Shown here: positions 1 through 64,000 of the stretch, one piece after another
Position numbering within the stretch: position 1 is the stretch's first letter
Layout: every line of letters starts with the position of its first letter
Assembly (NCBI RefSeq): GCF_003967355.1
Contig: NZ_BIFH01000039.1
Coordinates: 62,001 to 126,000, forward strand
Origin: Embleya hyalina
GTDB lineage: Bacteria > Actinomycetota > Actinomycetes > Streptomycetales > Streptomycetaceae
Length of the DNA stretch: 64,000 nt
Direction: 5' to 3'
Notes under the pieces: model-generated
The model's input: only the letters and a program-made list of their open reading frames with translations
What the model was told of the DNA's origin: nothing
The model's database searches: none
Program-made: the position numbers and the translations under genes

Positions 1-109
1 TCGCGTTGATCGCGTCGCCGACCCTGCGGGCCCGCGTCTCGTACGCGGTGAGCTTGGCGTTGGCCTTGTCGTCCTCGCCGAGCGCCCGGCCGACGAGCTT
101 GACGTTGTC
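1..109 (-). pseudogene. Inner fragment of a siderophore-binding lipoprotein (ABC importer receptor)
   Basis: Read on the minus strand, bases 109 to 2 are open and give DNVKLVGRALGEDDKANAKL followed by a helical stretch (TAYETRARRV). This resembles the middle of periplasmic iron-siderophore receptors, where a conserved 'NV.L.G..LG....A..L...Y' block precedes the long linker helix. The N-terminal part, with its lipobox, is absent: at about base 110 the reading stops being receptor-like and the plus-strand permease begins. The rest of the gene would run off the left edge of the window. A receptor divergent from its permease would be a normal layout, but both genes here lack their 5' ends. Family assignment rests on about 36 residues, so confidence is moderate. 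Confidence 0.6.
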
Positions 110-113
110 CTAG

Positions 114-506
114 CTCCTGGCCCTCGGCCTGTGCGGGCGGCTCAACGCCCTCGCCCTGGGCGACGACCTCGCCTCGACCCTCGGCGTCAAGGTCGGCGCC
201 ACCCGCGCGCTCGGCGCCCTCGCGGTCATCCTGCTCGCCGGCGCCGCGGTCGCCGCGGCCGGCCCGATCACCTTCGTCGGCCTGGTCGTTCCGCATGTGG
301 TGCGGGCCTTCACCGGCCCGGACGCGCGCTGGCTCGTGCCCTGTTCCGGCCTCGCGGGCGCGACCCTCACCATCGGCGCCGACGTCATCGGGCGGGTGGT
401 GGCGCGCCCCGGCGAACTCGAGGTGGGCGTGGTCACCGCGATCCTCGGCGCGCCGTTCCTGATCGCGCTGGTCAAGCGCGGCAAGCTCAAGGAGCACGCC
501 CGATGA
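114..506 (+). pseudogene. Truncated FecCD-type siderophore ABC permease (C-terminal third)
   Basis: In frame from base 114 the sequence reads as the last ~130 residues of a FecCD permease, with the family block GPITFVGLVVPHVVRAF and a closing ILGAPFLIALVKRGK. An in-frame TAG sits at 111, just before the permease-like sequence starts. Complete relatives are about 340 residues, so roughly 200 N-terminal residues and the start are missing. The stop overlaps the start of the next permease (ATGA at 503-506), which is normal operon packing. As it stands the gene cannot make a working permease. Either a real deletion or an assembly join explains it. Confidence 0.8.
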
Positions 507-1549
507 GAGTCGAACTCGGCCCCGTCGGCCTGTCCGTACGCCCGCGCGTCGCGATCGTCACCACCACGCTGCTCGCGGTCATCGCGTGCACCCTGGTCGC
601 GTCGGTGTCCATCGGCACCTACTCCATCCCGATCCGCGACGTCGTCGACTCGCTGCTCGGCGTCGGCTCCGGCGACGCCGACCTGATCGTGCGCGAGCTG
701 CGGCTGCCCCGCGCCCTCACCGCACTGCTGGTCGGCCTCGCGTTCGGGCTGGCCGGGGCGATCTTCCAGGCCGTCACCCGCAATCCGCTGGCCGGACCGG
801 ACCTGATCGGCATCTCCGCCGGCGCGAGCGCGGGCGCGGTCGGCACGATCCTGCTCGGCGGCGTCACCTCGGCGGGCGCCGCGTCCTTCGGCGCCGTGCC
901 CTTCGGCGCGCTGGCCGGGGCGCTGCTGACCGCGGCCCTCATCTACGTGATGGCCTTTCGCGGCGGCACCATCACCGGCTACCGCTTCGTACTGGTGGGC
1001 CTGGCGATGCACGGCGTGCTGATGGCGCTGACCCGCTGGATGCTCGCGCGCGCCGACATCGACCAGGCGTCGCGGGCCATGGTGTGGCTCACCGGCAGCC
1101 TCAACGGGCGCGACTACGCGCACGTGCGCTGGGTGGGCCTGGCGCTGCTGGTCCTGGTTCCGCTCGTACTCGCGCTGGCCCGCCCCTACCAACTCCTCCA
1201 GTTCGACGACGACACCGCGCTCAGCCTCGGCATGCCGCTGCGGCGCGCCCGGATCGCGCTGCTCGTGGTGGCCACGTGCCTGGCGGCGGTGGCGGCGGCC
1301 TCGGCCGGACCGGTCGCCTTCGTCGCGCTCGGCGCGCCCCAGATCGCCCGCCGCCTGACCGGCACCGCCGGCATCCCGCTGATCGCGAGCGGACTGGTCG
1401 GCGCCGCGACCCTGCTCGCCGCGGACCTGGCCGCCAGACTCGCCTTCTCGCCGACCGAGTTGCCGGTGGGCATCGTCACCGGCGCGGTCGGCGCCCCGTA
1501 CCTGATGTGGCTGCTCGCCCGAACCAACCGGGCCGGAAAGGGAGGCTGA
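503..1549 (+). CDS. Siderophore ABC importer, FecCD-family permease
   Basis: The protein has 348 residues, the usual length for a FecCD/FepG-type inner-membrane permease, with about nine hydrophobic segments. The cytoplasmic coupling loop appears as LRLPRALTALLVG followed by FQAVTRNPLAGPDLIGISAG, and GPVAFVALGAPQIARRL lies near the C-terminus; both are family signatures. In such importers two permease subunits move ferric-siderophore from the receptor into the cytoplasm, powered by the ATPase encoded next. The ATG at 503 overlaps the stop of the truncated partner permease, and the ATPase starts one base after this gene's stop. With its partner and receptor broken, the importer as drawn is probably incomplete unless the left edge is an assembly error. 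Confidence 0.93.
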   Translation: MRVELGPVGLSVRPRVAIVTTTLLAVIACTLVASVSIGTYSIPIRDVVDSLLGVGSGDADLIVRELRLPRALTALLVGLAFGLAGAIFQAVTRNPLAGPDLIGISAGASAGAVGTILLGGVTSAGAASFGAVPFGALAGALLTAALIYVMAFRGGTITGYRFVLVGLAMHGVLMALTRWMLARADIDQASRAMVWLTGSLNGRDYAHVRWVGLALLVLVPLVLALARPYQLLQFDDDTALSLGMPLRRARIALLVVATCLAAVAAASAGPVAFVALGAPQIARRLTGTAGIPLIASGLVGAATLLAADLAARLAFSPTELPVGIVTGAVGAPYLMWLLARTNRAGKGG

Positions 1550-1550
1550 C

Positions 1551-2384
1551 ATGACCGCCGGCGCACTCGACACCACGGGACTGTCCGGCCGCGGCCTGCG
1601 GCTGGGCTACGGCGACCGCGTCGTCGCCGACGACCTCGACCTGCGCATTCCCGCCGGCAAGGTCACCGCGCTCGTCGGCCCCAACGCGTGCGGCAAGTCC
1701 ACCGCGCTGCGCGCCCTGGCCCGCCTGCTCAAGCCGGCGGCCGGTGTCGTCCACCTGGACGGGAGCGACATCGCCGACCTGCCCGGCCGCGAACTCGCGC
1801 TGCGCCTGGCCCTGTTGCCGCAGACGCCGAGCGCGCCCGACGGGATCGCCGTGCGCGATCTCGTCGCCCGCGGCCGGACACCCCACCAGCGCTGGTGGCG
1901 GCAGTGGTCCTCGGCCGACGAAGCCGTGGTCGATCGTGCCCTCGCGGTCACCGGCGCCGCCGCCCTCGCCGATCGCTCCATCGACGAACTCTCCGGCGGC
2001 CAGCGGCAACGCGTGTGGATCGCGATGGCGCTCGCCCAGGACACCGAGGTGCTCCTGCTCGACGAGCCCACGACCTATCTCGACCTCGCCTACCAGGTCG
2101 ACGTGCTCGAACTCGTCGCCGACCTCAACCGCACCGACGGGCGCACCGTGGTGATGGTCCTGCACGAGCTCAACCACGCGTGCCGCTACGCCGACCATCT
2201 CGTCGCGATGCGCGCCGGCCGGGTCGTGGCGGCGGGCCCGCCCGCCGACATCGTCACCCCCGAACTGGTCCACGAGGTGTTCGACCTGCGCACGTCGGTG
2301 ATCGCGTGCCCGGTCTCGGGTGTCCCGCTGGTGATCCCCCTGGGCGGTCGCCGAGAGGTCGCCGAACCGCCCGGCGAGGCGTAG
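1551..2384 (+). CDS. Siderophore ABC importer ATPase (FepC/FecE type)
   Basis: A 277-residue ABC ATPase. The Walker A motif is GPNACGKST (about residues 43-51), the signature LSGGQRQR, and Walker B VLLLDEPTTYLD. The last is the form typical of iron-siderophore and B12 ATPases, and the H-loop histidine is in VMVLHELNHA. It hydrolyses ATP at the cytoplasmic face to drive the FecCD permeases. The start is the ATG one base after the permease stop, preceded by GGGAGG. It ends 10 bases before the convergent urate oxidase gene, with no clear hairpin between them. Confidence 0.95.
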   Translation: MTAGALDTTGLSGRGLRLGYGDRVVADDLDLRIPAGKVTALVGPNACGKSTALRALARLLKPAAGVVHLDGSDIADLPGRELALRLALLPQTPSAPDGIAVRDLVARGRTPHQRWWRQWSSADEAVVDRALAVTGAAALADRSIDELSGGQRQRVWIAMALAQDTEVLLLDEPTTYLDLAYQVDVLELVADLNRTDGRTVVMVLHELNHACRYADHLVAMRAGRVVAAGPPADIVTPELVHEVFDLRTSVIACPVSGVPLVIPLGGRREVAEPPGEA

Positions 2385-2394
2385 GGCTCGGCCG

Positions 2395-3285
2395 CTACTC
2401 CCAGGGCAGGTCGGCGAGGGCCGGGGCGGCGTCGCCGCGCCGGACCGTGCCCTCGATCAGGCCGTACGGCCGGTCCGTGACCTGGTACACCTCCCCCGGG
2501 TTGGGTTGGCCGAACGGGCTCAGGTCGACCTCGACGTGGTGGTGGTTGGGCAGCGTCAGGCGTACCTCGGCCAGGTGCTCCTGCTCCGCCAGGACCGCCT
2601 CGCCCATCGTGTACAGGGTCTGCTGGAGCGAGAGGCTGTGCGTCTCGGCGAAGGTGCGCAGCAGGGTGTCCCGGGCGGCGCGGAACGAGGCGTCCCAGTC
2701 GGCCGGTGCGGCGCCGTCGCGGCGATGGCGCCAACCCGCCCGCACGGTCGTGGCCAGGATCCGGTCCCGGGTCGGCGCGAGCGTCGTGTAGCGGTCCGTC
2801 GAAAAGCCGTGGAACTCGGACCCGGTGGATTTGAGCACGGACACGTCCGCCAGACCGGAGCAGACCTCGACGCCCTCCGGCCCGCGCACGACCCCGGCAC
2901 GGCGCACCCCCGCCGCCCGGGTCCACGCGTGCGGGTGCGGACCGTGCGTGCCGGCGATTCGCACCCAGGGGTATTCGAGCAGGCGCACCCTCGCGGTGTC
3001 GATCGAGGCGTGCGCGTCCACGAAGTGTCGGGCCAGGCGCAGGCCGAACTCCTCGATCGCGGGCAGCGGTCGGTCCTGCGCGAAGGCGTACACCACGGCG
3101 CGCATCGTGTCCGTGGGCACCACCCGGGCGTTGTCGCCGCGCAGATGGGTGTCGGCGAGGTCGCCGGACAGGGACACCGAGACGTCGAGATCGCACAGTT
3201 CGTGATCGGTCGCGGTGGTCCGGGTCACCCGGGCCACGCGCACCTCCGCCTTGCCATATCGATTCGGCCCCAGAACGATCGCCAT
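2395..3285 (-). CDS. uox: Urate oxidase (uricase)
   Basis: The 296-residue protein matches cofactor-free uricases along its length. It opens with VLGPNRYGKAEVRVARVTR, has VPTDTMRAVVYAFAQ (the conserved substrate-pocket Thr region), LKSTGSEFHGF and, near the end, VDLSPFGQPNPGEVY. The enzyme oxidises urate to 5-hydroxyisourate in purine breakdown. The start is the ATG at 3285, chosen because GAGGGAG lies 8 bases upstream and the family begins here; the frame stays open for another 75 codons upstream but is not family-like. No other purine-catabolism gene is in the window, so it stands alone between an iron importer and a kinase. Confidence 0.95.
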   Translation of the reverse strand: MAIVLGPNRYGKAEVRVARVTRTTATDHELCDLDVSVSLSGDLADTHLRGDNARVVPTDTMRAVVYAFAQDRPLPAIEEFGLRLARHFVDAHASIDTARVRLLEYPWVRIAGTHGPHPHAWTRAAGVRRAGVVRGPEGVEVCSGLADVSVLKSTGSEFHGFSTDRYTTLAPTRDRILATTVRAGWRHRRDGAAPADWDASFRAARDTLLRTFAETHSLSLQQTLYTMGEAVLAEQEHLAEVRLTLPNHHHVEVDLSPFGQPNPGEVYQVTDRPYGLIEGTVRRGDAAPALADLPWE

Positions 3286-3569
3286 CGGTCCGACTCCCTC
3301 GTCGCATCGGCGTGTGGTCGCCGCGAATCCAGTGTGCCCACTCGGGCCGGCAGAACGGTGGAAGCCGGACATGTCCCGGTGTTCCGGCGCCCGTCCGGAG
3401 TCGGTAACAGGAGATCGACGGGGCGGTCCGGGTCCTCGGTGACACCTCGACCCGAAGGGTAGGCTGCGGCGAAGTCCGCGGGGAGGCGAGACCGACAGGG
3501 CCGTCGGCATGCCCTGGGGCCACTCCCTGCCTTGGCACAGAACGCACGTACGTGGAGGGGGCGGCAGTC

Positions 3570-6248
3570 ATGGATCCGCTGAAGCCGGGCGATCCCGGGG
3601 TTGTCGGGCGGTACCGACTGTCGGCCCGGCTCGGTCGGGCCGGCCTGGGGACCGTGTTCCTCGGTCGAGCGCCCGGTGGTGAGCAGGTCGCGGTCAAACT
3701 GGTGCGGTCGGACCTGGCGGCCGACAAGAAGTTCCTCGAACGATTCCGCACGGACATGGCGGCCGCGCGCGAGGTCGGCGGTACGCATGTCGCCCACGTC
3801 CTGGACGCCGACGCCGACGGCACGCCGCCGTGGCTGGTGGTCGAGCATGTCGCGGGCCCGTCCCTGGAGGCGGCCGTCGAGGCGCACGGGGCGTTTCCGG
3901 AGCGGACGTTGCGCGCGCTGGGCGCCGGGTTGGCCGAGGGCCTGGCGGCCGTGCACGAGGCGGGTCTGACGCACCGTGACCTGAAGCCGGCCAATGTCCT
4001 GCTCGCCGCCGACGGGCCCCGGGTGGCGGACTACGCGCTGGCTCGGGCGCTGGGTACGGCCGGGCTGAACCGGACCGGCGTGGTGGAGATACCGGGGCTG
4101 CCGGCGCCGGAGCAGGTCACCGGCGGGTCCATCGGTCCGGCGATCGACGTCTTCGCCCTCGGCGGCGTGCTCTGCCATGCGGCGGGCGTGGCGCCGTTCG
4201 GCACGGGGTCGGCGGCCGAACTGGCCCAGCGGGTGGTCCGGGAGACGCCGGACCTGACCGAACTCCCGGACTGGCTGCGCGAGATCGTCGCCGACTGCCT
4301 GAAGAAGCGGCCCACCGCACGGCCCGACGCGGCCGACCTGGTGGCCCGCTTCGCGGCGGCCGACCCGGCGACGGACTGGCTGCCGAAGGCGACGGCGGCC
4401 CTGCTCGCGACCCACGCGGCGGAGGCGGCGTCGGCCTCGGCCAAGCGGGTGGAGATACCGGACGCCGACGAGGCGGACACGGTGGAACCGGGCGACGCGG
4501 ACGGCGCGGACGCGGACGGCTCGGACCCGGCGGAGGAGCCGGAAACGGCCGAGGTCGCGGCGTCGGCCGCGCTCGCGACACCCGCGGCGGCGCCGGCCGT
4601 GGTGGCCTCCGGGGCCAAGGCGACCAAGAAGACCAAGCCGCGCACCGGCACGGCGGCGGCTCGAAAGACGGACGCGGCCGGCGCGGACGACGAGGCGGAT
4701 CGGTCCGAGACGGCGGCCGACGACACCGAGGCGAAGCCCGCTCGACCGGCGGCCGAGGGCACGAAGGCGAAGCCGGGCGGCCCGGCGACGACCGACGGCG
4801 ACGCGGACGACGCAACTCCCGTGACCACCCCGGCGATCCGCGGCGCCAAGCCGGGCAGGCCCACGGCGGCCGCGCGTTCCGCCGCGGACACTCCCGAGGA
4901 CGACGCGACGCCGGTTGCCACCCCGGCGGCACGGGGCGGCAAGGCCAAGGCCACCACCGACGCGGGCTCGGCCCCGGAAGCCCCCGAGGACGACGCGACC
5001 CCCGTATCCACCCCGGCGGCACGGGGCGGCAAGGCCAAGCCCGCCACCGAGGCACGTTCCGACACGGACGACGCCGAGGACGACGCGACGCCCGTGGCCA
5101 CCCCGGCGGCACGGGGCGGCAAGGCCAAGGCCAAGTCCACCACCGACGCGGGCTCGGCCCCGGAAGCCCCCGAGGACGACGCGACCCCCGTATCCACTCC
5201 GGCGGCGCGGGGCGGCAAGGCCAAGCCCGCCACCGAGGCACGTTCCGACGCCGACGACGCCGAGAACGACGCGACACCGGTGGCCAACCCGGCGGCGCGG
5301 GGCGGCAAGGCCAAGCCCGCCACCGAGGCACGTTCCGACGCCGACGACGCCGAGGACGACGCGACACCCGTGGCCACCCCGGCGGTACGGGGCGGCAAGG
5401 CCAAGCCCGCCAAGCCCGCCGCCGAGGCGGGCTCGGACGTGGACGACGCCGAGGACGACGCGACCACCCCCGTAGCCGTGCCCGCCGCCCGCGACGACAA
5501 GCCGAAGGGCAAGGCGGGAGCCAAGGGCGCGCCGAAGGCCGCCGAGGTGGCGGAAGACGACGTGACAACCCCCGTGGCGGTGCCCGCCGTCCGCATCGGC
5601 AAGGACGAGGACGACGCGCCGGCCGCCGATCCCGCGCCCGAGTCGGGCAAGCCGGAGGAGCGCTACGACGGTGGCGCGCCGGTCAAGGTGCCGGTCATCC
5701 GGCGCGGCGGCAACGCCGAGACGGTCAAGGTCCCGCGCAAGCCGGACGGTCCCGCGCCGGCGGGGGCCGGGGCCGAGACGGTCAAGGTGCCGCATCCGGC
5801 CGCGAGCCCGGTCGGCGCGACCACGGTGCTGCCCGCCCCCGCGGCGCCGATCGCCGCACCGCCGCACCCGACCACGACTCCCGCGGCCGCCGCGACGGCG
5901 GCCCCGCAGCCGGGCTCCGGCATACCCTTCCCGCTCGGTCTGACCGAGCAGCGCCCCACCCCCGAGCAGCGCCCGGCCAATCCGCTGCTCTGGCACGCGG
6001 TGATCGCGCTGCTCGGCGTGACCGCCGTCGGGATAGGGCTGTTCCGGCTCACCGACTCCGCGTGGCGCGACGCCCAGAACATGATCCTGGGCGTGGTGCT
6101 CCCCGGCATCTCGGTGCTGGCCGGCCTCGCCGGCCTGGGCACGCTCGTCCTGGCCGTCGTCGACGCCCGCAAGCCCACCCCCCAGGGCGCGCCCCCGCTC
6201 GGCGCCACCCCGCAACACCTCCCCGCAGAGGCGGACTCACCCCGCTAG
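3570..6248 (+). CDS. Membrane-anchored Ser/Thr protein kinase with long Ala/Lys/Asp repeat region
   Basis: 892 residues. Residues ~13-270 form a PknB-type kinase domain: glycine loop GRAGLG, ATP-binding Lys43 in VAVKL, catalytic HRDLKPAN (135-142), an APE-like PAPEQ and DVFALGG. The magnesium loop is DYA rather than DFG, keeping the Asp. Residues ~270-800 are low complexity, with about nine copies of a ~30-residue unit containing EDDATPVATPAARGGKAK. The end has two hydrophobic segments (LLWHAVIALLGVTAVGIGLF and GVVLPGISVLAGLAGLGTLVLAV). This gives a cytoplasmic kinase tethered by a long linker to a membrane hairpin, with no PASTA sensor. The start at 3570 is set by GGAGGGGG just upstream; a GTG at 3552 is less likely. 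Substrate unknown. Confidence 0.9.
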   Translation: MDPLKPGDPGVVGRYRLSARLGRAGLGTVFLGRAPGGEQVAVKLVRSDLAADKKFLERFRTDMAAAREVGGTHVAHVLDADADGTPPWLVVEHVAGPSLEAAVEAHGAFPERTLRALGAGLAEGLAAVHEAGLTHRDLKPANVLLAADGPRVADYALARALGTAGLNRTGVVEIPGLPAPEQVTGGSIGPAIDVFALGGVLCHAAGVAPFGTGSAAELAQRVVRETPDLTELPDWLREIVADCLKKRPTARPDAADLVARFAAADPATDWLPKATAALLATHAAEAASASAKRVEIPDADEADTVEPGDADGADADGSDPAEEPETAEVAASAALATPAAAPAVVASGAKATKKTKPRTGTAAARKTDAAGADDEADRSETAADDTEAKPARPAAEGTKAKPGGPATTDGDADDATPVTTPAIRGAKPGRPTAAARSAADTPEDDATPVATPAARGGKAKATTDAGSAPEAPEDDATPVSTPAARGGKAKPATEARSDTDDAEDDATPVATPAARGGKAKAKSTTDAGSAPEAPEDDATPVSTPAARGGKAKPATEARSDADDAENDATPVANPAARGGKAKPATEARSDADDAEDDATPVATPAVRGGKAKPAKPAAEAGSDVDDAEDDATTPVAVPAARDDKPKGKAGAKGAPKAAEVAEDDVTTPVAVPAVRIGKDEDDAPAADPAPESGKPEERYDGGAPVKVPVIRRGGNAETVKVPRKPDGPAPAGAGAETVKVPHPAASPVGATTVLPAPAAPIAAPPHPTTTPAAAATAAPQPGSGIPFPLGLTEQRPTPEQRPANPLLWHAVIALLGVTAVGIGLFRLTDSAWRDAQNMILGVVLPGISVLAGLAGLGTLVLAVVDARKPTPQGAPPLGATPQHLPAEADSPR
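4800..5580 (+). repeat. ~90-bp tandem repeats inside the kinase linker
   Basis: About nine imperfect copies of a ~90-base unit encode EDDATPV-x-x-PAARGGKAK followed by PATEARSDxDDA or TTDAGSAPEAPE. Some pairs of copies are almost identical at the DNA level (for example around 5260 and 5340), which suggests recent expansion by slippage or unequal crossover. The long antisense reading frames here are a by-product of this repeat. Confidence 0.85.
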
Positions 6249-6265
6249 CCACACATCGCCCACGG

Positions 6266-6296
6266 TCCGCCGGTCGTCCACCCGACGACCGGCGGA
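6266..6296. terminator. Hairpin terminator between convergent genes
   Basis: A perfect 13-bp stem (TCCGCCGGTCGTC, loop CACCC, GACGACCGGCGGA) lies 17 bases after the kinase stop and just before the stop of the convergent TIGR04222-like gene. It has no U-tract, as is usual in high-GC actinobacteria, and could serve both directions. Confidence 0.75.
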
Positions 6297-6309
6297 GCCG
6301 GTTCCGGGC

Positions 6310-6978
6310 TCAGTACGATCCGGCACAACTGCCCGACATGTCCTGATAGCTGCCGGCGTTGTAGCTCTTGCCCAACGTGGGGTTGTAGCCGCTGCTCGGG
6401 TCGTACGAATTCCGACCGCCCTCGTGCGCCGGGCGCTTTCGGCGTTTCCCCTCCCGCAGCCGCCGGATCCGCAGGTCGGACACCCGGAAGGCGGCGCCCG
6501 TGTCGGCGTCGTGCAAGGCGCGTCGCCCGAACAGCGCCGCTGCCCCGATCACGTCGGGCGGGCCCTCCGCCGCCCAGTCGGCCCGGCCCCACTCCCGGCG
6601 TGCCGCCCCCAGGCACCGCACACCGGCCGGCGTCACCGTCGCCGCCCGCCGGGCGAACGGTCGCGGCACCCGCCGCATCAGTCCGGCCGCCACCAGCCCG
6701 TCCCGCACCGCGAGGATCGCCGGATCCCGGGCCGCCGCGAGCCGTACCTCGGTGAGATCGGCTCCGCTCTCGGCCGGCACCAGGGCCAGGATCGTGTCCT
6801 CGATCGGCCCCTCCCCCGTGCGCGCCGTCGCGGTCAGCCGGCCGTCCCGGGCCACGAGCAGCAGTTCCCGCACCCGCAGGCCGACGATCGTGGTGTCCAC
6901 GACCCGTTCGGGGCCACCGGCCAGGAAGGCGAGTTCGCGGACGCCGACAAGGACGGGAACCGACACGGAGGGCTTCAT
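6310..6978 (-). CDS. TIGR04222-like protein with Tyr/Ser/Gly-rich tail, function unknown
   Basis: 222 residues. The N-terminus (VRELAFLAGGPERVVDTTIV, then DGRLTATARTGEGPIED) fits the start of TIGR04222-domain proteins common in streptomycetes: 'ELAxLAGGPxRVVDTAL' followed by a short winged-helix-like region. Most members carry membrane helices around this domain, but none is visible here. The last ~30 residues are rich in Y, S, N and G (SYDPSSGYNPTLGKSYNAGS), which looks disordered. The protein's role is not known. Its neighbour, the SLOG-like gene, is also on the minus strand, about 80 bases upstream. Confidence 0.7.
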   Translation of the reverse strand: MKPSVSVPVLVGVRELAFLAGGPERVVDTTIVGLRVRELLLVARDGRLTATARTGEGPIEDTILALVPAESGADLTEVRLAAARDPAILAVRDGLVAAGLMRRVPRPFARRAATVTPAGVRCLGAARREWGRADWAAEGPPDVIGAAALFGRRALHDADTGAAFRVSDLRIRRLREGKRRKRPAHEGGRNSYDPSSGYNPTLGKSYNAGSYQDMSGSCAGSY

Positions 6979-7059
6979 GGATCAGGTGTACCGCGTCGAT
7001 CGCCGTTCTCGGACATGCGATCGAGCATCGTGGGCAACTCCCTCACCGTGCCCACGCGT

Positions 7060-7542
7060 TCAGGCGCGGGCCGAGCCCGGGGGCCACACCACGTGGACCC
7101 GCCTGCCGGCCGCGCGGGCCCGGGTCACCGCCTCGGCGGTACTGCCTCGGTTGTCGTCGGGCCTGCCGTCCCAGACGGCGAGGAGCACGTCGGCCGCCGC
7201 GACCAGGCTCTCGTTGGCCGCCGCGTAGGCGTCCCGGGAAGCGTGCGGGTACGGCATCACCCGAACCTCGTCGGCCGCCGCGAGCAGGTGGTCGAAGGTC
7301 GTGCGATAGGCCGCGCCGACCCTGGACTCGCCGTAGTCGGCCGACGGGAGCAACACCACCAGTCGGCCGCCCAGATCGAGCACGACCCGGGCGAAGATCG
7401 CGTCCGCGCCGGCCGCCAGGCAGCTGTAGCCGACCAGTTCGTCCGCCGCGACACCGGCGAGCAGATCCCGGAGCGCACGGTCGACCAACGGCGCGGTCCC
7501 CGCCGCGAGGTTGATGTGCCCGGTGATGCCATAGCTGGTCAC
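7060..7542 (-). CDS. SLOG/Rossmann-like nucleotide-binding protein
   Basis: 160 residues. The N-terminus YGITGHINLA is the glycine-rich first loop of a Rossmann-like fold, in the 'GxTGHR.L' style of small SLOG or DUF1273/YspA-like proteins. It continues with SCLAAGADAIFARVVLDLGG, PYPHASRDAYAAANESLV and VLLAVWDGRPDDNRGSTAE, the last resembling the family's 'WDG....GGTA..V' phosphate/nucleotide loop. Proteins of this type are thought to sense or process nucleotides. It has no signal peptide or membrane segment. Its neighbours do not suggest a pathway. Confidence 0.65.
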   Translation of the reverse strand: MTSYGITGHINLAAGTAPLVDRALRDLLAGVAADELVGYSCLAAGADAIFARVVLDLGGRLVVLLPSADYGESRVGAAYRTTFDHLLAAADEVRVMPYPHASRDAYAAANESLVAAADVLLAVWDGRPDDNRGSTAEAVTRARAAGRRVHVVWPPGSARA

Positions 7543-7674
7543 ACGTGCTCCAAAGTAGATCGATCACACCGAGGGAACCCCCCATTGTTTGGGCAACCGG
7601 TCCGGATTTCCGGCGGATCCGATCGATAATCGGACCGCACCGGCACTCGGGAACACCGGCTTACGGGGAGTGGC

Positions 7675-8676
7675 ATGCACTGGGGAGCCCGCCGCACGGC
7701 GACCGCGGCAGCAGCCGTCGCCCTGGCCGTCACACTGGCGGCCTGTACCGGCTCGTCCGGCGCGCCGCCGGCCCGGGTCCGTACCGCCGCCGACCCGGTC
7801 GTCTCGGGGGCGCATCCGGCCGGCCCGGACGACTACCCGAAACCTTCCACCGCCGCGCCGTGCGACCCGCGCCGGAGCCTGACCCCGCCCGACCCGCTGC
7901 CCGCCGGCGGTCGCATGCCCGCCGGGTCCACGATGGAGACCATCCAGCGGCGCGGCTACCTGATCGTCGGGGTGGACCAGAACACCCGCTACTTCGCCGA
8001 GTTGGATCGGCGCAGCGGCGAGATCCGGGGCTTCGACATCGAGATGGCCAAGACCCTCGCGCGGGCGATCTTCGGCGGCCCCGACGACTCCGCGCACATC
8101 CGGTACAAGGTGATCACCCAGGCCCAGCGGCCCGAGGTGCTCCGGTCCGGGGTGGTCGACGTGGTGATCGACACGATGACCATCACGTGCGAGCGCAAGC
8201 TGGACGTGGCGTTCAGCAGCGACTACTACACCGACGGCCAACGGGTGCTGGTCCGCCGCGACTCCGACGTGCGCACGCTCGCCGATCTGCGCGGCAGGCG
8301 GGTGTGCACGGTGCGGGCGACCACCTCGATCGTGTTCCTGCGCGACGATCCGGCGGGCGTGCTGCCCTACGCGGTGGAGAACTGGACGGACTGCCTGGTC
8401 GCGTTGCAGCAGGGCGAGGTGGACGCGGTCTCGACGACCTCCGCGCTGCTGCACGGACTTCGCGCGCAGGACTCGGACACCGTCGTGGTCGGGCCGGCGT
8501 TCAGCGACGAACCGCACGGCATGGCCTTCCCGTTGGCGCACGAGGACTTCGTGCGCTTCGCCAACGGGCTGCTGGAGCGGATGAAGCGCGACGGTTCGTG
8601 GCAGCGGTTGTACGACATCTGGCTGGCCGCGCCGTTGGGCCCGCAGTCGCCGCCGCGCGCGTCCTACGCGGGCTGA
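7675..8676 (+). CDS. Amino-acid (glutamate-type) ABC transporter substrate-binding lipoprotein
   Basis: 333 residues with a lipoprotein signal peptide: basic start, hydrophobic stretch and lipobox LAAC with lipidated Cys23. The mature part has a SBP_bac_3 fold: RGYLIVGVDQNTRYF, GEIRGFDIEMAKTLARAIFG, DVVIDTMTITCERKLDVAFSS and LADLRGRRVCTVRATTS, all typical of actinobacterial GluB-like receptors. It would capture an amino acid outside the cell. No permease or ATPase gene is adjacent, so it is either an orphan receptor or a sensor. GGGGAG lies 5 bases before the ATG. In many actinomycetes orphan GluB-like lipoproteins sit near Ser/Thr kinases, as here. Confidence 0.88.
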   Translation: MHWGARRTATAAAAVALAVTLAACTGSSGAPPARVRTAADPVVSGAHPAGPDDYPKPSTAAPCDPRRSLTPPDPLPAGGRMPAGSTMETIQRRGYLIVGVDQNTRYFAELDRRSGEIRGFDIEMAKTLARAIFGGPDDSAHIRYKVITQAQRPEVLRSGVVDVVIDTMTITCERKLDVAFSSDYYTDGQRVLVRRDSDVRTLADLRGRRVCTVRATTSIVFLRDDPAGVLPYAVENWTDCLVALQQGEVDAVSTTSALLHGLRAQDSDTVVVGPAFSDEPHGMAFPLAHEDFVRFANGLLERMKRDGSWQRLYDIWLAAPLGPQSPPRASYAG

Positions 8677-8700
8677 TCGCGACATCCGGGTCCGCCGGGC

Positions 8701-10593
8701 CTACTCGTCGACGAGTGTCGGTCGCAGGGCGTCGAGTACGGCGGGATCCTCGATCGTGGACGGCGGTTCGGGGTGTTTGCCGTCGGCGATGTCGCGCATC
8801 GTGCGGCGCAGGATCTTGCCGGACCGGGTCTTGGGCAGCGCGGGGACCACGTCCACCCGGCGCAGGGCGGCCACCGCGCCGATCGTGTCCCGGACCCGGC
8901 GGACCAACTCCGCGGCCACCTCGGCCGGTTCCCGGTCCACGCCGGCCTTGAGCACGACCAGGCCGCGCGGCACCTGGCCCTTCAGCTCGTCGGCCACCCC
9001 GATCACCGCGCACTCGGCCACGTCCGGATGGCCCGCCAGGACCTCCTCCATCGAGCCGGTGGACAGCCGGTGTCCGGCCACGTTGATCACGTCGTCGGTG
9101 CGGCCCATCACGTAGACGTAGCCGTCGGCGTCCTTGCGCCCGCCGTCGCCGGTGAGGTAGTGCCCGGGGAAGGCGGTCAGGTAGGAGGCGACATAGCGCG
9201 CGTCGTCGCCCCACAGGCCGGTCAACGTGCCCGGCGGCATGGGCAGTTTGAGCACGACGGACCCGTCCGTGCCGGGCGGGACCTCGACGCCGTCCGCGTC
9301 CAGGATCCGCACGTCGTAGCCGGGTACCGGCAGGGTCGGCGAGCCGGGCCGGGTCGGCTGCGGCTCCAGGCCGATCGGGTCGGCCACGATCGGCCATCCG
9401 GTCTCGGTCTGCCACCAGTTGTCCACCACCGGCACGCCGAGCAGGTCGCCGGCCCAGCGGTAGGTCTCCGGGTCGAGGCGTTCGCCGGCCAGGAACAGGG
9501 CGCGCAGGGCGGACAGATCGTGTCCGGCGAGCAGTTTCCCCTCCGGGTCCGCCTTGCGGATCGCGCGGAACGCGGTCGGCGCGGTGAACAACATCGTGGC
9601 CCGGTGCTCGGCGGCCACCCGCCAGAACGCGCCCGCGTCGGGGGTGCCGACCGGCTTGCCCTCGTACAGCACGGAGGTGCAGCCGGTGAGCAGCGGCGCG
9701 TAGACGATGTACGAGTGGCCGACCACCCAGCCCACGTCGGAGGCGGTCCAGCTCACCTCGCCCGGCCGCACGCCGTAGATGTTCTCCATCGACCAGCGCA
9801 GCGCCACCGCGTGCCCGCCGTTGTCCCGGACGATGCCCTTGGGCGGGCCGGTGGTGCCGGAGGTGTAGAGGATGTAGAGCGGGTCGGTGGCCGCCACCGG
9901 CACACACGCGACCGGCTCGGCGCTCGCCATCGCGGTGTCCCAGTCGACGTCGGTGTCCGTCGGTTCGGCGGTGAGTGGCGGGCGTTGCAGGATCACCACG
10001 TGGTCCGGGCGGTGTGTGGCCTCGGCCAGGGCGGCGTCCACGAGCGGTTTGTAGGCGATGGTGCGGGTCGGCTCGATGCCGCAGGACGCGGCCACCACCA
10101 CGGTGGGCCGGGCGTCGTCGATCCGCACCGCCAACTCGTGGGCGGCGAATCCGCCGAACACCACGGAGTGCACCGCGCCGAGCCGGGCGCAGGCGAGCAT
10201 CGCCACCACGGCCTCGGGCACCATCGGCAGGTAGAGCACGACCCGATCGCCCCGGCCGACCCCGAGTCCGCGCAACACGCCGGCGAACCGTGCGGTCAGG
10301 TCGAGGAGTTCGGCGTAGCTCAACCGGCGCCGGGTGTCGGTGACGGGCGAGTCGTACAGGATGGCCGCCTGGTCGCCGCGGCCGGCCGCCACGTGCCGGT
10401 CCAGGGCGTTGAAGCAGGTGTTCAGCTCCCCGTCGGGGAACCAGCGGTACAGCGGCGCGGCGGAGTCGTCCAGGGCCCGGGTGGGCGGGGTGATCCAGTC
10501 GATCGCCTCGGCCGCCGCCAACCAGAATCCTTCCGGGTCGTCGAGGCTTCGCCGATACGCCGACGCGTACGCCCCGCCCTGGTCGCGACTCAT
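8701..10593 (-). CDS. prpE: Propionyl-CoA synthetase (propionate--CoA ligase)
   Basis: 630 residues, the normal length for PrpE. The P-loop block YTSGTTGPPKGIVRDNGGHA is diagnostic: PrpE enzymes have 'RDxGG' after the AMP-binding motif, whereas acetyl-CoA synthetases do not. The C-terminal catalytic lysine lies in LPKTRSGKILRRTMRDI. The enzyme activates propionate with ATP and CoA through an acyl-adenylate in the cytoplasm. The start at 10593 is preceded by AGAGGAA; the frame extends 38 codons further upstream without family-like sequence. Propionyl-CoA is also an end product of the steroid side-chain pathway encoded 15 kb away, but no direct link is visible. Confidence 0.92.
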   Translation of the reverse strand: MSRDQGGAYASAYRRSLDDPEGFWLAAAEAIDWITPPTRALDDSAAPLYRWFPDGELNTCFNALDRHVAAGRGDQAAILYDSPVTDTRRRLSYAELLDLTARFAGVLRGLGVGRGDRVVLYLPMVPEAVVAMLACARLGAVHSVVFGGFAAHELAVRIDDARPTVVVAASCGIEPTRTIAYKPLVDAALAEATHRPDHVVILQRPPLTAEPTDTDVDWDTAMASAEPVACVPVAATDPLYILYTSGTTGPPKGIVRDNGGHAVALRWSMENIYGVRPGEVSWTASDVGWVVGHSYIVYAPLLTGCTSVLYEGKPVGTPDAGAFWRVAAEHRATMLFTAPTAFRAIRKADPEGKLLAGHDLSALRALFLAGERLDPETYRWAGDLLGVPVVDNWWQTETGWPIVADPIGLEPQPTRPGSPTLPVPGYDVRILDADGVEVPPGTDGSVVLKLPMPPGTLTGLWGDDARYVASYLTAFPGHYLTGDGGRKDADGYVYVMGRTDDVINVAGHRLSTGSMEEVLAGHPDVAECAVIGVADELKGQVPRGLVVLKAGVDREPAEVAAELVRRVRDTIGAVAALRRVDVVPALPKTRSGKILRRTMRDIADGKHPEPPSTIEDPAVLDALRPTLVDE

Positions 10594-10732
10594 CCGCGGT
10601 TCCTCTCGGTGGTTGCGGCAGGGCGCGGTGTGACGATGCCGCCCCGCCGGCAGGATCCCGACGGAGCGGCACGAAGTCAAGACGCACGAACGGGCGTTCG
10701 GACGCACGTCGGCGGGTCGGGGCGGCCGGCTT

Positions 10733-10754
10733 GGGCGACCGGCTCGGGTCGCCC
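10733..10754 (-). terminator. Possible terminator of the WXG/STAND run
   Basis: An 8-bp stem (GGGCGACC / GGTCGCCC, loop GGCTCG) lies about 40 bases downstream of the stop of the minus-strand gene at 10793. The surrounding 100 bases repeat GGTCGCCGGTTC-like words. Confidence 0.45.
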
Positions 10755-10792
10755 GTGCGAGCCGCCGGTTCGGGCCGCTTCGGGTCGCCGGT

Positions 10793-11479
10793 TCAGGCCA
10801 CCGGGTTCAGCGTGGTGACGATGCTGGACGGGGTCGGCATGGCGTCCTTCCCGCTCTGCTTGCCGGCGTCGATCGCGGCGTCGAGGTCGTAGCCGTCGCG
10901 CGCGCCGAGTTCGTTCTCCACCAGTTGGGACAGCAGTTCGTTGGCGGTGCCTTCGAGGGCGGCGACGGCGGGTGCGGTGGCGATCTCGATCACCCGGGCC
11001 ATCAACTCCTCCTCGAGTTCCTTGAAGATGCGTTTGACCGCGGTGCGCACGATGGCGACCTCGGCCAGGCCGGCGATCGCGGACAGGCCGAGGGTGAAGG
11101 TGGCCGCCGCCGCGGCGGCGGCGATCGCCTCGGCCAGGATGATCAGTTGGGCGATGGCTCTGCCCTTGGCCACCTCGATCACCACCGCGGCCGCGTCCAG
11201 CGCCTTGGCCAACATCCGGGCGCCCTCGGCCAGATCGTGCAGATGTTCGTTGTTCAGCTTGCCGTAGTGCGCCTCGAACGCCTCGGCGGCCATCCCGCTG
11301 GTGCCGGAGAGGATCCAGGCCGCGCCGTTCTTGCCGTCCGCCCGCGCCTCGTCGATTTCGTCGGCGAACTCGCGGTAGGCGACCGCCAGTTCCTTGAACT
11401 CGTCCTCGTCGAGGTTGGGCCAGTCGACCCCGATGACGTCCAGTGCCGTGTCCAGATAGCCCGGTACGGTGATGCCCAC
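10793..11479 (-). CDS. WXG100-like / CpnT N-domain-like protein
   Basis: 228 residues, mostly helical. The N-terminus VPGYLDTALDVIGVDWPNLD, the polar helix DEFKELAVAYREFADEID, and the central alanine-rich hydrophobic stretch around residues 130-165 resemble the WXG100-like domain that fronts secreted actinobacterial toxins (CpnT type). In those proteins the module addresses a large protein to a type VII (ESX) exporter. Here no toxin domain follows: the protein ends soon after, in TPSSIVTTLNPVA. It may be a chaperone-like or carrier partner, or a remnant of a longer toxin. It is the last gene of the minus-strand run that begins at the deaminase toxin. Confidence 0.6.
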   Translation of the reverse strand: MGITVPGYLDTALDVIGVDWPNLDEDEFKELAVAYREFADEIDEARADGKNGAAWILSGTSGMAAEAFEAHYGKLNNEHLHDLAEGARMLAKALDAAAVVIEVAKGRAIAQLIILAEAIAAAAAAATFTLGLSAIAGLAEVAIVRTAVKRIFKELEEELMARVIEIATAPAVAALEGTANELLSQLVENELGARDGYDLDAAIDAGKQSGKDAMPTPSSIVTTLNPVA

Positions 11480-11588
11480 AGTCGACCCCCGTCGTCGTCG
11501 CCCACGCCCGAACCGGCCGGGCGCGTCCTGTCGACGCTACGCACCGATTCCGGGCTTGTACATCTTTTTCGGGCCCGATGGGCCCGTC

Positions 11589-11614
11589 CCGCGCCCGCGC
11601 CCGCGCCCGCGCCG
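11589..11614. repeat. Short GCGCCC hexamer repeat
   Basis: About four tandem copies of GCGCCC lie in the ~150-base gap between the STAND gene and the WXG-like gene. The gap shows no other clear feature. Confidence 0.7.
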
Positions 11615-11630
11615 AACATCCGAGCATCCG

Positions 11631-13898
11631 TCATCCGGCGGGTCGTTCGAGGCGGAGGCCGATCACCCCCGCGGCCGTGCCCAGCACGATGTGGCCCTCC
11701 ACCGACACCGCGATCCCGGTCACCGGCAGACCCGGGTTCAGGTCCACCGTCGTGTCGTCGCCCGGTCGGCGCAGTCGGACCGGGCCGTCCGCCCAGGCCA
11801 CCGCGATCAGCAGGCCCTCGGTGGTCTGTTCGCAGGCGAGCGCGGTCACCGGGGCGGCGCGCGCGTCCAGCGCGTCCGGGCCCGGCTCGGCGCCCGGGCT
11901 CCACATCCGCACCCGGCCGTCGCGCCCGCCGCTGATCACCAGCGTCGGCGCTCCGGCGGTGCCGGTGCGGACCGCGCCCAGCGCGGTGACCGGGCCGGCG
12001 TGCAGCGGCGCGGAGAACACGCCGCGCGGCGGCGGCTCGTCGCCGGCCGGGGTCGAGGTCGGGGTCGGCGCCGGGGCGTAGCACCACACGGCGCCCTCGG
12101 CGTCACCGAGCGCGGGCAGCGGGTGCGCGCAGAGCACGGTCGGTTCGGCCCCGCAGGTGTTGACCAGGCGCCGGAATCCGGCCTCCAGGGCGCCGCGCGG
12201 GCCGTGATAGGCCGCGTCCAGGACGTCCACGCCGCCCCATCGGTTCAGCGTGGCCACCCGGCCGCCGTAGGTGCTCGCGAGGGCGCGCAGCGGAATCGGC
12301 CCGAAGGAGGCGCCGACCCGGCCGACGATGCCGCCGTCGGCGCCGCGCACGGTGCGGATCGTGCCGGTGTCGTCGACCAGGAGTGCCTGTCCCGCCAGCG
12401 CGCCGCGGCCCGATGCGGCGGCGAGCACCGGTCCCGGCCAGCGGTCGGGCCGCAGCGGGTCGCCCTCGCCCCACCGGGCCCACTCGGCCCGCCAACCCGG
12501 TGCCGCGGCCCGGGCCGCGAGTCGGCGCGCGGCGTCGTCGTCGCGGCCGAGTCGGTGCATGGCGAGCAGGGCCGCCCGCGTCCCCGGCGCGGGCTCCGCG
12601 ACCAGCGTGCCGTACGCGCCGCGAAACGCCGCCTGCGCCGGGTCCGCCCACTGCCCGGTGGCCACCAGCGCGCCGGCCACCACGTGCGGCCGGGCCAGCG
12701 CCTGCACGATCGGGTCGACCGCGAGCGCCGCCGCGTCCCCGATCCGCACGCTGTGCTCCAGGATCGCCGAAAGCCGCTCCTCCCCCGCGTCGTGGAGCCC
12801 GGCCAGGTCCACGATGCCCGCGTCCGCGTCCCGCCGCAGTGCCGCGTGCACCCGGGCCGCCCGGCCGGGATCGAGGCATTCCCCGCGCCGTCCCGCCACG
12901 AAGTCGGCGAGCGGCCCGGCCGGCAGCGCCCAGGTGTCGCCGCCGTCGAGCAGCGGGGGCAGCGCGCGGGTCGCCGCCGCGATCGGCGCATCCGTCGCGG
13001 CGCCGTCGGGACCGGGCGCCGGACCCGGATACAGGGTCGAACAGGCGATCGCCCACTGCCGGGCGGTCAGCGGCAGGTCGAGCCCGTACAGGGCGGCCAC
13101 GGCCGAGCGCACGTCCTCGCCCAGGCCCGCCCACCACGCCCGGTGGATCCGGGCGAACCGCTCCGACGGGCCGCCCGGGTCGGCCGCCGAGACGGGCGCG
13201 GGGTCCGGGGCCGCCGACGGCGACGACGCCGAGGCCCCGTCCACCCGGGCGGCGAGCCGGGCCAGGCCGGGGTGCGGGTAGGCCGCCTCGGCGGCCGGGG
13301 GCGACGTGCCGGGCGCGGCGACGAGCAGTTCGGCGTACCAGCGGGCGAACCGGCCCGGGTGGGTCCACCTGGGTTCGTCGAGATCGAGCGCGGCCGGCCC
13401 GGCGACCCGGGTGAACGCGGCCCGGGTCGCGGCGTCCGTGCACTCCACCAGGAGTCGTACGTGCGGCAGGTCGAGCAGCGGGTCGAGCAGGTCGGTGACG
13501 ATCCGGGCGCCCTCCCCGGGGCTTCCCGGCACGCCGGCGTGGTCGAGATCGGCGATCGTGATCACCGTGCGCCGGGGGTCCAGGGCCGCCCAGGCGACGA
13601 GGTGGCGGGGTGTCCGGGCCGCGACCCCCAGGTGCCGGGCCAGTTCGACGGTGACTCCGGGCAGGGTCGATCCGCCGGCCGGGACGAACGCGTGCAGTCG
13701 GCGGGCGGGCGGCGTGCCCTCCCCGGCGGTGGCCGCGTACAGCCAGGCCAGCAGGTGCGACTTGCCCGCCCCCGGCGAGCCGCCGACCAGGCACAACCGG
13801 GGCGAGCGCGGATCGTCGAGCCACCCGAGCAGCGCGCGGGCGGCGAGGTGCCGCCCACCCGTCATGTGCGGCAGCCGATGCCCGTCCTGGTCGACCAC
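11631..13898 (-). CDS. STAND-type ATPase with C-terminal beta-propeller-like repeats
   Basis: 755 residues. A P-loop, GGSPGAGKSHLL (39-50), follows 'MTGGRHLAARALLGWL', the usual opening of actinobacterial STAND-like ATPases in which a short helix precedes the nucleotide site. The Walker B candidate is TVITIADLDHAG. The middle (~200-450) is helical. The last ~300 residues carry beta-rich units with WD40-like cadence, such as GAPTLVISGGRDGRVRMWSP, ending in GHIVLGTAAGVIGLRL. STAND proteins act as switches that assemble when a sensor domain detects a signal, often in programmed cell death or anti-phage defence. No effector domain is recognisable, so the output is unknown. It is co-directional with the SUKH and deaminase-toxin genes, 58 bases downstream of them. 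Confidence 0.75.
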   Translation of the reverse strand: MVDQDGHRLPHMTGGRHLAARALLGWLDDPRSPRLCLVGGSPGAGKSHLLAWLYAATAGEGTPPARRLHAFVPAGGSTLPGVTVELARHLGVAARTPRHLVAWAALDPRRTVITIADLDHAGVPGSPGEGARIVTDLLDPLLDLPHVRLLVECTDAATRAAFTRVAGPAALDLDEPRWTHPGRFARWYAELLVAAPGTSPPAAEAAYPHPGLARLAARVDGASASSPSAAPDPAPVSAADPGGPSERFARIHRAWWAGLGEDVRSAVAALYGLDLPLTARQWAIACSTLYPGPAPGPDGAATDAPIAAATRALPPLLDGGDTWALPAGPLADFVAGRRGECLDPGRAARVHAALRRDADAGIVDLAGLHDAGEERLSAILEHSVRIGDAAALAVDPIVQALARPHVVAGALVATGQWADPAQAAFRGAYGTLVAEPAPGTRAALLAMHRLGRDDDAARRLAARAAAPGWRAEWARWGEGDPLRPDRWPGPVLAAASGRGALAGQALLVDDTGTIRTVRGADGGIVGRVGASFGPIPLRALASTYGGRVATLNRWGGVDVLDAAYHGPRGALEAGFRRLVNTCGAEPTVLCAHPLPALGDAEGAVWCYAPAPTPTSTPAGDEPPPRGVFSAPLHAGPVTALGAVRTGTAGAPTLVISGGRDGRVRMWSPGAEPGPDALDARAAPVTALACEQTTEGLLIAVAWADGPVRLRRPGDDTTVDLNPGLPVTGIAVSVEGHIVLGTAAGVIGLRLERPAG

Positions 13899-13956
13899 GG
13901 TCTTCCGTCCCCCGATTCCTACCGCTCGTGCCGTGCCCGGTCGATGTGGCGCTCCG

Positions 13957-14796
13957 TCAACGGTTTCCCGCCTGCTCGGCGATGTGCGTCATCAGCGCCC
14001 GCACGCCGTCCTCCCGGGACTGCGCGGTCGCCCCGTAGCCGAAGCCGTGGGTGAACTCGGCGTCGGGGAACAGGCGGCCCATCCAGAGCGCGCAGTAGTG
14101 TCCGGGCATCAGGCAGGGTTCGAGTTCGCAGTAGACCCGCCGGACGTCCTCGGCCTCCACTCCCCCGGCCGCCAGCCGGTACCACAGCAGTTCCTCCGGA
14201 TGCGGCAGCCCCGGGCGCGACGACTCGGTCAGGATCCGCGGTTCGCCGCCGGCGTCCACGACCTCGAAGGCGGCCGAACTGCCGATGTTCAGCGGGAGTC
14301 GCACGTCGTCCAGGACCCTGGGCCACCAGGCCTCGCGCTCGACGAACGCGGCGGGATCGGCCGCCGTCAACGCCTCGCGCAATTCCCGGTACAGCGGGAA
14401 CCCCTCCACCGGCTCGTCCACGGCGGCGATCCGGGGCAACATCTGATCGAGCGTCAACAACCCGTCGGCGAACGCCTCCACGCTGCTCGCCACGGCCATC
14501 GCGGGCAGGTCGACGCCGAGGAACAGGGCCCGCACCGACCCGTCGCCGGCGACGTACAGCTCCGCGCCCTGATCGGTCCCGAGCCGAACCCGGTCGCGCA
14601 GTCCGGCATCGGGCAGCGTCTCACCGACCGCGTCGGCGAACGCCCCCATCGTGAGCGGGTGTTCGTCCTCCGCGGCGATGAAGTACGCGCCGACCTGCAC
14701 GGGCATCGGCAGGCCGTCCAGGTGCGGCGACGCGTACGTGCGCAGTCCGTCCCGGCCGAAGCGCTGGTGGAGGGCGGCGGAGAGGTCGACGTTCAT
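13957..14796 (-). CDS. SUKH-family protein with PC-x6-C tail (probable immunity-type protein)
   Basis: 279 residues. Residues ~1-190 look like a SUKH-4 fold: an opening LHQRFGRDGLRTYASPHLDGLPMP, then a GAELYVAGDGSVRALFLG strand pair and 'NIGSSAAFEVVDAGG'. The C-terminal ~60 residues contain CELEPCLMPGHYCALWMGRL followed by FPDAEFTHGFGYGATAQSRE. This PC-x6-C block recurs in streptomycete polymorphic-toxin neighbourhoods and recalls the second metal motif of deaminase folds. I see no accompanying H-x-E, so enzymatic activity is not supported. It sits directly downstream of a simple SUKH-4 gene and the deaminase toxin. It is most likely an immunity or accessory protein of that locus. Confidence 0.65.
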   Translation of the reverse strand: MNVDLSAALHQRFGRDGLRTYASPHLDGLPMPVQVGAYFIAAEDEHPLTMGAFADAVGETLPDAGLRDRVRLGTDQGAELYVAGDGSVRALFLGVDLPAMAVASSVEAFADGLLTLDQMLPRIAAVDEPVEGFPLYRELREALTAADPAAFVEREAWWPRVLDDVRLPLNIGSSAAFEVVDAGGEPRILTESSRPGLPHPEELLWYRLAAGGVEAEDVRRVYCELEPCLMPGHYCALWMGRLFPDAEFTHGFGYGATAQSREDGVRALMTHIAEQAGNR

Positions 14797-14836
14797 GGTG
14801 GTGCGGGTTTCCTTCCCGATCGCTCGGCGCGGTCGC

Positions 14837-15421
14837 TCAGCTCAGTGGATACAGGCCGTCGACGTACGAGCCGAAGTAGAAAACCCACAGGCCGTCCCCC
14901 TGAAAGGGAAGCGGGTCGCGCGGCTCGATCCGGGCCCGGACGGAGTCGGCCACACGGGCGTATTCGTCGTTGCTCGGCCCCCGGGTGCCCGGTGCGGTGC
15001 GCGGAGTCTCCTTTTCCAGCAGGCACAACATGGTGCACAACGAGGAAAGATCCCCGTTGATCGTGCAGTATTCCGCCCCTTCCTCCGGAAACGCGTGGAT
15101 CCGGCCGGTTTCCAGGTGCAGGAAGACGTACCAGTGCTGGATTCCGCCCAGGAGGAGTACCGGGCCGACGCCGTCCAGCTCGGGCAGGTCCACACCCTCG
15201 TCCGGGTCGCCGAGATCCAGCAGCCGCGACGGCTGCGCGCCCTCCTCGCCGGCCAGCGCGGGGGCGATCTGGAACAGCCCCTGCGGCAGACCCGCGTCGC
15301 ACAGGAAGTCCAGATCCTCGGCCCGACCCTCCACCTCGGCGAGTGCGGCGCGCGAGGCACGCACGACCCGCCGCTCGGGAAACGCCTCCAGGAGCCGGCC
15401 CCGGTCGATGTCGAAGATCAT
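14837..15421 (-). CDS. SUKH-4 family immunity protein
   Basis: 194 residues, the usual size. Matching features are LCDAGLPQGLFQIAPAL near residue 40, GPVLLLGGIQHWYVFLHLET, the strand GRIHAFPEEGAEYCTINGDL, SSLCTMLCLLEK, and the closing WVFYFGSYVDGLYPLS typical of SUKH-4. SUKH proteins bind and neutralise nuclease and deaminase toxins in the cytoplasm. The gene starts 20 bases after the stop of the deaminase-toxin gene, which is the standard toxin-then-immunity order, so it is the likely cognate antidote. Confidence 0.85.
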   Translation of the reverse strand: MIFDIDRGRLLEAFPERRVVRASRAALAEVEGRAEDLDFLCDAGLPQGLFQIAPALAGEEGAQPSRLLDLGDPDEGVDLPELDGVGPVLLLGGIQHWYVFLHLETGRIHAFPEEGAEYCTINGDLSSLCTMLCLLEKETPRTAPGTRGPSNDEYARVADSVRARIEPRDPLPFQGDGLWVFYFGSYVDGLYPLS

Positions 15422-15441
15422 CCATTACTCCAGCGTCGGGC

Positions 15442-16824
15442 TCAGGGATACCGGTACGTGTATACACCGGCGAGCGGACTCGTGTTGCCGGCCCGGTGGT
15501 GCTGCTCCAGGTCGAACATGTAGCGGTTGAACGGGCCGTTGCGGTCCGCGCCGTCGAGCCGACTCGAATCGAAGTCCGCGACGTGGCTCACCTCCAGCGG
15601 GGAGTTGCGGCCCGGGCCGTTGAGGTGCATGTCGACCCACAGGTCACAGCCCGCCCCGCCGGTCTGCGGAAAGACCTGGCAGGGCGCGCGTTCGGTATAC
15701 AGCCGGGTCACGTCGTTCTGCATGCCGTTGTGCACCATCGGCAACCCGATGGCCCGTTCCGAGTGACCGCCGTTCTGGCCGCTGCTGCCCACCAGGATGA
15801 AGTCGCCGCCGGCGTGTCCGGAAGGGTCCTGATAGTACAGCGACGCGTAGTTGTTCCCGCCGTAGTCGTTCCCCGCCCGGCGCACGTCCTCCACCGCCTG
15901 GGACAGGTCCGTGGGGTGTTGCAGGGGCTGCGATTGCACGGGAGTGCGCGGACTGGCGCTGTCGTTGTCCGCCTGCTCCTTCTTCGAGAATCGGTCGTAT
16001 CTCCCCTTGCCGCCCGGCACCGGGACCCGTTTCGGTTTTCCCTTGGGGGTGACCTCGGGATTGCCCTTGGCGTCGGTCTTGATGTTGACCCTGATCGTGC
16101 CGTCCGGATTGAGCACCCGGTCGATACCGCTGTTGGTGCCTCCGTGGGTGACCGGCACGAGTTGGCCGTTCACCAACTGGTGGACCCGGCCGTTCTCGTC
16201 GACGAAGTACACCGGTGTGCGGTTCGGGCCGGGCTTTTGCGCGGCGTTGCCCGATGGGCCCTTGCCGTCGCGGTCGGCGTCGCCGATCTTCTTCGGGTCG
16301 CCGTCGATCCGCTGCCCGAACTTCTTGAGGTTGGCCTCCTCGGTGGCGGCCGTCTTCTTGGCGCTGACCCGCACGTTCCCGGCGGTCTTGGCGACCGCCT
16401 GCTGGAGCGCCCCGCCGGCCCGGGTGTGGCCGGTGGACAGCGGCTCGAAGACCTTGCCGAAGGTCTGCCCCAGGCTGTCCTTGTTCCAGAACGAACCCTT
16501 GGCCTGGAGGACGCCCGACAACTTCGTGTGCGCGGCCTCGATCCGGGCGGCGGAGGCGTCGATGCCCCGGGCGCCCGACTCCACGTGTTCCGGTTTGTGG
16601 CTGAAGCCGTTGCCGCCCCTGGGCGGCGGCCCGGCGGGCCCACCGGTCTTGGAGGTGGTGGTCGCCGGCGGGCCCCCGGGTGGGCCGCCGGTGTCGCCGC
16701 CGGGACGTTTGGGCGCCTTCGGCACGGTCGCGGTCGGTGCCCCGCCGCTCGGCTTGGTCGTGTCGTGGCCGGTGCCCGAGGCGCCCGAATCGCCGCCTTT
16801 CGGGCCGGTCTTCGTCTTGCCCAT
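15442..16824 (-). CDS. WXG-like secreted toxin with C-terminal nucleic acid/nucleotide deaminase domain
   Basis: 460 residues. A Gly/Pro/Thr-rich leader is followed at ~75-190 by a helical WXG100-like module (ARGIDASAARIEAAHTKLSG, with a GSFWNKDS turn), which suggests export by a type VII system. A linker with 'DENGRVHQLVNGQLVPVTHGG' leads to the toxin domain. The deaminase motifs are HSERAI (H354, E356) and APCQVFPQTGGAGCDLW (C382, C393), the zinc-binding HxE...PC-x(n)-C layout of the cytidine-deaminase superfamily; the HSE form points to XOO_2897-like members. The expected action is deamination of bases in DNA, RNA or nucleotides of a rival cell. The start at 16824 is set by GGGGAGG upstream. 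Two SUKH genes follow. Confidence 0.8.
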   Translation of the reverse strand: MGKTKTGPKGGDSGASGTGHDTTKPSGGAPTATVPKAPKRPGGDTGGPPGGPPATTTSKTGGPAGPPPRGGNGFSHKPEHVESGARGIDASAARIEAAHTKLSGVLQAKGSFWNKDSLGQTFGKVFEPLSTGHTRAGGALQQAVAKTAGNVRVSAKKTAATEEANLKKFGQRIDGDPKKIGDADRDGKGPSGNAAQKPGPNRTPVYFVDENGRVHQLVNGQLVPVTHGGTNSGIDRVLNPDGTIRVNIKTDAKGNPEVTPKGKPKRVPVPGGKGRYDRFSKKEQADNDSASPRTPVQSQPLQHPTDLSQAVEDVRRAGNDYGGNNYASLYYQDPSGHAGGDFILVGSSGQNGGHSERAIGLPMVHNGMQNDVTRLYTERAPCQVFPQTGGAGCDLWVDMHLNGPGRNSPLEVSHVADFDSSRLDGADRNGPFNRYMFDLEQHHRAGNTSPLAGVYTYRYP

Positions 16825-16845
16825 CCCCGATCGCCTCCCCGTAGG

Positions 16846-16865
16846 ACGTCGTGTGCGTACGACGT
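16846..16865. promoter_or_regulatory. Inverted repeat upstream of the deaminase toxin
   Basis: ACGTCGT-GTGCGT-ACGACGT, a perfect 7-bp-arm palindrome, lies 22 bases upstream of the toxin start codon in the ~280-base gap that separates it from the MFS gene. It is a candidate operator for the toxin operon. No regulator gene is adjacent. Confidence 0.5.
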
Positions 16866-17105
16866 TCCGGGAGAAGGCGAACCGAGGCCGCCGGGGCCGA
16901 CGCGAGGCGCGCCCGCCCGTTCGATGCGGGGCGACCCGCGTGCGGTCGCCGCGCGCCACTGCCCCCGTAGTGATCGAACGACGTCGACCAACCTACGTTC
17001 GGTGCGCGCCGGAACCAACCGGATTCGGGTCAAGTAATGGAAATCCTGGGGCAGTCGAGGGTGTTCCCGCAGGGCCGCGTCGATCGACCCGGCGGGGTTG
17101 CGACC

Positions 17106-18368
17106 TCAACCGCGCTCTCCCGCCGGGCGGTTCATCAGGACCAGGGCCGCCGCGACGGTGGCCGCGCCGATCAGGACGAGCGCGAACACCGTGGTTCCGG
17201 TACGCAGGCCCACGGCGTCGCCGAGATAGCCGACGGCGACCGGGAGCAGGCCGGCGGGCAGGTAACCGCCCACGCTCAGCGCCGCGTTGGCCTCGGCGGC
17301 GCGCTCGCGCGGGACGTGCGCGCCGAGGAGGGTGAGGCCGCCGAGTTGGCCGAGGCCCTGACCGGCGCCGGCGAGGATCGCGGCCGTGATCAACAGGGGC
17401 GCGGACGCGAGGTATACGGCGGCGAGCAGCACGATCATGCCGGCGGCGATCGTGGCGGCCCCGGCGAGCAGCACCGTCCGCACCGCCCATCGGCGCACCG
17501 CGAACTGCACGCCGGTCGCGGCGGCGAACATCACGAACGCCGTGGAGCCCGCGACGATCCGGCTCGACGTGTCGAGAAGGTCGGCCAGGAGGGCGGGGCC
17601 GAGCGAGAGCACGAACGAGGTGGCCGTGATACCGGGGGCGAACACCGCGATCCCCAGGAGCAGTTGACCGCGATTGGCGGCGGGCACGGAGGGCACGCGG
17701 AACCACCGGGCGGCGGTGGTGGGGGCGGCGGCCGGTCGGGCGAGCGGCAGCCGGTACACGACCACGAACGCCGTGGCGAGCAGCACCGCCTCCACCGCGA
17801 ACACGGTGGTGGTCGGCCCGGGCGCGGTCTCGGACAACACGCCCGCGAGCATCGGCCCGAGTCCGGCGCCGAGCACCATCGCGGACGAGGCCGCCAACGC
17901 CCCGAGCCGCCGGTGCGCGGCCCCGGCGACGTCGGCGACCGCGGCCATCCCGGCCGACACGGTCGCGCCGACGGCGATGCCGGTGAGCAGGCGCGCGACG
18001 ACGAGCGCGGGCACCGACGCGGCGGTGGCGAAGAGGAGGCAGGCGAGCGCGGCCAGACCCAGCGCGGGCAGCAGTACCGGTTTGCGGCCGATCCGGTCGG
18101 AGAGCGCGCCGGCGACGGTGAGCGCGCCGAGCAGGCCGACGATGTAGGCCGCGAAGATCACGGTCGACGTGCCGGAGGAGAAGCCGAGTTCGCGCCGCCA
18201 GACGACATAGAGCGGGGTCGCGGCGTTGGAGAGCACGAAGACGGCGGTCACCGGCCAGGCGGCGAGCCGGATCCGGGCGGGCGACCCGGACGCGGGTGAC
18301 CCGGGCGCGGGCGGGCGGGAGGTGGGCGCGGCGGGCACGGGCGCGTGGCGGACGTCGGTCGGTGGCAT
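17106..18368 (-). CDS. MFS transporter, probable drug or metabolite efflux
   Basis: 420 residues with about 12 hydrophobic segments. The MFS signature between helices 2 and 3 is GALSDRIGRKPVLLPALG, and the second half has GQGLGQLGGLTLLGAHVPRE. The N-terminal ~35 residues are Pro/Ala-rich and cytoplasmic. It probably exports a small molecule using the proton gradient. The start at 18368 has GGGGG upstream. It is divergent from an ArsR-like regulator with three copies of one palindrome in the gap, so expression is very probably controlled by that repressor and its ligand. Confidence 0.88.
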   Translation of the reverse strand: MPPTDVRHAPVPAAPTSRPPAPGSPASGSPARIRLAAWPVTAVFVLSNAATPLYVVWRRELGFSSGTSTVIFAAYIVGLLGALTVAGALSDRIGRKPVLLPALGLAALACLLFATAASVPALVVARLLTGIAVGATVSAGMAAVADVAGAAHRRLGALAASSAMVLGAGLGPMLAGVLSETAPGPTTTVFAVEAVLLATAFVVVYRLPLARPAAAPTTAARWFRVPSVPAANRGQLLLGIAVFAPGITATSFVLSLGPALLADLLDTSSRIVAGSTAFVMFAAATGVQFAVRRWAVRTVLLAGAATIAAGMIVLLAAVYLASAPLLITAAILAGAGQGLGQLGGLTLLGAHVPRERAAEANAALSVGGYLPAGLLPVAVGYLGDAVGLRTGTTVFALVLIGAATVAAALVLMNRPAGERG

Positions 18369-18388
18369 GGAACCCCCAGGACACGGCT

Positions 18389-18406
18389 GTACGAATCGAG
18401 TCGTAC
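18389..18406. promoter_or_regulatory. Operator copy 1 (GTACGA-N6-TCGTAC)
   Basis: A perfect 18-bp inverted repeat, GTACGAATCGAGTCGTAC, 20 bases upstream of the MFS start. It is the first of three similar sites between the transporter and the divergent regulator. Confidence 0.75.
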
Positions 18407-18411
18407 TGACT

Positions 18412-18429
18412 GTACGAGTCGATTCGAAC
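18412..18429. promoter_or_regulatory. Operator copy 2 (degenerate)
   Basis: GTACGAGTCGATTCGAAC keeps the left arm exactly and five of six positions of the right arm. It is nearly the reverse complement of copy 1 and is 23 bases from it, centre to centre. Confidence 0.65.
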
Positions 18430-18439
18430 ATGAAGTGCA

Positions 18440-18457
18440 GTACGATGCAACTCGTAC
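18440..18457. promoter_or_regulatory. Operator copy 3 (GTACGA-N6-TCGTAC)
   Basis: GTACGATGCAACTCGTAC, again with perfect 6-bp arms and a six-base spacer. It contains TACGAT, a possible -10 box for the regulator gene, and ends 44 bases before the GTG start. Confidence 0.7.
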
Positions 18458-18501
18458 AGCAGCGGCCGGCGGCGGTCGCCCACGGCGAGGAGAGATGCCC
18501 A

Positions 18502-18876
18502 GTGGCCCACAACGCGGTCGTCCGCCCGGTCCCCGACGACGCCCCCGAGCCGCTGCCGGAGCCCGCGATCGGGGAGTTGCGCCTCGAAACGGTCATGGGC
18601 GCGCTCGGCACCCCGCTCCGGATGGGCATCGTGCGCACGCTGCTCCTGGACTCGACCGAGTTCGACCACACGTGCGGCTGGTTCGGCCTCGGCCGACCCA
18701 AGTCCTCGCTCACCCACCACTTCCGCGCCCTGCGCGAGGCCGGCCTGATCCGGCAGCGCCAGTACGGCCTGGAACGCCGCAGCCACGTCCGCGTCGACGA
18801 CCTGGACCACCGCTTCCCGGGCCTGCTGGACCTGGTCGCCGCCTGGACCCCCGCCCCCGAACCGACCGACGCCTGA
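18502..18876 (+). CDS. ArsR-family winged-helix regulator
   Basis: 124 residues from the GTG at 18502. The winged helix covers most of it: LETVMGALGTPLRMGIVRTL, then recognition helix GRPKSSLTHHFRALREAGLI and wing RQYGLERRSHVRVDDLDHRF. This fits ArsR/SmtB-like proteins that sense small molecules rather than metals, because the metal-binding CVC of classical ArsR is absent. The GTG start has GGAGAG 8 bases upstream. An ATG at 18430 is also in frame but would place an operator inside the coding region. It probably represses itself and the divergent MFS exporter. Confidence 0.82.
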   Translation: MAHNAVVRPVPDDAPEPLPEPAIGELRLETVMGALGTPLRMGIVRTLLLDSTEFDHTCGWFGLGRPKSSLTHHFRALREAGLIRQRQYGLERRSHVRVDDLDHRFPGLLDLVAAWTPAPEPTDA

Positions 18877-18905
18877 ACCCGGGCCGGGACCGGCTCTTCG
18901 CGGAA

Positions 18906-18950
18906 GGGCCTCCGGCCGGAGAATCGGGTGGGCCTCCGGCCGGAGAATCG
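18906..18950. repeat. 21-bp direct repeat with internal palindrome
   Basis: GGGCCTCCGGCCGGAGAATCG occurs twice, 24 bases apart, just downstream of the ArsR gene. Each copy contains the perfect palindrome CTCCGGCCGGAG, so the pair may act as a terminator for the convergent genes. Confidence 0.6.
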
Positions 18951-19032
18951 CGGGGCGGGCGCTCGCCGCGTCGCCCCGCGCATACGCGCACGGACGAGCC
19001 GCCTCGGCCGGCCGCGACCGTACCACCACGCC

Positions 19033-19710
19033 CTAGAGGCGGTCGTACCAGCCCGGGTGGCTGTTGTGCAGGGCCGCGAGGGCCAGGAGTATCCGGCAGT
19101 CGGCGTGGCCCGGCGGCAACTCGTAGGAGTCCGTGGTGCCGACGCTGCCCAGGTATTCGAAGACGCGCCTGCCGTCGTGGCGCCAGATGGTGCGCAGCGG
19201 CAACCTCGGTGCCTTGCCGCCCAGTACGGCCACCGCCGTCATCAGCCCCCACAGCGGGGACAGCGCCCACCACGCGATCCACCCGAACGTGGTGCCCTTG
19301 GCCGCGTGCAGCGTCGGCCCCTCGGCCGGGCGGATCGTCCAGGACGTGCGGCGCAGTCGGCGGATGCTGCCCTGCTCGCGGTGCACCGTCGCCAGGTGTT
19401 CCCCGGCCGGTCCGGTGATGCTGTAGACCGCGTAGTCGGGTGCGGCGGAGTAGGTCCCCACCGCGGCGATCCGCTGTCGGCGGGCGCGGTCGGCCCACAG
19501 GACCAGATGCCGCGAGGGTGAGCTGCCCATGCCGTCGGTGGACGCCGCGTCGATGTACGCGATGTCCTCGTAGTGCCGTTCGCCCTGCGGGCGGACCCGG
19601 ACGATCGGGCCGACCCACGTATGGGCGGGCACGTCCCTGGCTTCATCAGCCTGGAGTGCGCGGCGTACCTCGATTGCGGCACCCGCGCCGGTGTGAAGCG
19701 CGACGGTCAT
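19033..19710 (-). CDS. Unknown protein with one hydrophobic segment
   Basis: 225 residues from the ATG at 19710. I do not recognise the family. The first half is beta-rich (THTWVGPIVRVRPQG, YEDIAYIDA, RHLVLWADRARRQRIAAVG, YAVYSITGPAGEHLATVHRE). It resembles in style the LURP-one/Tubby-like folds, in which an 'ITGPxG' strand is followed by 'W.I....G'. A hydrophobic stretch (FGWIAWWALSPLWGLMTAVAVLGG) near residues 145-170 could insert in the membrane. The end has GHADCRILLALAALHNSHPGW, like other streptomycete proteins that measure a stored response. Lone gene between two regulator pairs. Confidence 0.6.
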   Translation of the reverse strand: MTVALHTGAGAAIEVRRALQADEARDVPAHTWVGPIVRVRPQGERHYEDIAYIDAASTDGMGSSPSRHLVLWADRARRQRIAAVGTYSAAPDYAVYSITGPAGEHLATVHREQGSIRRLRRTSWTIRPAEGPTLHAAKGTTFGWIAWWALSPLWGLMTAVAVLGGKAPRLPLRTIWRHDGRRVFEYLGSVGTTDSYELPPGHADCRILLALAALHNSHPGWYDRL

Positions 19711-19808
19711 GTGCGTCCAGAGTTCGGTAAACGGCCGGTCTGGACAGCAGGGTAGACAGCACGGAGGCCCTGTGGGGAACGTGGGAGCGAGATCCCCACC
19801 AAAGCGTG

Positions 19809-19841
19809 CACCGGTCGGGCGGAATGTCCGCCCGACCGGTG
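19809..19841 (-). terminator. Strong hairpin downstream of the NmrA-like gene
   Basis: A perfect 15-bp stem (CACCGGTCGGGCGGA / TCCGCCCGACCGGTG) with a three-base loop ATG lies 35 bases beyond the stop of the minus-strand gene at 19876. Confidence 0.75.
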
Positions 19842-19875
19842 GGTCTGTACCCATCTGGGCCTCTGTGCAGGGGAC

Positions 19876-20733
19876 TTACCCGAGCGGGGCGGCGAGTCCG
19901 GCGAAGTCCTCGCGGTGGTCCAGGGCCCAGGTGCGGAAGCTGCGCCCGGGCCGGCCGGTGATCGCCTCGGTGGTGCCGGAGACGGGCTCGGGGTCGACGG
20001 CGTGCTGCCACAGGTCGAGAAGGGCGTCGGCGTAACCCTCGTTCATGTGCCGGGTCAGACCCGCCAGCGCCTCCTCGCGGCTCACCTCGGTGAACGGCAG
20101 CGCGTGGCCGAGGACATCGGACAGGATCGCGATCTGCTCGGCGAAGGACATCGACGCGGGGCCGTTGAGGTCGAGCGTCTCGCCGAGGCGGTCGCCGGAC
20201 AGCAGCACGGCGGCGGCGACGTCGGCGATGTCGTCCTCGTGGATCGGGGCCAGTTGGGCGTCGGGATAAGGGAGTTGGATGCTCCCGGCGCCGAGCAGCT
20301 GGTACTTCCAGCCGATCGTGTTGCCGGCGAACGCGCCGGGGCGCAACACCGTGTACGGGATGCCGGATTCGGCGACGGCGACCTCGACCGCGTGGTGGCT
20401 CGCGGCGAGTGGGTTGGCGGTGGGGTCGGGCGCGGCGGCCGAGGCGGAGGACAGCAGCACGATGTGCCGGACCCCGGCGGTGCGCGCGGCCTCCAGGAAG
20501 TCGGCGATGCCGGCGGCCTCGGCGTAGAGGAAGACGCCGTACACGTCGCGCAGCGCGGCGGCGGCGTCGGCGACGGGCTCGCGCAGCGACAGCCGGACGG
20601 CTTCGACGCCGGGGGGCGGGTCGAGGGCGGTCGGGTCGCTGCTCGCGATCCGCACGTCGCGGCCGGCGGCGAGGAGGCGGGTGACGACGCCGCGGGCGAC
20701 ACTGCCGCGGGCGCCGGTGACGAGGGTGGTCAT
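19876..20733 (-). CDS. NmrA-like NAD(P)-binding oxidoreductase
   Basis: 285 residues with an atypical-SDR Rossmann fold. The nucleotide loop is LVTGARGSVARGV (TGxxGxxxxG form), followed by a GVEAVRLSLRE strand, RHIVLLSSASAAA and YTVLRPGAFAGNTIGW. There is no catalytic YxxxK, as expected for NmrA/QOR2-type proteins that use or sense NADPH. The C-terminus (LPFTEVSREEALAGL, RSFRTWALDHREDFAGL) matches many TetR-linked members in actinobacteria. The gene is divergent from a TetR regulator with a palindrome-rich gap, so it is probably that regulator's target. Confidence 0.87.
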   Translation of the reverse strand: MTTLVTGARGSVARGVVTRLLAAGRDVRIASSDPTALDPPPGVEAVRLSLREPVADAAAALRDVYGVFLYAEAAGIADFLEAARTAGVRHIVLLSSASAAAPDPTANPLAASHHAVEVAVAESGIPYTVLRPGAFAGNTIGWKYQLLGAGSIQLPYPDAQLAPIHEDDIADVAAAVLLSGDRLGETLDLNGPASMSFAEQIAILSDVLGHALPFTEVSREEALAGLTRHMNEGYADALLDLWQHAVDPEPVSGTTEAITGRPGRSFRTWALDHREDFAGLAAPLG

Positions 20734-20799
20734 GGTGATCGATGTCCTTGCGTACGTGTGGGGCGGGCGTGGCGCGTCGGCCTGGGGCCCATGCGCTCC

Positions 20800-20842
20800 G
20801 AACAGTGTTCGTTACGAACAACGTACGTTCCGAACAGTGTTC
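20800..20842. promoter_or_regulatory. Palindrome array between NmrA-like and TetR genes
   Basis: The perfect palindrome GAACAGTGTTC occurs at 20800-20810 and again at 20832-20842. Between them lie TGTTCGTTACGAACA (20806-20820, overlapping copy 1) and AACGTACGTT (20820-20829). The second GAACAGTGTTC covers the spacer of the TetR promoter, whose -10 box TATGCT (20854-20859) is 6 bases from the ATG. This is a clear candidate TetR operator. Confidence 0.75.
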
Positions 20843-20865
20843 CGTCAAGGCGTTATGCTCGGACC

Positions 20866-21615
20866 ATGTCGAACCCTCCCGGCGCACCTCGACGGTCCGC
20901 CCCCGCCGCCCCGGTCAGCCGCCGTACCCGCCCGGCCAAGGCCGCGCTCAGCGCCGACGCGCTCGTGTCCGCCGCGCTCGCGATCCTGGACGCCGACGGG
21001 CTGGACGCGGTGACGATGCGGCGGGTCGCCCAGGCGCTCGACACGGGCGCGGCGTCGCTGTACGTCTATGTGGCGAACCGGGACGAACTGCTGGCGCTGG
21101 TCTACGACCGGGTGGTGGGCGAGATCCCGCTGCCCGACGTCGGCCCGGTCGGCGCGCCGGTGCCGCACTGGCGGGCGCGGCTGACCACGCTGATCGGCGA
21201 CGCGGTCACCGTCCTCGGCGGCCGGCGCGGCATCGCGTCGGTGGCCCTGGGCGACGTCCCGACCGGCCCCAACGCGCTGGCCCTCGCCGAGACGATCCTG
21301 GGTCTGCTGTCCGGCGCGGGCATCGACGACCTCACCCGCTCATTCGCCCTGGACCTGATCAACCTGTACATCACCGCCGCCGCGACCGAGCAGTCCGCCT
21401 ACGTCGCCAAGGGCGAACAGGGCCGAACCGAGGAGAGCGAGGTGGCCGCAATGAACGAGACCTTCGCCCGCCTGTCCGCGACCGAGTACCCCCACCTGGT
21501 CGCCATGCGCCCCACCCTCACGGAGGGCTCCGGCGACGAACGCGACGCCTGGACGATCGAAGTCCTCCTCAACGGCATCCTCACCACCCCACCCCACCCC
21601 CCACGAACCCCCTGA
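20866..21615 (+). CDS. TetR/AcrR-family repressor
   Basis: 249 residues. After a Pro/Ala-rich lead of about 25 residues comes the TetR helix-turn-helix: ADALVSAALAILDADGLDAV, TMRRVAQALDTGAASLYVYV and ANRDELLALVYD. The C-terminal ligand domain has a typical all-helical pattern (VPHWRARLTTLIGDAVTVLG) and is of unknown specificity. The ATG at 20866 has no Shine-Dalgarno but lies 6 bases after a TATGCT box, so the mRNA is probably leaderless. The GAACAGTGTTC sites immediately upstream suggest autorepression together with the divergent NmrA-like gene. Confidence 0.9.
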   Translation: MSNPPGAPRRSAPAAPVSRRTRPAKAALSADALVSAALAILDADGLDAVTMRRVAQALDTGAASLYVYVANRDELLALVYDRVVGEIPLPDVGPVGAPVPHWRARLTTLIGDAVTVLGGRRGIASVALGDVPTGPNALALAETILGLLSGAGIDDLTRSFALDLINLYITAAATEQSAYVAKGEQGRTEESEVAAMNETFARLSATEYPHLVAMRPTLTEGSGDERDAWTIEVLLNGILTTPPHPPRTP

Positions 21616-21662
21616 ACCGACCCCTCGTCGCAGCCGATCGCCGGCACGGCCGCCGTCGTCGT

Positions 21663-21992
21663 TCAGGCCACCCGAAACGACATGTCGCCGATGTTGACGG
21701 TGACGTCGAGCCGTCCGCCCAGCGCGGCCGCGTACGAGCGCAACGTCTCCAGTTCCATGGCCTCGAGGTCACCGGTCTCGATCTGGGACACGCGCGCCTG
21801 GGAAACCCCGAGGATCGCCGCCACCTCGGCCTGCGTCCGGCCCAGGGATTTGCGGAGTTCCTTCAGGTGGAAGCCGACGACATAGGCGTCCAGTTCCGCC
21901 CGGGCCCGCGACTGCACCCCGGGGTCGGCCAGGTCCGGGTTGACGCGGTGGGCATCGGCCTTGACGTCCTGCCAGCGCCGTGCGGGACTCAT
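21663..21992 (-). CDS. HigA-type antitoxin (XRE helix-turn-helix)
   Basis: 109 residues. The HTH motif is RTQAEVAAILGVSQARVSQI (about residues 52-71), followed by a short C-terminal dimer region (LRSYAAALGGRLDVTVNIGD). The start overlaps the stop of the upstream toxin gene by 4 bases (ATGA), so the pair is translationally coupled in toxin-then-antitoxin order, as in HigBA. It should neutralise the toxin and repress the operon by binding the AT-rich palindrome upstream. Confidence 0.88.
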   Translation of the reverse strand: MSPARRWQDVKADAHRVNPDLADPGVQSRARAELDAYVVGFHLKELRKSLGRTQAEVAAILGVSQARVSQIETGDLEAMELETLRSYAAALGGRLDVTVNIGDMSFRVA

Positions 21993-22360
21993 GATCGCTG
22001 CTCCTTCTGCTCCTCGCGGTACTCCTGATACCGGGCCTCGGCGAGCGGAATCGCTTCCTCATACCACCGTGACCACTGACCGGCCTTGTCGCCGGCCACG
22101 AGAAAGATCGCCTGCCGATCGGGATCGAAAACAAACAGTATGCGAATCTCGGTGCGGCGCCGGGAAGCCGGGCGCAACTCCTTGAGGTTCGGCAGGCGAC
22201 TGCCCTGCAGGGTGTCCACGAGCGGACGGCCCAGAGTCGGCCCCCGCTGCGCCAACAGGTCGATCGCCTCCACGATGAGGGCCGCCGAATGCGCATCGGT
22301 TTCGCACAGCTTCAGGAACCAACTCTCCACAGGTTCAAGAAGGCAGATCTCCCATGACAC
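21989..22360 (-). CDS. HigB/RelE-type toxin (Gp49 family)
   Basis: 123 residues, family-sized. Characteristic stretches are VESWFLKLCETDAHSAALIV, LGRPLVDTLQGSRLPNLKEL and RTEIRILFVFDPDRQAIFLV. The 'L.GS...LKELR....R...RI.F.F...' pattern is that of phage-derived Gp49-like/HigB mRNA interferases, which cut mRNA at the ribosome. The GTG start at 22360 lies 6 bases after a TATATT box with no Shine-Dalgarno, so translation is probably leaderless. Partner antitoxin directly downstream. The upstream region is much richer in A+T than the genome around it. Confidence 0.86.
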   Translation of the reverse strand: MSWEICLLEPVESWFLKLCETDAHSAALIVEAIDLLAQRGPTLGRPLVDTLQGSRLPNLKELRPASRRRTEIRILFVFDPDRQAIFLVAGDKAGQWSRWYEEAIPLAEARYQEYREEQKEQRS

Positions 22361-22366
22361 GCGTCG

Positions 22367-22388
22367 AATATAACATGAGGCTTATATT
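22367..22388. promoter_or_regulatory. AT-rich operator/promoter of the toxin-antitoxin pair
   Basis: AATATAA-CATGAGGC-TTATATT has perfect 7-bp arms and a GC-neutral spacer. On the minus strand its last bases form the -10 box TATATT, with TCGACA 15 bases further upstream as a weak -35. The GTG start follows 6 bases after the -10. The placement fits autorepression by the HTH antitoxin. Confidence 0.75.
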
Positions 22389-22492
22389 GTCGAGGTGAAG
22401 CGCATGGCTGTGGAGGTGGTGTCCTGGGGCGTGAGGAGGGCCACCCGGCCAGGTGGTGTCGTGGCGGCTTTTCCGGTGGGCAGATCATCACA

Positions 22493-23815
22493 ATGACCCT
22501 CATGGAAGATCTGGCCGAAACCGTGGCCCCGGCCCCACGTCCTCGCTCCGGCGGCGGTGCCGGTCGCACCGCCGCCGAGGTGGAGAAGTTGCGCGGGGTG
22601 CGGCGGATGAAGGTGATCGCGACGGGGTTCCTGCTGTTCGCCGTCGTGTTGTTCGTGCTGGCGCGGTGGGCCGAGGCGCGGGGGGCCGGCGCGTGGGCCG
22701 GGTACGTACAGGCGGCGGCGGAGGCCGGGATGGTCGGCGCGATGGCCGACTGGTTCGCGGTGACCGCGCTGTTCCGGCGCCCGCTCGGGCTGCCGATCCC
22801 GCACACCGCGATCATCCCGACCCGCAAGGACGCCCTCGGGCGCAACCTCGGCGAGTTCGTCGGCGAGAACTTCCTCTCCGACGCGGTGGTGCGGCAGCGC
22901 CTGGGCCGCATGGAGGTCTCCCGGCGCGCCGGCACCTGGCTGGCCGCCCCCGGGCACGCCGAACGGGTCACCGAACAACTGGGCGCGCTCGCCCGCGCCG
23001 CGCTGACCGTGCTGCGCGACGAGGACGTGCAGAACGTGTTCGGCCAGGCGATCACCCGTCGGGTCTCCGCCCAGGCCGTCGCCCAGCCGATCGGCGAACT
23101 GCTCGACCGGCTCGTGCGCGACGGCGCCCACCACGGCCTGGTCGACCTGGTGGCCGGCAAGGCGCACGACTGGCTGGAGACGCATCGCGAGGCCGTGTTG
23201 CGCGTGGTCAGCGAGGAGTCCCCCGACTGGTCCCCGCGCTTCCTGGACCGCCGGATCGCCGACAAGGTGCACCGCGAACTCGTGCGCTTCGCGGGCGCGG
23301 TGCGCGACGACCCGGAGCACACGGCCCGACTCGCCGTGGACACCTTCCTCGCCGACGTGGCCCGCGACCTCCAGCACGACCCGGCGATGATCGCCCAGAT
23401 AGAGCGCCTGCGCGACCGCACCATCGCGCACCCGGCCGTGCAGGACCTGATCGCGTCGGTGTGGAGCGCCGCCCGCGCGATGCTGGTCGAGGCCACCGAG
23501 GACCCCGACAGCGCACTGCGCAACCGGGCCACCGACGCGATCCGCTCACTGGCGACCCGGCTCGCCGAGGACCCGCGCGTGCGCGGCAAGGCCGACCGCT
23601 GGATCGAGCAGGCCGCCGCCTACGTGGTGACCACCTACCGCGACGAGATCACCGCGCTGATCACCGACACCGTCGGTGCCTGGGATCCCAAGGAGACCAG
23701 CCGCAAGATCGAGATCAACGTCGGCCGCGACCTCCAGTTCATCCGGATCAACGGCACCGTCGTCGGCGCGCTGGTCGGCCTGCTGATCCACACCCTCACG
23801 CAGGTGCTCGGCTGA
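22493..23815 (+). CDS. DUF445 membrane-associated protein
   Basis: 440 residues. After a polar N-terminus comes a membrane segment (MKVIATGFLLFAVVLFVLAR, ~39-58), then the DUF445 hallmark EAGMVGAMADWFAVTALFRRPLG and IPHTAIIPTRKDALGRNLGEFV. The long helical middle (~110-400) contains repeated 'V....LD....' heptads, and a second hydrophobic segment closes the protein (TVVGALVGLLIHTLTQVLG). Members of this family are widespread in bacteria with no settled function; a role in envelope maintenance is sometimes proposed. ATGs at 22493 and 22502 are both possible; neither has a good Shine-Dalgarno. Confidence 0.9.
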   Translation: MTLMEDLAETVAPAPRPRSGGGAGRTAAEVEKLRGVRRMKVIATGFLLFAVVLFVLARWAEARGAGAWAGYVQAAAEAGMVGAMADWFAVTALFRRPLGLPIPHTAIIPTRKDALGRNLGEFVGENFLSDAVVRQRLGRMEVSRRAGTWLAAPGHAERVTEQLGALARAALTVLRDEDVQNVFGQAITRRVSAQAVAQPIGELLDRLVRDGAHHGLVDLVAGKAHDWLETHREAVLRVVSEESPDWSPRFLDRRIADKVHRELVRFAGAVRDDPEHTARLAVDTFLADVARDLQHDPAMIAQIERLRDRTIAHPAVQDLIASVWSAARAMLVEATEDPDSALRNRATDAIRSLATRLAEDPRVRGKADRWIEQAAAYVVTTYRDEITALITDTVGAWDPKETSRKIEINVGRDLQFIRINGTVVGALVGLLIHTLTQVLG

Positions 23816-23846
23816 GCCGACCCCGACGACCCCGACGCCGCCGCGC

Positions 23847-25469
23847 TCAGCTGCTCGGCCGCGCCGACTCCGACAACTCCTCCGCCCGCGCCTTGGCCGC
23901 CCGCAGGTCCACCTTGCCCGCCGCCGTGCGCGGGATCGACTCGACGAAGTGGATGCGCTTGGGCGTCTTGTAGCCGGCGATCCGGGTCCGGGCGTGCGCG
24001 GTGATCGCGTCCGCCTCCGGGGCAGCGCCCTCGCGCAGCACCACGAGCGCGGTGACCGCCTGGCCGAAACGCGGGTCGGGGACACCGACCACGACCGCGT
24101 CGAACACGTCCGCGTGCGACTTCAGCGCGTCCTCCACCTCGTCCGGGTACACCTTCTCGCCACCGGTGTTGATGGTCGCGCTGCCCCGCCCGAGCAGCAG
24201 GATGCCGCCGTCCTTGTCCAGCTGCGCGTAGTCGCCCGGCAACACCCAGCGCCGCCCGTTCGCGTCCCGCACGAACGTGGCGCGCGTCTTCTCGTCGTCG
24301 CCGTGATACCCGAGCGGGATGTGCCCGCCGACGGCGAGTCGGCCCACGTCGCCCGAGCCCGGCTCGACCGGCACCAGGCGATCGTCCAGGACCGTCGTGG
24401 TCTCCGAGGAGGCGAACCGGGTGGCCGTGCCCGGCGCGCCGGTCTGGCGCATCGCGGCGCCGGTCTCCGACGCGCCGAAGCTGTCGATCACGAACATCCC
24501 GGCCTGTTCGAGCGCGGTACGCACCGCCGCGCTCATCGGCGCCCCGCCGTTGCTGATCGCCTTGAGCGCGGACAGGTCGTAGGTGTCGGGGTTGGCCGCC
24601 AGCCAGTCCGCGAGGGGCCGGCCCATGCCGTCGCCGACCACGGCCATCGACAGCGCCTTCTCCCGGGCCGCCAGCGCCATCACCGCGTCCGCCTCGAAGG
24701 CGCGCCCGGTCCACATCAGGAACGTGTTGCCCATGTAGAAGGTGTTCCACATCGACCACTGCCCGCCGCCGTGCATCATCGGCGCCAGGCCGAGCGTGGT
24801 CATTCCGGCCGACTCGCGCACCGTCTCCGCGAGTTCGCCCGGCGTACGCAGCTTGGGCCGGGCGCCGCGCCCGGCCTGGAGGGCGGCGAAGAAGATGTCC
24901 TCCCCGCGCCACAGCACACACTTGGGCATCCCGGTGGTGCCGCCGGTGTACAGGCCGTACAGATCGTCGTCGCTGCGCGCGCCGAAGCCGCGGGCGGGCG
25001 AGGCCGCGGCGAGCGCGTCCTCGTAACCCACGGTGTCCTCGGCCGGCTCGGTGGAGCCGTCCTCCAGGATCACCACGTGCCGCAGCGCCGGGAAGTCGGC
25101 CCGGATCGCCGCGGTCGCGCCGGCGAACGAGCGCTCGGCGATCACCGCGACCATGCCCGAGTTCTCGTACAGGTAGCGCAGTTCGGCCTCGACGTAGCGG
25201 TAGTTGATGTTGATCGGCACCGCCCGTGCCTTGTGGCAGCCGATCATCGCCTCGACCCACTCCGCGCGGTTCCACGCGTGGATCCCGACGAAGTCCCCGG
25301 GCCCGATCCCGGCCCCGAGCAGATGATGCGCGACCCGGTTGGCCCGCTCGTCCAGTTGACGGTAGGTCAGGCGTACCTCGCCCGCGATCATCGCGGTGCG
25401 GTCGGGGATCGCGTCCACCACGATCTCGAACAGGTCGGCGAGGTTGAACGACGGGCTGACGGGCGTCAT
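23847..25469 (-). CDS. Acyl-CoA synthetase, FadD19-like (steroid side-chain type)
   Basis: 540 residues. The AMP-binding loop is YTGGTTGMPKCVLWRGEDIF; 'YTGGTTG.PK.V.WR.ED' is characteristic of the FadD19/FadD17 branch rather than general fatty-acyl ligases ('YTSGTTG'). Other matches are RYVEAELRYLYENSGMVAVI, GRGSATINTGGEKVYPDEVE and the catalytic-lysine tail RTAAGKVDLRAAK. In mycobacteria FadD19 charges the C26 carboxyl of cholesterol side chains with CoA. The start at 25469 has GGGAG upstream. The next genes on this strand are EchA19-, FadE27-, FadE26- and FadE34-like, which supports a steroid or similar branched substrate. Confidence 0.85.
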   Translation of the reverse strand: MTPVSPSFNLADLFEIVVDAIPDRTAMIAGEVRLTYRQLDERANRVAHHLLGAGIGPGDFVGIHAWNRAEWVEAMIGCHKARAVPININYRYVEAELRYLYENSGMVAVIAERSFAGATAAIRADFPALRHVVILEDGSTEPAEDTVGYEDALAAASPARGFGARSDDDLYGLYTGGTTGMPKCVLWRGEDIFFAALQAGRGARPKLRTPGELAETVRESAGMTTLGLAPMMHGGGQWSMWNTFYMGNTFLMWTGRAFEADAVMALAAREKALSMAVVGDGMGRPLADWLAANPDTYDLSALKAISNGGAPMSAAVRTALEQAGMFVIDSFGASETGAAMRQTGAPGTATRFASSETTTVLDDRLVPVEPGSGDVGRLAVGGHIPLGYHGDDEKTRATFVRDANGRRWVLPGDYAQLDKDGGILLLGRGSATINTGGEKVYPDEVEDALKSHADVFDAVVVGVPDPRFGQAVTALVVLREGAAPEADAITAHARTRIAGYKTPKRIHFVESIPRTAAGKVDLRAAKARAEELSESARPSS

Positions 25470-25570
25470 GGTCGGCTCCCACGGCGGATGTACGGATGCT
25501 CCCGGTACCGGGGATCCGGGGCCGAGGCGGGGATCCCATCCGGTCGGAAGCAGGGTCGGGCCAACTTACC

Positions 25571-25584
25571 CTTGACTCGATCAA
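25571..25584 (-). promoter_or_regulatory. Shared motif TTGATCGAGTCAAG upstream of the synthetase
   Basis: On the minus strand TTGATCGAGTCAAG (25584-25571), with palindromic TTGA/TCAA ends, lies about 100 bases upstream of the acyl-CoA synthetase start. The same word with one change (TTGATCGAGACAAG) precedes the fadE34-like gene 6.7 kb away. Candidate operator for the block. Confidence 0.55.
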
Positions 25585-25599
25585 AAGAATAGCCGCGCC

Positions 25600-26561
25600 A
25601 TGATCCGGCAAAGCACTGTCGGAACCCGCCCGCACGGCGGTACTTTCTCGCCACGAAAGCCCGGCAAATATCCCCGAACATACGAATTGCCGGAGTCGGT
25701 CGGGCACTGCGGGATGGGCGTGGTCCGGCGCGACGTGGACCGCGAACCGGGCCGCACCGTCGCCGGGTTGTCCCACCCGGGCGTCGCGACGCTGTACGAC
25801 GTCGGCGAGGACAACACCGGCGCCGAGCCGATCCCCTTCCCGGTGATGGAGTTCGTCGACGGCCGCACGCCGGCCGAGGCGCTGCGCGAGGGCCCGCTGC
25901 CGATCGGCCGCAGCATCTCGATCGCGCACGACGCGTCCGACGCGCTCGTGCACGGCCACGGCCACGGCCACGGCGTGCCGACCTCGACGGGCGGGGTGAA
26001 GGTGCTCGACTTCGGCATCGCCAAGGTGCTCGCCGAGACCACCACCCGGCTGACCGCGACCGGGATGACGGTGGGTACGCCCGCACCGACCTGTACTCGC
26101 TCGGCGCGCTGATCCACGAACTGCTCACCGGCCGACCGCCGACCCCGCCGTCGGCGATGCGCCGGCAGGTGCCCGAGGAACCGGACGCGGTGGTGTTGCG
26201 GCTGCCGGCCAAGCACCCCGACGAGAGGTTTCCGACCGCGAGTCGGCTGCGCACGGCACTGGAGGACGTCCGGATCCGGGCCCACCGCCCCCGTACGACT
26301 TCGGCCCGCCGCCGGCATGGCGGCCCGATCCCCCGCCGTCCGTCGGCGCGACTGGCGGTGCTGCCGGTGTGGGGGCCGCTCGCGGTGTCGGCCGCCGCCC
26401 TGTTCGCACCGGCCTACCGCCGAAGCTACGGCGCGTCGGTCGTCACGCTCCGGGTCGCGCTCGCCGTGACGGCCTCGATCGAAGTGGCCCGCGAGGTGCG
26501 CTGCCGGCGCCCGCCCGCGATATCGCCGAAATTTTCCGGCCGACCGACGCAACCCGCGTGA
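25600..26561 (+). pseudogene. Decayed PknB-type Ser/Thr kinase
   Basis: Pieces of a kinase domain appear in the right order but with parts missing. A glycine-loop remnant (VGHCGMGVV) is followed almost directly by LSHPGVATLYDVGED, so the ATP-lysine strand is gone. VMEFVDGRTPAEALR then leads to a degraded HGHGHGHG stretch where HRDLKPxN should be, then VKVLDFGIAKVLAE with DFG intact. After TVGTP the APE segment is deleted and the frame shifts, continuing as ARTDLYSLGALIHELLTGRP in another frame. At least three deletions, one frame-shifting, rule out a working kinase. The C-terminal part ends in two short hydrophobic stretches. It interrupts the run of steroid-type genes. Confidence 0.82.
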
Positions 26562-26587
26562 GCGCACACGCGTCGAGATGATGAGGA

Positions 26588-26621
26588 CCCGCCGGGGGAT
26601 TGCCGTCCCTGACCCGGCGGG
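26588..26621. terminator. Hairpin downstream of the hydratase gene
   Basis: The 9-bp stem CCCGCCGGG / CCCGGCGGG has a 16-base loop. It lies between the decayed kinase (plus) and the stop of the hydratase gene (minus). Confidence 0.5.
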
Positions 26622-26653
26622 CCCGTTTCATGCCGAAGTTTTCCGATGGCACA

Positions 26654-27454
26654 TCACGTGCCCTTGAACTCCGGGGTCTTCTTCTCCGCGAAGGCTCGCG
26701 GACCGATCTTGGCGTCGTCGCTCATGAATACCCGCATTCCGATCCGCGACTCCAGCTGGAACGCATCTTCCTCGGTCAACTGGTCGGTTTCACGCAGAAC
26801 GCGCAGGACCGCCTGAACGGCCAGTGGACCGTTGGCCGCGATCTGGTGGGCGATCTCCTTCGCCTTCTCCAACGCGCCGCCGTCGGGTACGACATGCCCG
26901 ATCAGGCCGAGCTCCTTGGCTTCGGGCGCCTTGATGTGGCGGCCCGTCAACAGCAGGTCGGCGGCGACAGTGTACGGAATCTGCCGGCGCAGGCGCACCG
27001 CGGACCCGCCGAGCGGGAACAGACCCCAGCGCACCTCGGAAACCCCGAAGCGGGCCGACTCGCCGGCCACCCGGATGTCGGTGGCCTGGAGGATCTCGGT
27101 GCCGCCCGCGATGGCCGGGCCCTCGATGGCGGCGATCAACGGCTTGGTGAGGGTGAAGCCCTTGAGACACCACTTCATCACGGACATGTCCATGGCCGGC
27201 CTGCCCTCGCCGCCCTTGAACGCGTCGCCGGGCGCGCGCCGGCTCATCGCCTTCAGGTCGGCGCCCGCGCAGAACGCGCCGCCGGCGCCGGTGAGGATGG
27301 CCACCCGGATCTCGGGGTTGTCGTTCACCTCGTCCCAGGCGGCCTCCAGGATCTCGACCATCTCGCCGGTGACCGCGTTGCGGGCCTCGGGGCGGTTCAT
27401 CGTGATGACCAGGACGGGGCCGTCCCGCTCGACCAGGGCGTGCGGTTCGCTCAT
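26654..27454 (-). CDS. echA19: Enoyl-CoA hydratase, EchA19-like
   Basis: 266 residues, crotonase fold. Closely resembles mycobacterial EchA19 along its length: [39 protein letters not shown] (oxyanion hole), [60 protein letters not shown] and [16 protein letters not shown]. In cholesterol breakdown EchA19 hydrates the enoyl-CoA of the steroid side chain. The start at 27454 (MSEPHALVE) is family-like. It lies about 80 bases downstream of the FadE27-like gene on the same strand, so it is probably in one transcript with it. Confidence 0.9.
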
Positions 27455-27536
27455 GTCTGTTCGTCTCCAGGAATCCGGGGAACACGGGATGCGGCGCCGG
27501 CGCGACCGCACCTGGGATGGGCTCGAACGAGCCGGC

Positions 27537-28667
27537 TCAGGCGAACTCCCCCGCCGGTGTGGCCGCGAAGCCGGCGCCGATCCGCAACGCCTGCTCGGTG
27601 GCGCCGCCGAGGGAGAGTTCGAGCTGCTTGGCGTGGTTGAAGTAGCGGTGCACGAAGTGCTCCTCGGCCACACCCATCCCGCCGTGCACGTGCACGGCGG
27701 CGTGCGCGACGCGGTGGCCGCCGTCGGCCGCCCAGAACTTCGCGGTCGCGATCGCCTCGGCGGGATCCAGGCTCTCGGCCACCCGCCAGGCCGCCTGCCA
27801 CGTGGTCAACCGGATCGCCTCGACGTCGATGTACGCGTCGGCGAGCCGGTGCCCCACCGCCTGGAAGGAACCGATCGGCCGCTTGAACTGGACCCGCTCG
27901 CTCGCGTACTTCGCGGTCTCGCGCATCGCCTTCTCGGTCACCCCGAGCTGGGTCGCGCACAGCGCCAGCGTGGCCAGCTCGCGCAGATTCACCGCCGCGT
28001 CGGGGCCGCCGAGGGCGGTGCCGACGGCCCGCTCCAGGGTGACCAGGCCCGCGATCTCCTTGGCCGTGGTCAGCTGGGCCTCGATCCGCACGCCGGGCGC
28101 CTTCGGGTCGACCAGGAACACACCCGCGTGCCCCTCGCCGAGGTCCGCGGACACCAGGATCAGGTCGGCGACGGTCGCGGCCGGCACCGCGGTCTTGACC
28201 CCGTCGAGGTGCCAGACCCCGTCCGTGCGCACCGCCTTCGTCGCGGGCGCGGCGCCGTCCCGGCCGTACGGCTCGGCGAGCGCGTAGGTCAGGATCCGCG
28301 AACCGTCCACCGCGCCCGGCAGCCAGGTCGCCTTCTGCTCGTCGGTGCCCATCCGGCTCAGCAGCGACGCGGCGACCGCGATCGAGGGCCCGAACGGCAC
28401 CGGTGCGAGCGTGCGGCCGATCTGCTCCAGGATCAGACACTGCTCGAACACGCCGTAGCCGGAGCCGCCGAACTCCTCCGGCAGGCCGATCCCGAGCAGG
28501 TTGGCCTTGGCCAGCTCCGCCCACAACTCGCGGTCGAGGCGCGGCGCGCCGTCCTGCTCGACCCGCCGGTCCAGCGCGGTCAGCGCCTCGTGGGTGACCC
28601 GCTCGCCGAGGATCCGCCCCGCCAGGCCCACCAGGTCCTGCTGTTCTTCCGTGTAACCGAAGTCCAT
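27537..28667 (-). CDS. fadE27: Acyl-CoA dehydrogenase subunit, FadE27-like
   Basis: 376 residues. In mycobacteria FadE26 and FadE27 form an alpha2-beta2 acyl-CoA dehydrogenase (ChsE4-ChsE5) that introduces the double bond in the cholesterol side chain. This protein matches the FadE27 partner: a [20 protein letters not shown] opening, [40 protein letters not shown], and [19 protein letters not shown] near the end. The FAD-binding [12 protein letters not shown] segment is present. It lies 33 bases downstream of the FadE26-like gene. Two adjacent half-length subunits are the signature of this steroid-type heterotetramer. Confidence 0.9.
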
Positions 28668-28700
28668 TTCACCTGTCCTTGTCAGCGTGGTGACGGCGGG

Positions 28701-29891
28701 TCAGCGCGGCGGCCGGGGCAGCCCGAGGCCGAGCATCGCGATCATGTCGCGCTGTACCTCGTTGGTGCCGCCACCGAAGGTGAGGATGAGCGCCGTGCGG
28801 TGCATCTTCTCCAGCCGGCCGCGCAACACCGCGCCCGGCGAGTCCTGCTGGAGGTAGGCGTCCTCGCCCAGGCACTCCATCAGCAGCCGGTAGGCCTCGG
28901 TGGCGAATTCGGTGCCGAAGATCTTGGTCGCCGAGGCGTCCGACGGGCCGACCTTGGCGCCGTGGTCGACCGCCCAGGCGATCTTCCAGTTGACCAGTTT
29001 GAGGAACTCCACCTTGGCGTGCACCCGGCCGAGGTTGGCCTGGACGTGCTCGCGGTCGATCACGCGCGAGCCGTCCGGCAACACCGCCCGCTCGGCCCAG
29101 CGCCGGGTCTCGTGCAGCGCGAGTTGGATGCCCGCGGCCGAACACAGCGCCACCCGCTCGCGGTTGAGCTGCCCGGTGATCAGCTTCCAGCCGCCGTTGA
29201 GCTCGCCGACCATGGCCGACGCGGGCACCCGGACGTTCTCGTAGAAGGTCTGCGAGGTGGTCTGGCCGCCCATGGTCTTGATCGGGGTCCAGGAGAAACC
29301 CTCGGCGTCGGTGGGCACCAGGAACATGGTCAGCCCCTTGTGCCGGGGCGCGTCCGGATCGGTACGCGCGGCCAGCCACACGTAGTCGGCGACGTGGATC
29401 AGCGAGGTCCACATCTTCTGCCCGTTGATGATCCAGTCGTCGCCGTCGCGGACCGCCTTGGTGGTCAGCGCGGCGAGGTCGGTGCCCGCGCCCGGCTCGG
29501 AGTAGCCGATCGAGAAGTGCATGTCGCCGGCGAGGATCTTCGGCAGGAAGAAGTCGCGCTGCTCCCGCGTGCCGTACTCCATCAGGGTCGGGCCGACCGT
29601 GTTGATGGTCAGGAACGGCACCGCGGCGCCGGCCAGGGTGGCCTCGTCGGTGAAGATCAGCTGTTCCAGCATGGTGCGGTCCTGGCCGCCGTACTCCTTG
29701 GGCCAGCCGATGCCCAGCCAGCCGTCCTCGCCCATGCGCTTGACGACGCGGCAGTACGCGCCGTCCTTGCCCATCAGGCTGGTCTCGCCCGCGGCCTGCT
29801 CGGCCCGGATCTCGGGCGTCATGATCCGCGCGAAGTATTCGCGCAGTTCCCGTCGCAGGTCCTCCTGCTCGGGTGTGTAGGCGATGTGCAC
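28701..29891 (-). CDS. fadE26: Acyl-CoA dehydrogenase subunit, FadE26-like
   Basis: 396 residues. Very close in pattern to mycobacterial FadE26: ISYTP-like start IAYTPEQEDLRRELREYFAR, LGIGWPKEYGGQDRTMLEQL, IFTDEATLAGAAVPFLTINT, HFSIGYSEPGAGTDLAALTT, NGQKMWTSLIHVADYVWLAA and the closing ILTFGGGTNEVQRDMIAMLG. The last block carries the residues usual near the active site of this subfamily. It should pair with the adjacent FadE27-like subunit to dehydrogenate a steroid or other bulky branched acyl-CoA. It lies about 110 bases downstream of the fadE34-like gene, with a 16-bp tandem repeat in between. Confidence 0.92.
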   Translation of the reverse strand: MHIAYTPEQEDLRRELREYFARIMTPEIRAEQAAGETSLMGKDGAYCRVVKRMGEDGWLGIGWPKEYGGQDRTMLEQLIFTDEATLAGAAVPFLTINTVGPTLMEYGTREQRDFFLPKILAGDMHFSIGYSEPGAGTDLAALTTKAVRDGDDWIINGQKMWTSLIHVADYVWLAARTDPDAPRHKGLTMFLVPTDAEGFSWTPIKTMGGQTTSQTFYENVRVPASAMVGELNGGWKLITGQLNRERVALCSAAGIQLALHETRRWAERAVLPDGSRVIDREHVQANLGRVHAKVEFLKLVNWKIAWAVDHGAKVGPSDASATKIFGTEFATEAYRLLMECLGEDAYLQQDSPGAVLRGRLEKMHRTALILTFGGGTNEVQRDMIAMLGLGLPRPPR

Positions 29892-29906
29892 GTGGTCTCC
29901 CTGATA

Positions 29907-29954
29907 GCCGTGGACCTGGTTGGCCGTGGACCTTGCCGGCCGTGGACGCTGTCT
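29907..29954. repeat. 16-bp tandem repeat, three copies
   Basis: GCCGTGGAC recurs at 29907, 29923 and 29939, an exact 16-base period, in the gap between fadE34-like and fadE26-like genes. The remaining bases of each unit differ (CTGGTTG, CTTGCCG, GCTGTCT). Confidence 0.7.
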
Positions 29955-30000
29955 GTCGGTCGCGGGACGCGGGGTCGCGGACCCCGGGCGGTCGCCGGGT

Positions 30001-32211
30001 TCACCCCCGGGGCAGGCCCAGGATGCGTTCGGCGACGACGTTGAGCTGGATCTCCCGGGTGCCGCCGCCGAGCAGGACCGAGGGCAGCGAGAGGTAGTCG
30101 GTGAGCGGTTCGCCGGCGGAACCGTCGAGGTGTGCGCCGGCGGGGCCGAACCGCTCCAGGCGGGCGGTGACCACGGCCCGCTGGTGCTCGGTGACCGCGA
30201 GCTTGAGCACGCTGGAGGCGGCGCCCGGGTTGAGCCCGGACAGGCGCTGCAGGGTCGAGCGCAGGGTGAGGGCGCGCAGCGCGAAGTTCTCCGCGGCGAA
30301 GGCGCCGAGCCGGGCGAGCGGCGCCGGGTCGGCGGCGGCGGGGTCTGCCGTGAGATCGGCGACCAGCTTGCCGAACGCCTGCATGCCCGGACCGCCGGCG
30401 ATCATCACCCGTTCGTTGGCCAGCGTGGTGCGGGCGATCCGCCAGCCCCCGTTCACCTCGCCGACCACCCCGTCGTCGGGCACGAACACGTCGTCCAGGT
30501 AGACCTCGTTGAACTCGGACCGGCCGTTGGCCTGCTTGAGCGGACGCACGTCGATGCCGGGCGTGGCCATGTCCACCACGAAGTACGTGATGCCCTTGTG
30601 CTTGGCCGCGTCCGGGTCGGTCCGGGCCAGGCAGATGCCGAAGTGCGCCTCGTGCGCCTTGGAGTTCCACACCTTCTGGCCGTTCAGCCGCCAACCGCCC
30701 TCGACCCGGGTGGCCCGGGTGGCCAGCGCCGCGAGGTCGGAGCCGGCGCCCGGCTCGCTGAACAGCTGGCACCAGACGATGTCGCCGCGCAGGGTGGCCG
30801 GCACGTACGCGTCGCGCTGCGCCTCGGTGCCGTGCGCCATGATCGTGGGCAGCGCGAACTCGCCGATGACGGTGCTCGGCGGGGTCAGCCCGATCCGGGC
30901 GAACTCCTGCTGGATGACCACCTGTTGGGCCGGGTCGGCGCCGATCCCGTACGGCCTGGGGTAGTGCGGCGAGACATAGCCGAGTTCGGCGAGGCGCTGC
31001 CGGCGGGCGGGCTCGGCCAGTATGTTCGCCGCCGCCAGGTTCGCCGCCACCTCGGCCCGGAAGGCACCCGTGTCGCCTTCGTCGAGTTCGAGGTCGAAGC
31101 GCCGGGTGGGGCCGCCCGCGAGCGCGGCGCGGCCGAGCCGTGCGGCCCACTCCGGCGCCGCGCCGAGCCACTGGCCGAGGAAGATCGCCCGGCGCCAGTA
31201 CAGGTGGATGTCGTGTTCCCAGGTGAAGCCGATGCCGCCGAGCATGGTGATGCAGTCGAGCGCCACCTCGCGGGCCAGGGGCAGGCAGACCACGGCGGCC
31301 TCGGCGGCGGCCAGGGCCAGCTGTTCCTCGGCGTCGGGGGCGGTGTCGTCGGCGGCCCGGGCCGCGTCCCAGGCGGCGGCGCCCGCGAGTTCGAGCCGGG
31401 TGAACAGGGTGGCGGCCTTGTGCTTGATCGCCTGGAACGAGCCGACCGCGACGCCGAACTGCTCGCGGACCTTGACGTAGGCCAGCGCGGTCTCGAAGCA
31501 CCAGCGGGCCACCCCGACGGCCTCGGCGGCGGCCAGCACGGCGGCGAGTTCGCGCACCCGGGTGGTGGTGACGCCGGGGAGGACCTGGGACGCGGTGATC
31601 TCCAGGCCGTTCGTCCGCACCCGGGCCACGCCGCGGGACAGGTCGACCGGGTCGAGCGCGGTGACCTCGACGGCCGCGCCGGGTTCGACCACGAACCAGA
31701 TCTCCTCGGCCCGGGCCGGGTCGGCGTCGGTCCGGGCGCCGAGCAGCAGATAGGTCGCGCCCGTCGCGCCCGGGACCGGCTCGACGACGCCGTGGATCTC
31801 CCAGCCGACCTGGGTGGCGCGGGCGGTCAGGCCCGGTACGACGGCGACCGCGCCGGTGGCGCCCTCGGCGAACGCCGGGAGCAGCGCCTTGGCCGGTTCG
31901 GGGCCGGCGTGGCGGGCCAGCACGGCGCTGGTCAGCACGCTGGGCAGGTACGGGCCGGGCAGCAGGCCGCGGCCGGTCTCCTCGACGGCGACGGCCAGTT
32001 CCAGCAGCCCGGCGCCCGCGCCGCCGTACTCCTCGGGCAGGTGCACGGCGGTCAGGCCCTGGCCGACCAGCGCGGCCCAGCAGTCCGGCGGGCCGCCGGC
32101 GGACAGCTGCCCGGCGGCGCGGCGGGTGCTCTCGATCGAGGCGTGGCGAGCGACGAAACCGGCTACCGATTCCGCGAACGCCCGATGCTCGGTGGCGAAT
32201 CCGATCGGCAC
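30001..32211 (-). CDS. fadE34: Double-length acyl-CoA dehydrogenase, FadE34-like
   Basis: 736 residues made of two fused acyl-CoA dehydrogenase domains. The first half (~1-350) has LTAVHLPEEYGGAGAGLLEL, YVKVREQFGVAVGSFQAIKH and a GGIGFTWEHDIHLYWRRAIF end; the second (~360-736) has IVWCQLFSEPGAGSDLAALA, KVWNSKAHEAHFGICLARTD, GGWRIARTTLANERVMIAGG and SVLLGGGTREIQLNVVAERI. This is the architecture of mycobacterial FadE34 (ChsE3, ~710 residues), which acts on cholesterol and bile-acid side chains. The start is a GTG at 32211 with GAGGGAG upstream. The shared motif TTGATCGAGACAAG precedes it. Confidence 0.9.
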   Translation of the reverse strand: MPIGFATEHRAFAESVAGFVARHASIESTRRAAGQLSAGGPPDCWAALVGQGLTAVHLPEEYGGAGAGLLELAVAVEETGRGLLPGPYLPSVLTSAVLARHAGPEPAKALLPAFAEGATGAVAVVPGLTARATQVGWEIHGVVEPVPGATGATYLLLGARTDADPARAEEIWFVVEPGAAVEVTALDPVDLSRGVARVRTNGLEITASQVLPGVTTTRVRELAAVLAAAEAVGVARWCFETALAYVKVREQFGVAVGSFQAIKHKAATLFTRLELAGAAAWDAARAADDTAPDAEEQLALAAAEAAVVCLPLAREVALDCITMLGGIGFTWEHDIHLYWRRAIFLGQWLGAAPEWAARLGRAALAGGPTRRFDLELDEGDTGAFRAEVAANLAAANILAEPARRQRLAELGYVSPHYPRPYGIGADPAQQVVIQQEFARIGLTPPSTVIGEFALPTIMAHGTEAQRDAYVPATLRGDIVWCQLFSEPGAGSDLAALATRATRVEGGWRLNGQKVWNSKAHEAHFGICLARTDPDAAKHKGITYFVVDMATPGIDVRPLKQANGRSEFNEVYLDDVFVPDDGVVGEVNGGWRIARTTLANERVMIAGGPGMQAFGKLVADLTADPAAADPAPLARLGAFAAENFALRALTLRSTLQRLSGLNPGAASSVLKLAVTEHQRAVVTARLERFGPAGAHLDGSAGEPLTDYLSLPSVLLGGGTREIQLNVVAERILGLPRG

Positions 32212-32230
32212 TGTAGTACTCCCTCACCAA

Positions 32231-32249
32231 TACTTGTCTCGATCAAGTA
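32231..32249 (-). promoter_or_regulatory. Inverted repeat and shared motif upstream of fadE34-like gene
   Basis: TACTTG-TCTCGAT-CAAGTA has perfect 6-bp arms. On the minus strand it reads TACTTGATCGAGACAAGTA and contains TTGATCGAGACAAG, which matches 13 of 14 bases of the site upstream of the acyl-CoA synthetase. It lies about 20 bases upstream of the GTG start. It is unlike the mycobacterial KstR box (TNNAACNNGTTNNA). Confidence 0.65.
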
Positions 32250-32343
32250 AGCAGACAGGCTACCTGACTGGATCCTGGGTCGCCAGATCCGCGAGGCCGG
32301 GTGGCCGGCGGCGCGTGGCGGGCGGGCGCGGGCGCGCCGGGGT

Positions 32344-32838
32344 TCAGTTCGGGCGGGTGGACGGCAGGCCCAGCTTGCGGTGGTCCCAGGAGACGATCCG
32401 GTCCGGGACGACCTTGATCACCACGCGCTTGTTCAGCATCATCTCCACGGCCGGGCGCATCTCCTCGGTGTACGGCGCCGCGTAGCGGCCGAACACGCTC
32501 ACCCCCAGCTCCCAGATCCGCTCCGGCTCCTCGACCACCTCGGCCTTGCCGACGATGGACACCCCGCGCAGTTCCTCGTAGTACTCGCCGGCCTCGACCA
32601 GGCAGGTGATGGTCGGGTTGCGCCGCACGTTCAGCACCTTCTGCGCGCGGGCCTTGCTCTCCAGGGCGACCTCGCCCTCCAGGAAGCCGTACCACATGCC
32701 GATCGAGTGGATGCTGCCGTCGGCGTTGAGCGTGGACATCGTCATCGAGTGCCGCCCGGCCAGGAACGCGGCGACCTCGTCGTCCGACATCCGGACCCGA
32801 TCCCGCTGCTTGACGCCGTGGCCCATGTGCTCGCCCAT
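32344..32838 (-). CDS. PPOX-class flavin/F420-type split-barrel protein
   Basis: 164 residues. A pyridoxamine-5'-phosphate-oxidase-like split barrel: SDDEVAAFLAGRHSMTMSTL, SIHSIGMWYGFLEGEVALES, KARAQKVLNVRRNPTITCLV and YEELRGVSIVGKAEVVEEPE. Actinobacterial members of this size often bind F420 or FMN and reduce small substrates. The start at 32838 has AAGGGGAG 7 bases upstream. It is divergent from the SDR gene. Location next to the steroid block suggests a redox role there, which is inference only. Confidence 0.82.
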   Translation of the reverse strand: MGEHMGHGVKQRDRVRMSDDEVAAFLAGRHSMTMSTLNADGSIHSIGMWYGFLEGEVALESKARAQKVLNVRRNPTITCLVEAGEYYEELRGVSIVGKAEVVEEPERIWELGVSVFGRYAAPYTEEMRPAVEMMLNKRVVIKVVPDRIVSWDHRKLGLPSTRPN

Positions 32839-32901
32839 CCCGCACTCCCCTTTTGATTGCCTGGGTCAACCATTTGTACACTGCCACGCCCGGGGCTCGA
32901 T

Positions 32902-32914
32902 TGACAGACCGTCA
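32902..32914. promoter_or_regulatory. TGAC-N5-GTCA site 1
   Basis: ATTGACAGACCGTCAG contains the inverted repeat TGAC-AGACC-GTCA. A second site of the same form lies 45 bases downstream, overlapping the SDR promoter. Confidence 0.5.
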
Positions 32915-32945
32915 GTTTCGGCACCACGCAGGCCCGGAACGACGA

Positions 32946-32974
32946 TTGACACTGCGTCAGGTCCTGCCTAGCGT
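32946..32974 (+). promoter_or_regulatory. SDR promoter, leaderless, with TGAC-N5-GTCA site 2
   Basis: -35 TTGACA (32946-32951), a 17-base spacer and -10 TAGCGT (32969-32974). The ATG follows 7 bases later, so the transcript probably begins at or next to the start codon. TGAC-ACTGC-GTCA (32947-32959) overlaps the -35, so a protein bound there would block the promoter. Confidence 0.75.
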
Positions 32975-32981
32975 CGGCGCC

Positions 32982-33797
32982 ATGACCCGAACCGACGACT
33001 CCGAGGTCCCCGACTACCCGGCCCGGTTCCGCCTCGACGGGCGCGGCGTCGTGCTGCTCGGAGCCGGCCAGGGCATCGGCCGGCAGACCGCGCACGCCCT
33101 CGCCCAGTGCGGCGCCCGGGTGTTCGCCGTGGACCGCGATCCGGACCTGGCCGCCGACATCGCGGAGGAGGTCGACGGCATCGCCTGGTCCGGCGACGCG
33201 ACCTCCCGCGCCGACGCCACGCGCATGTGGGCCGACGTCGAGGAGCACCTGGGCCGGGCGCACGCGATCGTCGACATCATCGGCATGAGCCGCTACGCCG
33301 ACCTGCTCTCGATCACCGACGAGGACTGGACCTGGCACCAGGACGTGGTGTTGCGCCACGCCCTGCTCGCGCTGCAACTGGGCGGCGCGCACCTGGCCGC
33401 GCACGGTGGCGGCGCGATCACCTTCGTCGCCTCGGTGTCCGGCCTCACCGGCGCCCCGATGCACGCGGCCTACGGCGCCGCCAAGGCGGGCCTGATCTCC
33501 CTGGTCCGCTCCGCCGCCGTCGAACTTGGCCCCCGCGGCGTCCGCGTCAACGCGGTCGCGCCCGGCATCGTCTGGACCCCCAGGGTCTCCGCCTACCTCG
33601 GCGAACCGGGCCGGAAGGCCAACACCGCCAACACCCCCCTCGACGACGTGGCCCTCCCCGCCGACATAGCCGGCCCCCTCCTGTTCCTCACCACCGACCT
33701 GTCCCGCTACGTCAGCGGCCAGGTCCTCACCGTCGACGGCGCGGTAAGCGCCAAATTCCCCTACCCCCTGCCCGACATGGACGCGGCACCGCACTGA
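32982..33797 (+). CDS. Short-chain dehydrogenase/reductase
   Basis: 271 residues, classical SDR. The cofactor loop is LLGAGQGIGRQTAHAL, with VFAVDRDPDLA after strand 2 (an Asp that favours NAD). The catalytic set is Ser in FVASVSGLTGAP and Tyr/Lys in HAAYGAAKAGLISLV. VRVNAVAPGIVWTPR and SGQVLTVDGAVSAKF are typical of the C-terminal half. Substrate unknown. The ATG at 32982 is 7 bases after a -10 box. The position beside steroid side-chain genes and ahead of a 3-hydroxyacyl-CoA dehydrogenase makes a beta-oxidation or steroid hydroxyl step plausible but unproven. Confidence 0.9.
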   Translation: MTRTDDSEVPDYPARFRLDGRGVVLLGAGQGIGRQTAHALAQCGARVFAVDRDPDLAADIAEEVDGIAWSGDATSRADATRMWADVEEHLGRAHAIVDIIGMSRYADLLSITDEDWTWHQDVVLRHALLALQLGGAHLAAHGGGAITFVASVSGLTGAPMHAAYGAAKAGLISLVRSAAVELGPRGVRVNAVAPGIVWTPRVSAYLGEPGRKANTANTPLDDVALPADIAGPLLFLTTDLSRYVSGQVLTVDGAVSAKFPYPLPDMDAAPH

Positions 33798-33928
33798 CCG
33801 ACCGCCCGAACCGAACCGTCACCGCACCCACCGGACCTCGCGTGCGGCGCGTCGACGCGCGCCGAGCGGCACCTGAGAGGATGCGGGGAGGCGAAGACGG
33901 TAGCGAGTCGTGGAGCGAGGAGTACGCG

Positions 33929-34786
33929 GTGACCGATGTACGACGCGTAGGGGTGGTAGGGGCCGGGCTGATGGGGTCCGGGATCGTCGAGGTGTGTGCG
34001 AAGGCCGGTCTCGACGTGCTGGTGGCGGAGACCAACGCGGCGGCGGCCGAGGCCGGCCGCGCCCGGGTGACCAAGTCGATCGATCGTGGGGTGAAGGCGG
34101 GCAAGCTCGCCGAGGCCGATCGCGACGCCGCGCTGGCGCGGGTGGCCTACACCACCGATCTGGGCGAGTTCGCCGATCGTGACCTGGTGATCGAGGCGGT
34201 GGCCGAGATCGAGGAGGTCAAGACGCAGATCTTCGCCACCCTGGACAAGGTCGTGACGCGCGAGGACGCGATCCTGGCGTCCAACACGTCCTCGATCCCG
34301 ATCATGAAGCTGGGCATGGCCACGTCCCGGCCGCAGCAGGTCGTCGGGATCCACTTCTTCAACCCGGTGCCGGTGCAGAAGCTGGTCGAGCTGGTGCCCT
34401 CGCTGCTCACCGACGAGAGCACGGCGGCGCGCGCCGAGGCGTTCGCGTCCGAGGTGCTGGGCAAGACGGTGATCCGCTCGCAGGACCGCGCCGGCTTCGT
34501 GGTCAACTCGCTCCTGGTGCCGTATCTGCTCTCCGCGATCCGGATGTTCGAGTCCGGCTTCGCCTCGGCCGAGGACATCGACAACGGCATGGTGCTCGGC
34601 TGCGCGCACCCGATGGGCCCGCTGCGGCTGACCGACCTGATCGGCCTGGACACGATCAAGGCGGTCGCGGACAGCCTCTACGACGAGTTCAAGGAGCAGC
34701 TCTACAGCTCGCCGCCGCTGCTGCTGCGCATGGTCGACGCGGGGCTGCTCGGCAAGAAGACCGGGCGCGGCTTCTACCAGTACTGA
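33929..34786 (+). CDS. 3-hydroxybutyryl-CoA dehydrogenase family protein
   Basis: 285 residues, family length. The NAD-binding loop is VGVVGAGLMGSGIVEVCAKA. Further signatures are DLVIEAVAEIEEVKTQIFAT, ILASNTSSIPIMKL, VGIHFFNPVPVQKLVELVPS (catalytic His), QDRAGFVVNSLLVPYLLSAI and, near the end, GLLGKKTGRGFYQY. It oxidises (S)-3-hydroxyacyl-CoA to the 3-oxo form with NAD in the cytoplasm. The start is the GTG at 33929, with GAGGAG upstream; the frame is open further upstream through the SDR gene but is not coding there. It ends at a strong terminator. Confidence 0.93.
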   Translation: MTDVRRVGVVGAGLMGSGIVEVCAKAGLDVLVAETNAAAAEAGRARVTKSIDRGVKAGKLAEADRDAALARVAYTTDLGEFADRDLVIEAVAEIEEVKTQIFATLDKVVTREDAILASNTSSIPIMKLGMATSRPQQVVGIHFFNPVPVQKLVELVPSLLTDESTAARAEAFASEVLGKTVIRSQDRAGFVVNSLLVPYLLSAIRMFESGFASAEDIDNGMVLGCAHPMGPLRLTDLIGLDTIKAVADSLYDEFKEQLYSSPPLLLRMVDAGLLGKKTGRGFYQY

Positions 34787-34794
34787 GCCCGGCC

Positions 34795-34848
34795 CCACAC
34801 GCACCACGAGGGCGGTCCCGATCGGGGCCGCCCTCGTGGTGTGTGTGG
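34795..34848. terminator. Long hairpin terminator between convergent genes
   Basis: A 21-bp stem with one mismatch (CCACACGCACCACGAGGGCGG / CCGCCCTCGTGGTGTGTGTGG) and a 12-base loop, directly after the 3-hydroxyacyl-CoA dehydrogenase and just before the stop of the convergent exporter. Confidence 0.9.
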
Positions 34849-34853
34849 TCCGA

Positions 34854-36473
34854 CTACGGCGTGCGCGCCTCGACCTTGTCGATCCGTACCGGCTCGCGGC
34901 CCTGCGCCGGGCCCGCCTCCGCCCCCGGCTGCCGCCGGCCGTCGTTGGCCACCACGACCGCCTGGCCCGTCTGCAGCGGGACCTCCTTGATCAGCAGCAC
35001 CACGATCAGCGCGAGCAGCCCGAACGGCGCCGCGAACAGGAAGATGTCGCCCACCGCGTGGCCGTAGGAGTTCTCCACGATGCCGCGCGCCGGCTCCCGC
35101 AGGTGGTGCACGTTCGGGATCCCGCCCCCGCCGCCGGTGCCCGACTTCAGCCCCGCGTCGGAGAGGTAGCCGGTGACCTTGGTCGCCATCACCGCGCCGA
35201 GCGCCGAGACGCCGACCGCGCCGCCCAGGCTGCGGAAGAACGCGACGACCGAACTGGCCGCGCCCAACTGGTGTACCGGCACCGCGTTCTGGACCGCGAG
35301 CACCAGGTTCTGCTGAAGCGCGCCGATGCCCATGCCGAGCAGGAACATGTACACCCCGAGCACCCACAGGTTCGTGTCCGCGCGGGTGGTGCTCATCAGG
35401 GTCAGCCCGATGGTCAGCGAGACGCCGCCCATCACCAGGTAGCGCTTCCAGAACCCGGTCGCGGTGATCAGCTTGCCGACCACCGTCGAGGCGATCACCA
35501 GGCCGCCGATCATCGGCAGCGTCATCAGGCCGGACACGGTCGGCGACTTGCCGCGGGCGATCTGGAAGTACTGGCTGAGGAAGACCGACCCGCCCATCAT
35601 CGCCAGACCCACCGCGAGGCTCCCGAGCACGGCCAGCACGATGGTGCGCTGCTTGAACAACCACAGCGGGATGATCGGCTCCGCGGCCCGACCCTCGACC
35701 CGGATGGCCAGCGCGATCAGCAGCAGCGAACCGAGCACCATGGCCGCAGTCTGCCAGGAGACCCAGGCGTAGTTCTTGCCCGCCAGCGAGACCCACACCA
35801 GGAGCACCGACACACCGGCGCTGATCAGCGTCGCGCCCAGGTAGTCGATGGTGACCTCACGCTTGACCACCGGCAGCTTCAGGGTCTTCTGCAGGATGAC
35901 GATCGCGGCCACCGCGAACGGGACGCCGACGTAGAAGCACCAGCGCCAGCCCAGCCACGGGGTGTCCACGATCACGCCGCCGATCAGCGGCCCGCCGACG
36001 GTGGCCAGCGCGAAGGTGGCGCCGAGGTAGCCGCTGTAGCGGCCCCGCTCGCGCGGCGAGATCATCGCGGCCATGATCACCTGCGCCAGGGCGGTGAGAC
36101 CGCCGACGCCGACGCCCTGGATGACCCGACAGCCGATCAGCATGCTCGTGTTCTGCGACAGACCGGCCAGCGCGGAGCCCGCCACGTAGATCACCAGCGC
36201 GAGCTGGACCAGCAGCTTCTTGCTGGTCAGGTCGGCGAGCTTGCCCCAGATCGGGGTGGTCGCGGTCATCGCGAGCAGCGTCGCGGTGACCACCCACGTG
36301 TAGGAGGTCTGGCTGCCGTGCAGGTCGGAGATGATCCGCGGCAGGGCGTTGGACACGATCGTGGACGACAGGATGGCCACGAACATGCCCAGGAGCAGCC
36401 CGGACAGGGCCTCCATGATCTGCCGGTGGGACATCGGCTCCGCCGACGTCTGCGCGGCCGGTGCGTTGCTCAT
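34854..36473 (-). CDS. DHA2-family (EmrB/QacA) MFS multidrug exporter
   Basis: 539 residues with about 14 hydrophobic segments. Matches to DHA2 exporters include LGMFVAILSSTIVSNALPRI (motif D1 region), SYTWVVTATLLAMTATTPIW, GKLADLTSKKLLVQ (motif A), RVIQGVGVGGLTALAQVIMA, and GATFALATVGGPLIGGVIVD (motif C, drug:proton antiport). The C-terminal tail of ~40 residues is hydrophilic. It should export lipophilic compounds using the proton gradient. The start at 36473 has AAGGGG 8 bases upstream. The leader holds repeated GTTGCT/AGCAAC half-sites, so it is probably under a repressor encoded elsewhere. Confidence 0.92.
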   Translation of the reverse strand: MSNAPAAQTSAEPMSHRQIMEALSGLLLGMFVAILSSTIVSNALPRIISDLHGSQTSYTWVVTATLLAMTATTPIWGKLADLTSKKLLVQLALVIYVAGSALAGLSQNTSMLIGCRVIQGVGVGGLTALAQVIMAAMISPRERGRYSGYLGATFALATVGGPLIGGVIVDTPWLGWRWCFYVGVPFAVAAIVILQKTLKLPVVKREVTIDYLGATLISAGVSVLLVWVSLAGKNYAWVSWQTAAMVLGSLLLIALAIRVEGRAAEPIIPLWLFKQRTIVLAVLGSLAVGLAMMGGSVFLSQYFQIARGKSPTVSGLMTLPMIGGLVIASTVVGKLITATGFWKRYLVMGGVSLTIGLTLMSTTRADTNLWVLGVYMFLLGMGIGALQQNLVLAVQNAVPVHQLGAASSVVAFFRSLGGAVGVSALGAVMATKVTGYLSDAGLKSGTGGGGGIPNVHHLREPARGIVENSYGHAVGDIFLFAAPFGLLALIVVLLIKEVPLQTGQAVVVANDGRRQPGAEAGPAQGREPVRIDKVEARTP

Positions 36474-36534
36474 ACCTACCCCTTCTACTGCGGATGCTCT
36501 GCGCCCGGACGCGGCTTCCCCACCCCCGACACTC

Positions 36535-36577
36535 GTTGCTTGGTACAACCATAGCAATCTTTGTTGCTGCAAGCAAC
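36535..36577. promoter_or_regulatory. Composite operator upstream of the DHA2 exporter
   Basis: GTTGCT-GCA-AGCAAC (36563-36577) is a perfect inverted repeat. A second pair, GTTGCT (36535-36540) and AGCAAT (36553-36558), flanks TGGT-ACA-ACCA (36541-36551). The cluster is AT-richer than its surroundings and lies 60-100 bases from the exporter start. Confidence 0.65.
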
Positions 36578-36631
36578 TTTCAAGAGATGGTCAAGTCGGC
36601 GCGCCTCGAAGTGACCGGATGACTACGCGGA

Positions 36632-36637
36632 TAGGAT
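36632..36637 (+). promoter_or_regulatory. -10 box of a leaderless promoter (LapA-like gene)
   Basis: TAGGAT is followed after 7 bases (CCGCGGC) by the ATG of the LapA-like gene, with no Shine-Dalgarno. GTGACC 15 bases upstream is a weak -35. Confidence 0.55.
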
Positions 36638-36644
36638 CCGCGGC

Positions 36645-36881
36645 ATGGCAAAGACCCCTCAATCGGGCACTTCGGGCGGCAATGTCGGCGGTGTCTCGTA
36701 CCGCACGATCGGCATCGCGGCGATCGTCGTCCTGAGCGTCTGGTTCGTGCTGGCCAACACCGGCTCGGTGAGCATCCGATTCTGGATCCCGACGCTGGAG
36801 GCGCCGCTGTGGATCGTCCTGGTCGGGACGTTCGCGGTGGGCATGTTGACCGGGTGGTGGGTGAAGGCCAACCGGCGCTGA
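36645..36881 (+). CDS. LapA-domain (DUF1049) small membrane protein
   Basis: 78 residues with two membrane segments: TIGIAAIVVLSVWFVLANT (~22-40) and APLWIVLVGTFAVGMLTGWW (~52-71), joined by SVSIRFWIP. The 'ANTGSVSIRFW' join and the glycine-rich second helix are typical of LapA-domain proteins, which help organise envelope lipid or polysaccharide assembly in some bacteria. The very short cytoplasmic tail (VKANRR) lacks the coiled coil found in longer members. Probably leaderless. The lipoprotein gene follows 22 bases later with its own apparent promoter. Confidence 0.85.
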   Translation: MAKTPQSGTSGGNVGGVSYRTIGIAAIVVLSVWFVLANTGSVSIRFWIPTLEAPLWIVLVGTFAVGMLTGWWVKANRR

Positions 36882-36890
36882 GCCGCCCGA

Positions 36891-36896
36891 TATCCT
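36891..36896 (+). promoter_or_regulatory. -10 box of a leaderless promoter (lipoprotein gene)
   Basis: TATCCT is followed after 7 bases (GGGCCGC) by the ATG of the lipoprotein gene at 36904. No Shine-Dalgarno is visible. Confidence 0.5.
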
Positions 36897-36903
36897 GGGC
36901 CGC

Positions 36904-38037
36904 ATGCTTCGCTCCAGGCTGCGTCCGGCCGTACACGTGGCGAGCCTGTTGACCGCCGGCGTGCTCGTGGCCGGCTGTTCGAGCTCCGCCTCCCCCTCCG
37001 CCGAACCCTCCGCGATCACGCCCACGGGGTCGGAGACCACCCCCGTCGGCGACACGGTCTGCGCGGGCCTGCTGCCCACCTCGGCGGTCACCGCGTTGCT
37101 CCCGGCCGCGCCCGCGTTCACCGGCAAGGACCATGTGCCGCTGGCGCACTATCCCGTGCTGCGCTGCCAGGTGACGGCGGGCGAGCGCTCGTTCGTCGGC
37201 TCGGCGTACCTGTTCAACATGGCCGGCGCCGAGCGGGTGCAGTTGCCGGGGCTGACCACCGCGGAGTCGGCGCCGCTGGGCACGAGTACGAACGGGCTGT
37301 ACGGGATGGCCGGTGCGGACGACGCCTGGCTGGTGCAGAACTGCAAGGTGCAAAACGTCGAGAACCCGGTCCCGATGCTGGTCCGGGCCCGCACCCTCGC
37401 CCCCGCCGGCACACCGGACCGGCCGGACCAGCGGCAGCAGTTGGCCGACCTCGCGGTGGACCTGGCCAACGGCGTGGCCAAGGCGGCCGGCTGCGAGTCG
37501 AAGCCCGCCCCCCGGCCGGAGGGGATCAAGCCCGCGAGCAAACCCGAGCCGATCACCGACGCCCCCGTCTGCGGCATGCTCGACCCCGCCGCGCTCGGCC
37601 CCCAGGCGGCCGGCGATCAGCGCGCGCGCTGGACGGCCGCCGCCACGCCGGAGGGGCCCGGTGCGATCCAGGGCTGCGACCTGTTCCTGGACAACCGGCG
37701 GGTGCTCTCCTTCGCGATCGTGCACGGCTACCTGGCCCCCGGCGCCGAGGCCCCGGGTGAGCGCTCCGTGCTGTCCGAGCGGCTGCCCACCGGCGGCATC
37801 GCCAACGACGCCCAACTCTCGGGCACCGTCGAGGGCAAGGTCATCGGCATGTGCGACGGCCACACCGTGGCCTACCAGCTCACCCGGCACAACGGCGAGG
37901 ATCCCCCGGGCCGAACCCTGGGCCAACCCACCGAACAGTTCTTCCGGGCCTTCGCCGACGGCGCCTCGAAGTGGGGCCTCAGGTGCGAACCGATCAACCC
38001 CAAGACCCCCGAGGAGAACTGGAAGTTCCGCTCCTGA
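36904..38037 (+). CDS. Putative secreted lipoprotein, function unknown
   Basis: 377 residues. The signal peptide ends in a lipobox, VAGC (Cys25), followed by a Ser/Pro-rich tether. The mature part seems to have two similar halves, each opening with a conserved Cys: VCAGLLPTSAVTALLPAAPA near residue 50 and PVCGMLDPAALGP near 225. Each half has a later Cys-containing strand (YPVLRCQVTAGE; IQGCDLFLDNRR). This pattern recalls DUF3558-like lipoproteins of actinobacteria, but I am not certain. It should sit on the outer face of the membrane. No partner gene is evident. Confidence 0.78.
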   Translation: MLRSRLRPAVHVASLLTAGVLVAGCSSSASPSAEPSAITPTGSETTPVGDTVCAGLLPTSAVTALLPAAPAFTGKDHVPLAHYPVLRCQVTAGERSFVGSAYLFNMAGAERVQLPGLTTAESAPLGTSTNGLYGMAGADDAWLVQNCKVQNVENPVPMLVRARTLAPAGTPDRPDQRQQLADLAVDLANGVAKAAGCESKPAPRPEGIKPASKPEPITDAPVCGMLDPAALGPQAAGDQRARWTAAATPEGPGAIQGCDLFLDNRRVLSFAIVHGYLAPGAEAPGERSVLSERLPTGGIANDAQLSGTVEGKVIGMCDGHTVAYQLTRHNGEDPPGRTLGQPTEQFFRAFADGASKWGLRCEPINPKTPEENWKFRS

Positions 38038-38145
38038 CCCGACGCGGGCCGGCAACGCGAAGGAGGGCGCCGCGCGAACCTCGCGCGACGCCCTCCCCGA
38101 GCGGTGCCGTCAGCCGATCGCGTCACCCACGTGGGTGACCCGCGT

Positions 38146-40050
38146 TCAGGACACCTCCGCCCGCTCCCGCGTCCCCGCCGGAAGCGACTGCGGTTGGGCA
38201 CTCTGCCCACCCTTGCCGCCGTCCTGCTTCGGCCGCTCGGTGCCGCCCGTCCCGGACGCGTCGCCCGCGGGCGGCAGTTCGCTGAGGAACTTCTTCTCCA
38301 CGTCCGGGTTTTCCTTCAGGTACGCCTTCACGCCCTCGGCCGCCGCGTTCGGCTTGCCCGCGTAGTCGACGAAGACCTTCTTCTCCAGCGGACCGAGCAC
38401 CGAGTCGTCCAGCTTCAGGTTCTTCACCCACGTATTGACGTCGGGGAAGTCCTCGGCGAAGCCCTTGCGGCCGATCGAGCTGATCCACCCCGGCGCGCCG
38501 TACGACTGCTTCGGGTCGGCCAGCGGCTTGATGTCGTACTTCGTGTACGCCCAGTGCGGACGCCACATCGTCACCACGATCGGCTTGCCGGCCGCCATCT
38601 GCCGGTCCAGCTCCGCGATCATCGCGGGCGTACTGCTCTTGACCAGGTCGAAGTCGAGCCCGTACTCCGGGATCAGCTTCTTCTCGGTCAGGTCCATGAT
38701 GTTCGCGCCCGGCTCGATCCCGACGATCCGGCCGCCGAACTCCTTCTCGTGGCCCTTGAGATCCTCGACCGACTCGTACGGCAGGTTCTTCGGGATCGCG
38801 AGTTGCACGTCCACGTTGTTGTACCAGCGCCCGATCTCCTCGAGCTTGGACCCGTACTCGTCCAGGTACTTCTTGTGCAGCGTGGGCAACCACGCGTCCA
38901 GGAACAGGTCGATGTCGCCGCGCGCCAGGCCCTGGAACAGCGGGCCCACGTCGAGCTGCTTCATCGTGACGTCGTAGCCGCGCTTCTCCAACAACTGCTT
39001 GTACATGTTGGTGACCACGACGTCCTCCTCCCACGGGATCCAGCCGACCGTGATCTTCTTGCGACCACCGTCGGAGGCACCGAGGCCGAAGCCGCCGAGC
39101 AGCCCCGCGACCAGCGCGACGGTCACCACGCCGCCGACCGCCACGACCGGGCGCGGACGCCAGTCGAGCAGCCACTTCGGGGTGAAGCCGTCGGCGCCGC
39201 GCACGGCCTTGGCGCGCTTGGCCCGAGCCTCGGCCCGCTGTCCGGCCGCACCGACCGTACGGTCCAGGTAGATCGCGAGCACGACCACCGCGACGCCGGC
39301 CTCGACGCCCAGGCCCACGTTGTTGTTCGACAACGCGCCGAACACCTCGCTGCCCAGGCCGCCCGCGCCGACGATGCCGGCGGTGACCACCATCGACAAC
39401 GACAACATGATGACCTGGTTGACCCCGGCCATGATGGTCGGCAACGCGAGCGGGAACTGCACGTCCTTGAGGATTCGCCACTCGCTCGTGCCGAACGCCT
39501 CGGCGGCCTCGACCATTTCGGCGTCGACGCTGCGGATGCCCAATTCGGTCATCCGCACCCCGGGCGGCAGCGCGAAGACCACGGTGGCCACGACGCCCGG
39601 CACCTCGCCGATGCCGAAGAACGTGATCGCCGGGATCAGGTACACGAACGCCGGCATCGTCTGCATGAAGTCGAGCACCGGCCGCAACACCGCGCCGACC
39701 GCACGACTGCGGGCGGTCAGGATGCCCAACGGGATGGCGACCAGCAGTGCGATCGCCGCCGAGACCAGCACCAGGGCCAGCGTGGACATGGCCGGCTTCC
39801 ACATGTCCAGGCCGTCGATCAGCAGGAATCCCGCCGCCGCGACCAGCGCGAACACCGGCCCGCGCACGGCCCAGCCGATCACCGCGAACAACACCACCAC
39901 GACCGGCAACGGCGAATCCGTCAGCCAGTCGGCCAGGTGGGTGACCGCGCCGCCGACCACGCTGCGGATGAAGTCGAACAACCAGGAGAAGTGGTCGCGC
40001 ATGAAGTCGACCAGGCTCTCGGCCCAGTCGCCCAGATGGATCCTAGGCAT
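38146..40050 (-). CDS. Glycine-betaine/proline ABC importer: permease fused to substrate-binding domain
   Basis: 634 residues. The first ~330 form an OpuAB/ProW-type permease, with core motif QTMPAFVYLIPAITFFGIGE and EAAEAFGTSEWRILKDVQFP LALP (the ATPase-contact loop). A hydrophobic segment (VVAVGGVVTVALVAGLLGGF, ~340-360) leads to an OpuAC-type receptor: KKITVGWIPWEEDVVVTNMY, DLFLDAWLPTLHKKYLDEYG and VTMWRPHWAYTKYDIKPLAD, with the aromatic (Trp/Tyr) residues of a betaine cage. The tail after ~600 is disordered. It imports quaternary ammonium osmoprotectants. It overlaps the ATPase stop by 8 bases, so it is translationally coupled. Confidence 0.93.
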   Translation of the reverse strand: MPRIHLGDWAESLVDFMRDHFSWLFDFIRSVVGGAVTHLADWLTDSPLPVVVVLFAVIGWAVRGPVFALVAAAGFLLIDGLDMWKPAMSTLALVLVSAAIALLVAIPLGILTARSRAVGAVLRPVLDFMQTMPAFVYLIPAITFFGIGEVPGVVATVVFALPPGVRMTELGIRSVDAEMVEAAEAFGTSEWRILKDVQFPLALPTIMAGVNQVIMLSLSMVVTAGIVGAGGLGSEVFGALSNNNVGLGVEAGVAVVVLAIYLDRTVGAAGQRAEARAKRAKAVRGADGFTPKWLLDWRPRPVVAVGGVVTVALVAGLLGGFGLGASDGGRKKITVGWIPWEEDVVVTNMYKQLLEKRGYDVTMKQLDVGPLFQGLARGDIDLFLDAWLPTLHKKYLDEYGSKLEEIGRWYNNVDVQLAIPKNLPYESVEDLKGHEKEFGGRIVGIEPGANIMDLTEKKLIPEYGLDFDLVKSSTPAMIAELDRQMAAGKPIVVTMWRPHWAYTKYDIKPLADPKQSYGAPGWISSIGRKGFAEDFPDVNTWVKNLKLDDSVLGPLEKKVFVDYAGKPNAAAEGVKAYLKENPDVEKKFLSELPPAGDASGTGGTERPKQDGGKGGQSAQPQSLPAGTRERAEVS

Positions 40051-41461
40051 CGTCGCGCACCTCGCCCTCGGCCCCGAGCCGCTCCACGACCGACTCCGCC
40101 GCCGGCGCCGGTATCCGCACCTCGACCGAGTCGACCGGCGCCGCCGCGCCGGAGCCGTCCACACCGGCCGCGCCTGCCGGGAGCAACTTCTCCCCCGGCC
40201 CCGCGGGCACCAGCATCTTCACGCTCCCGGTGTCGGTGACCCCGAGCGTGCCGCCGTCGGCCTCGCCCGAGCCCCCCGCGGCGTTGCCCAGCGCGGCCAG
40301 CAGGCTGACCCGGGGCACCACGCCGACCAGTCGCATGCCCTCGTCCACCACCGCGAGCGGCAACCTGCTCTCCGCGCACGGTGCGAACAATTCGGCGACC
40401 GGCGTCTGCGTCGTCACCGTGACCACGTCGAGGCCCGGGTCCGGCCGGACGGTGCGCTCACCGGTCCGCGCCGCCTCGGTGACGGCCGCGTCGGTGACCG
40501 CGCCGAGCAGCCGGCGGCCGTTCTCGCGTGTGTCCACCACGAACGCCGCCGTGGTCTGCGCCTCGCGCATCGTGCGCATCGCGACACGGGGCCCTTCTCC
40601 GCAGGTCACCGTGGCGCGCGAATCCTCCATGATGGAGCCCGCGGTCAACACCCGGGTACGGTCCACGTCCGCGACGAAGGACGCCACGTAGTCGTTGGCG
40701 GGGTCGGTCAGGATGTCCTCGGCGGTGCCGATCTGCACCACCCGGCCGTCGCGCATCACCGCGATGCGATCGCCGAGCCGCATCGCCTCGTTGAGGTCGT
40801 GCGTGATGAACACGATGGTCTTGTGCAACTTCTCCTGGAGTTCCAGGAGTTGGTCCTGCATCTCGCGGCGGATCAGCGGATCGAGCGCGCTGAACGACTC
40901 GTCCATCAGCAGGATGTCGGCGTCGGTGGCCAGCGCGCGGGCCAGGCCGACCCGCTGCTGCATGCCGCCGGACAACTCGCTCGGCGCGGACTCCTCCCAG
41001 CCGGCCAGCCCGACCAGGGCGAGCGCCTCGCGGGCACGCCGGTCGCGCTCGGCGGCCGGCACCCCCTGGACCGACAGGCCGTAGCCGGCGTTCTCCAACA
41101 CCGTGCGGTGCGGGAACAGCGCGAAGTGCTGGAAGACCATGCTGATGCGCCGGGCGCGCACGTCGCGCAATTCCCTGGCGGGCAACGAGGTCAGGTCCCG
41201 GTCGTCGATGTAGACGGCGCCGGCGGTGGCGTCCAGGAGGCCGTTGAGCATCCTCAGCAGGGTCGATTTGCCGGAGCCGGACAGGCCCATCACGACGAAG
41301 ATCTCGCCTTCGGCGACCTCGAAGGAGACGTCGATGACGGCGGGGACGGTGCTGCCCCCTCGTACGTCGTCGCGGCTTTCGCCGGCGCGCAGCCGGTCGA
41401 GCGCGTCGTCGGCTCGACGGCCGAAAATCTTGTACAGGCCTTCGGCCCGGAGTCTGGACAC
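40043..41461 (-). CDS. Glycine-betaine/proline ABC importer ATPase with CBS domains
   Basis: 472 residues. The ABC domain has Walker A GLSGSGKST, signature LSGGMQQRVGLARAL and Walker B ILLMDESFSALDP. The TIVFITHDLNEAMRLGDRIA block is typical of ProV/OpuAA. Two CBS-like domains follow (~275-400). In this family they sense ionic strength and gate transport. A disordered tail of ~70 residues closes the protein. The start is the GTG at 41461 with GAGG upstream; the frame continues 66 codons upstream without family-like sequence. The receptor-permease fusion is encoded next in the same operon. Confidence 0.92.
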   Translation of the reverse strand: MSRLRAEGLYKIFGRRADDALDRLRAGESRDDVRGGSTVPAVIDVSFEVAEGEIFVVMGLSGSGKSTLLRMLNGLLDATAGAVYIDDRDLTSLPARELRDVRARRISMVFQHFALFPHRTVLENAGYGLSVQGVPAAERDRRAREALALVGLAGWEESAPSELSGGMQQRVGLARALATDADILLMDESFSALDPLIRREMQDQLLELQEKLHKTIVFITHDLNEAMRLGDRIAVMRDGRVVQIGTAEDILTDPANDYVASFVADVDRTRVLTAGSIMEDSRATVTCGEGPRVAMRTMREAQTTAAFVVDTRENGRRLLGAVTDAAVTEAARTGERTVRPDPGLDVVTVTTQTPVAELFAPCAESRLPLAVVDEGMRLVGVVPRVSLLAALGNAAGGSGEADGGTLGVTDTGSVKMLVPAGPGEKLLPAGAAGVDGSGAAAPVDSVEVRIPAPAAESVVERLGAEGEVRDDA

Positions 41462-41492
41462 GGATACCTCGTCGTTCGGGCCGCGGAGGAAC

Positions 41493-41513
41493 GGAACCGT
41501 TGATACCGGTTCC
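41493..41513. promoter_or_regulatory. 21-bp inverted repeat upstream of the betaine importer
   Basis: GGAACCG-TTGATAC-CGGTTCC has perfect 7-bp arms and ends about 30 bases upstream of the ATPase GTG. It is a candidate operator, or a leader hairpin. Confidence 0.6.
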
Positions 41514-41988
41514 GGGCCGGAGCACCGCCGTGATGAGGGCGCCGGCGCCGCGGGCTGCTGGATGCGGGAGTACGGCCGGCGCAGAAACGTCACGGCAGCG
41601 GCGCACGTCCGGGGTCGAACGCCTTTCCCGAGTCCCCTCGGAAAAGTTGTATCCCGCATTTGTTACCGGGCGTGACTTGCCCGAGTCATTCCAACGGGAA
41701 ACATATGGAGATTCACGTCTCATCAACGCGATGCCATATGTCCGAATTAATCCATTAATAACTGCATTCGACCCCTCCCTTTTCTTGTGATCCCTCGGTG
41801 ATCATCGTGTGATCTCGGCGTGATGACACAGCCATGTCCATGACTCTCGGTCATCGAATGGCCACTCGACGACGCATTCCGCGCGTCGATCGCCGCGCAC
41901 GGGCGCGCACTCCGGCGCCGTCGCCCGAATGGCCGTGGCGCGGGCGGGGCGCACATGCCCCATAGGGGTGACGTTCCCGCATTCTCCA
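41514..41988. other. Gene-free stretch between betaine importer and the Cys-motif gene
   Basis: No coding region is supported here. The part from about 41640 to 41800 is clearly richer in A+T than the rest of the window, as expected for a promoter region. It contains a wide inverted repeat, ACATATGG (41701-41708) and CCATATGT (41734-41741), separated by 25 bases, and a TTAATCCATTAA word near 41747. TGTGATC recurs at about 41788 and 41808. These are probably regulatory sites for the osmoprotectant importer or the downstream gene. Confidence 0.6.
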
Positions 41989-42005
41989 GGTGACACAACG
42001 TCACC
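41989..42005. promoter_or_regulatory. Inverted repeat GGTGAC-ACAAC-GTCACC
   Basis: Perfect 6-bp arms with a 5-base spacer. Related words flank it: GGTGACGTTCCC just upstream (about 41967) and GGTAACGTCCC just downstream (about 42010). Candidate operator for the gene starting near 42083. Confidence 0.55.
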
Positions 42006-42082
42006 AGGCGGTAACGTCCCGGCGCGAGAACGCAAGCGGCGATCCCTCACTGTCGCACACCCCCCTACCGATGGAGCCTTCC

Positions 42083-42862
42083 GTGTCACGCTTGCTCGAC
42101 GTCAGCCCCGAGGTCCGCGCCGAGATCGGCGACGACGAGGCCGCCCGCCTGGTGGCAGGGGAGACCGGCCCCCAGACCTACGCGTGCGCCTCGTGCCGCG
42201 GTGAGGGCGACACCACCTCCGTGGAGACCAGCGCGCTGTTGTACCTGGCCGAGGAGACCGCGGTGCTCGCGTTCGCGCACACCCGCTGCATCCCCTCCCA
42301 GGTGATCCCGGTGTCCGAGGCCGCGGTCGAGCCGCTGCTCGCGGCGCAGGCCAACCCCGGGCTCGCGGTGCAGACCGTGGTGCCGGGCGGCCCGGTGCCG
42401 ATCTCGATCACCGGGAGCATGGTGGTGTGCGCGGGCGTGACCTACGCGGCGCTCGTGGTCGAACCCGGGGCGGCCGTGGCCCGTCCGGGCACGCCCGGCG
42501 CCCAGGACGAGTTCCTGTCGCTGCTCGGCGAGCGGGGGTTCGCGCCGATCGCCTCCCCCGAGGAGACGCTGCCGCCGCTGCTCGGCGGCTGGTCGGTACA
42601 GATGACCGACGGCTACCTGACCGCGGTGCTGTTCCCGGGGGCGGGCGGGCGCACCGAGGCGTGGTGGCAGGCGCAGTCCCCGGCCGAGGTGCCCGAGGCG
42701 TGGTTGAACGCGGCCAAGACGCACAGCGTCGTGCTGCTGTTCGCCGCCCCGGTCGGCACCATCGGCATCCACACCGGCAACGACGAGTTGGCCGCCGCGC
42801 TCGGCGAGGCGGGTCGGCGCAACCTGCTCGCGGCCGGATCGGTCCCGGTCAGCGGCATCTGA
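42083..42862 (+). CDS. Unknown protein with CxxC/HxxC motif
   Basis: 259 residues from the GTG at 42083, which has GGAG 6 bases upstream; an ATG at 42071 is an alternative. I do not recognise the family beyond its being a common streptomycete hypothetical. The N-terminal third carries [20 protein letters not shown] followed about 30 residues later by [11 protein letters not shown], so Cys-x2-Cys and His-x2-Cys could bind one zinc ion. The rest is beta-rich with [20 protein letters not shown] and [18 protein letters not shown]. No signal peptide or membrane segment is visible. A hairpin after its stop separates it from bioA. Confidence 0.75.
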
Positions 42863-42898
42863 CCGGCCGCGTGGCGGCCTCGACCGCGCACGGCCCGG

Positions 42899-42933
42899 GT
42901 CGGGGGGCGACCTGTACCGGGTCGCCCCCCGAC
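42899..42933. terminator. Hairpin between the Cys-motif gene and bioA
   Basis: A 14-bp perfect stem (GTCGGGGGGCGACC / GGTCGCCCCCCGAC) with a 7-base loop, 36 bases after the upstream stop. Confidence 0.8.
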
Positions 42934-42940
42934 GCTCCGA

Positions 42941-42946
42941 TAGCGT
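42941..42946 (+). promoter_or_regulatory. Possible -10 box of bioA
   Basis: TAGCGT is followed after 8 bases by the bioA ATG at 42955, with no Shine-Dalgarno, which suggests a leaderless transcript starting after the terminator hairpin. Confidence 0.5.
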
Positions 42947-42954
42947 GCCGAGCC

Positions 42955-44256
42955 ATGGAGCACTACGACGCGGCCTACGGCGACGAACTGGTTTCCCAGG
43001 ACCGGCGGCACATCTGGCACCCGTACGCGAGCACCGAGGGCGAAGCACCGCTGTTCCCCGTGGTCGGCGCCGACGGGGTCCGGCTCCGGCTCGCCGACGG
43101 GCGCGAGCTGGTCGACGGGATGTCGTCCTGGTGGGCCGCGATCCACGGCTACAACCACCCCGTCCTGAACGCCGCCGCGCACGCGCAGGTGGACACGATG
43201 GCGCACGTGATGTTCGGCGGGCTGACCCATCCGCCGGCCGTGCGACTGGCCCGGCGCCTGGTGGAGATCACCCCCGAGCCGCTGACCAAGGTGTTCTTCG
43301 CCGACTCCGGCTCGGTCGCGGTCGAGGTGGCGCTGAAGATGGCGCTCCAGTACCAGCGTGGGCGCGGCCGGCCCGAGCGCACCCGGCTGTTGACCGTGCG
43401 CGGCGGCTATCACGGCGACACGTTCGGCGCGATGTCGGTGTGCGACCCGGTCGGCGGGATGCACCACCTCTTCTCCGGCGTCCTGCCCACCCACCTGTTC
43501 GCGCCGATCCCGCCGGCGGGCTTCGACACCCCGCTGCGGGCCGAGGACACCGCCGGCGTCGAGGAGTTGCTGGAGCGGCACGGCTCGACGGTGGCGGCCG
43601 TGGTGCTCGAACCGATCGTGCAGGGCGCGGGCGGAATGCGCTTCCACTCCCCCGCCTACCTGCGCCGGATCCGCGAACTGTGCTCGCGGCACGGGGTATT
43701 GCTGATCGCGGACGAGATCGCCACCGGATTCGGCCGGACCGGGGAGCTGTTCGCGTGCGACCACGCGGGGATCGCGCCCGACATCATGTGCCTGGGCAAG
43801 GCCCTGACCGGCGGCTACCTGACCATGGCCGCGACGCTCTGCACCGACGAGGTGGCCCGAACCATCTCGCGCGGCGAGGGCGGCGCGTTCATGCACGGTC
43901 CGACCTTCATGGGCAACCCGCTGGCCGCCGCGATCGCCGCGGCCAGTGTCGACCTGCTGCTCGCCGAACCCTGGCGCGACCGGATCACCGCCCTGGCCGA
44001 CGGCCTGCGCACGGGTCTGGCCCCCGCCCGCGACCTGCCCGGCGTGGTCGACGTCCGGGTCCTCGGCGCGATCGGCGTCATCGAACTCGCCGACCCGGTG
44101 GACATGGCGGCGGTACAACCCGCCTTCGTCGAACAGGGCGTCTGGATCCGCCCCTTCGGCCGCCTCGTCTACACGATGCCGCCCTACGTCACGACGCCGC
44201 AGGACCTGGCCACGATCACTTCCGCGATGGTCGAGGTGGTCCGCGCCCACACATGA
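42955..44256 (+). CDS. bioA: Adenosylmethionine--8-amino-7-oxononanoate aminotransferase
   Basis: 433 residues, class-III PLP aminotransferase. BioA-specific features include [20 protein letters not shown] at the start, [40 protein letters not shown], and [20 protein letters not shown]. The PLP-binding lysine is in [18 protein letters not shown], and [19 protein letters not shown] follows. It converts 8-amino-7-oxononanoate to 7,8-diaminononanoate in biotin synthesis. No other bio gene is in the window, so the pathway is split. The ATG at 42955 is close to a -10 box. Confidence 0.95.
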
Positions 44257-44404
44257 CCCGCGCGCCTCCCCCGCCCACACCGCGACCCCCGCCGGCACGA
44301 GCCGCCGCAAAAGGCTCATGCCGAATGGTCGCTCTGTGTGCCGGTTCGGTGACGGTTCGGGTTCGACCCCGCAACCGCCGTGGCTTTCGGTCGTTGGACC
44401 CGAT

Positions 44405-44767
44405 GTGTTCAGTTTCGATGACTCCATCAGCAGCCGGGCCCTCGGCCACCCCGCCCTCTCCGTGGGGGTCCCCGCGCCGCCCGGCCACGACGTCCTGACA
44501 CCGATCTACAACGCGCTGGAGACCGAGTGGCGGCGGATGTTCCGCGCGGTCCCGCACGAGCGTACGAACGAGGACTACGCCGCGAGCCGGCCCTCGTACG
44601 GGGCGCCCCCCGCGATCGGCCACGCCTACGCGCAGGACCCCCCGTTCCCGAACTTCTCGCTGCCCACCCAGGGCGGCTACACCGAGTACGGCCGGCAGCG
44701 GGGCGCGTCCCTGGTCCCCGCCCAACCGTCGCGCGCCCAGGGCCCGCACGGCCACCTGCCGCTCTAG
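44405..44767 (+). CDS. Small Pro/Tyr-rich hypothetical protein
   Basis: 120 residues from the GTG at 44405; an ATG at 44319 is an alternative start. I do not recognise it. Third-position G/C bias fits real coding, and the stop is followed at the right distance by a strong hairpin. The protein has a short helix (LTPIYNALETEWRRMFRAVP) followed by a disordered Pro/Gly/Tyr/Gln-rich tail (RPSYGAPPAIGHAYAQDPPF). No Shine-Dalgarno is obvious. It could be a small regulatory or structural protein. It could also be non-coding. Confidence 0.5.
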   Translation: MFSFDDSISSRALGHPALSVGVPAPPGHDVLTPIYNALETEWRRMFRAVPHERTNEDYAASRPSYGAPPAIGHAYAQDPPFPNFSLPTQGGYTEYGRQRGASLVPAQPSRAQGPHGHLPL

Positions 44768-44804
44768 CCCGAAGGTGCGCGCGCGAGGATCCCGGGACGG
44801 CGGA

Positions 44805-44851
44805 GACGACGAAGGGCCCGGACGCCGTGCGCGTCCGGGCCCTTCGTCGTC
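44805..44851. terminator. Perfect 21-bp hairpin terminator
   Basis: GACGACGAAGGGCCCGGACGC and GCGTCCGGGCCCTTCGTCGTC flank a 5-base loop CGTGC. It lies between the small hypothetical gene (plus) and the der stop (minus), so it probably ends transcription from both sides. Confidence 0.92.
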
Positions 44852-44871
44852 GTTCGTACGGTCGGCCGCGG

Positions 44872-46338
44872 TCAGCGACCGGTCTTGCGACCGCGCTTCT
44901 CCCTGACCTTCATCCGGATCTCGATCGGCGTGCCCGGGAAACCGAACTCCTCACGCAGCCGGCGCTCGATGAAGCGACGGTAGCCGGCCTCCAGGAAGCC
45001 GCTGGTGAACAGCACGAACCGGGGCGGCTTGGTACCCGCCTGGGTGCCGAACAGGATGCGGGGCTGCTTGCCGCCGCGGATCGGGTGCGGGTGCGAGGCC
45101 ACCAGCGTGCCCAGGAACGCGTTCAGCTGCCCGGTGGGGATGCGCTTCTCCCAGCTGGCCAGCGCCGTCTCGATGGCCGGGACCAGCTTCTCCATGTGCC
45201 GCCCGGTCAGCGCCGAGACGTTCACCCGGGGCGCCCAGGTGACCTGGACCAGGTCCTGTTCGATCTCGCGTTCGAGGTAGTAGCGGCGCTCCTCGTCCAT
45301 GAGGTCCCACTTGTTGTACGCGATCACGATCGCGCGCCCCGCCTCGACCGCGAGCGAGATGATCCGGGTGTCCTGCTCGGTCAGCCGCTCGCTGGCGTCG
45401 ATCAGGATCACCCCGACCTCGGCCTTCTCCAGCGCGGCCGTGGTGCGCAGCGACGCGTAGAAGTCGGCGCCCTGGGTCAGGTGCACCCGGCGGCGGATGC
45501 CCGCGGTGTCGATGAACTTCCAGGTCTTGCCGCCGAGCTGGATCAGCTCGTCGACCGGGTCGCGGGTGGTGCCCGCGATCTTGTCCACGACCACCCGGGT
45601 CTCGCCGGCGACCTTGTTCAGCATGCTCGACTTGCCCACGTTCGGGCGGCCGAGCAGGGCGACCCGGCGCGGGCCGCCCTCGGTGACGCCGAAGCGCTGC
45701 GCGGGGGCCTCCGGCAGGATCGCGAGCGCCGCGTCGAGCAGGTCGCCGCTGCCGCGGCCGTGCACGGCCGAGACCGGCCAGGGCTGACCCAGGCCGAGCG
45801 ACCACAGCGCGGCGGCGTCCGCCTCCTGGGCCATGTTGTCGACCTTGTTGGCGGCCAGCACGACCGGCTTGCCGGCCTTGCGCAGCACCCGGACCACGGC
45901 CTCGTCGCTGTCGGTGGGGCCGACGATCGCGTCGACCACGAACATCACCGCGTCCGCCGACTCGATCGCGTACTCGGCCTGGACCGCCACCGACAGGTCG
46001 ATGCCGACCACGTCGCGCTCCCAGCCGCCGGTGTCCACGACGGTGAAGCGGCGGCCGTTCCAGGTGGCCTCGTAGTAGACCCGGTCGCGGGTCACCCCGG
46101 GGGTGTCCTCCACGACCGCCTCGCGGCGCCCGATGATCCGGTTGACCAGCGTGGACTTGCCCACGTTGGGTCGCCCGACGACGGCAAGCACCGGCAGCGG
46201 TCCGGACGCCTCCCCGTCGTGCCCGCCGCGGGCGGGGGCGTCCCCTTCGACGTCGACCCACTCGTCGGGGTCGTAGCCCGCCTCCCACGCCTCCGGGTCG
46301 AAGGCGCCCTCGGTGGTGGCGTCGGCGTGCTGCTCCAT
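44872..46338 (-). CDS. der: Ribosome biogenesis GTPase Der (EngA)
   Basis: 488 residues. A ~48-residue acidic N-terminal extension, typical of actinobacteria, is followed by two tandem G domains. The first has [23 protein letters not shown] and ANKVD; the second [26 protein letters not shown] and YNKWD. A KH-like C-terminal domain has [20 protein letters not shown]. Der is essential for maturation of the 50S ribosomal subunit. Downstream of plsC-like and cmk genes on the same strand, in the order cmk-plsC-der that is common in actinobacteria, about 65 bases after the plsC-like stop. Confidence 0.98.
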
Positions 46339-46402
46339 GGGGGTGTTCCTCGTTCGGGTAGCGGTTCGGGTGAGACTCGGGTGGGCTCGCGTGAGCTCTG
46401 GG

Positions 46403-47098
46403 TCAGCCGGCGCGACCGGTCATCCGCTCGGCCTCGCGCAGGTGCGCGGTGAGCCGTTCGACGATGCGGTCGGACGCGGCCTGGACGGCCTTGCGGGTGG
46501 CCCGGCGGTCGGCGTTCTCGACGGCCCGGAAGGGCTTGCCGTAGACCACGTCGATCCGGGAGCGCAGACCCGGCAATGCACCGATCGAGGATCCCCGCGC
46601 ACCGGTGCCGAGGCAGGCCACCGGGACGATGGGTGCCCCGGAGCGCAATGCCAGATATGCAAGTCCATTGTGCACTGCCGAGAAGTCGGCCTGCCCCCGT
46701 GTGCCCTCGGGGAACACCCCGAGCGCGCCGCCGCCGGCCAGCACGTCGAGCGAATCGGTGATCATCCGGCGGTCCGCGACACCGCGCTGGACCGGGATGT
46801 GGCCGATCCCGCGCAGTATCGGGCCGAGCGCGCCGGCGAACATCTCGCGCTTGACCAGCACCTGTGTGGGTCGCGGGGCGAAGGCGAAGAGCATCGGCCC
46901 GTCGACGAAGTTGGCGTGGTTGCCCGCCAGGATCACCGGGCCGCTCGTCGGTACGTGCCAGGTGCCCAGCGCGCGCACCTTCCAGAAGCTGCGCAGCAGC
47001 GGCTCGCCGATGAAGTGCGCGGCGCCGGCGAGCGGGGGCCTGGCGGGTGCGGGCTTGGCGGGTACGGGCTTGGCGGTGGTGCCGAGGGTCGCGGTCAC
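46403..47098 (-). CDS. 1-acylglycerol-3-phosphate acyltransferase-like protein (PlsC family)
   Basis: 231 residues. Acyltransferase block I is [15 protein letters not shown] (the HX4D catalytic pair), block III is [14 protein letters not shown], and block IV is [14 protein letters not shown] charged tail of ~60 residues follows. Family members acylate lysophosphatidic acid at the membrane during phospholipid synthesis. The GTG start overlaps the cmk stop by 4 bases (GTGA), so translation is coupled. The cmk-plsC-der order is conserved in actinobacteria. Confidence 0.92.
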
Positions 47099-47781
47099 CG
47101 CACGTGTTCCGCGACCAGGGCGAGGAGGTGGTCGACCACCTGTTCGCGGTTCAGCTCGGTGGTGTCGACCAGGATCGCGCCCTCGGCCATCCCGGCGGGG
47201 GCGACCGCGCGGCCCGAGTCCAGCGCGTCGCGGCGGGCCAGGTCGGCCCGGGTGTCCTCGACGCTGGTGACCCGCGTACCGGTCAGCTCGGCGTTGCGGC
47301 GCGCGGCGCGGGCCGCCTCGGAGGCGGTCAGGTACACCTTGACCGGCGCGTCGGGGGCCACCACGCTCGCGATGTCGCGGCCCTCGACCACGATGCCGCC
47401 CGCACCGATCACCGCCCGCTGGAGGTCCACCAGGCGGGTGCGCACCTCGGGCACGGCGCTGACCGCGCTGACCGCCTTGGTCACCTCGTCGGTACGGATC
47501 GGGCCGGCCGCGTCCCGGCCGTCCACGGTGATGGTGGGCCCGTCCGGCGCGGTCCCGGAGAGGATCTGCGGCTTGTCCGAGGCCGCGGCCACCGCGGCCG
47601 GGTCGTGGATGTCGACGCCGTTGGTGAGCATCCACCACGTCATCGCCCGGTACATCGCGCCCGTGTCCAGGTAGCGCAGCCCCAGGCGGGCGGCGACCGC
47701 ACGCGAGACGCTGGACTTTCCGGAACCGGACGGGCCGTCGATGGCGACCACGGCGGTCGCGAGCGGCGTACGGGCTTCCAC
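47095..47781 (-). CDS. cmk: Cytidylate kinase
   Basis: 228 residues from the GTG at 47781, chosen because AAAGG lies 9 bases upstream and the length then matches the family; the frame is open 34 codons further upstream to 47883. The P-loop is DGPSGSGKSSVSRAVAARLG, with the CMP-binding segment YLDTGAMYRAMTWWML, then VVEGRDIASVVAPDAPVKVY and the lid region AARAARRNAELTG. It phosphorylates CMP and dCMP to the diphosphates in the cytoplasm. First gene of the cmk-plsC-der run. It is divergent from tyrA. Confidence 0.95.
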   Translation of the reverse strand: MEARTPLATAVVAIDGPSGSGKSSVSRAVAARLGLRYLDTGAMYRAMTWWMLTNGVDIHDPAAVAAASDKPQILSGTAPDGPTITVDGRDAAGPIRTDEVTKAVSAVSAVPEVRTRLVDLQRAVIGAGGIVVEGRDIASVVAPDAPVKVYLTASEAARAARRNAELTGTRVTSVEDTRADLARRDALDSGRAVAPAGMAEGAILVDTTELNREQVVDHLLALVAEHVR

Positions 47782-47959
47782 GGTCGCCGACCTTTCACTT
47801 GTCTGGCTGTCTGCCGGCCGGGGGGCCGTCACGGGTATTGCCGAACCGGGCGGCGCTGCGGAGGCCGCGGGGCGATAGGACACCGCCCGAGGGTACCGTC
47901 ACGGATAGCCTTGATCGGTTCCCCCATTATTCCGTCACCCGCCCCTTGGAGTTCCCGTC

Positions 47960-49045
47960 GTGCGTACCGCCGCCGTGGTCGGCACCGGACTGATCGGCAC
48001 ATCCGTCGCGCTCGCGCTGACCTCGCGTGGGGTCACGGTGTATCTGCGCGATCACGACAGGACCGCGGTGCAGACGGCGGCGGCGATGGGCGCGGGTCTC
48101 GACGCGGTGCCGGCCGAGCCGGTGGACCTCGCGGTGCTCGCCGTGCCGCCGGGGCGGATCGCGGAAACCCTGCGGCAGGTACAGGAGTCGCGGCTCGCGC
48201 TGAGCTACACCGACGTGGCGAGCGTGAAGGAGCAGCCGCTGGCCGAGATCGCCGCGCTGGGCTGCGACCTCGGGCGCTACATCGGCGGGCATCCGCTCGC
48301 CGGGCGGGAGCGTTCCGGGCCGCTGGCGGCGCGCGGCGACCTGTTCGAGGGTCGGCCGTGGGTGCTCACGCCCTCGCGGGAGACCGACACCGAGACGCTC
48401 AACCGGGCGCTGGAGATGGTGTCGCTGTGTCGTGCCGTGCCGGTGGTGATGAAGCCGCGCGACCACGACCACGCGGTGGCGCTGGTGTCGCACGCGCCGC
48501 ACCTGGTGTCCGCGCTGATGGCCGCGCGGCTCGAACACGCGCAGGACACCGACACCCGGCTCGCGGGGCAGGGGGTGCGGGACGTGACCCGGATCGCGGG
48601 CTCCGACCCTCGGCTGTGGATCGACATCCTGGGCGCCAACGCCGACGCGGTGGCCGACGTGCTGGCGGGCCTCGCGGGCGATCTGGACGCCGTGGTGGGC
48701 GCGTTGCGCTCGCTGGCGGCCGACGACGCGGCCAAGCGCGAGGTGGGCACGCGCGGCATCGAGGCGCTGCTGCGGCGCGGCAACGCCGGCCACGCGCGGA
48801 TCCCGGGCAAGCACGGCGAACCGGCCGCCGTCTACGAGGCGATCCCGGTGGTCGTCCCCGACCGCCCGGGCGAGCTGGCCCGCCTGTTCGCCGACGTCGG
48901 CCGCGCCGAGGTCAACATCGAGGACATCCGCATCGACCACGCCCAGGGCCGCCCGGCCGGCCTGGTCGAACTCCAGGTCGACCCCCAACGAGCCGACCCC
49001 CTCACACTCGCCCTACGCAACAGCGGCTGGACCGTACAACGCTGA
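47960..49045 (+). CDS. tyrA: Prephenate dehydrogenase with ACT domain
   Basis: 361 residues. The NAD-binding loop is VVGTGLIGTSVALALTSRGV, followed by SYTDVASVKEQPLAEIA and GGHPLAGRERSGPLAARGDL (catalytic His region) and a helical prephenate-binding half with VVMKPRDHDHAVALVSHAPH. Residues ~285-361 are an ACT domain (VPDRPGELARLFADVGRAEV, NIEDIRIDH), which in this family binds tyrosine for feedback inhibition. It oxidatively decarboxylates prephenate to 4-hydroxyphenylpyruvate. The start is a GTG with TTGGAG upstream. Divergent from cmk. Confidence 0.96.
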   Translation: MRTAAVVGTGLIGTSVALALTSRGVTVYLRDHDRTAVQTAAAMGAGLDAVPAEPVDLAVLAVPPGRIAETLRQVQESRLALSYTDVASVKEQPLAEIAALGCDLGRYIGGHPLAGRERSGPLAARGDLFEGRPWVLTPSRETDTETLNRALEMVSLCRAVPVVMKPRDHDHAVALVSHAPHLVSALMAARLEHAQDTDTRLAGQGVRDVTRIAGSDPRLWIDILGANADAVADVLAGLAGDLDAVVGALRSLAADDAAKREVGTRGIEALLRRGNAGHARIPGKHGEPAAVYEAIPVVVPDRPGELARLFADVGRAEVNIEDIRIDHAQGRPAGLVELQVDPQRADPLTLALRNSGWTVQR

Positions 49046-49059
49046 CCCACCCGGGAACA

Positions 49060-49645
49060 CCACCGACGGCACACGGCTGCTCCCGACCAAGCACAAACAA
49101 GCCAGCCCACAGACCGAACCGAAACCCCTCGAACCACAAACCCCAGCTCATCCGACACCCAAGACCCAGCAAACCGCAGACCGAACCGAAAAGGCCCGAA
49201 CCACAAAACCCAGCCCGTCCAGCGCCCGAAAACCAGCAGACCGCAGGCCGGTCGGGAACGCCCGGACCACGAAACCAGCCTGTCCGGCGCTTGAGGACCC
49301 GCAGGCCGCAGGCCGGCCAGGAACGCCGCCGCTCCGGCACCGAACACAGCCAAGCCGACACCCAGCTCGTCCGGCACCTGAGGACCCGCAGGCCGCAAGC
49401 CGAACCAGGAACGCCCGGACCACAAAACCCAGCCCGTCCGGCGCTTGAGGACCAGCAGGCCGCAGGCCGGCCGGGAACGCTACCGCTCCGGCGTCACGCA
49501 CAAGGCAAGCCACCACCCAGCCCGTCCGGCGCATGAGGACCCGCAGGCCGGCCGGGAACGCTGCCGCTCCGGCGTCGCGCACAAGGCAAGCCACCACCCA
49601 GCCCGTCCGGCGCATGAGGACCCGCAGGCCGGCCGGGAACACCTC
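49060..49645. repeat. Degenerate intergenic repeat array (CCCAGCCCGTCCGGCGC type)
   Basis: About seven to eight imperfect copies of a 66-86-base unit fill the gap between tyrA and the sigma-factor gene. The core CAGCCCGTCCGGCGC(T/A)TGAGGACC occurs clearly at about 49428, 49517 and 49598, with older, mutated copies at about 49143, 49209, 49275 and 49361. A second word, GCAGGCCGGCCGGGAACGC, follows each. The last two copies are nearly identical over 80 bases, so the array has grown recently at its right end. The core resembles the intergenic repeat seen after many genes in Streptomyces. Long minus-strand frames across it are not coding. No other gene lies here. Confidence 0.85.
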
Positions 49646-49656
49646 CCCCTTCGCGG

Positions 49657-50808
49657 TCAGCGGTGGGCGTTGAGGCGCGCGGCTCGGCGGGTCAGGTGGT
49701 CGCGTTCGGCGAGGTTGCCCGCCTTGTGGGCCGCCTCGGCGTACAGCCGTGCCGCCGTCGTCGGGTCGCCGTCGCGTTCGTGGAGGTACGCCGCCACCGC
49801 CGTGTGGCGCGGCAGCGAGTCGTCCAGCGTCGCGAGTGCCGCCAATCCGGCGCGCGGTCCGTCGGCCTCGCCCACGGCCACCGCGCGGTTGAGCCGGACC
49901 ACGGGGTTGTCGGTCAGGCGCACCAGCTCGTCGTACCACTCGACGATCTGCACCCAGTCGGTCTCCTCGGCGGTCGGCGCGTCGGCGTGCAGCGCCGCGA
50001 TGGCGGCCTGGGCCTGGTACTCGCCCAGCCGATCGCGGGCCAGCGCCGCCTGCAGGATCACCACGCCCTCGGCGATCATGCGGGTGTCCCACCGGTTCCG
50101 GTCCTGCTCGGCGAGCGGCACCAGGCCGCCGTCGGGCCCGGTCCGGGCGGCGCGCCGGGCGTGGTGGAGCAGCATCAGCGCGAGCAGGCCCGCGACCTCC
50201 GGGTGGTCGATCGCGGCGGCGAGCTGCCGGGTGAGCCGGATGGCCTCGGCGGCCAGGTCCACGTCGCCGGAGTAGCCCTCGTTGAAGACCAGGTACAACA
50301 CGCGCAGCACGGTGGCCACGTCGCCGGGCCGGTCGAACCGCACGCCGGAAACCGTGCGCTTGGCCCGGCTGATGCGCTGCGCCATGGTCGCCTCGGGCAC
50401 CAGGTACGCCCGGGCGATCTGTCGCGTGGTCAGCCCGCCGACGGCGCGCAGCGTGAGCGCGACCGCCGAGGACGGGGTCAACGACGGGTGGGCGCACAGG
50501 AAGTAGAGCCGGAGTGTGTCGTCCGCCCCGGGCGTGGGCCCGGGCGCCGGCTCCTCGTCGACGATGTCCTCACGCCGGCGCCGGGCCGCGTCCGCGCGGG
50601 TCGCGTCGAGGAACTTGCGCCAGGCCGCGGTGACCAGCCAGCCCTTCGGGTCCCGCGGCGGGTCGGTCGGCCAGACGCGGATCGCCTCGACCAGCGCGTC
50701 CTGTACCGCGTCCTCGGCCGCCGCGAAGTCGGCTCCGCGGCGGACGAGGATCCCGAGCACGCTCGGTGTGAGGCCGCGGAGCTGTGCCTCGTTCATGCCG
50801 GTGGTCAC
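49657..50808 (-). CDS. ECF-type RNA polymerase sigma factor, ECF42 group
   Basis: 383 residues. Region 2 has DFAAAEDAVQDALVEAIRVW followed by PRDPKGWLVTAAWRKFLDAT. Region 4 is LTLRAVGGLTTRQIARAYLV then EATMAQRISRAKRTV. A long C-terminal extension (~190-383) contains LYLVFNEGYSG and a TPR-like helical part ending near RDHLTRRAARLNA. This architecture defines ECF42 sigma factors, which lack an anti-sigma factor and are paired with a DGPF protein; the DGPF gene is directly upstream with a 1-base gap. The extension is thought to control activity. The GTG start has GGAG upstream; an ATG 4 codons later is possible. Confidence 0.92.
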   Translation of the reverse strand: MTTGMNEAQLRGLTPSVLGILVRRGADFAAAEDAVQDALVEAIRVWPTDPPRDPKGWLVTAAWRKFLDATRADAARRRREDIVDEEPAPGPTPGADDTLRLYFLCAHPSLTPSSAVALTLRAVGGLTTRQIARAYLVPEATMAQRISRAKRTVSGVRFDRPGDVATVLRVLYLVFNEGYSGDVDLAAEAIRLTRQLAAAIDHPEVAGLLALMLLHHARRAARTGPDGGLVPLAEQDRNRWDTRMIAEGVVILQAALARDRLGEYQAQAAIAALHADAPTAEETDWVQIVEWYDELVRLTDNPVVRLNRAVAVGEADGPRAGLAALATLDDSLPRHTAVAAYLHERDGDPTTAARLYAEAAHKAGNLAERDHLTRRAARLNAHR

Positions 50809-50809
50809 G

Positions 50810-51220
50810 TCACTCCGCGATGGTGTGCTGCGAGGCGCTCATGAACGGGCGCACCTCCAGCCACTCGTGGATCGGCTTGCCGCCCGCGCCGGGCGCGGCC
50901 GACAGTTCCCCGGCCAGCTCGACGGCGCGCTCGTAGGTGTCGACGTCGATGATCATCCAGCCGGCGATCAGGTCCTTGGTCTCGGCGAACGGGCCGTCGG
51001 TGACCGGCGGGCGCCCCTCGCCGTCGTAGCGGACCCAGGCCCCCTGCGGGGTCAGCGCCTGACTGTCGACGAACTCGCCGGTCTCCTTCAGCCGGGCCGC
51101 GAAGTCGTTCATGTATCCCAGGTGCGCGGAGATCTCCTCCGGCGTCCAGCGGTCCATCGGCACGTCGTTGACCGAGGCCGGAGCGCCGCGGTAGTGCTTG
51201 AGCAGCAGGTACTTGGCCAT
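50810..51220 (-). CDS. DGPF/YCII-family partner of the ECF42 sigma factor
   Basis: 136 residues. It has the name-giving VTDGPFAETKDLIAGWMIID motif (residues ~75-94) and a YCII-type ferredoxin-like fold, opening AKYLLLKHYRGAPASVNDVP and closing KPIHEWLEVRPFM. DGPF proteins are almost always encoded beside ECF42 sigma factors and are assumed to be their sensors, regulators or main targets; the chemistry is unknown. The ATG at 51220 has GAGGAGAACC upstream. Its stop is one base from the sigma-factor start, so the two are co-translated. Confidence 0.92.
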   Translation of the reverse strand: MAKYLLLKHYRGAPASVNDVPMDRWTPEEISAHLGYMNDFAARLKETGEFVDSQALTPQGAWVRYDGEGRPPVTDGPFAETKDLIAGWMIIDVDTYERAVELAGELSAAPGAGGKPIHEWLEVRPFMSASQHTIAE

Positions 51221-51777
51221 GATGGTTCTCCTCGGTACTGGTGCGCCCATTGTGGTCGCGCTCACCCCGGGGACGAAGCCGCCCACGCGATCTCGACATC
51301 GCCGGCCGAATCTTTTTCCGAACCACCTCGCACAAGCCGAGCAGGCCCCTCCCACCACACCCGCCCCCGTACCGCCGGCCGGTCCCCACACCGATCCGCA
51401 CCGGGACGAACACCCGCATCCACCCACCCGGCAACCTCACGAACCGCCCCCGAAACCACCCGCCCCGTACGCCGCCGACGCGCCCCGACCACACCCAAAT
51501 CACACCGCAGCCGCACGCCACCCCACAGGTCCACGGCCCACGCCCGGCCCCACCACCCGGCCCGCCGACGCGCCGCAGCCCACCCCCGCCTCACCACACC
51601 GCGGCAACCCACCGCGCCACGACCAACCACCTCGACCCATCGCCGCGCCGCAACCCGCCACCCCGCCGGGCCACGGCCACACCGTCGCCGCCCACCACCC
51701 GGCTCACCGCGCGGCGGCCGTCCCCGATCCCACCGCCGCGCTGCGGGCCACCAGCCCACCCCCGGCGCCGGGAGGCT
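51221..51777. other. C-rich gene-free stretch
   Basis: About 555 bases between the DGPF gene and the last gene of the GAP1 operon. The plus strand is strongly biased to C and A (runs such as CCACCACACCCGCCCC). Frames across it are open but encode only proline/histidine/threonine-rich low-complexity sequence on one strand and Arg/Gly/Trp-rich sequence on the other, with no family motif or ribosome-binding site. I see no gene, repeat array or strong hairpin. Confidence 0.6.
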
Positions 51778-53913
51778 TCAGCGGGGTGGGTTTTGTTCGG
51801 ACCAGCGGCGGCCGAGTTCGGTGCGGAAGTCTTCGCCCCATTGGCTGTTGAGGAGGATTTCCTCGATCAGCGGGTTCGGGGAGCGGTCCCGGCGGTCGGA
51901 GAGCACGCAGATCGCGATCTGGCGCAGCACCCCCTTCGTGTCGGTCTTGGGGGCCAGCACCACCACGAGGAGTTGTTCGAGCAGCTTGCGGGTACGTTTC
52001 TCGCCCGCGCCGGCCGCCTCCAGACGGTCCCCGAACTGTTCGGCGTCCAGCACCGTTTCGCGCATCGCCCGCATGTCGTCCGGGTTCCACGCCTCGGGGG
52101 CGAGCTGGCGGCGGCGCTGTTCCAGGCGCGTGGTCAACCGGTCCGCGATCACCGGCAACACCCGCAGGTCGGCCAACCGCAGCGCGACCGCGAGGGTGAC
52201 GATGTTGTCGATCGCGGCGACCTCGGTCTTGGCCGCGCCGCCGCCGAGCGCCCGTTCGCGCAGCGTCGGTTTGTCCGGAAGGCGCTTGACCGCGCGCCGT
52301 ATCTTGTTCACCTCGGTGTCCGGGATGCCGTATTCGGCCCACACGCTCCACGGCGCGTTCCCGGCGCTGGTCGGCGGCGCGCCCGGGGTCGGCGGGTTCT
52401 CGGGTCCGCCGACCGCGCCCGGCTCGGCGTCCGGGTCCGCGTCGAGGTCGTCGTCGGTGTGCGGCAGCGCGGGTATCGGCAGTTCGCCGCGCTCCTCCTC
52501 GAAGCCCGGCCACGGCCCGGTGAAGGCGTCCTCGATCTCCTCGAACACCGCGCCGTCGTCCGCGTACCAGGTCACATCCGCGGGCTCCGCGCTCGCGGCG
52601 GCCGGAGCCGAGTACGGAAGCGACGGCCGGGGCGGCGACACGGTCGACACGGCCCGGGGGGCCGAGGACCCCGCCGGGTAGGGGAACGCCGGTTCCTCCT
52701 CGGCCGTGGACACCGTCACCACCCGGGGCTCCCGCTCGACCCGTGCCGCCGCACCACCCCGCCGGACCCGCTCCGCCGCGGCCACCAGCGCCTTCTCGGT
52801 CGCCAGTCCCCGATCCCGAACCGGCGCGGGCGCGGCCGTGGGCGCGGCGGCGACGGCGCGCGACGGCGCGGGCACCGACACCGGCGCGGGCTCGAACAGG
52901 GGCGCACGCGCGGGCGCGGGCGGCATCGGCGCGACCGCCGGCGCACCCGACCCGGCCCCCGAGCCCCGCCGACCCAACCGGGCGCAGATCTCCCGCGACC
53001 GCTCCTCCGCCCGCTCGTGCGGCAGCGGCCGCAGGTCGCGCATGCCCTCCAGGAGGCGGTGGATCCCCGGCCAGTCGGTGTCGGTGTAGCGGCTCACCAG
53101 CAGCGCCGCCGCGTGCGCGTGCACGTCCGAGCCGGCCTTGGGCTCCTCCCCCACGACCAACCGGTAGCGGCCGGCCCACGGCTGCGCGTCGCGCGGCCGG
53201 CGCGGCAGCACCACGAACCTCGGCTTGCCCGAGTGGTCCAGCGTCTCGAAGGTGGAGAACGTGAAGGACACCGGGACCAGCCACAGGAGCAGGTCGGACA
53301 ACCCCCACAACATCGGCACCGGATCGATCCCCACGTCCGCCTGCCGGAACGAGAAGAACCGGCCCGGATGCCGCAGCACGGCGGCGACCGCGACCTCGAG
53401 CAGATACGCCTGCTCGCGCGCGCGGCCGCGCAGCCGCTCGGCGTGCCCGTCCAGCGCGGCGGCCACGAAGTCCGGGGCCAGCGGCGCGAGTCCGTAGCCG
53501 CGCGGGATGTCCTCCAGGGCGGACTCCGCCGCCCACACGGCCTCCTGGGTGAGTACGAGCGCGGCATGCGGGCCCAGGTCGCGGCCGGGGTCGAGCAACA
53601 CGCGCGCGTTGTTCCCGTCGACCACGTACTCGCGCCGGACCACCGCCGCGCCACGACCGGTGTGCACCAGCGCGACGCTGGTCACCGGCGCCCCGCGGTC
53701 CTCCGCGTCGACCGCCACATGCTCGCGCAACTCGTCGTGCCAGCCAAGCAGTTCGTCCCGGGATACGGAGGAGGCGATGGGCCCCAGGCCGCGCCCGCCG
53801 AGCAGGCTGTCGTCCTGGCGCCGGTAGACGATCTGGCGGTACCCGCCCGCCTCGGCCGCGGTCGGCGGCTGGTTCCCTCCCGGCTGCGCCGTGCGTGCCG
53901 TGCGTGCCGTCAT
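51778..53913 (-). CDS. GAP1-type protein (GTPase-associated), copy with helical C-domain
   Basis: 711 residues from the ATG at 53913. The N-terminal domain (~25-330) opens with QIVYRRQDDSLLGGRGLGPI and continues with PVSFTFSTFETLDHSGKPRF, shared with the two genes upstream; this is what I recognise as the GTPase-associated protein 1 N-domain. A disordered Ala/Pro linker (~330-545) follows. The C-domain (~550-711) is helical, with DNIVTLAVALRLADLRVLPV, TDTKGVLRQIAICVLSDRRD and LIEEILLNSQWGEDFRTELG. The role is unknown; family members are encoded beside GTPases and may be their regulators or effectors. Last gene of the operon, 2 bases after the preceding stop. Confidence 0.72.
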   Translation of the reverse strand: MTARTARTAQPGGNQPPTAAEAGGYRQIVYRRQDDSLLGGRGLGPIASSVSRDELLGWHDELREHVAVDAEDRGAPVTSVALVHTGRGAAVVRREYVVDGNNARVLLDPGRDLGPHAALVLTQEAVWAAESALEDIPRGYGLAPLAPDFVAAALDGHAERLRGRAREQAYLLEVAVAAVLRHPGRFFSFRQADVGIDPVPMLWGLSDLLLWLVPVSFTFSTFETLDHSGKPRFVVLPRRPRDAQPWAGRYRLVVGEEPKAGSDVHAHAAALLVSRYTDTDWPGIHRLLEGMRDLRPLPHERAEERSREICARLGRRGSGAGSGAPAVAPMPPAPARAPLFEPAPVSVPAPSRAVAAAPTAAPAPVRDRGLATEKALVAAAERVRRGGAAARVEREPRVVTVSTAEEEPAFPYPAGSSAPRAVSTVSPPRPSLPYSAPAAASAEPADVTWYADDGAVFEEIEDAFTGPWPGFEEERGELPIPALPHTDDDLDADPDAEPGAVGGPENPPTPGAPPTSAGNAPWSVWAEYGIPDTEVNKIRRAVKRLPDKPTLRERALGGGAAKTEVAAIDNIVTLAVALRLADLRVLPVIADRLTTRLEQRRRQLAPEAWNPDDMRAMRETVLDAEQFGDRLEAAGAGEKRTRKLLEQLLVVVLAPKTDTKGVLRQIAICVLSDRRDRSPNPLIEEILLNSQWGEDFRTELGRRWSEQNPPR

Positions 53914-53915
53914 GG

Positions 53916-56027
53916 CTACGGTCCCGTCCTGTGCGGCATGGTCTGGAAGCTCTCCACGGTCAGTCGCCCCATCTCGAGCAGAAACGGCTCGCGATAGCGG
54001 GAGGAACACAGCACGTCGACGAGCACGTTCTGATAATCCGCCCACACCCGCAAGGACGTCCGAAGGGCCCAGACCGTGCCCGCGACGTCGACGGCCAGCG
54101 TGGACAGCACGTCGGCGCCGAATCTGGGCCGCTTGACGTCGGTCACGGTGAGCCGGGCCAGCGTCTCCACCAGCCGACACAGCGTCTCCCTCGGGGCGCC
54201 GCAGCTGTCGAAGGTGTTGATGTCCTCGTGCAGCCGGCCGAGCACCGTCGCGTAGGTCTGCCTGGTGTGCCGTTCCGGCCGGCCGCCGTCGCCGTAGGCC
54301 GGATGCAGGAGCCGATCCAGCCGGTACACCACGGGGACCAGCAGCGGCGGCCGGGCGAGCAGCAGCGCGACCGCGAGCGAGGCGGGGTCGACCTGGATGA
54401 GGACGTCGCGGAACTCGTTCGTCTCGTGCCCGTTGCTCCGGGTCAGCAGCCCGTCGGCCACCTCCAGCGCGGTGTAGCCGTTGCGGGACGCGCCCAGGCG
54501 CTCCCACTCCCCCCGGTCCCACGTGCCGCGCGCGAGTCGGCCCGTCGGGCCGTTCGGGGGCAACACCGGACGGCTGCCCGAGCCGGACTCGGGACGGGGG
54601 GCCGTGCCCGGCGGCGGGACGAGCCGATCCGGGCGGGGCGGGACCGGCGCGTCGCCGCCCACCGTCGGGCGATACGCCGGCATCGGTCCGGCCCGGTTCG
54701 CCTCGCCGCCCGCCCGCCACGCGTCGGCCGGCCCGGACCGCCCGAACTCCGGCGGCGCGGAACCCGACTGTCCGGGCCCGGGCGACGACGGGCCCGGTCG
54801 CGCGTACCCCGGCGCGGCGCCCCGGCCGTACCGATCCCGCTCGGTATACCCACCGGGCTCGTCCGCGGCGTCCTGGTCGTCGTCCTCACTCCCGTTGATC
54901 CAGGTCTCCGTGTAGCCGTTCTCCCAACGCTCGGCGTCGGCCTGCGGCTCGCGCGCGCCGCTGCCCGCCGCCGGGCCGGGCGACGCCCCGGGCGGTACGG
55001 GCGGCGCCGGCGACGTCTGCGGGGCCCGCGGCGGCTCCGGCGTCCGGGGCTCCCGCGGCGCGACGGCGACCGCCGGTGTCAGCCGGGTCGCGTCCGATTC
55101 GAGCGCCAGCACCAGGTCGGCGACCTCCCGATACGACGCCCCGTCGGTGCCGATCGCCGTCTCGATCCGGGCCAGCAGCGCGTCCACCTCGGCCCACGGG
55201 CGCGTGCAGTACAGCTGTACCAGCAGCCCGGCGGCGTCGCGGAACACGTCCTGCCCCGGCTGCGGTTCGGCGCGCGGGTCGATCCGCAGCCGGTTGGCCG
55301 GCTCCGGTGTGTTCGGCCAGCGCGGGACCAGGACGAAGCGCGGCTTCAGCGGCGCGTCGCTGGTCTCGTAGGTGGAGAAGGTCCACATCCCGGGCGCGAT
55401 CGGCTGCGCCAGGTCGAACACGCCCCACAGCAGCGGCACCATGTCCGCGCCGACGTCGCTCTGATGCAGGGTGAAGGTGCGGTGATGGTCGCGCAGCACG
55501 GCCGCGAGCACCACCTCTAGGAGTTCCGGCCGGGCCCGGGCCCGCTCGCGCAGTTGCCCGCGGATGGCCGGGTCGAACGCCTCCGGGCGGATCGTGGTGC
55601 CGCGCAGCGGTACGTTCTCGGGCACCTCCGCGAGCGGGGTCCTGGACCCCGTGAGCCCGCCGCCGCGCTCCTCGTGCAGCCACGCGGTGGCCAGCATCGT
55701 GTGGGCCCCGACGCTGAGTTCGGGGTCCACCAGGACGTGCGCGTCGGTTCCCGGTCGATTGCCGGCGTGGACCGCGGCCTCGCGCAGCACCAGCGCGTGC
55801 CGGTTCTCCAGACGTACCCGGCAAAAGCTCCAGGCGGGGGTCTCCGGCAGCGAGCGGTCCATCGAGACGTGCTGCTCCAAGCCGCCGTGCCAGTCCCGGA
55901 GTTCGTTCAGACCCAGCGACGTGGCGATCGGGCCCATCCCGCGACCGCCCAGGAGGTGGTCGTAGCTCCAGCGATAGACGATCTCGTCCAGTCGATCCTC
56001 TGTGCCGCCCACCCCGTCCGATGCCAT
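53916..56027 (-). CDS. GAP1-type protein (GTPase-associated), second copy
   Basis: 703 residues. Residues ~12-300 repeat the shared N-domain: EIVYRWSYDHLLGGRGMGPI, TSLGLNELRDWHGGLEQHV and PGMWTFSTYETSDAPLKPRF. The linker (~320-520) is Pro/Gly/Arg-rich. The C-domain (~530-703) is helical and differs from that of the next gene, with NEFRDVLIQVDPASLAVALL, ARPPLLVPVVYRLDRLLHPA, LGRLHEDINTFDSCGAPRET and VLVDVLCSSRYREPFLLEMG. The ATG at 56027 comes one base after the stop of the GTPase gene. Proposed to act with the GTPase; evidence is context only. Confidence 0.72.
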   Translation of the reverse strand: MASDGVGGTEDRLDEIVYRWSYDHLLGGRGMGPIATSLGLNELRDWHGGLEQHVSMDRSLPETPAWSFCRVRLENRHALVLREAAVHAGNRPGTDAHVLVDPELSVGAHTMLATAWLHEERGGGLTGSRTPLAEVPENVPLRGTTIRPEAFDPAIRGQLRERARARPELLEVVLAAVLRDHHRTFTLHQSDVGADMVPLLWGVFDLAQPIAPGMWTFSTYETSDAPLKPRFVLVPRWPNTPEPANRLRIDPRAEPQPGQDVFRDAAGLLVQLYCTRPWAEVDALLARIETAIGTDGASYREVADLVLALESDATRLTPAVAVAPREPRTPEPPRAPQTSPAPPVPPGASPGPAAGSGAREPQADAERWENGYTETWINGSEDDDQDAADEPGGYTERDRYGRGAAPGYARPGPSSPGPGQSGSAPPEFGRSGPADAWRAGGEANRAGPMPAYRPTVGGDAPVPPRPDRLVPPPGTAPRPESGSGSRPVLPPNGPTGRLARGTWDRGEWERLGASRNGYTALEVADGLLTRSNGHETNEFRDVLIQVDPASLAVALLLARPPLLVPVVYRLDRLLHPAYGDGGRPERHTRQTYATVLGRLHEDINTFDSCGAPRETLCRLVETLARLTVTDVKRPRFGADVLSTLAVDVAGTVWALRTSLRVWADYQNVLVDVLCSSRYREPFLLEMGRLTVESFQTMPHRTGP

Positions 56028-56028
56028 C

Positions 56029-58209
56029 TCACACCCCCACCCGCTCGATGTCGGCCTGATCGAGCATGCCGCACATCGCGAGGATGGACACCACCGGTTC
56101 GAGAACCCGGCGCGGCCGGATGCCGCCGGGGAAGTGCCCGTCCCGCTCGCGCGCGCCGGTCGCCGAGACGAAGTGCATGGTGCAGCGCCGGAATTCCTCG
56201 AACGGGCTGAGCCACGCGCCGGCGTCGTGCGCGTACAGGAACGAGTACACGTCGCGGCTCTCCGCGTCCGTGCGGGCCGGGTCGACCACCCCGGGTCGGG
56301 GCGGCTGCGAGCCCAACCAGGCGTCCACGGGCGGCTCGAAGCGGATCAGGTCGGACTTGGTGACCGCGACGGCGACCGGTTGGTCGAGCAGGGCGGCCGT
56401 ACGCGGCAACCGGTCCATCACCGCGGCGAAGGTGCGGTCGCCCCGGCGCAGGCCCGCGGTGTCCTCGCCGTCCCGGGTCAGCCGGCGCAACTCCGGCAGG
56501 TCGACCGCGACCACCGGGTCCACCACGAACACGAACGCGTCCGCGGCGGCCAGGAATTGCATCTCCCGGCCACCCCGGGCCAGGTCCTCGCCGCTGACGT
56601 CGAAGAAGGCGATCGGCCGGGTCCGCCCGCCCGTGCGCAGCAGCAGCGCGTCGGCGAACTGTACGAGGTTGCCCTGGTGGTTGACCGTGGTCCCGAGCAT
56701 CTGTCCGCGCTGCAACAGGTCGACCCGGTCCCGCAGGTATTCCTGGTGGTGGCCGGCGTCCACCGGCACGTGCGTCACCCCGTACCGGCGCAGCCCGCCG
56801 GCGTCGATCTCGGCGATCATCGCGGCCAGCAGGTGGGTCTTGCCGGAGAGGCCGTCGCCGATCAGCCCGACCACCAGCGGCGGTTCGTGGATCATGTAGT
56901 TGGTCGGCAGGAAGTGCTCGCGCTCCTCGTCCCCCGTGGGGTTGGGGCAGCGCATGAAGGTGGTGATCATGCGGTCGTGCCGCTTGACCGGGTCGGTGAC
57001 CGTGCTCAGGTCGACCCGCTCGTAGCGCAGCCGCGCGTCGCGCTCGTAGAGGTCGTTCTCGTTCCAGCGGACCAGGTCCAGGCAGAAGGGGCAGCGCACC
57101 ACGGGTCGATTCGCGTCGATGGGATCGCCCGTCGGGGCGCCGGCGGACGGGGTGACGACGGTGATCGTCTCGCTCGCCCCGCGCGTGGGCTCGCGGGTGT
57201 CGCGCGTTTCGGTCCGGCCGGCGGTCCCGGGCGGTGCGCCGACCGGCCCGGGTGCCTGGCCCACCGGCGGTTCCTCGCGCGGTCGGGTGGTCCGGGCCTC
57301 CTGACGGGTGCCGAGCGCGTCCAGCCGCTGCCGGATCGCGTTCACCCGGTCCGCCTCGGGCAGCGTGTGCACCTCGGTGGGTACGTTGAGCAGCCGGTGG
57401 AAGCCCGACCAGCCGGAGCCCACGTAGTGCCGGACGATCCGCCGGGCCAGTTCGCGGTGCGGGTCGAACGGCTCGCCGCGGCCGGTCAGATCGACCCGGA
57501 CGCGCGGCCCGGGCGGACCGGACGGCGCCCGGGGCAGCGCGATGAAGCGCGGCGCCCCGTTGGGGTCGTCGACCGCGTCGTCGACCTCGAAGGTGGAGAA
57601 CGTCCACGGTCCCGGAAGCAGCGCGGTGAGCAGGTGTTGCAGGCCCCACAGCAGCACGGTGGCGTCCTCGGCGCCGGCCGGCAGCAGGGCCAGCCGGGCC
57701 CGGGGGCGGCGCAGCACGGCGGCGACGAGCACTTCGAGCGGATCGGCCAGTCGGTGGGACTGCTCGTGCAGGTCGCCGGCGGCGACCTCGAAGGCCGCGG
57801 CCAGGCGCTCGTCGGGCAGCGGTTTGAGGCCGTAGCCCGGCGGGACCCGGTCCAGGTCCAGCGCCCCGGGCGCGCGCCGCTCCAGCGAGCCCCACGCGAG
57901 CGCGTCGAACGGCGCGATCGAGTCCCGGGGGCCCACCAGTACGTGGGCGGAGTTGTTCAGCCGCTGGCGGCGCGCGTCGGCGGAGAACTCCCGGCGGATC
58001 AGCGCCACTCCGAGCGGGGTGTCGAGCAGACACACGCTGGACGCCGGGCAGGCGGGGTCGCCGTAGTCCATGGTGACCGCCTCGGCCAGCCCGGTCCGGG
58101 TGTGCCAACCGAACACCTCGTCGCGACCCAGCGAGGTGGCGACCGGAACGATGCCGCGGCGCCCGAGCAGCCCGTCCGGGTCCCAGCGGTACACGATCTG
58201 ATGCAACAT
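56029..58209 (-). CDS. GAP1 N-domain fused to zinc ribbon and P-loop GTPase
   Basis: 726 residues. Residues 1-310 are the same N-domain as in the two following genes (HQIVYRWDPDGLLGRRGIVP; GPWTFSTFEVDDAVDDPNGA). After a linker, ~375-425 has Cys pairs RCPFCLDLVRW and MRCPNPTG, a likely zinc ribbon. The GTPase follows: P-loop GLIGDGLSGKTHLL (448-461), switch/Walker B IAFFDVSGEDLA (Asp537) and base-specificity TKSD (617-620). It fits the double-GTPase/TRAFAC group linked to GAP1 proteins. Fusion of the N-domain to the GTPase supports a direct partnership between the two. It is probably a GTP-driven switch; the signal is unknown. 67 bases after the kinase stop. Confidence 0.8.
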   Translation of the reverse strand: MLHQIVYRWDPDGLLGRRGIVPVATSLGRDEVFGWHTRTGLAEAVTMDYGDPACPASSVCLLDTPLGVALIRREFSADARRQRLNNSAHVLVGPRDSIAPFDALAWGSLERRAPGALDLDRVPPGYGLKPLPDERLAAAFEVAAGDLHEQSHRLADPLEVLVAAVLRRPRARLALLPAGAEDATVLLWGLQHLLTALLPGPWTFSTFEVDDAVDDPNGAPRFIALPRAPSGPPGPRVRVDLTGRGEPFDPHRELARRIVRHYVGSGWSGFHRLLNVPTEVHTLPEADRVNAIRQRLDALGTRQEARTTRPREEPPVGQAPGPVGAPPGTAGRTETRDTREPTRGASETITVVTPSAGAPTGDPIDANRPVVRCPFCLDLVRWNENDLYERDARLRYERVDLSTVTDPVKRHDRMITTFMRCPNPTGDEEREHFLPTNYMIHEPPLVVGLIGDGLSGKTHLLAAMIAEIDAGGLRRYGVTHVPVDAGHHQEYLRDRVDLLQRGQMLGTTVNHQGNLVQFADALLLRTGGRTRPIAFFDVSGEDLARGGREMQFLAAADAFVFVVDPVVAVDLPELRRLTRDGEDTAGLRRGDRTFAAVMDRLPRTAALLDQPVAVAVTKSDLIRFEPPVDAWLGSQPPRPGVVDPARTDAESRDVYSFLYAHDAGAWLSPFEEFRRCTMHFVSATGARERDGHFPGGIRPRRVLEPVVSILAMCGMLDQADIERVGV

Positions 58210-58276
58210 CAGCCGACCTCACCTGCCGTCACGTTCGACTCATCCGATGCGCCCGGTCCGACCCGGCTCGTCGCGT

Positions 58277-59365
58277 TCACCCCATCCGGTCCTTCCCGAA
58301 GAGCCGGAACCGACCGGTCCTCGGCGGCTCACCGGGCCTGCCCGGCGGCTCCGGGGGCCTGGGCGGCAGCACCGGCGGCGGTCGGTCCCCGGTGCCCGCC
58401 CGGTGCGCCGGCTGCGGTTGACCGGGCAGCGGCATGCGCTGCCGTTTGCGTTCCATCGCCGCCTCGTAGCCGCGCCGCCCCTCGGCGAGCGGGTCGTACT
58501 GGGCGTGGCCCGCCACGTACGGGTCCGGTTCGCCGAGTCGGCGCAGCAGTTCGCCGGCGCCCGGCCGACGCACCGCGTCCGCCTCGAACACGCCCTGGAA
58601 CAGGTCGAGCAGCAGGCCCTGGGTCTCCACGCCGACCGGAACGCGGCCCTGACGGATCGGGCGTCCGGTGGTGACGTGGTAGGCGACCTGCGCGGCCGAC
58701 CAGACGTCGTCGTGCGGATCGGCCGGTCCGGGCCCGCGCAGCGGCCCCGGTGCGGCCCACTGCGCGGTGCCCAGGCTGCTGCGCGGTTCGCCGGCGAGCG
58801 CCGCGTGCCCGAAGTCGACCACCTGGAGCCGGCGTTGCTCGCGCTGCCAGCGCACGCTGCTCGGGGTCAGGTCGCCGTGCACGACGCCGGCCGACTCGAG
58901 GTAGCGCACGGTACGGAAGATCGCCCGGCGGAACGCGTCCTGCTCCTCGCTGAGCAGCTTGCCCACCACGTCCTCGGCGGGCGGGCAGGGGCTCGCCTCC
59001 AGGAGCAGGAACGGCTCGACCCCGTCGAAGTCGTGTCCGGCCACCCGGACCAGCTCGCGCGGATACCCGGCGCCGCCGAAGGTGCGGACCAGGCGCAGCA
59101 GCACCCGGATCTCCGTCTCCAGGCTCGCCTCGGCGCCCACCCGGCGCCGCGGGTCCAGCCGCCCGAGCCGCTTCTGCACGAAGACGCTGCCGTCCTCCAC
59201 GTCGCGCACGTCGCGGATCCGGAACGGCTGCCCGGGCGGGGTCGGCCGGTCCGGGCCGAACTCGACCCGACGTTCCACCGAGTAGCCCTCGGGGTCGGTG
59301 TAGCCGAGCTTGCCCTCGGCCGACGACTCGCCCGCCCGCCCCGCGCGCCCGCTCACGGCGCCCAT
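58277..59365 (-). CDS. Ser/Thr protein kinase of the GAP1 operon
   Basis: 362 residues. A compact kinase domain: ATP-binding lysine probably Lys65 in VFVQKRL, catalytic loop VVHGDLTPSSVRW (HGD in place of HRD, Asp165 kept, Thr-Pro for Lys-Pro), intact DFG at 184-186 (VVDFGHAAL), and GTAQWAAPGPLRGP as activation/APE segment. The HGD and LTP changes are common in atypical kinases of bacterial conflict operons and do not by themselves abolish activity. The C-terminal ~60 residues are Pro/Arg-rich and disordered. Overlaps the preceding gene by 13 bases. It may phosphorylate the GTPase, the tubulin-like protein or GAP1 partners. Confidence 0.85.
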   Translation of the reverse strand: MGAVSGRAGRAGESSAEGKLGYTDPEGYSVERRVEFGPDRPTPPGQPFRIRDVRDVEDGSVFVQKRLGRLDPRRRVGAEASLETEIRVLLRLVRTFGGAGYPRELVRVAGHDFDGVEPFLLLEASPCPPAEDVVGKLLSEEQDAFRRAIFRTVRYLESAGVVHGDLTPSSVRWQREQRRLQVVDFGHAALAGEPRSSLGTAQWAAPGPLRGPGPADPHDDVWSAAQVAYHVTTGRPIRQGRVPVGVETQGLLLDLFQGVFEADAVRRPGAGELLRRLGEPDPYVAGHAQYDPLAEGRRGYEAAMERKRQRMPLPGQPQPAHRAGTGDRPPPVLPPRPPEPPGRPGEPPRTGRFRLFGKDRMG

Positions 59366-61932
59366 CCGCCGTCGTACCGGTCGTCACCCGCACCGGGTCG
59401 GTCGGGGCCGCCGGCGCTCTCCTCCCAGATCCGCGCGTCGTCCACCGAGCCGGGCAGCAGCGGCAGCAGGCGCAATACGCCGGCCATCCGTCCGCCGCCG
59501 GTCCACACCAGTTCGTGCTCGATCGGGTGCCCGGTGCGGCGCTCGCGCAGCGCCTCGCGCACGGCGGGGCGCACCCCGCGCGGGGCGAAGCGCACGCTGA
59601 CGGTGTGCGTGGGCGCGTGGTCGAGCAGGATCAACTGGTCGCTCGCGCACAGTTGCAACATCGAGTGCGCCGCGGGCTGTCCGAGCAGTTCGGCGATGCG
59701 ATCCGCGTCGCCGCCGACCGCCTCGCCGACGTGCGGGCGGTCCTGGCCCTGCCGGCCGAACGGCGGCGCGGCCTGCACCCCGTTGTGCGCGAGGTGGTCG
59801 GCGTACGCGCGCAGCACGGGCCGCAGTTCGGGCGCCGCGCCGCGCCGGGACGCCTCCGCCGGGTCGCGCTCCAGGAGCGGCCACAGCGGCTCGAACGCGG
59901 CGTGCAGTGCGTCCACGAGGTCGCCGAGCACCGTGTCGTACAGGCTCGCCCCGGACGCGCCCGGCGGCGGGCCCGACGGCGGCGCGGGACGGCCGGGGGC
60001 CGGGTAGCCGCCGGTGCCGAACGCCTCCGTGCCGGGATACGGCGGCGCGGGACGGCCCGGCGGCGGGTAGCCGCCGGTGCCGAGGTTCCCCCCGCCGGGA
60101 TACGACGGCGCGGGAGGGAAGCCCGGGATCGGGTTGCCGCCGGTGCCGAAGTTCTCCGCGGCCGGATCCGGTCCGGGCGGCTCGCCGGTGAACTGCCGCT
60201 CCAGCGCCGCCGCGTCGTCGGCCAGGAGCGTGGCGCTCTCCTCCAGCAACGCGGCCAGCACGGTGGCCCGGTCCACCGCCTCGCGGCGCGGACCGGCCAG
60301 CGCCCAGTCGTTCCACACCGTGCGCACGAGCAGCGCGTGCAGCCCGTGCAGCGCGCGGGTGGCCGCGCCCAGGCCCAGCACGCGGTCCCAGTGCCGCACC
60401 CGCAACCGCCAGTCCAGGCCGGGCAACACGAGCAGCACGGCCAGGCCGAGCACCAGGGCGAGTGGTCCCACGCCGGTCGGCGGATCCCACGCCCGCCCCG
60501 CGAGCACCCCGCAGATCGCGCCGACCAGGGCCACCAGGCCGGTGACCACGATCATCGGCAACGCCTCGGGCGGCAGCACCGCCCGGCCCTCGCGGTCCGG
60601 ACGCCGGGCGGTGATCAGGATCGATCCGAACAGCGCGAGCAGCACCGCGAGCCCGGCGCCGACCACACCGAAGGCGGGCCACAGGGCGGTGAGGAACGCA
60701 CCGACCACCAGGCCGCCGACGACGCCGACGTGGGCCGGGCCGAGCGGGAACGCGGCCGGGCGCAGGTAGCGGGTCAGGAAGCCGTCCGAGCAGCTCTGGT
60801 CCACCTCGTGGGCCCGGGCGGCGCCCGCCCCGGGGGTGATCCGGTCGGCGAGTTCGCGCAGTCGTTCGGCCAGCCCGCGCAGCCCCTCGGGGCGGTCGAA
60901 GGCGGCGGCGGTACGGGAGTACAGGGCCGCGGCCACCGAGTTCGCGCCGAGCCCGGGCGGCTCCGGGATCACCACGCCGACCTGGTCCAGCCAGGCCCGC
61001 CCGTCCGCGTCGAATCCGGCCGCGCCCCGGCCGACGGTCTGCCGGACCAGGTCCCGGTAGTCGCGCAGCACGGTCGCCGCGTCGGCGATCTCGCCGTCGA
61101 TCGAGCGCCCGCCGCGCCCGGCCGAGCCGTAGAGCGCGACCGGCGCGGCCAGCACGGTCAGCCGCTGCTGGGCCCGCTTGAACCCCTGCTCGGCATGCGC
61201 CCATCGCGCCCCGAGCGCACCGTCCGGACGCACACACTCGCGCACCCCGCCGGTGGTGGTGACCAACCCGGCGCCCTGCTCGTCGGCCAGCGCCGCCAGC
61301 GGCTCCGGCCAGGGTTCGTCGACCCCGCCCTCGGCGCCGGCCAGCCGCTGCACGGCGCGGATCCGGGCCCGCTGTACCGCGTCGTCGCGGATCCGGTGCA
61401 CGAACACGTTCATCCCGGGGGCGGCGATCGAGCGGGGCATCTCGGTCACCCCGGCGAGCACCTGGTCGAACACCTCGGGCTGGCTCAACACGTCGACCAG
61501 CGGCGCCAGCGCGTCCGCGTCGTCGGGCGTGAGCACCACGCCGGGCGCCCGCCCCGGCGCCCACTCGGTGCCCCGGATGTCGCCGACCCACAGCGTGGCC
61601 GCGTCGCTGCCCGCGAGTTGGCCGGGCCGGCGCAACACGATCGAGCCGTCCACGGGCGCGCCGACCGCGACGCACACGACCTTGCTGTACATGCCGGCGA
61701 AGATCCGCTCGTACGCGTGCCGGTGCGCCACCAACTCGTCGACGGAGTCGAGCACGAGCACCCGGTCGGCGTCCACGTTGCGGGTCCCCGCGGGCACCCG
61801 GGTGCGCGCGTAGGCGGTCTGGACGTCGGCGAAGGTCCGGGCCGCCATCACCGTGTCGTACTCGGTGCGCAGATCGACCACGATCACCAGCGGGCGCGGG
61901 ATGCCCGCGCCGGGAACGGCGGTGTCGGTCAC
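59353..61932 (-). CDS. Four-helix membrane protein of the GAP1 operon
   Basis: 859 residues. An N-terminal alpha/beta domain (~1-200) begins RPLVIVVDLRTEYDTVMAAR and includes DRVLVLDSVDELVAHRHAYE. The centre (~405-520) has four membrane segments, among them VGVVGGLVVGAFLTALWPAF and ALPMIVVTGLVALVGAICGV. A linker near 640-700 repeats FGTGGYPxPGRPAPPYPG three to four times. The C-domain (~700-859) has RIAELLGQPAAHSMLQLCAS and HTVSVRFAPRGVRPAVREAL. I do not recognise a catalytic site. It probably anchors the system at the membrane. The start is a GTG overlapping the stop of the tubulin-like gene (GTGA). Confidence 0.75.
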   Translation of the reverse strand: MTDTAVPGAGIPRPLVIVVDLRTEYDTVMAARTFADVQTAYARTRVPAGTRNVDADRVLVLDSVDELVAHRHAYERIFAGMYSKVVCVAVGAPVDGSIVLRRPGQLAGSDAATLWVGDIRGTEWAPGRAPGVVLTPDDADALAPLVDVLSQPEVFDQVLAGVTEMPRSIAAPGMNVFVHRIRDDAVQRARIRAVQRLAGAEGGVDEPWPEPLAALADEQGAGLVTTTGGVRECVRPDGALGARWAHAEQGFKRAQQRLTVLAAPVALYGSAGRGGRSIDGEIADAATVLRDYRDLVRQTVGRGAAGFDADGRAWLDQVGVVIPEPPGLGANSVAAALYSRTAAAFDRPEGLRGLAERLRELADRITPGAGAARAHEVDQSCSDGFLTRYLRPAAFPLGPAHVGVVGGLVVGAFLTALWPAFGVVGAGLAVLLALFGSILITARRPDREGRAVLPPEALPMIVVTGLVALVGAICGVLAGRAWDPPTGVGPLALVLGLAVLLVLPGLDWRLRVRHWDRVLGLGAATRALHGLHALLVRTVWNDWALAGPRREAVDRATVLAALLEESATLLADDAAALERQFTGEPPGPDPAAENFGTGGNPIPGFPPAPSYPGGGNLGTGGYPPPGRPAPPYPGTEAFGTGGYPAPGRPAPPSGPPPGASGASLYDTVLGDLVDALHAAFEPLWPLLERDPAEASRRGAAPELRPVLRAYADHLAHNGVQAAPPFGRQGQDRPHVGEAVGGDADRIAELLGQPAAHSMLQLCASDQLILLDHAPTHTVSVRFAPRGVRPAVREALRERRTGHPIEHELVWTGGGRMAGVLRLLPLLPGSVDDARIWEESAGGPDRPGAGDDRYDGGWAP
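60020..60180 (-). repeat. Pro/Gly repeat in the membrane protein linker
   Basis: Three to four imperfect ~54-60-base copies encode FGTGGxPxPGxPxPxYPG. They lie between the membrane helices and the C-terminal domain. Confidence 0.7.
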
Positions 61933-64000
61933 CAGCCACCCCCGGGCAGTTCGCGCTCGTCGTGGTCCTCGGGCGGGTCGAGCCGTCGGGTGCGGTCCAG
62001 GCCGTCGAGGCGGATCGTGCGATCGTCCGGATCCGGCTCGTCCGGGCCGGGCCGGTCGCGCGGGTCGTACGGATCACGCGCGGCGTGCGGGTCGTGCGCG
62101 TCCCGGGCGCCACGCGCGTCCCGATCCGCGCGCGGCAGCGCCGGCGGATACGGGTCGTAGGGTTCGTCCCGCTCGGTCCGCCCGCGGCGCTCCGAGGCGT
62201 CCCGGTCGTCCCGCCGCGGCGCCGGCTTGTCCAGGCTCGGTCGGGTCACCTCGGGCGGGTCCGCGTCACGCCACGCGTCCCGGCCGCGCGGTTCCGGTAC
62301 GGCCCGCCGCTCCCGGTCCTCCTTCTCGAACACCGGCCCACCGGGCTCCCGAACGGCCCGCCGCTCGCGCTCCCGCTCCCGCAGGTCCTCCCGGTCCTCC
62401 CGGTCCCGGTCCTCCCGCGGCCGACGCGCCTCGCGCCGCTCGCGCTCCCGGTCCTCGCGCACCCGCTCCCGCTCGTCCCGCACCTCGCGCGCCTCGCGTA
62501 CGTCCCGCACCTCGCGCGGATCGCGCTCGCCGCGAAGACCCCGCGCCTCCGGCGCGTCACGCACGTCCCGCGCATCGTGCGCGTCCCGCCCGTCCCGCCG
62601 ATCCCGGAGGCCGCGCCCCTCCCGCACATCCCGCGCGTTCCGCTCGTCCCACGAATCCCGCTCGTCCCGCACCCGCTCGGGCCCGCGCCGCTCCCACTCC
62701 GCACCACGCTCGTCCCGGTCCCGGTCCCGGTCCCGTTCGCGCTCACGTTCCCGAGCCCGCTCGTCCGCCTCCCGGTCCCACACGTCGTCGCGCTCGTCCC
62801 GCCGGCGCTCCCGCTCCCGGCCGCGCTCGTCCACCGCGCGATCCCACCCGCCCCCGCGCCCGTCGTCGTATCCCGCGCCCGGGTAGCCCCCGTCCTCCTC
62901 GTCCCGATACTCCAGCTCGCGCAACGAGTCCCGGTTGGCGCCCTGGTGCGAGAACGACAGGTCGAGCGCGGCGGGCAGGGTGATCTCCCACAGCCGCAGC
63001 AGCTCCTCCGCCCAGCCCCGGCTGCGCTCGGGCAGCCGGTCGCGCAGTTCGTGCAGCGTGCGCACCTGGCGCGGGGCCACCTCGTGGACGAAGTGCCGGT
63101 ACAGCGGCGCCGGTTCGCGCACCCGTGAGCCCAGCCCCTCGGGGTAGGTGAGCATCAACTGCTTGGCGAACTCCCGCCGCACCGACGCGTCGTCGGTCAG
63201 CGTCCACTCCTCGTAGGCGCGCAGCAGGCTGCCCCACGAGGACGCCCGATCGAACGGGCGCAGCGGCAGCTTCATCACGGTGGACCCGTGCGGGAGCCGG
63301 ATGTCGACCACCTCGGGCGAGGACCGGTCCCCGCGCGCCACCTCGACCTGGCCGTTCCACATCGCGCACAACAGCCGGTGCAGGATGTAGGCCCGGTGGC
63401 CCTCGGTGGTGGCCAGCCAGTCGTAGGTGAAGCCGAGCCGCTGCCGCCACTTGAGGAAGTCGACCGGGTCCTGCCGGTCCAGCGAGCGCGACCACTGCGC
63501 GAGCACCTGGCGCACCTCGGGCACCTCGGTCAGGCTCATCGCGCTGCGGAAGAGCACCACCACGATCGACTCCTGCTCGACCGCGCGGAACTCGATCTTG
63601 CGGGACGGCTCGTTGGGGATGTTGAGCATCCGTTCCAGGTACTGCCGCACGTCCGCGTCGTGCGCGGTGCCCGGGTGCGCGATCAGCACCTTGAGTTCGC
63701 CGCTGCCCTCGGGCGAGAAGCCGTTGGGCAACATGCCCGCGAGCTTTTGCACGAACTGTTCCAGGTCCTCCTCGCCCACCGAGGCGCCGCGCTTGGTGGC
63801 GGCGCGGGTGAGCAGGTCGCGCACCGGCGGCAGCAGCGGCTGCGCGTTCAGCTCGCCGGCCTGAACGAACAGGGTCTTGACCTGCTGCTTGATCTGGTCG
63901 CGCACGTAGGTGACCGCGGCCGGGCCGCCCTCGCGCTCCTCGCCCATCTCGTAGGCGCGTTGCCAGATGCCCGTGCCGAGCAGCTTGCCGACGATCTGCG
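61929..64000 (-). CDS. Tubulin-like-domain protein, C-terminal part (runs off the window)
   Basis: The frame is open to base 64000 (…VGKLLGTGIWQRAYEMGEER), so the start and the GTP-binding N-domain lie outside. What is present matches the C-terminal half of large streptomycete Tubulin_2-type proteins: YVRDQIKQQVKTLFVQAGEL, LAGMLPNGFSPEGSGELKVL, KIEFRAVEQESIVVVLFRSA, MSLTEVPEVRQVLAQWSRSL and ILHRLLCAMWNGQVEV. The last ~325 residues (about 62912 to 61929) are a highly charged Arg/Glu/Asp tail with RERERERDRDRDRDERG-like runs, unlike typical members. Such proteins are presumed to bind GTP and polymerise or scaffold. First visible gene of the operon. Confidence 0.75.
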   Translation of the reverse strand, partial: QIVGKLLGTGIWQRAYEMGEEREGGPAAVTYVRDQIKQQVKTLFVQAGELNAQPLLPPVRDLLTRAATKRGASVGEEDLEQFVQKLAGMLPNGFSPEGSGELKVLIAHPGTAHDADVRQYLERMLNIPNEPSRKIEFRAVEQESIVVVLFRSAMSLTEVPEVRQVLAQWSRSLDRQDPVDFLKWRQRLGFTYDWLATTEGHRAYILHRLLCAMWNGQVEVARGDRSSPEVVDIRLPHGSTVMKLPLRPFDRASSWGSLLRAYEEWTLTDDASVRREFAKQLMLTYPEGLGSRVREPAPLYRHFVHEVAPRQVRTLHELRDRLPERSRGWAEELLRLWEITLPAALDLSFSHQGANRDSLRELEYRDEEDGGYPGAGYDDGRGGGWDRAVDERGRERERRRDERDDVWDREADERARERERERDRDRDRDERGAEWERRGPERVRDERDSWDERNARDVREGRGLRDRRDGRDAHDARDVRDAPEARGLRGERDPREVRDVREAREVRDERERVREDRERERREARRPREDRDREDREDLRERERERRAVREPGGPVFEKEDRERRAVPEPRGRDAWRDADPPEVTRPSLDKPAPRRDDRDASERRGRTERDEPYDPYPPALPRADRDARGARDAHDPHAARDPYDPRDRPGPDEPDPDDRTIRLDGLDRTRRLDPPEDHDERELPGGGW
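61935..62912 (-). repeat. Arg/Asp/Glu low-complexity coding region
   Basis: About 325 codons encode short alternations of Arg with Asp or Glu (RDERD, RERE, RDRD). The DNA is built from CGCGCTCC/CGGTCCCG-like words. It is probably a disordered or single-alpha-helix-like tail, and prone to slippage. Confidence 0.75.

Follow-up and report, generated by a model that had tools for sequence, protein, structure and literature searches.

A conserved actinobacterial cassette of a tubulin-like protein, a DO-GTPase, a kinase-like protein and GAP1-like proteins with a predicted longin/DENN-like fold

Results and Discussion

At its far end, the window (the whole stretch of DNA analyzed, 64,000 bases, positions 62001-126000 of the source contig in a genome of 12.05 Mb and 78 contigs) carries part of a gene cassette of Embleya hyalina that is real, conserved, and of a known kind, and the longin/DENN prediction for its GAP1-like domains is a new mechanistic lead. 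Systems of this kind have been described twice before, as FtsZl1 operons and as tubulin-type DO-GTPase/GAP1-N2 systems. The cassette represents a diverged branch of them that includes a probable pseudokinase, and a GAP1-GTPase fusion as well as a GAP1 expansion were seen in Embleya only. New here are the pseudokinase family, the kinase-like/GTPase fusions in one frame, the Embleya GAP1 features, the longin/DENN prediction, and the two-domain tubulin model. A sequence-only reading of the window had proposed a membrane-anchored switch or scaffold controlled by GTP and phosphorylation; its observations were confirmed in part, and its interpretation is supported in part.

Gene content and genomic context

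The cassette, which spans window position 51778 up to the point of the contig that corresponds to window position 68623, consists of seven minus-strand genes transcribed in the order A (VWA), B (Tubulin_2), C (TM), D (kinase-like), E (GAP1-like/zinc-ribbon/DO-GTPase2), and F and G (both GAP1-like):

Contig equivalent of 66113-68623 (L009:16113-18623), minus strand: gene A, VWA membrane protein, 836 aa, outside the window (VWA E 6.4e-8).
61929-64000 (C-terminal part; start at contig equivalent of 66053, L009:11929-16053), minus strand: gene B, Tubulin_2 protein (FtsZl1-type), 1374 aa (Tubulin_2 E 4.5e-64).
62388-62864, minus strand: repeat-rich stretch in the low-complexity, Arg/Asp/Glu-rich C-terminal tail of gene B (tandem repeats, tail composition).
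59353-61932, minus strand: gene C, 859 aa, four TM-like segments at aa 402-510 (TM scan, own profile).
58277-59365, minus strand: gene D, kinase-like protein, 362 aa (Pkinase E 4.4e-12, residue table, alignment to solved kinases).
56029-58209, minus strand: gene E, 726-aa fusion of GAP1-like, zinc-ribbon-like, and DO-GTPase2 parts (DO-GTPase2 E 5.9e-9, over cut-off; own profiles; motifs).
53916-56027, minus strand: gene F, 703 aa, GAP1-like domain, Pro-rich linker, and 200-aa C-terminal region (own profile).
51778-53913, minus strand: gene G, 711 aa, GAP1-like domain, linker, and 240-aa C-terminal region (start-site call, own profile).

Genes B and C overlap by 4 bases and genes C and D by 13 bases, gene E follows 67 bases after D, F follows 1 base after E, and G follows 2 bases after F. 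These distances agree with the spacing read earlier (one strand, overlaps, gaps of 1-2 bases, and a single gap of 67 bases). The proposed operon, tightly packed on one strand, is real, and its gene number has to be raised from six to seven, with the VWA gene coming first, beyond the window end. For gene G, the start is most likely 53913 (711 aa) and not the first GTG of the frame.

The stretch separating rluB from gene A contains a terminator-like hairpin whose stem has 18 pairs. As the scan returned 5 sites, with 3.3 expected by shuffling, the weight of this hairpin comes from the length of its stem. A promoter scan, confined to the sigma-70 type, found nothing. In all four Embleya loci (4/4), the cassette stands directly behind scpA-scpB-rluB; for the remaining loci, the flanks that were fetched gave no match to these three genes. 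The names rluB, scpA, scpB, tyrA, ECF, and YCII for the flanking genes are presumed identities. An ECF sigma factor-like and YCII-type gene pair (49657-51427, named from translations) follows directly downstream of the cassette and adjoins it in genome G004, too (L050). Between tyrA and this pair lies a tandem-repeat array (49110-49640) with periods of 65-154, and a strong AT skew (0.35) was recorded for 49000-49999.

Distribution and conservation

Of 150 genomes of the family (Streptomycetaceae), 17 gave a Tubulin_2 match; in the class, the number was 12 of 196. With profiles built from the seven proteins, 15 of the 17 family loci proved to carry all six protein types (VWA, tubulin-like, TM, kinase-like, GTPase, and GAP1-like) in this order, so that the genes co-occur as had been supposed. 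Of the other two loci, one lies on a contig of only 11,039 bases (G031) and the other holds a different system (G006). Eight further loci came from the class-level set: four are complete, one, which lies where its contig ends, lacks the VWA gene only, and the remaining three (L059-L061) differ. Several genera, as well as genomes of Frankiaceae type, have the same gene order, which argues against a chance arrangement. A plasmid or phage origin was rejected, the one match in the plasmid collection being a chromosome-sized Nonomuraea record and phage matches being zero.

The DO-GTPase2 family is found in 26 of 150 family genomes and 24 of 196 class genomes, and 18 of these 26 are without a Tubulin_2 match. 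Within the 17 Tubulin_2 genomes, a DO-GTPase2 match by Pfam was obtained in 8 and in none of the other 9, and the GTPases of these 9 were therefore placed by our own profile. Duplicate loci (L011, L013, and L016, by length the same contigs as L051, L054, and L057) were left out of counts, and L065, which has a kinase and GTPases and no tubulin, is not among the 25 loci. For the alignments, 24 of 25 kinase stretches were used (A6, without the frameshifted L049), 25 of 30 GTPase stretches (A2, without five from cassette-less loci), and 23 of 30 GAP1-like stretches plus 7 canonical ones (A7), while A1 and A3 kept all 30 and all 26 rows, respectively. Gene E was also aligned over its whole length with relatives of one domain each (A4); this alignment was dropped, as the domains were misaligned.

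Gene F is the fastest-diverging gene of the cassette: its identity to E. scabrispora is 46%, compared with 78-89% for the other six genes, and its identity to G004 is 91%, compared with 95-97%. Apparent frameshifts, from sequencing error or decay, were noted in the TM and kinase genes of L049 and in the tubulin gene of L021. In two Frankiaceae-type loci (L057 16301-17551 and L058 17410-18735), a second, partial match to the GTPase profile, possibly a second DO-GTPase, lies about 4.5-5 kb downstream of the cassette GTPase.

The tubulin-like protein and the GTPase

Reading gene B on past position 64000 yielded a match to Pfam PF13809 (Tubulin_2) at E 4.5e-64 with 217.4 bits (cut-off 27), and the tubulin-like assignment made from the partial gene thereby holds. 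The GTP loop reads AGGTG[ACT]G in 26 of 26 rows, compared with the signature GGGTG[ST]G; residue 1 differs in all of them, and residue 6 is T in 4, A in 19, and C in 3. At the putative T7 position, assigned by eye after the FtsZ T7 loop motif, 12 of the 26 rows have D and 12 have A; polymerising GTPases of the tubulin/FtsZ superfamily have conserved acidic residues in T7. The GTP loops of the tubulin-family protein are probably intact. The structure model apparently covers both domains of tubulin, which a helical insert separates. If this is right, the present Tubulin_2 branch is a full two-domain tubulin with an insert and not an N-domain alone. Searching PDB sequences with the tubulin alignment gave no convincing relative, with two gamma-tubulin chains at E 1.5. 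Unlike in the model here, neither T6-H7 nor a C-terminal domain of tubulin could be located by Makarova and Koonin (2010, PMC2875224). The tail of gene B contains 88 R, 57 D, and 46 E among 314 residues and is 60% identical to that of E. scabrispora, compared with 96% for the core. Its repetitive stretch (62388-62864) differs strongly among Embleya species.

Gene E combines a GAP1-like domain at aa 2-266 with a zinc-ribbon-like motif of the CCCH type and a DO-GTPase2 region placed by profile at aa 371-716. The match to Pfam PF19993 (DO-GTPase2) reached E 5.9e-9 and 36.4 bits (cut-off 27). Conservation in the GTPase is complete (25 of 25 rows) for the P-loop residues G, K, and S/T, for the Asp and Gly of Walker B, for the KxD motif, and for all four zinc ligands, and the Walker B Glu position is Glu in 23 and Asp in 2. 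Together with the Tubulin_2 match, these results uphold the earlier call of a GTPase fusion and two GTP-binding folds. The fusion of a GAP1-like domain with the GTPase was present in three of 25 loci, all from Embleya.

The membrane proteins

The metal-site motifs of the VWA protein are kept in 25 of 25 rows. A C-terminal TM-like segment was detected in 24 of 25 of these proteins and an N-terminal signal-like segment in 16 of 25, and by Pfam the protein of gene A is only weakly similar to MG2/hemicentin. Gene C gave no Pfam match above cut-off; its soluble N- and C-terminal parts flank the four TM-like segments, relatives have 1 to 5 such segments in the same crude scan, and its profile was found in full cassettes. 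Membrane anchoring, as suggested before, is supported by the TM-like segments of both proteins.

The kinase-like protein

Gene D matched Pkinase over the cut-off (E 4.4e-12) and contains HGD and DFG, with the catalytic Asn replaced by Ser. A Pkinase match at E 0.01 or better was obtained for 16 of the 24 kinase-like rows. Counted over the 24 rows, the catalytic residues are present as follows: beta3 Lys in 6, HRD Asp in 4, DFG Asp in 10, and metal-binding Asn in 0; the full set (Lys, HRD Asp, Asn, DFG Asp) occurs in 0 of 24. In the family profile, the consensus strings 'HRG' and 'DLE' align to HRD and DFG of solved kinases. By this residue evidence, the kinase-like family is a pseudokinase family, and of the kinase named in the sequence-only reading, the Pkinase match stands and the full catalytic set does not. 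In the three Embleya rows, only the metal-binding Asn is missing from this set, the other three residues (Lys, catalytic Asp, DFG Asp) being kept; weak kinase activity may exist in Embleya. Of the 25 loci that have both a kinase-like and a GTPase domain, 9 encode the two in a single frame (10 loci were flagged, one of which, L049, is frameshifted). As for known defence models, PADLOC matched gene D only, to kinase components, and such an assignment was rejected.

GAP1-like domains and the longin/DENN prediction

Three GAP1-like copies per locus are found in three Embleya loci, and a single copy in the other loci that have any. In the tree, all nine copies from Embleya cluster together (99/98), with subgroups E, F, and G at 100/99 or better each, which indicates that the triplication preceded the split of these Embleya species. 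The GAP1-like domain of gene F spans aa 13-277, and the C-terminal regions of F and G showed no BLAST similarity to each other (best E 1.3). The Pfam cut-off for GAP1-N2 or GAP1-M was reached by none of the three copies here; of 30 copies scanned, two matched GAP1-M (best E 0.008) and one GAP1-N2 (E 0.076), by E-value and below cut-off, and Pfam gave no GAP1-C match in genes E, F, and G. A profile-profile comparison (hhalign) with GAP1-N2+M gave a probability of 84.5 and E 6.9e-6, compared with 1.3 and 1.0 when the same GAP1 profile was run against the GTPase and kinase-like profiles. The GAP1-like proteins thus appear to be divergent relatives of GAP1, and membership holds only in this sense. 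The earlier mention of GAP1/GTPase systems from comparative genomics was right (Kaur 2020, PMC7159879), while the label GAP1-type has to be narrowed to such a divergent relative below the Pfam cut-off.

Searches of PDB sequences with the GAP1-like and the combined GAP1 alignments gave no convincing relative. The structure model predicts, with middling scores, that the GAP1-like domain folds as a longin with a DENN-like domain after it, similar to regulators of small GTPases in animals and yeast; the longin topology is present in the model. In the fold search with this model, 16 of the first 17 rows were DENN/longin protein entries, and the best four covered both the longin and the DENN domain; the GATOR1, SEA, and sedlin entries count among them for their longin chains. 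In eukaryotes, longin/DENN modules bind small GTPases, either as an exchange factor (DENND1 with Rab35) or within activating complexes (FLCN, GATOR1). The cassette shares with them (PMC3521125) the predicted longin and DENN-like succession and a GTPase partner, but no sequence similarity was found and no d-DENN was identified here, and the partner is a TRAFAC-type DO-GTPase instead of Rab or Rag. The words 'longin' and 'DENN' are absent from the main text of Kaur 2020 (PMC7159879).

We tentatively suggest, as plausible yet short of an even bet, that the GAP1-N2/GAP1-M proteins of bacterial DO-GTPase systems are a family of bacterial longin-DENN regulators that control a TRAFAC-type GTPase in the way DENN, FLCN, or GATOR1 proteins control Rab and Rag, and that in this cassette regulator and GTPase together gate, at the membrane, a tubulin relative of two domains. 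If true, a longin-DENN/GTPase/tubulin circuit known from the eukaryotic trafficking machinery would be present inside filamentous actinobacteria. A family named just for its GTPase association would gain a testable mechanism, the setting of the nucleotide state of the DO-GTPase, and a bacterial comparison would become available for tracing how DENN/longin regulators of membrane traffic arose in eukaryotes.

Proposed function and alternatives

Our leading reading, to which we give close to an even chance, is that a membrane-bound, GTPase-centred switch controls tubulin-like assembly. An envelope signal would be read by the VWA protein and conveyed to the cytoplasm via the TM proteins. The longin/DENN-like modules, in Embleya one in cis and two in trans, would then set the nucleotide state of the DO-GTPase, on which the pseudokinase may dock as a scaffold or nucleotide sensor without phosphotransfer. 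The state of the GTPase would license or release tubulin-like assembly at the membrane. A module centred on a GTPase, which had been anticipated, is supported by the matches, the conserved motifs, and the cassette profiles.

That gene D is instead an active Ser/Thr kinase acting on the GTPase or the tubulin, in the manner of the separate kinase theme of Kaur 2020 (PMC7159879), finds some encouragement in the Pkinase match and the residues kept in Embleya, but the catalytic set is incomplete in all 24 rows, compared with GTPase motifs kept in 25 of 25, which makes a phosphorylation switch very improbable and leaves the phosphorylation control proposed before without support. A real if rather doubtful possibility is that the longin/DENN likeness merely reflects a common alpha/beta (PAS-like) arrangement and the GAP1-like proteins are plain adaptors without an effect on the nucleotide cycle; the dominance of DENN/longin entries in the fold search, with both domains covered by the best four, and a partner that is a GTPase, in Embleya even in the same chain, point the other way.

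Two published ideas bear on the output. Makarova and Koonin (2010, PMC2875224) offer a membrane-remodelling machine, in which FtsZl1-type filaments bend or cut membranes with VWA and GTPase partners. The gene set equals that of the FtsZl1 operons and the tubulin fold carries GTP loops; the machine is itself a prediction, however, and the patchy spread (17/150, 12/196) together with the GAP1-like expansion in one lineage suits a dispensable, variable function better than housekeeping, so that we consider it unlikely. Somewhat below an even chance, we place a regulated conflict system (anti-phage or abortive) of the DO-GTPase/GAP1 class (Kaur 2020, PMC7159879) with tubulin assembly as the effector. 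The GTPase family and a GAP1-like partner are common to both, the rapid divergence of gene F fits, and a tubulin relative in G006 is fused to a vWA-like region beside AAA and VMAP-C genes, in keeping with the rare tubulin-superfamily effectors which that text mentions in VMAP ternary/conflict systems. The duplicated, fast-diverging GAP1-like copies suggest that an input or output arm tracks a changing partner, as in a conflict system. Against this stands the constant place behind scpA-scpB-rluB in Embleya. Moreover, the mutual exclusion of actinobacterial tubulin systems and VMAP reported there was not seen: VMAP-C occurs in 11 of 17 Tubulin_2 genomes and in 99 of 133 others (p 0.39), and for this cassette the exclusion does not hold.

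Comparison with described systems

FtsZl1 operons contain VWA genes, kinases, and a diverged GTPase that in some cases carries a Cys-rich domain of the DnaJ type (Makarova and Koonin 2010, PMC2875224). The cassette shares with them the tubulin-like GTP loops, the VWA protein, a Ser/Thr-kinase-type gene, a diverged GTPase with a Cys-rich part, and membrane proteins, whereas the GAP1-like genes and the lost kinase catalysis are absent from the part of that text available. With the tubulin theme of Kaur 2020 (PMC7159879), it has in common a DO-GTPase2 carrying a zinc ribbon and the Glu of Walker B, a tubulin, a membrane VWA protein, and a GAP1-type partner, but it differs in its divergent GAP1 below cut-off, the missing GAP1-C match, the kinase-like gene inside, and the co-occurrence with VMAP-C. 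That theme includes fn3-repeat and HRDC proteins; none of the seven cassette proteins gave a Pfam match to fn3 or HRDC. In the same text, the kinase forms a separate theme that does not overlap with the tubulin theme; catalytically disrupted kinases are listed among VMAP-type effectors, and the kinase of the third GAP1-N2 theme is called active. Since a mostly degraded kinase-like gene sits in a tubulin system here, this division may need revision.

One class-level locus (L059, G294) looks like the canonical form of the tubulin-theme system: it combines a weak VWA match (E 5e-4, below cut-off), Tubulin_2, GAP1-N2 and GAP1-M over cut-off, and a DO-GTPase2-like match (E 3.9e-5, below cut-off), with no kinase-like match. 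None of the seven cassette proteins matched AAA/MoxR or VMAP, and the cassette differs from VMAP ternary systems in having neither a MoxR nor a VMAP gene; the two VMAP-C matches of the source genome are both on other contigs. A related tubulin domain adjoins VMAP-C and AAA once, in G006 (L053, 1-8011). There, directly after the AAA gene and the VMAP-C gene, a region that is vWA-like by eye, without a Pfam match, precedes a relative of this tubulin (Tubulin_2 E 1.4e-49) in a fusion; the tubulin is possibly a VMAP ternary effector.
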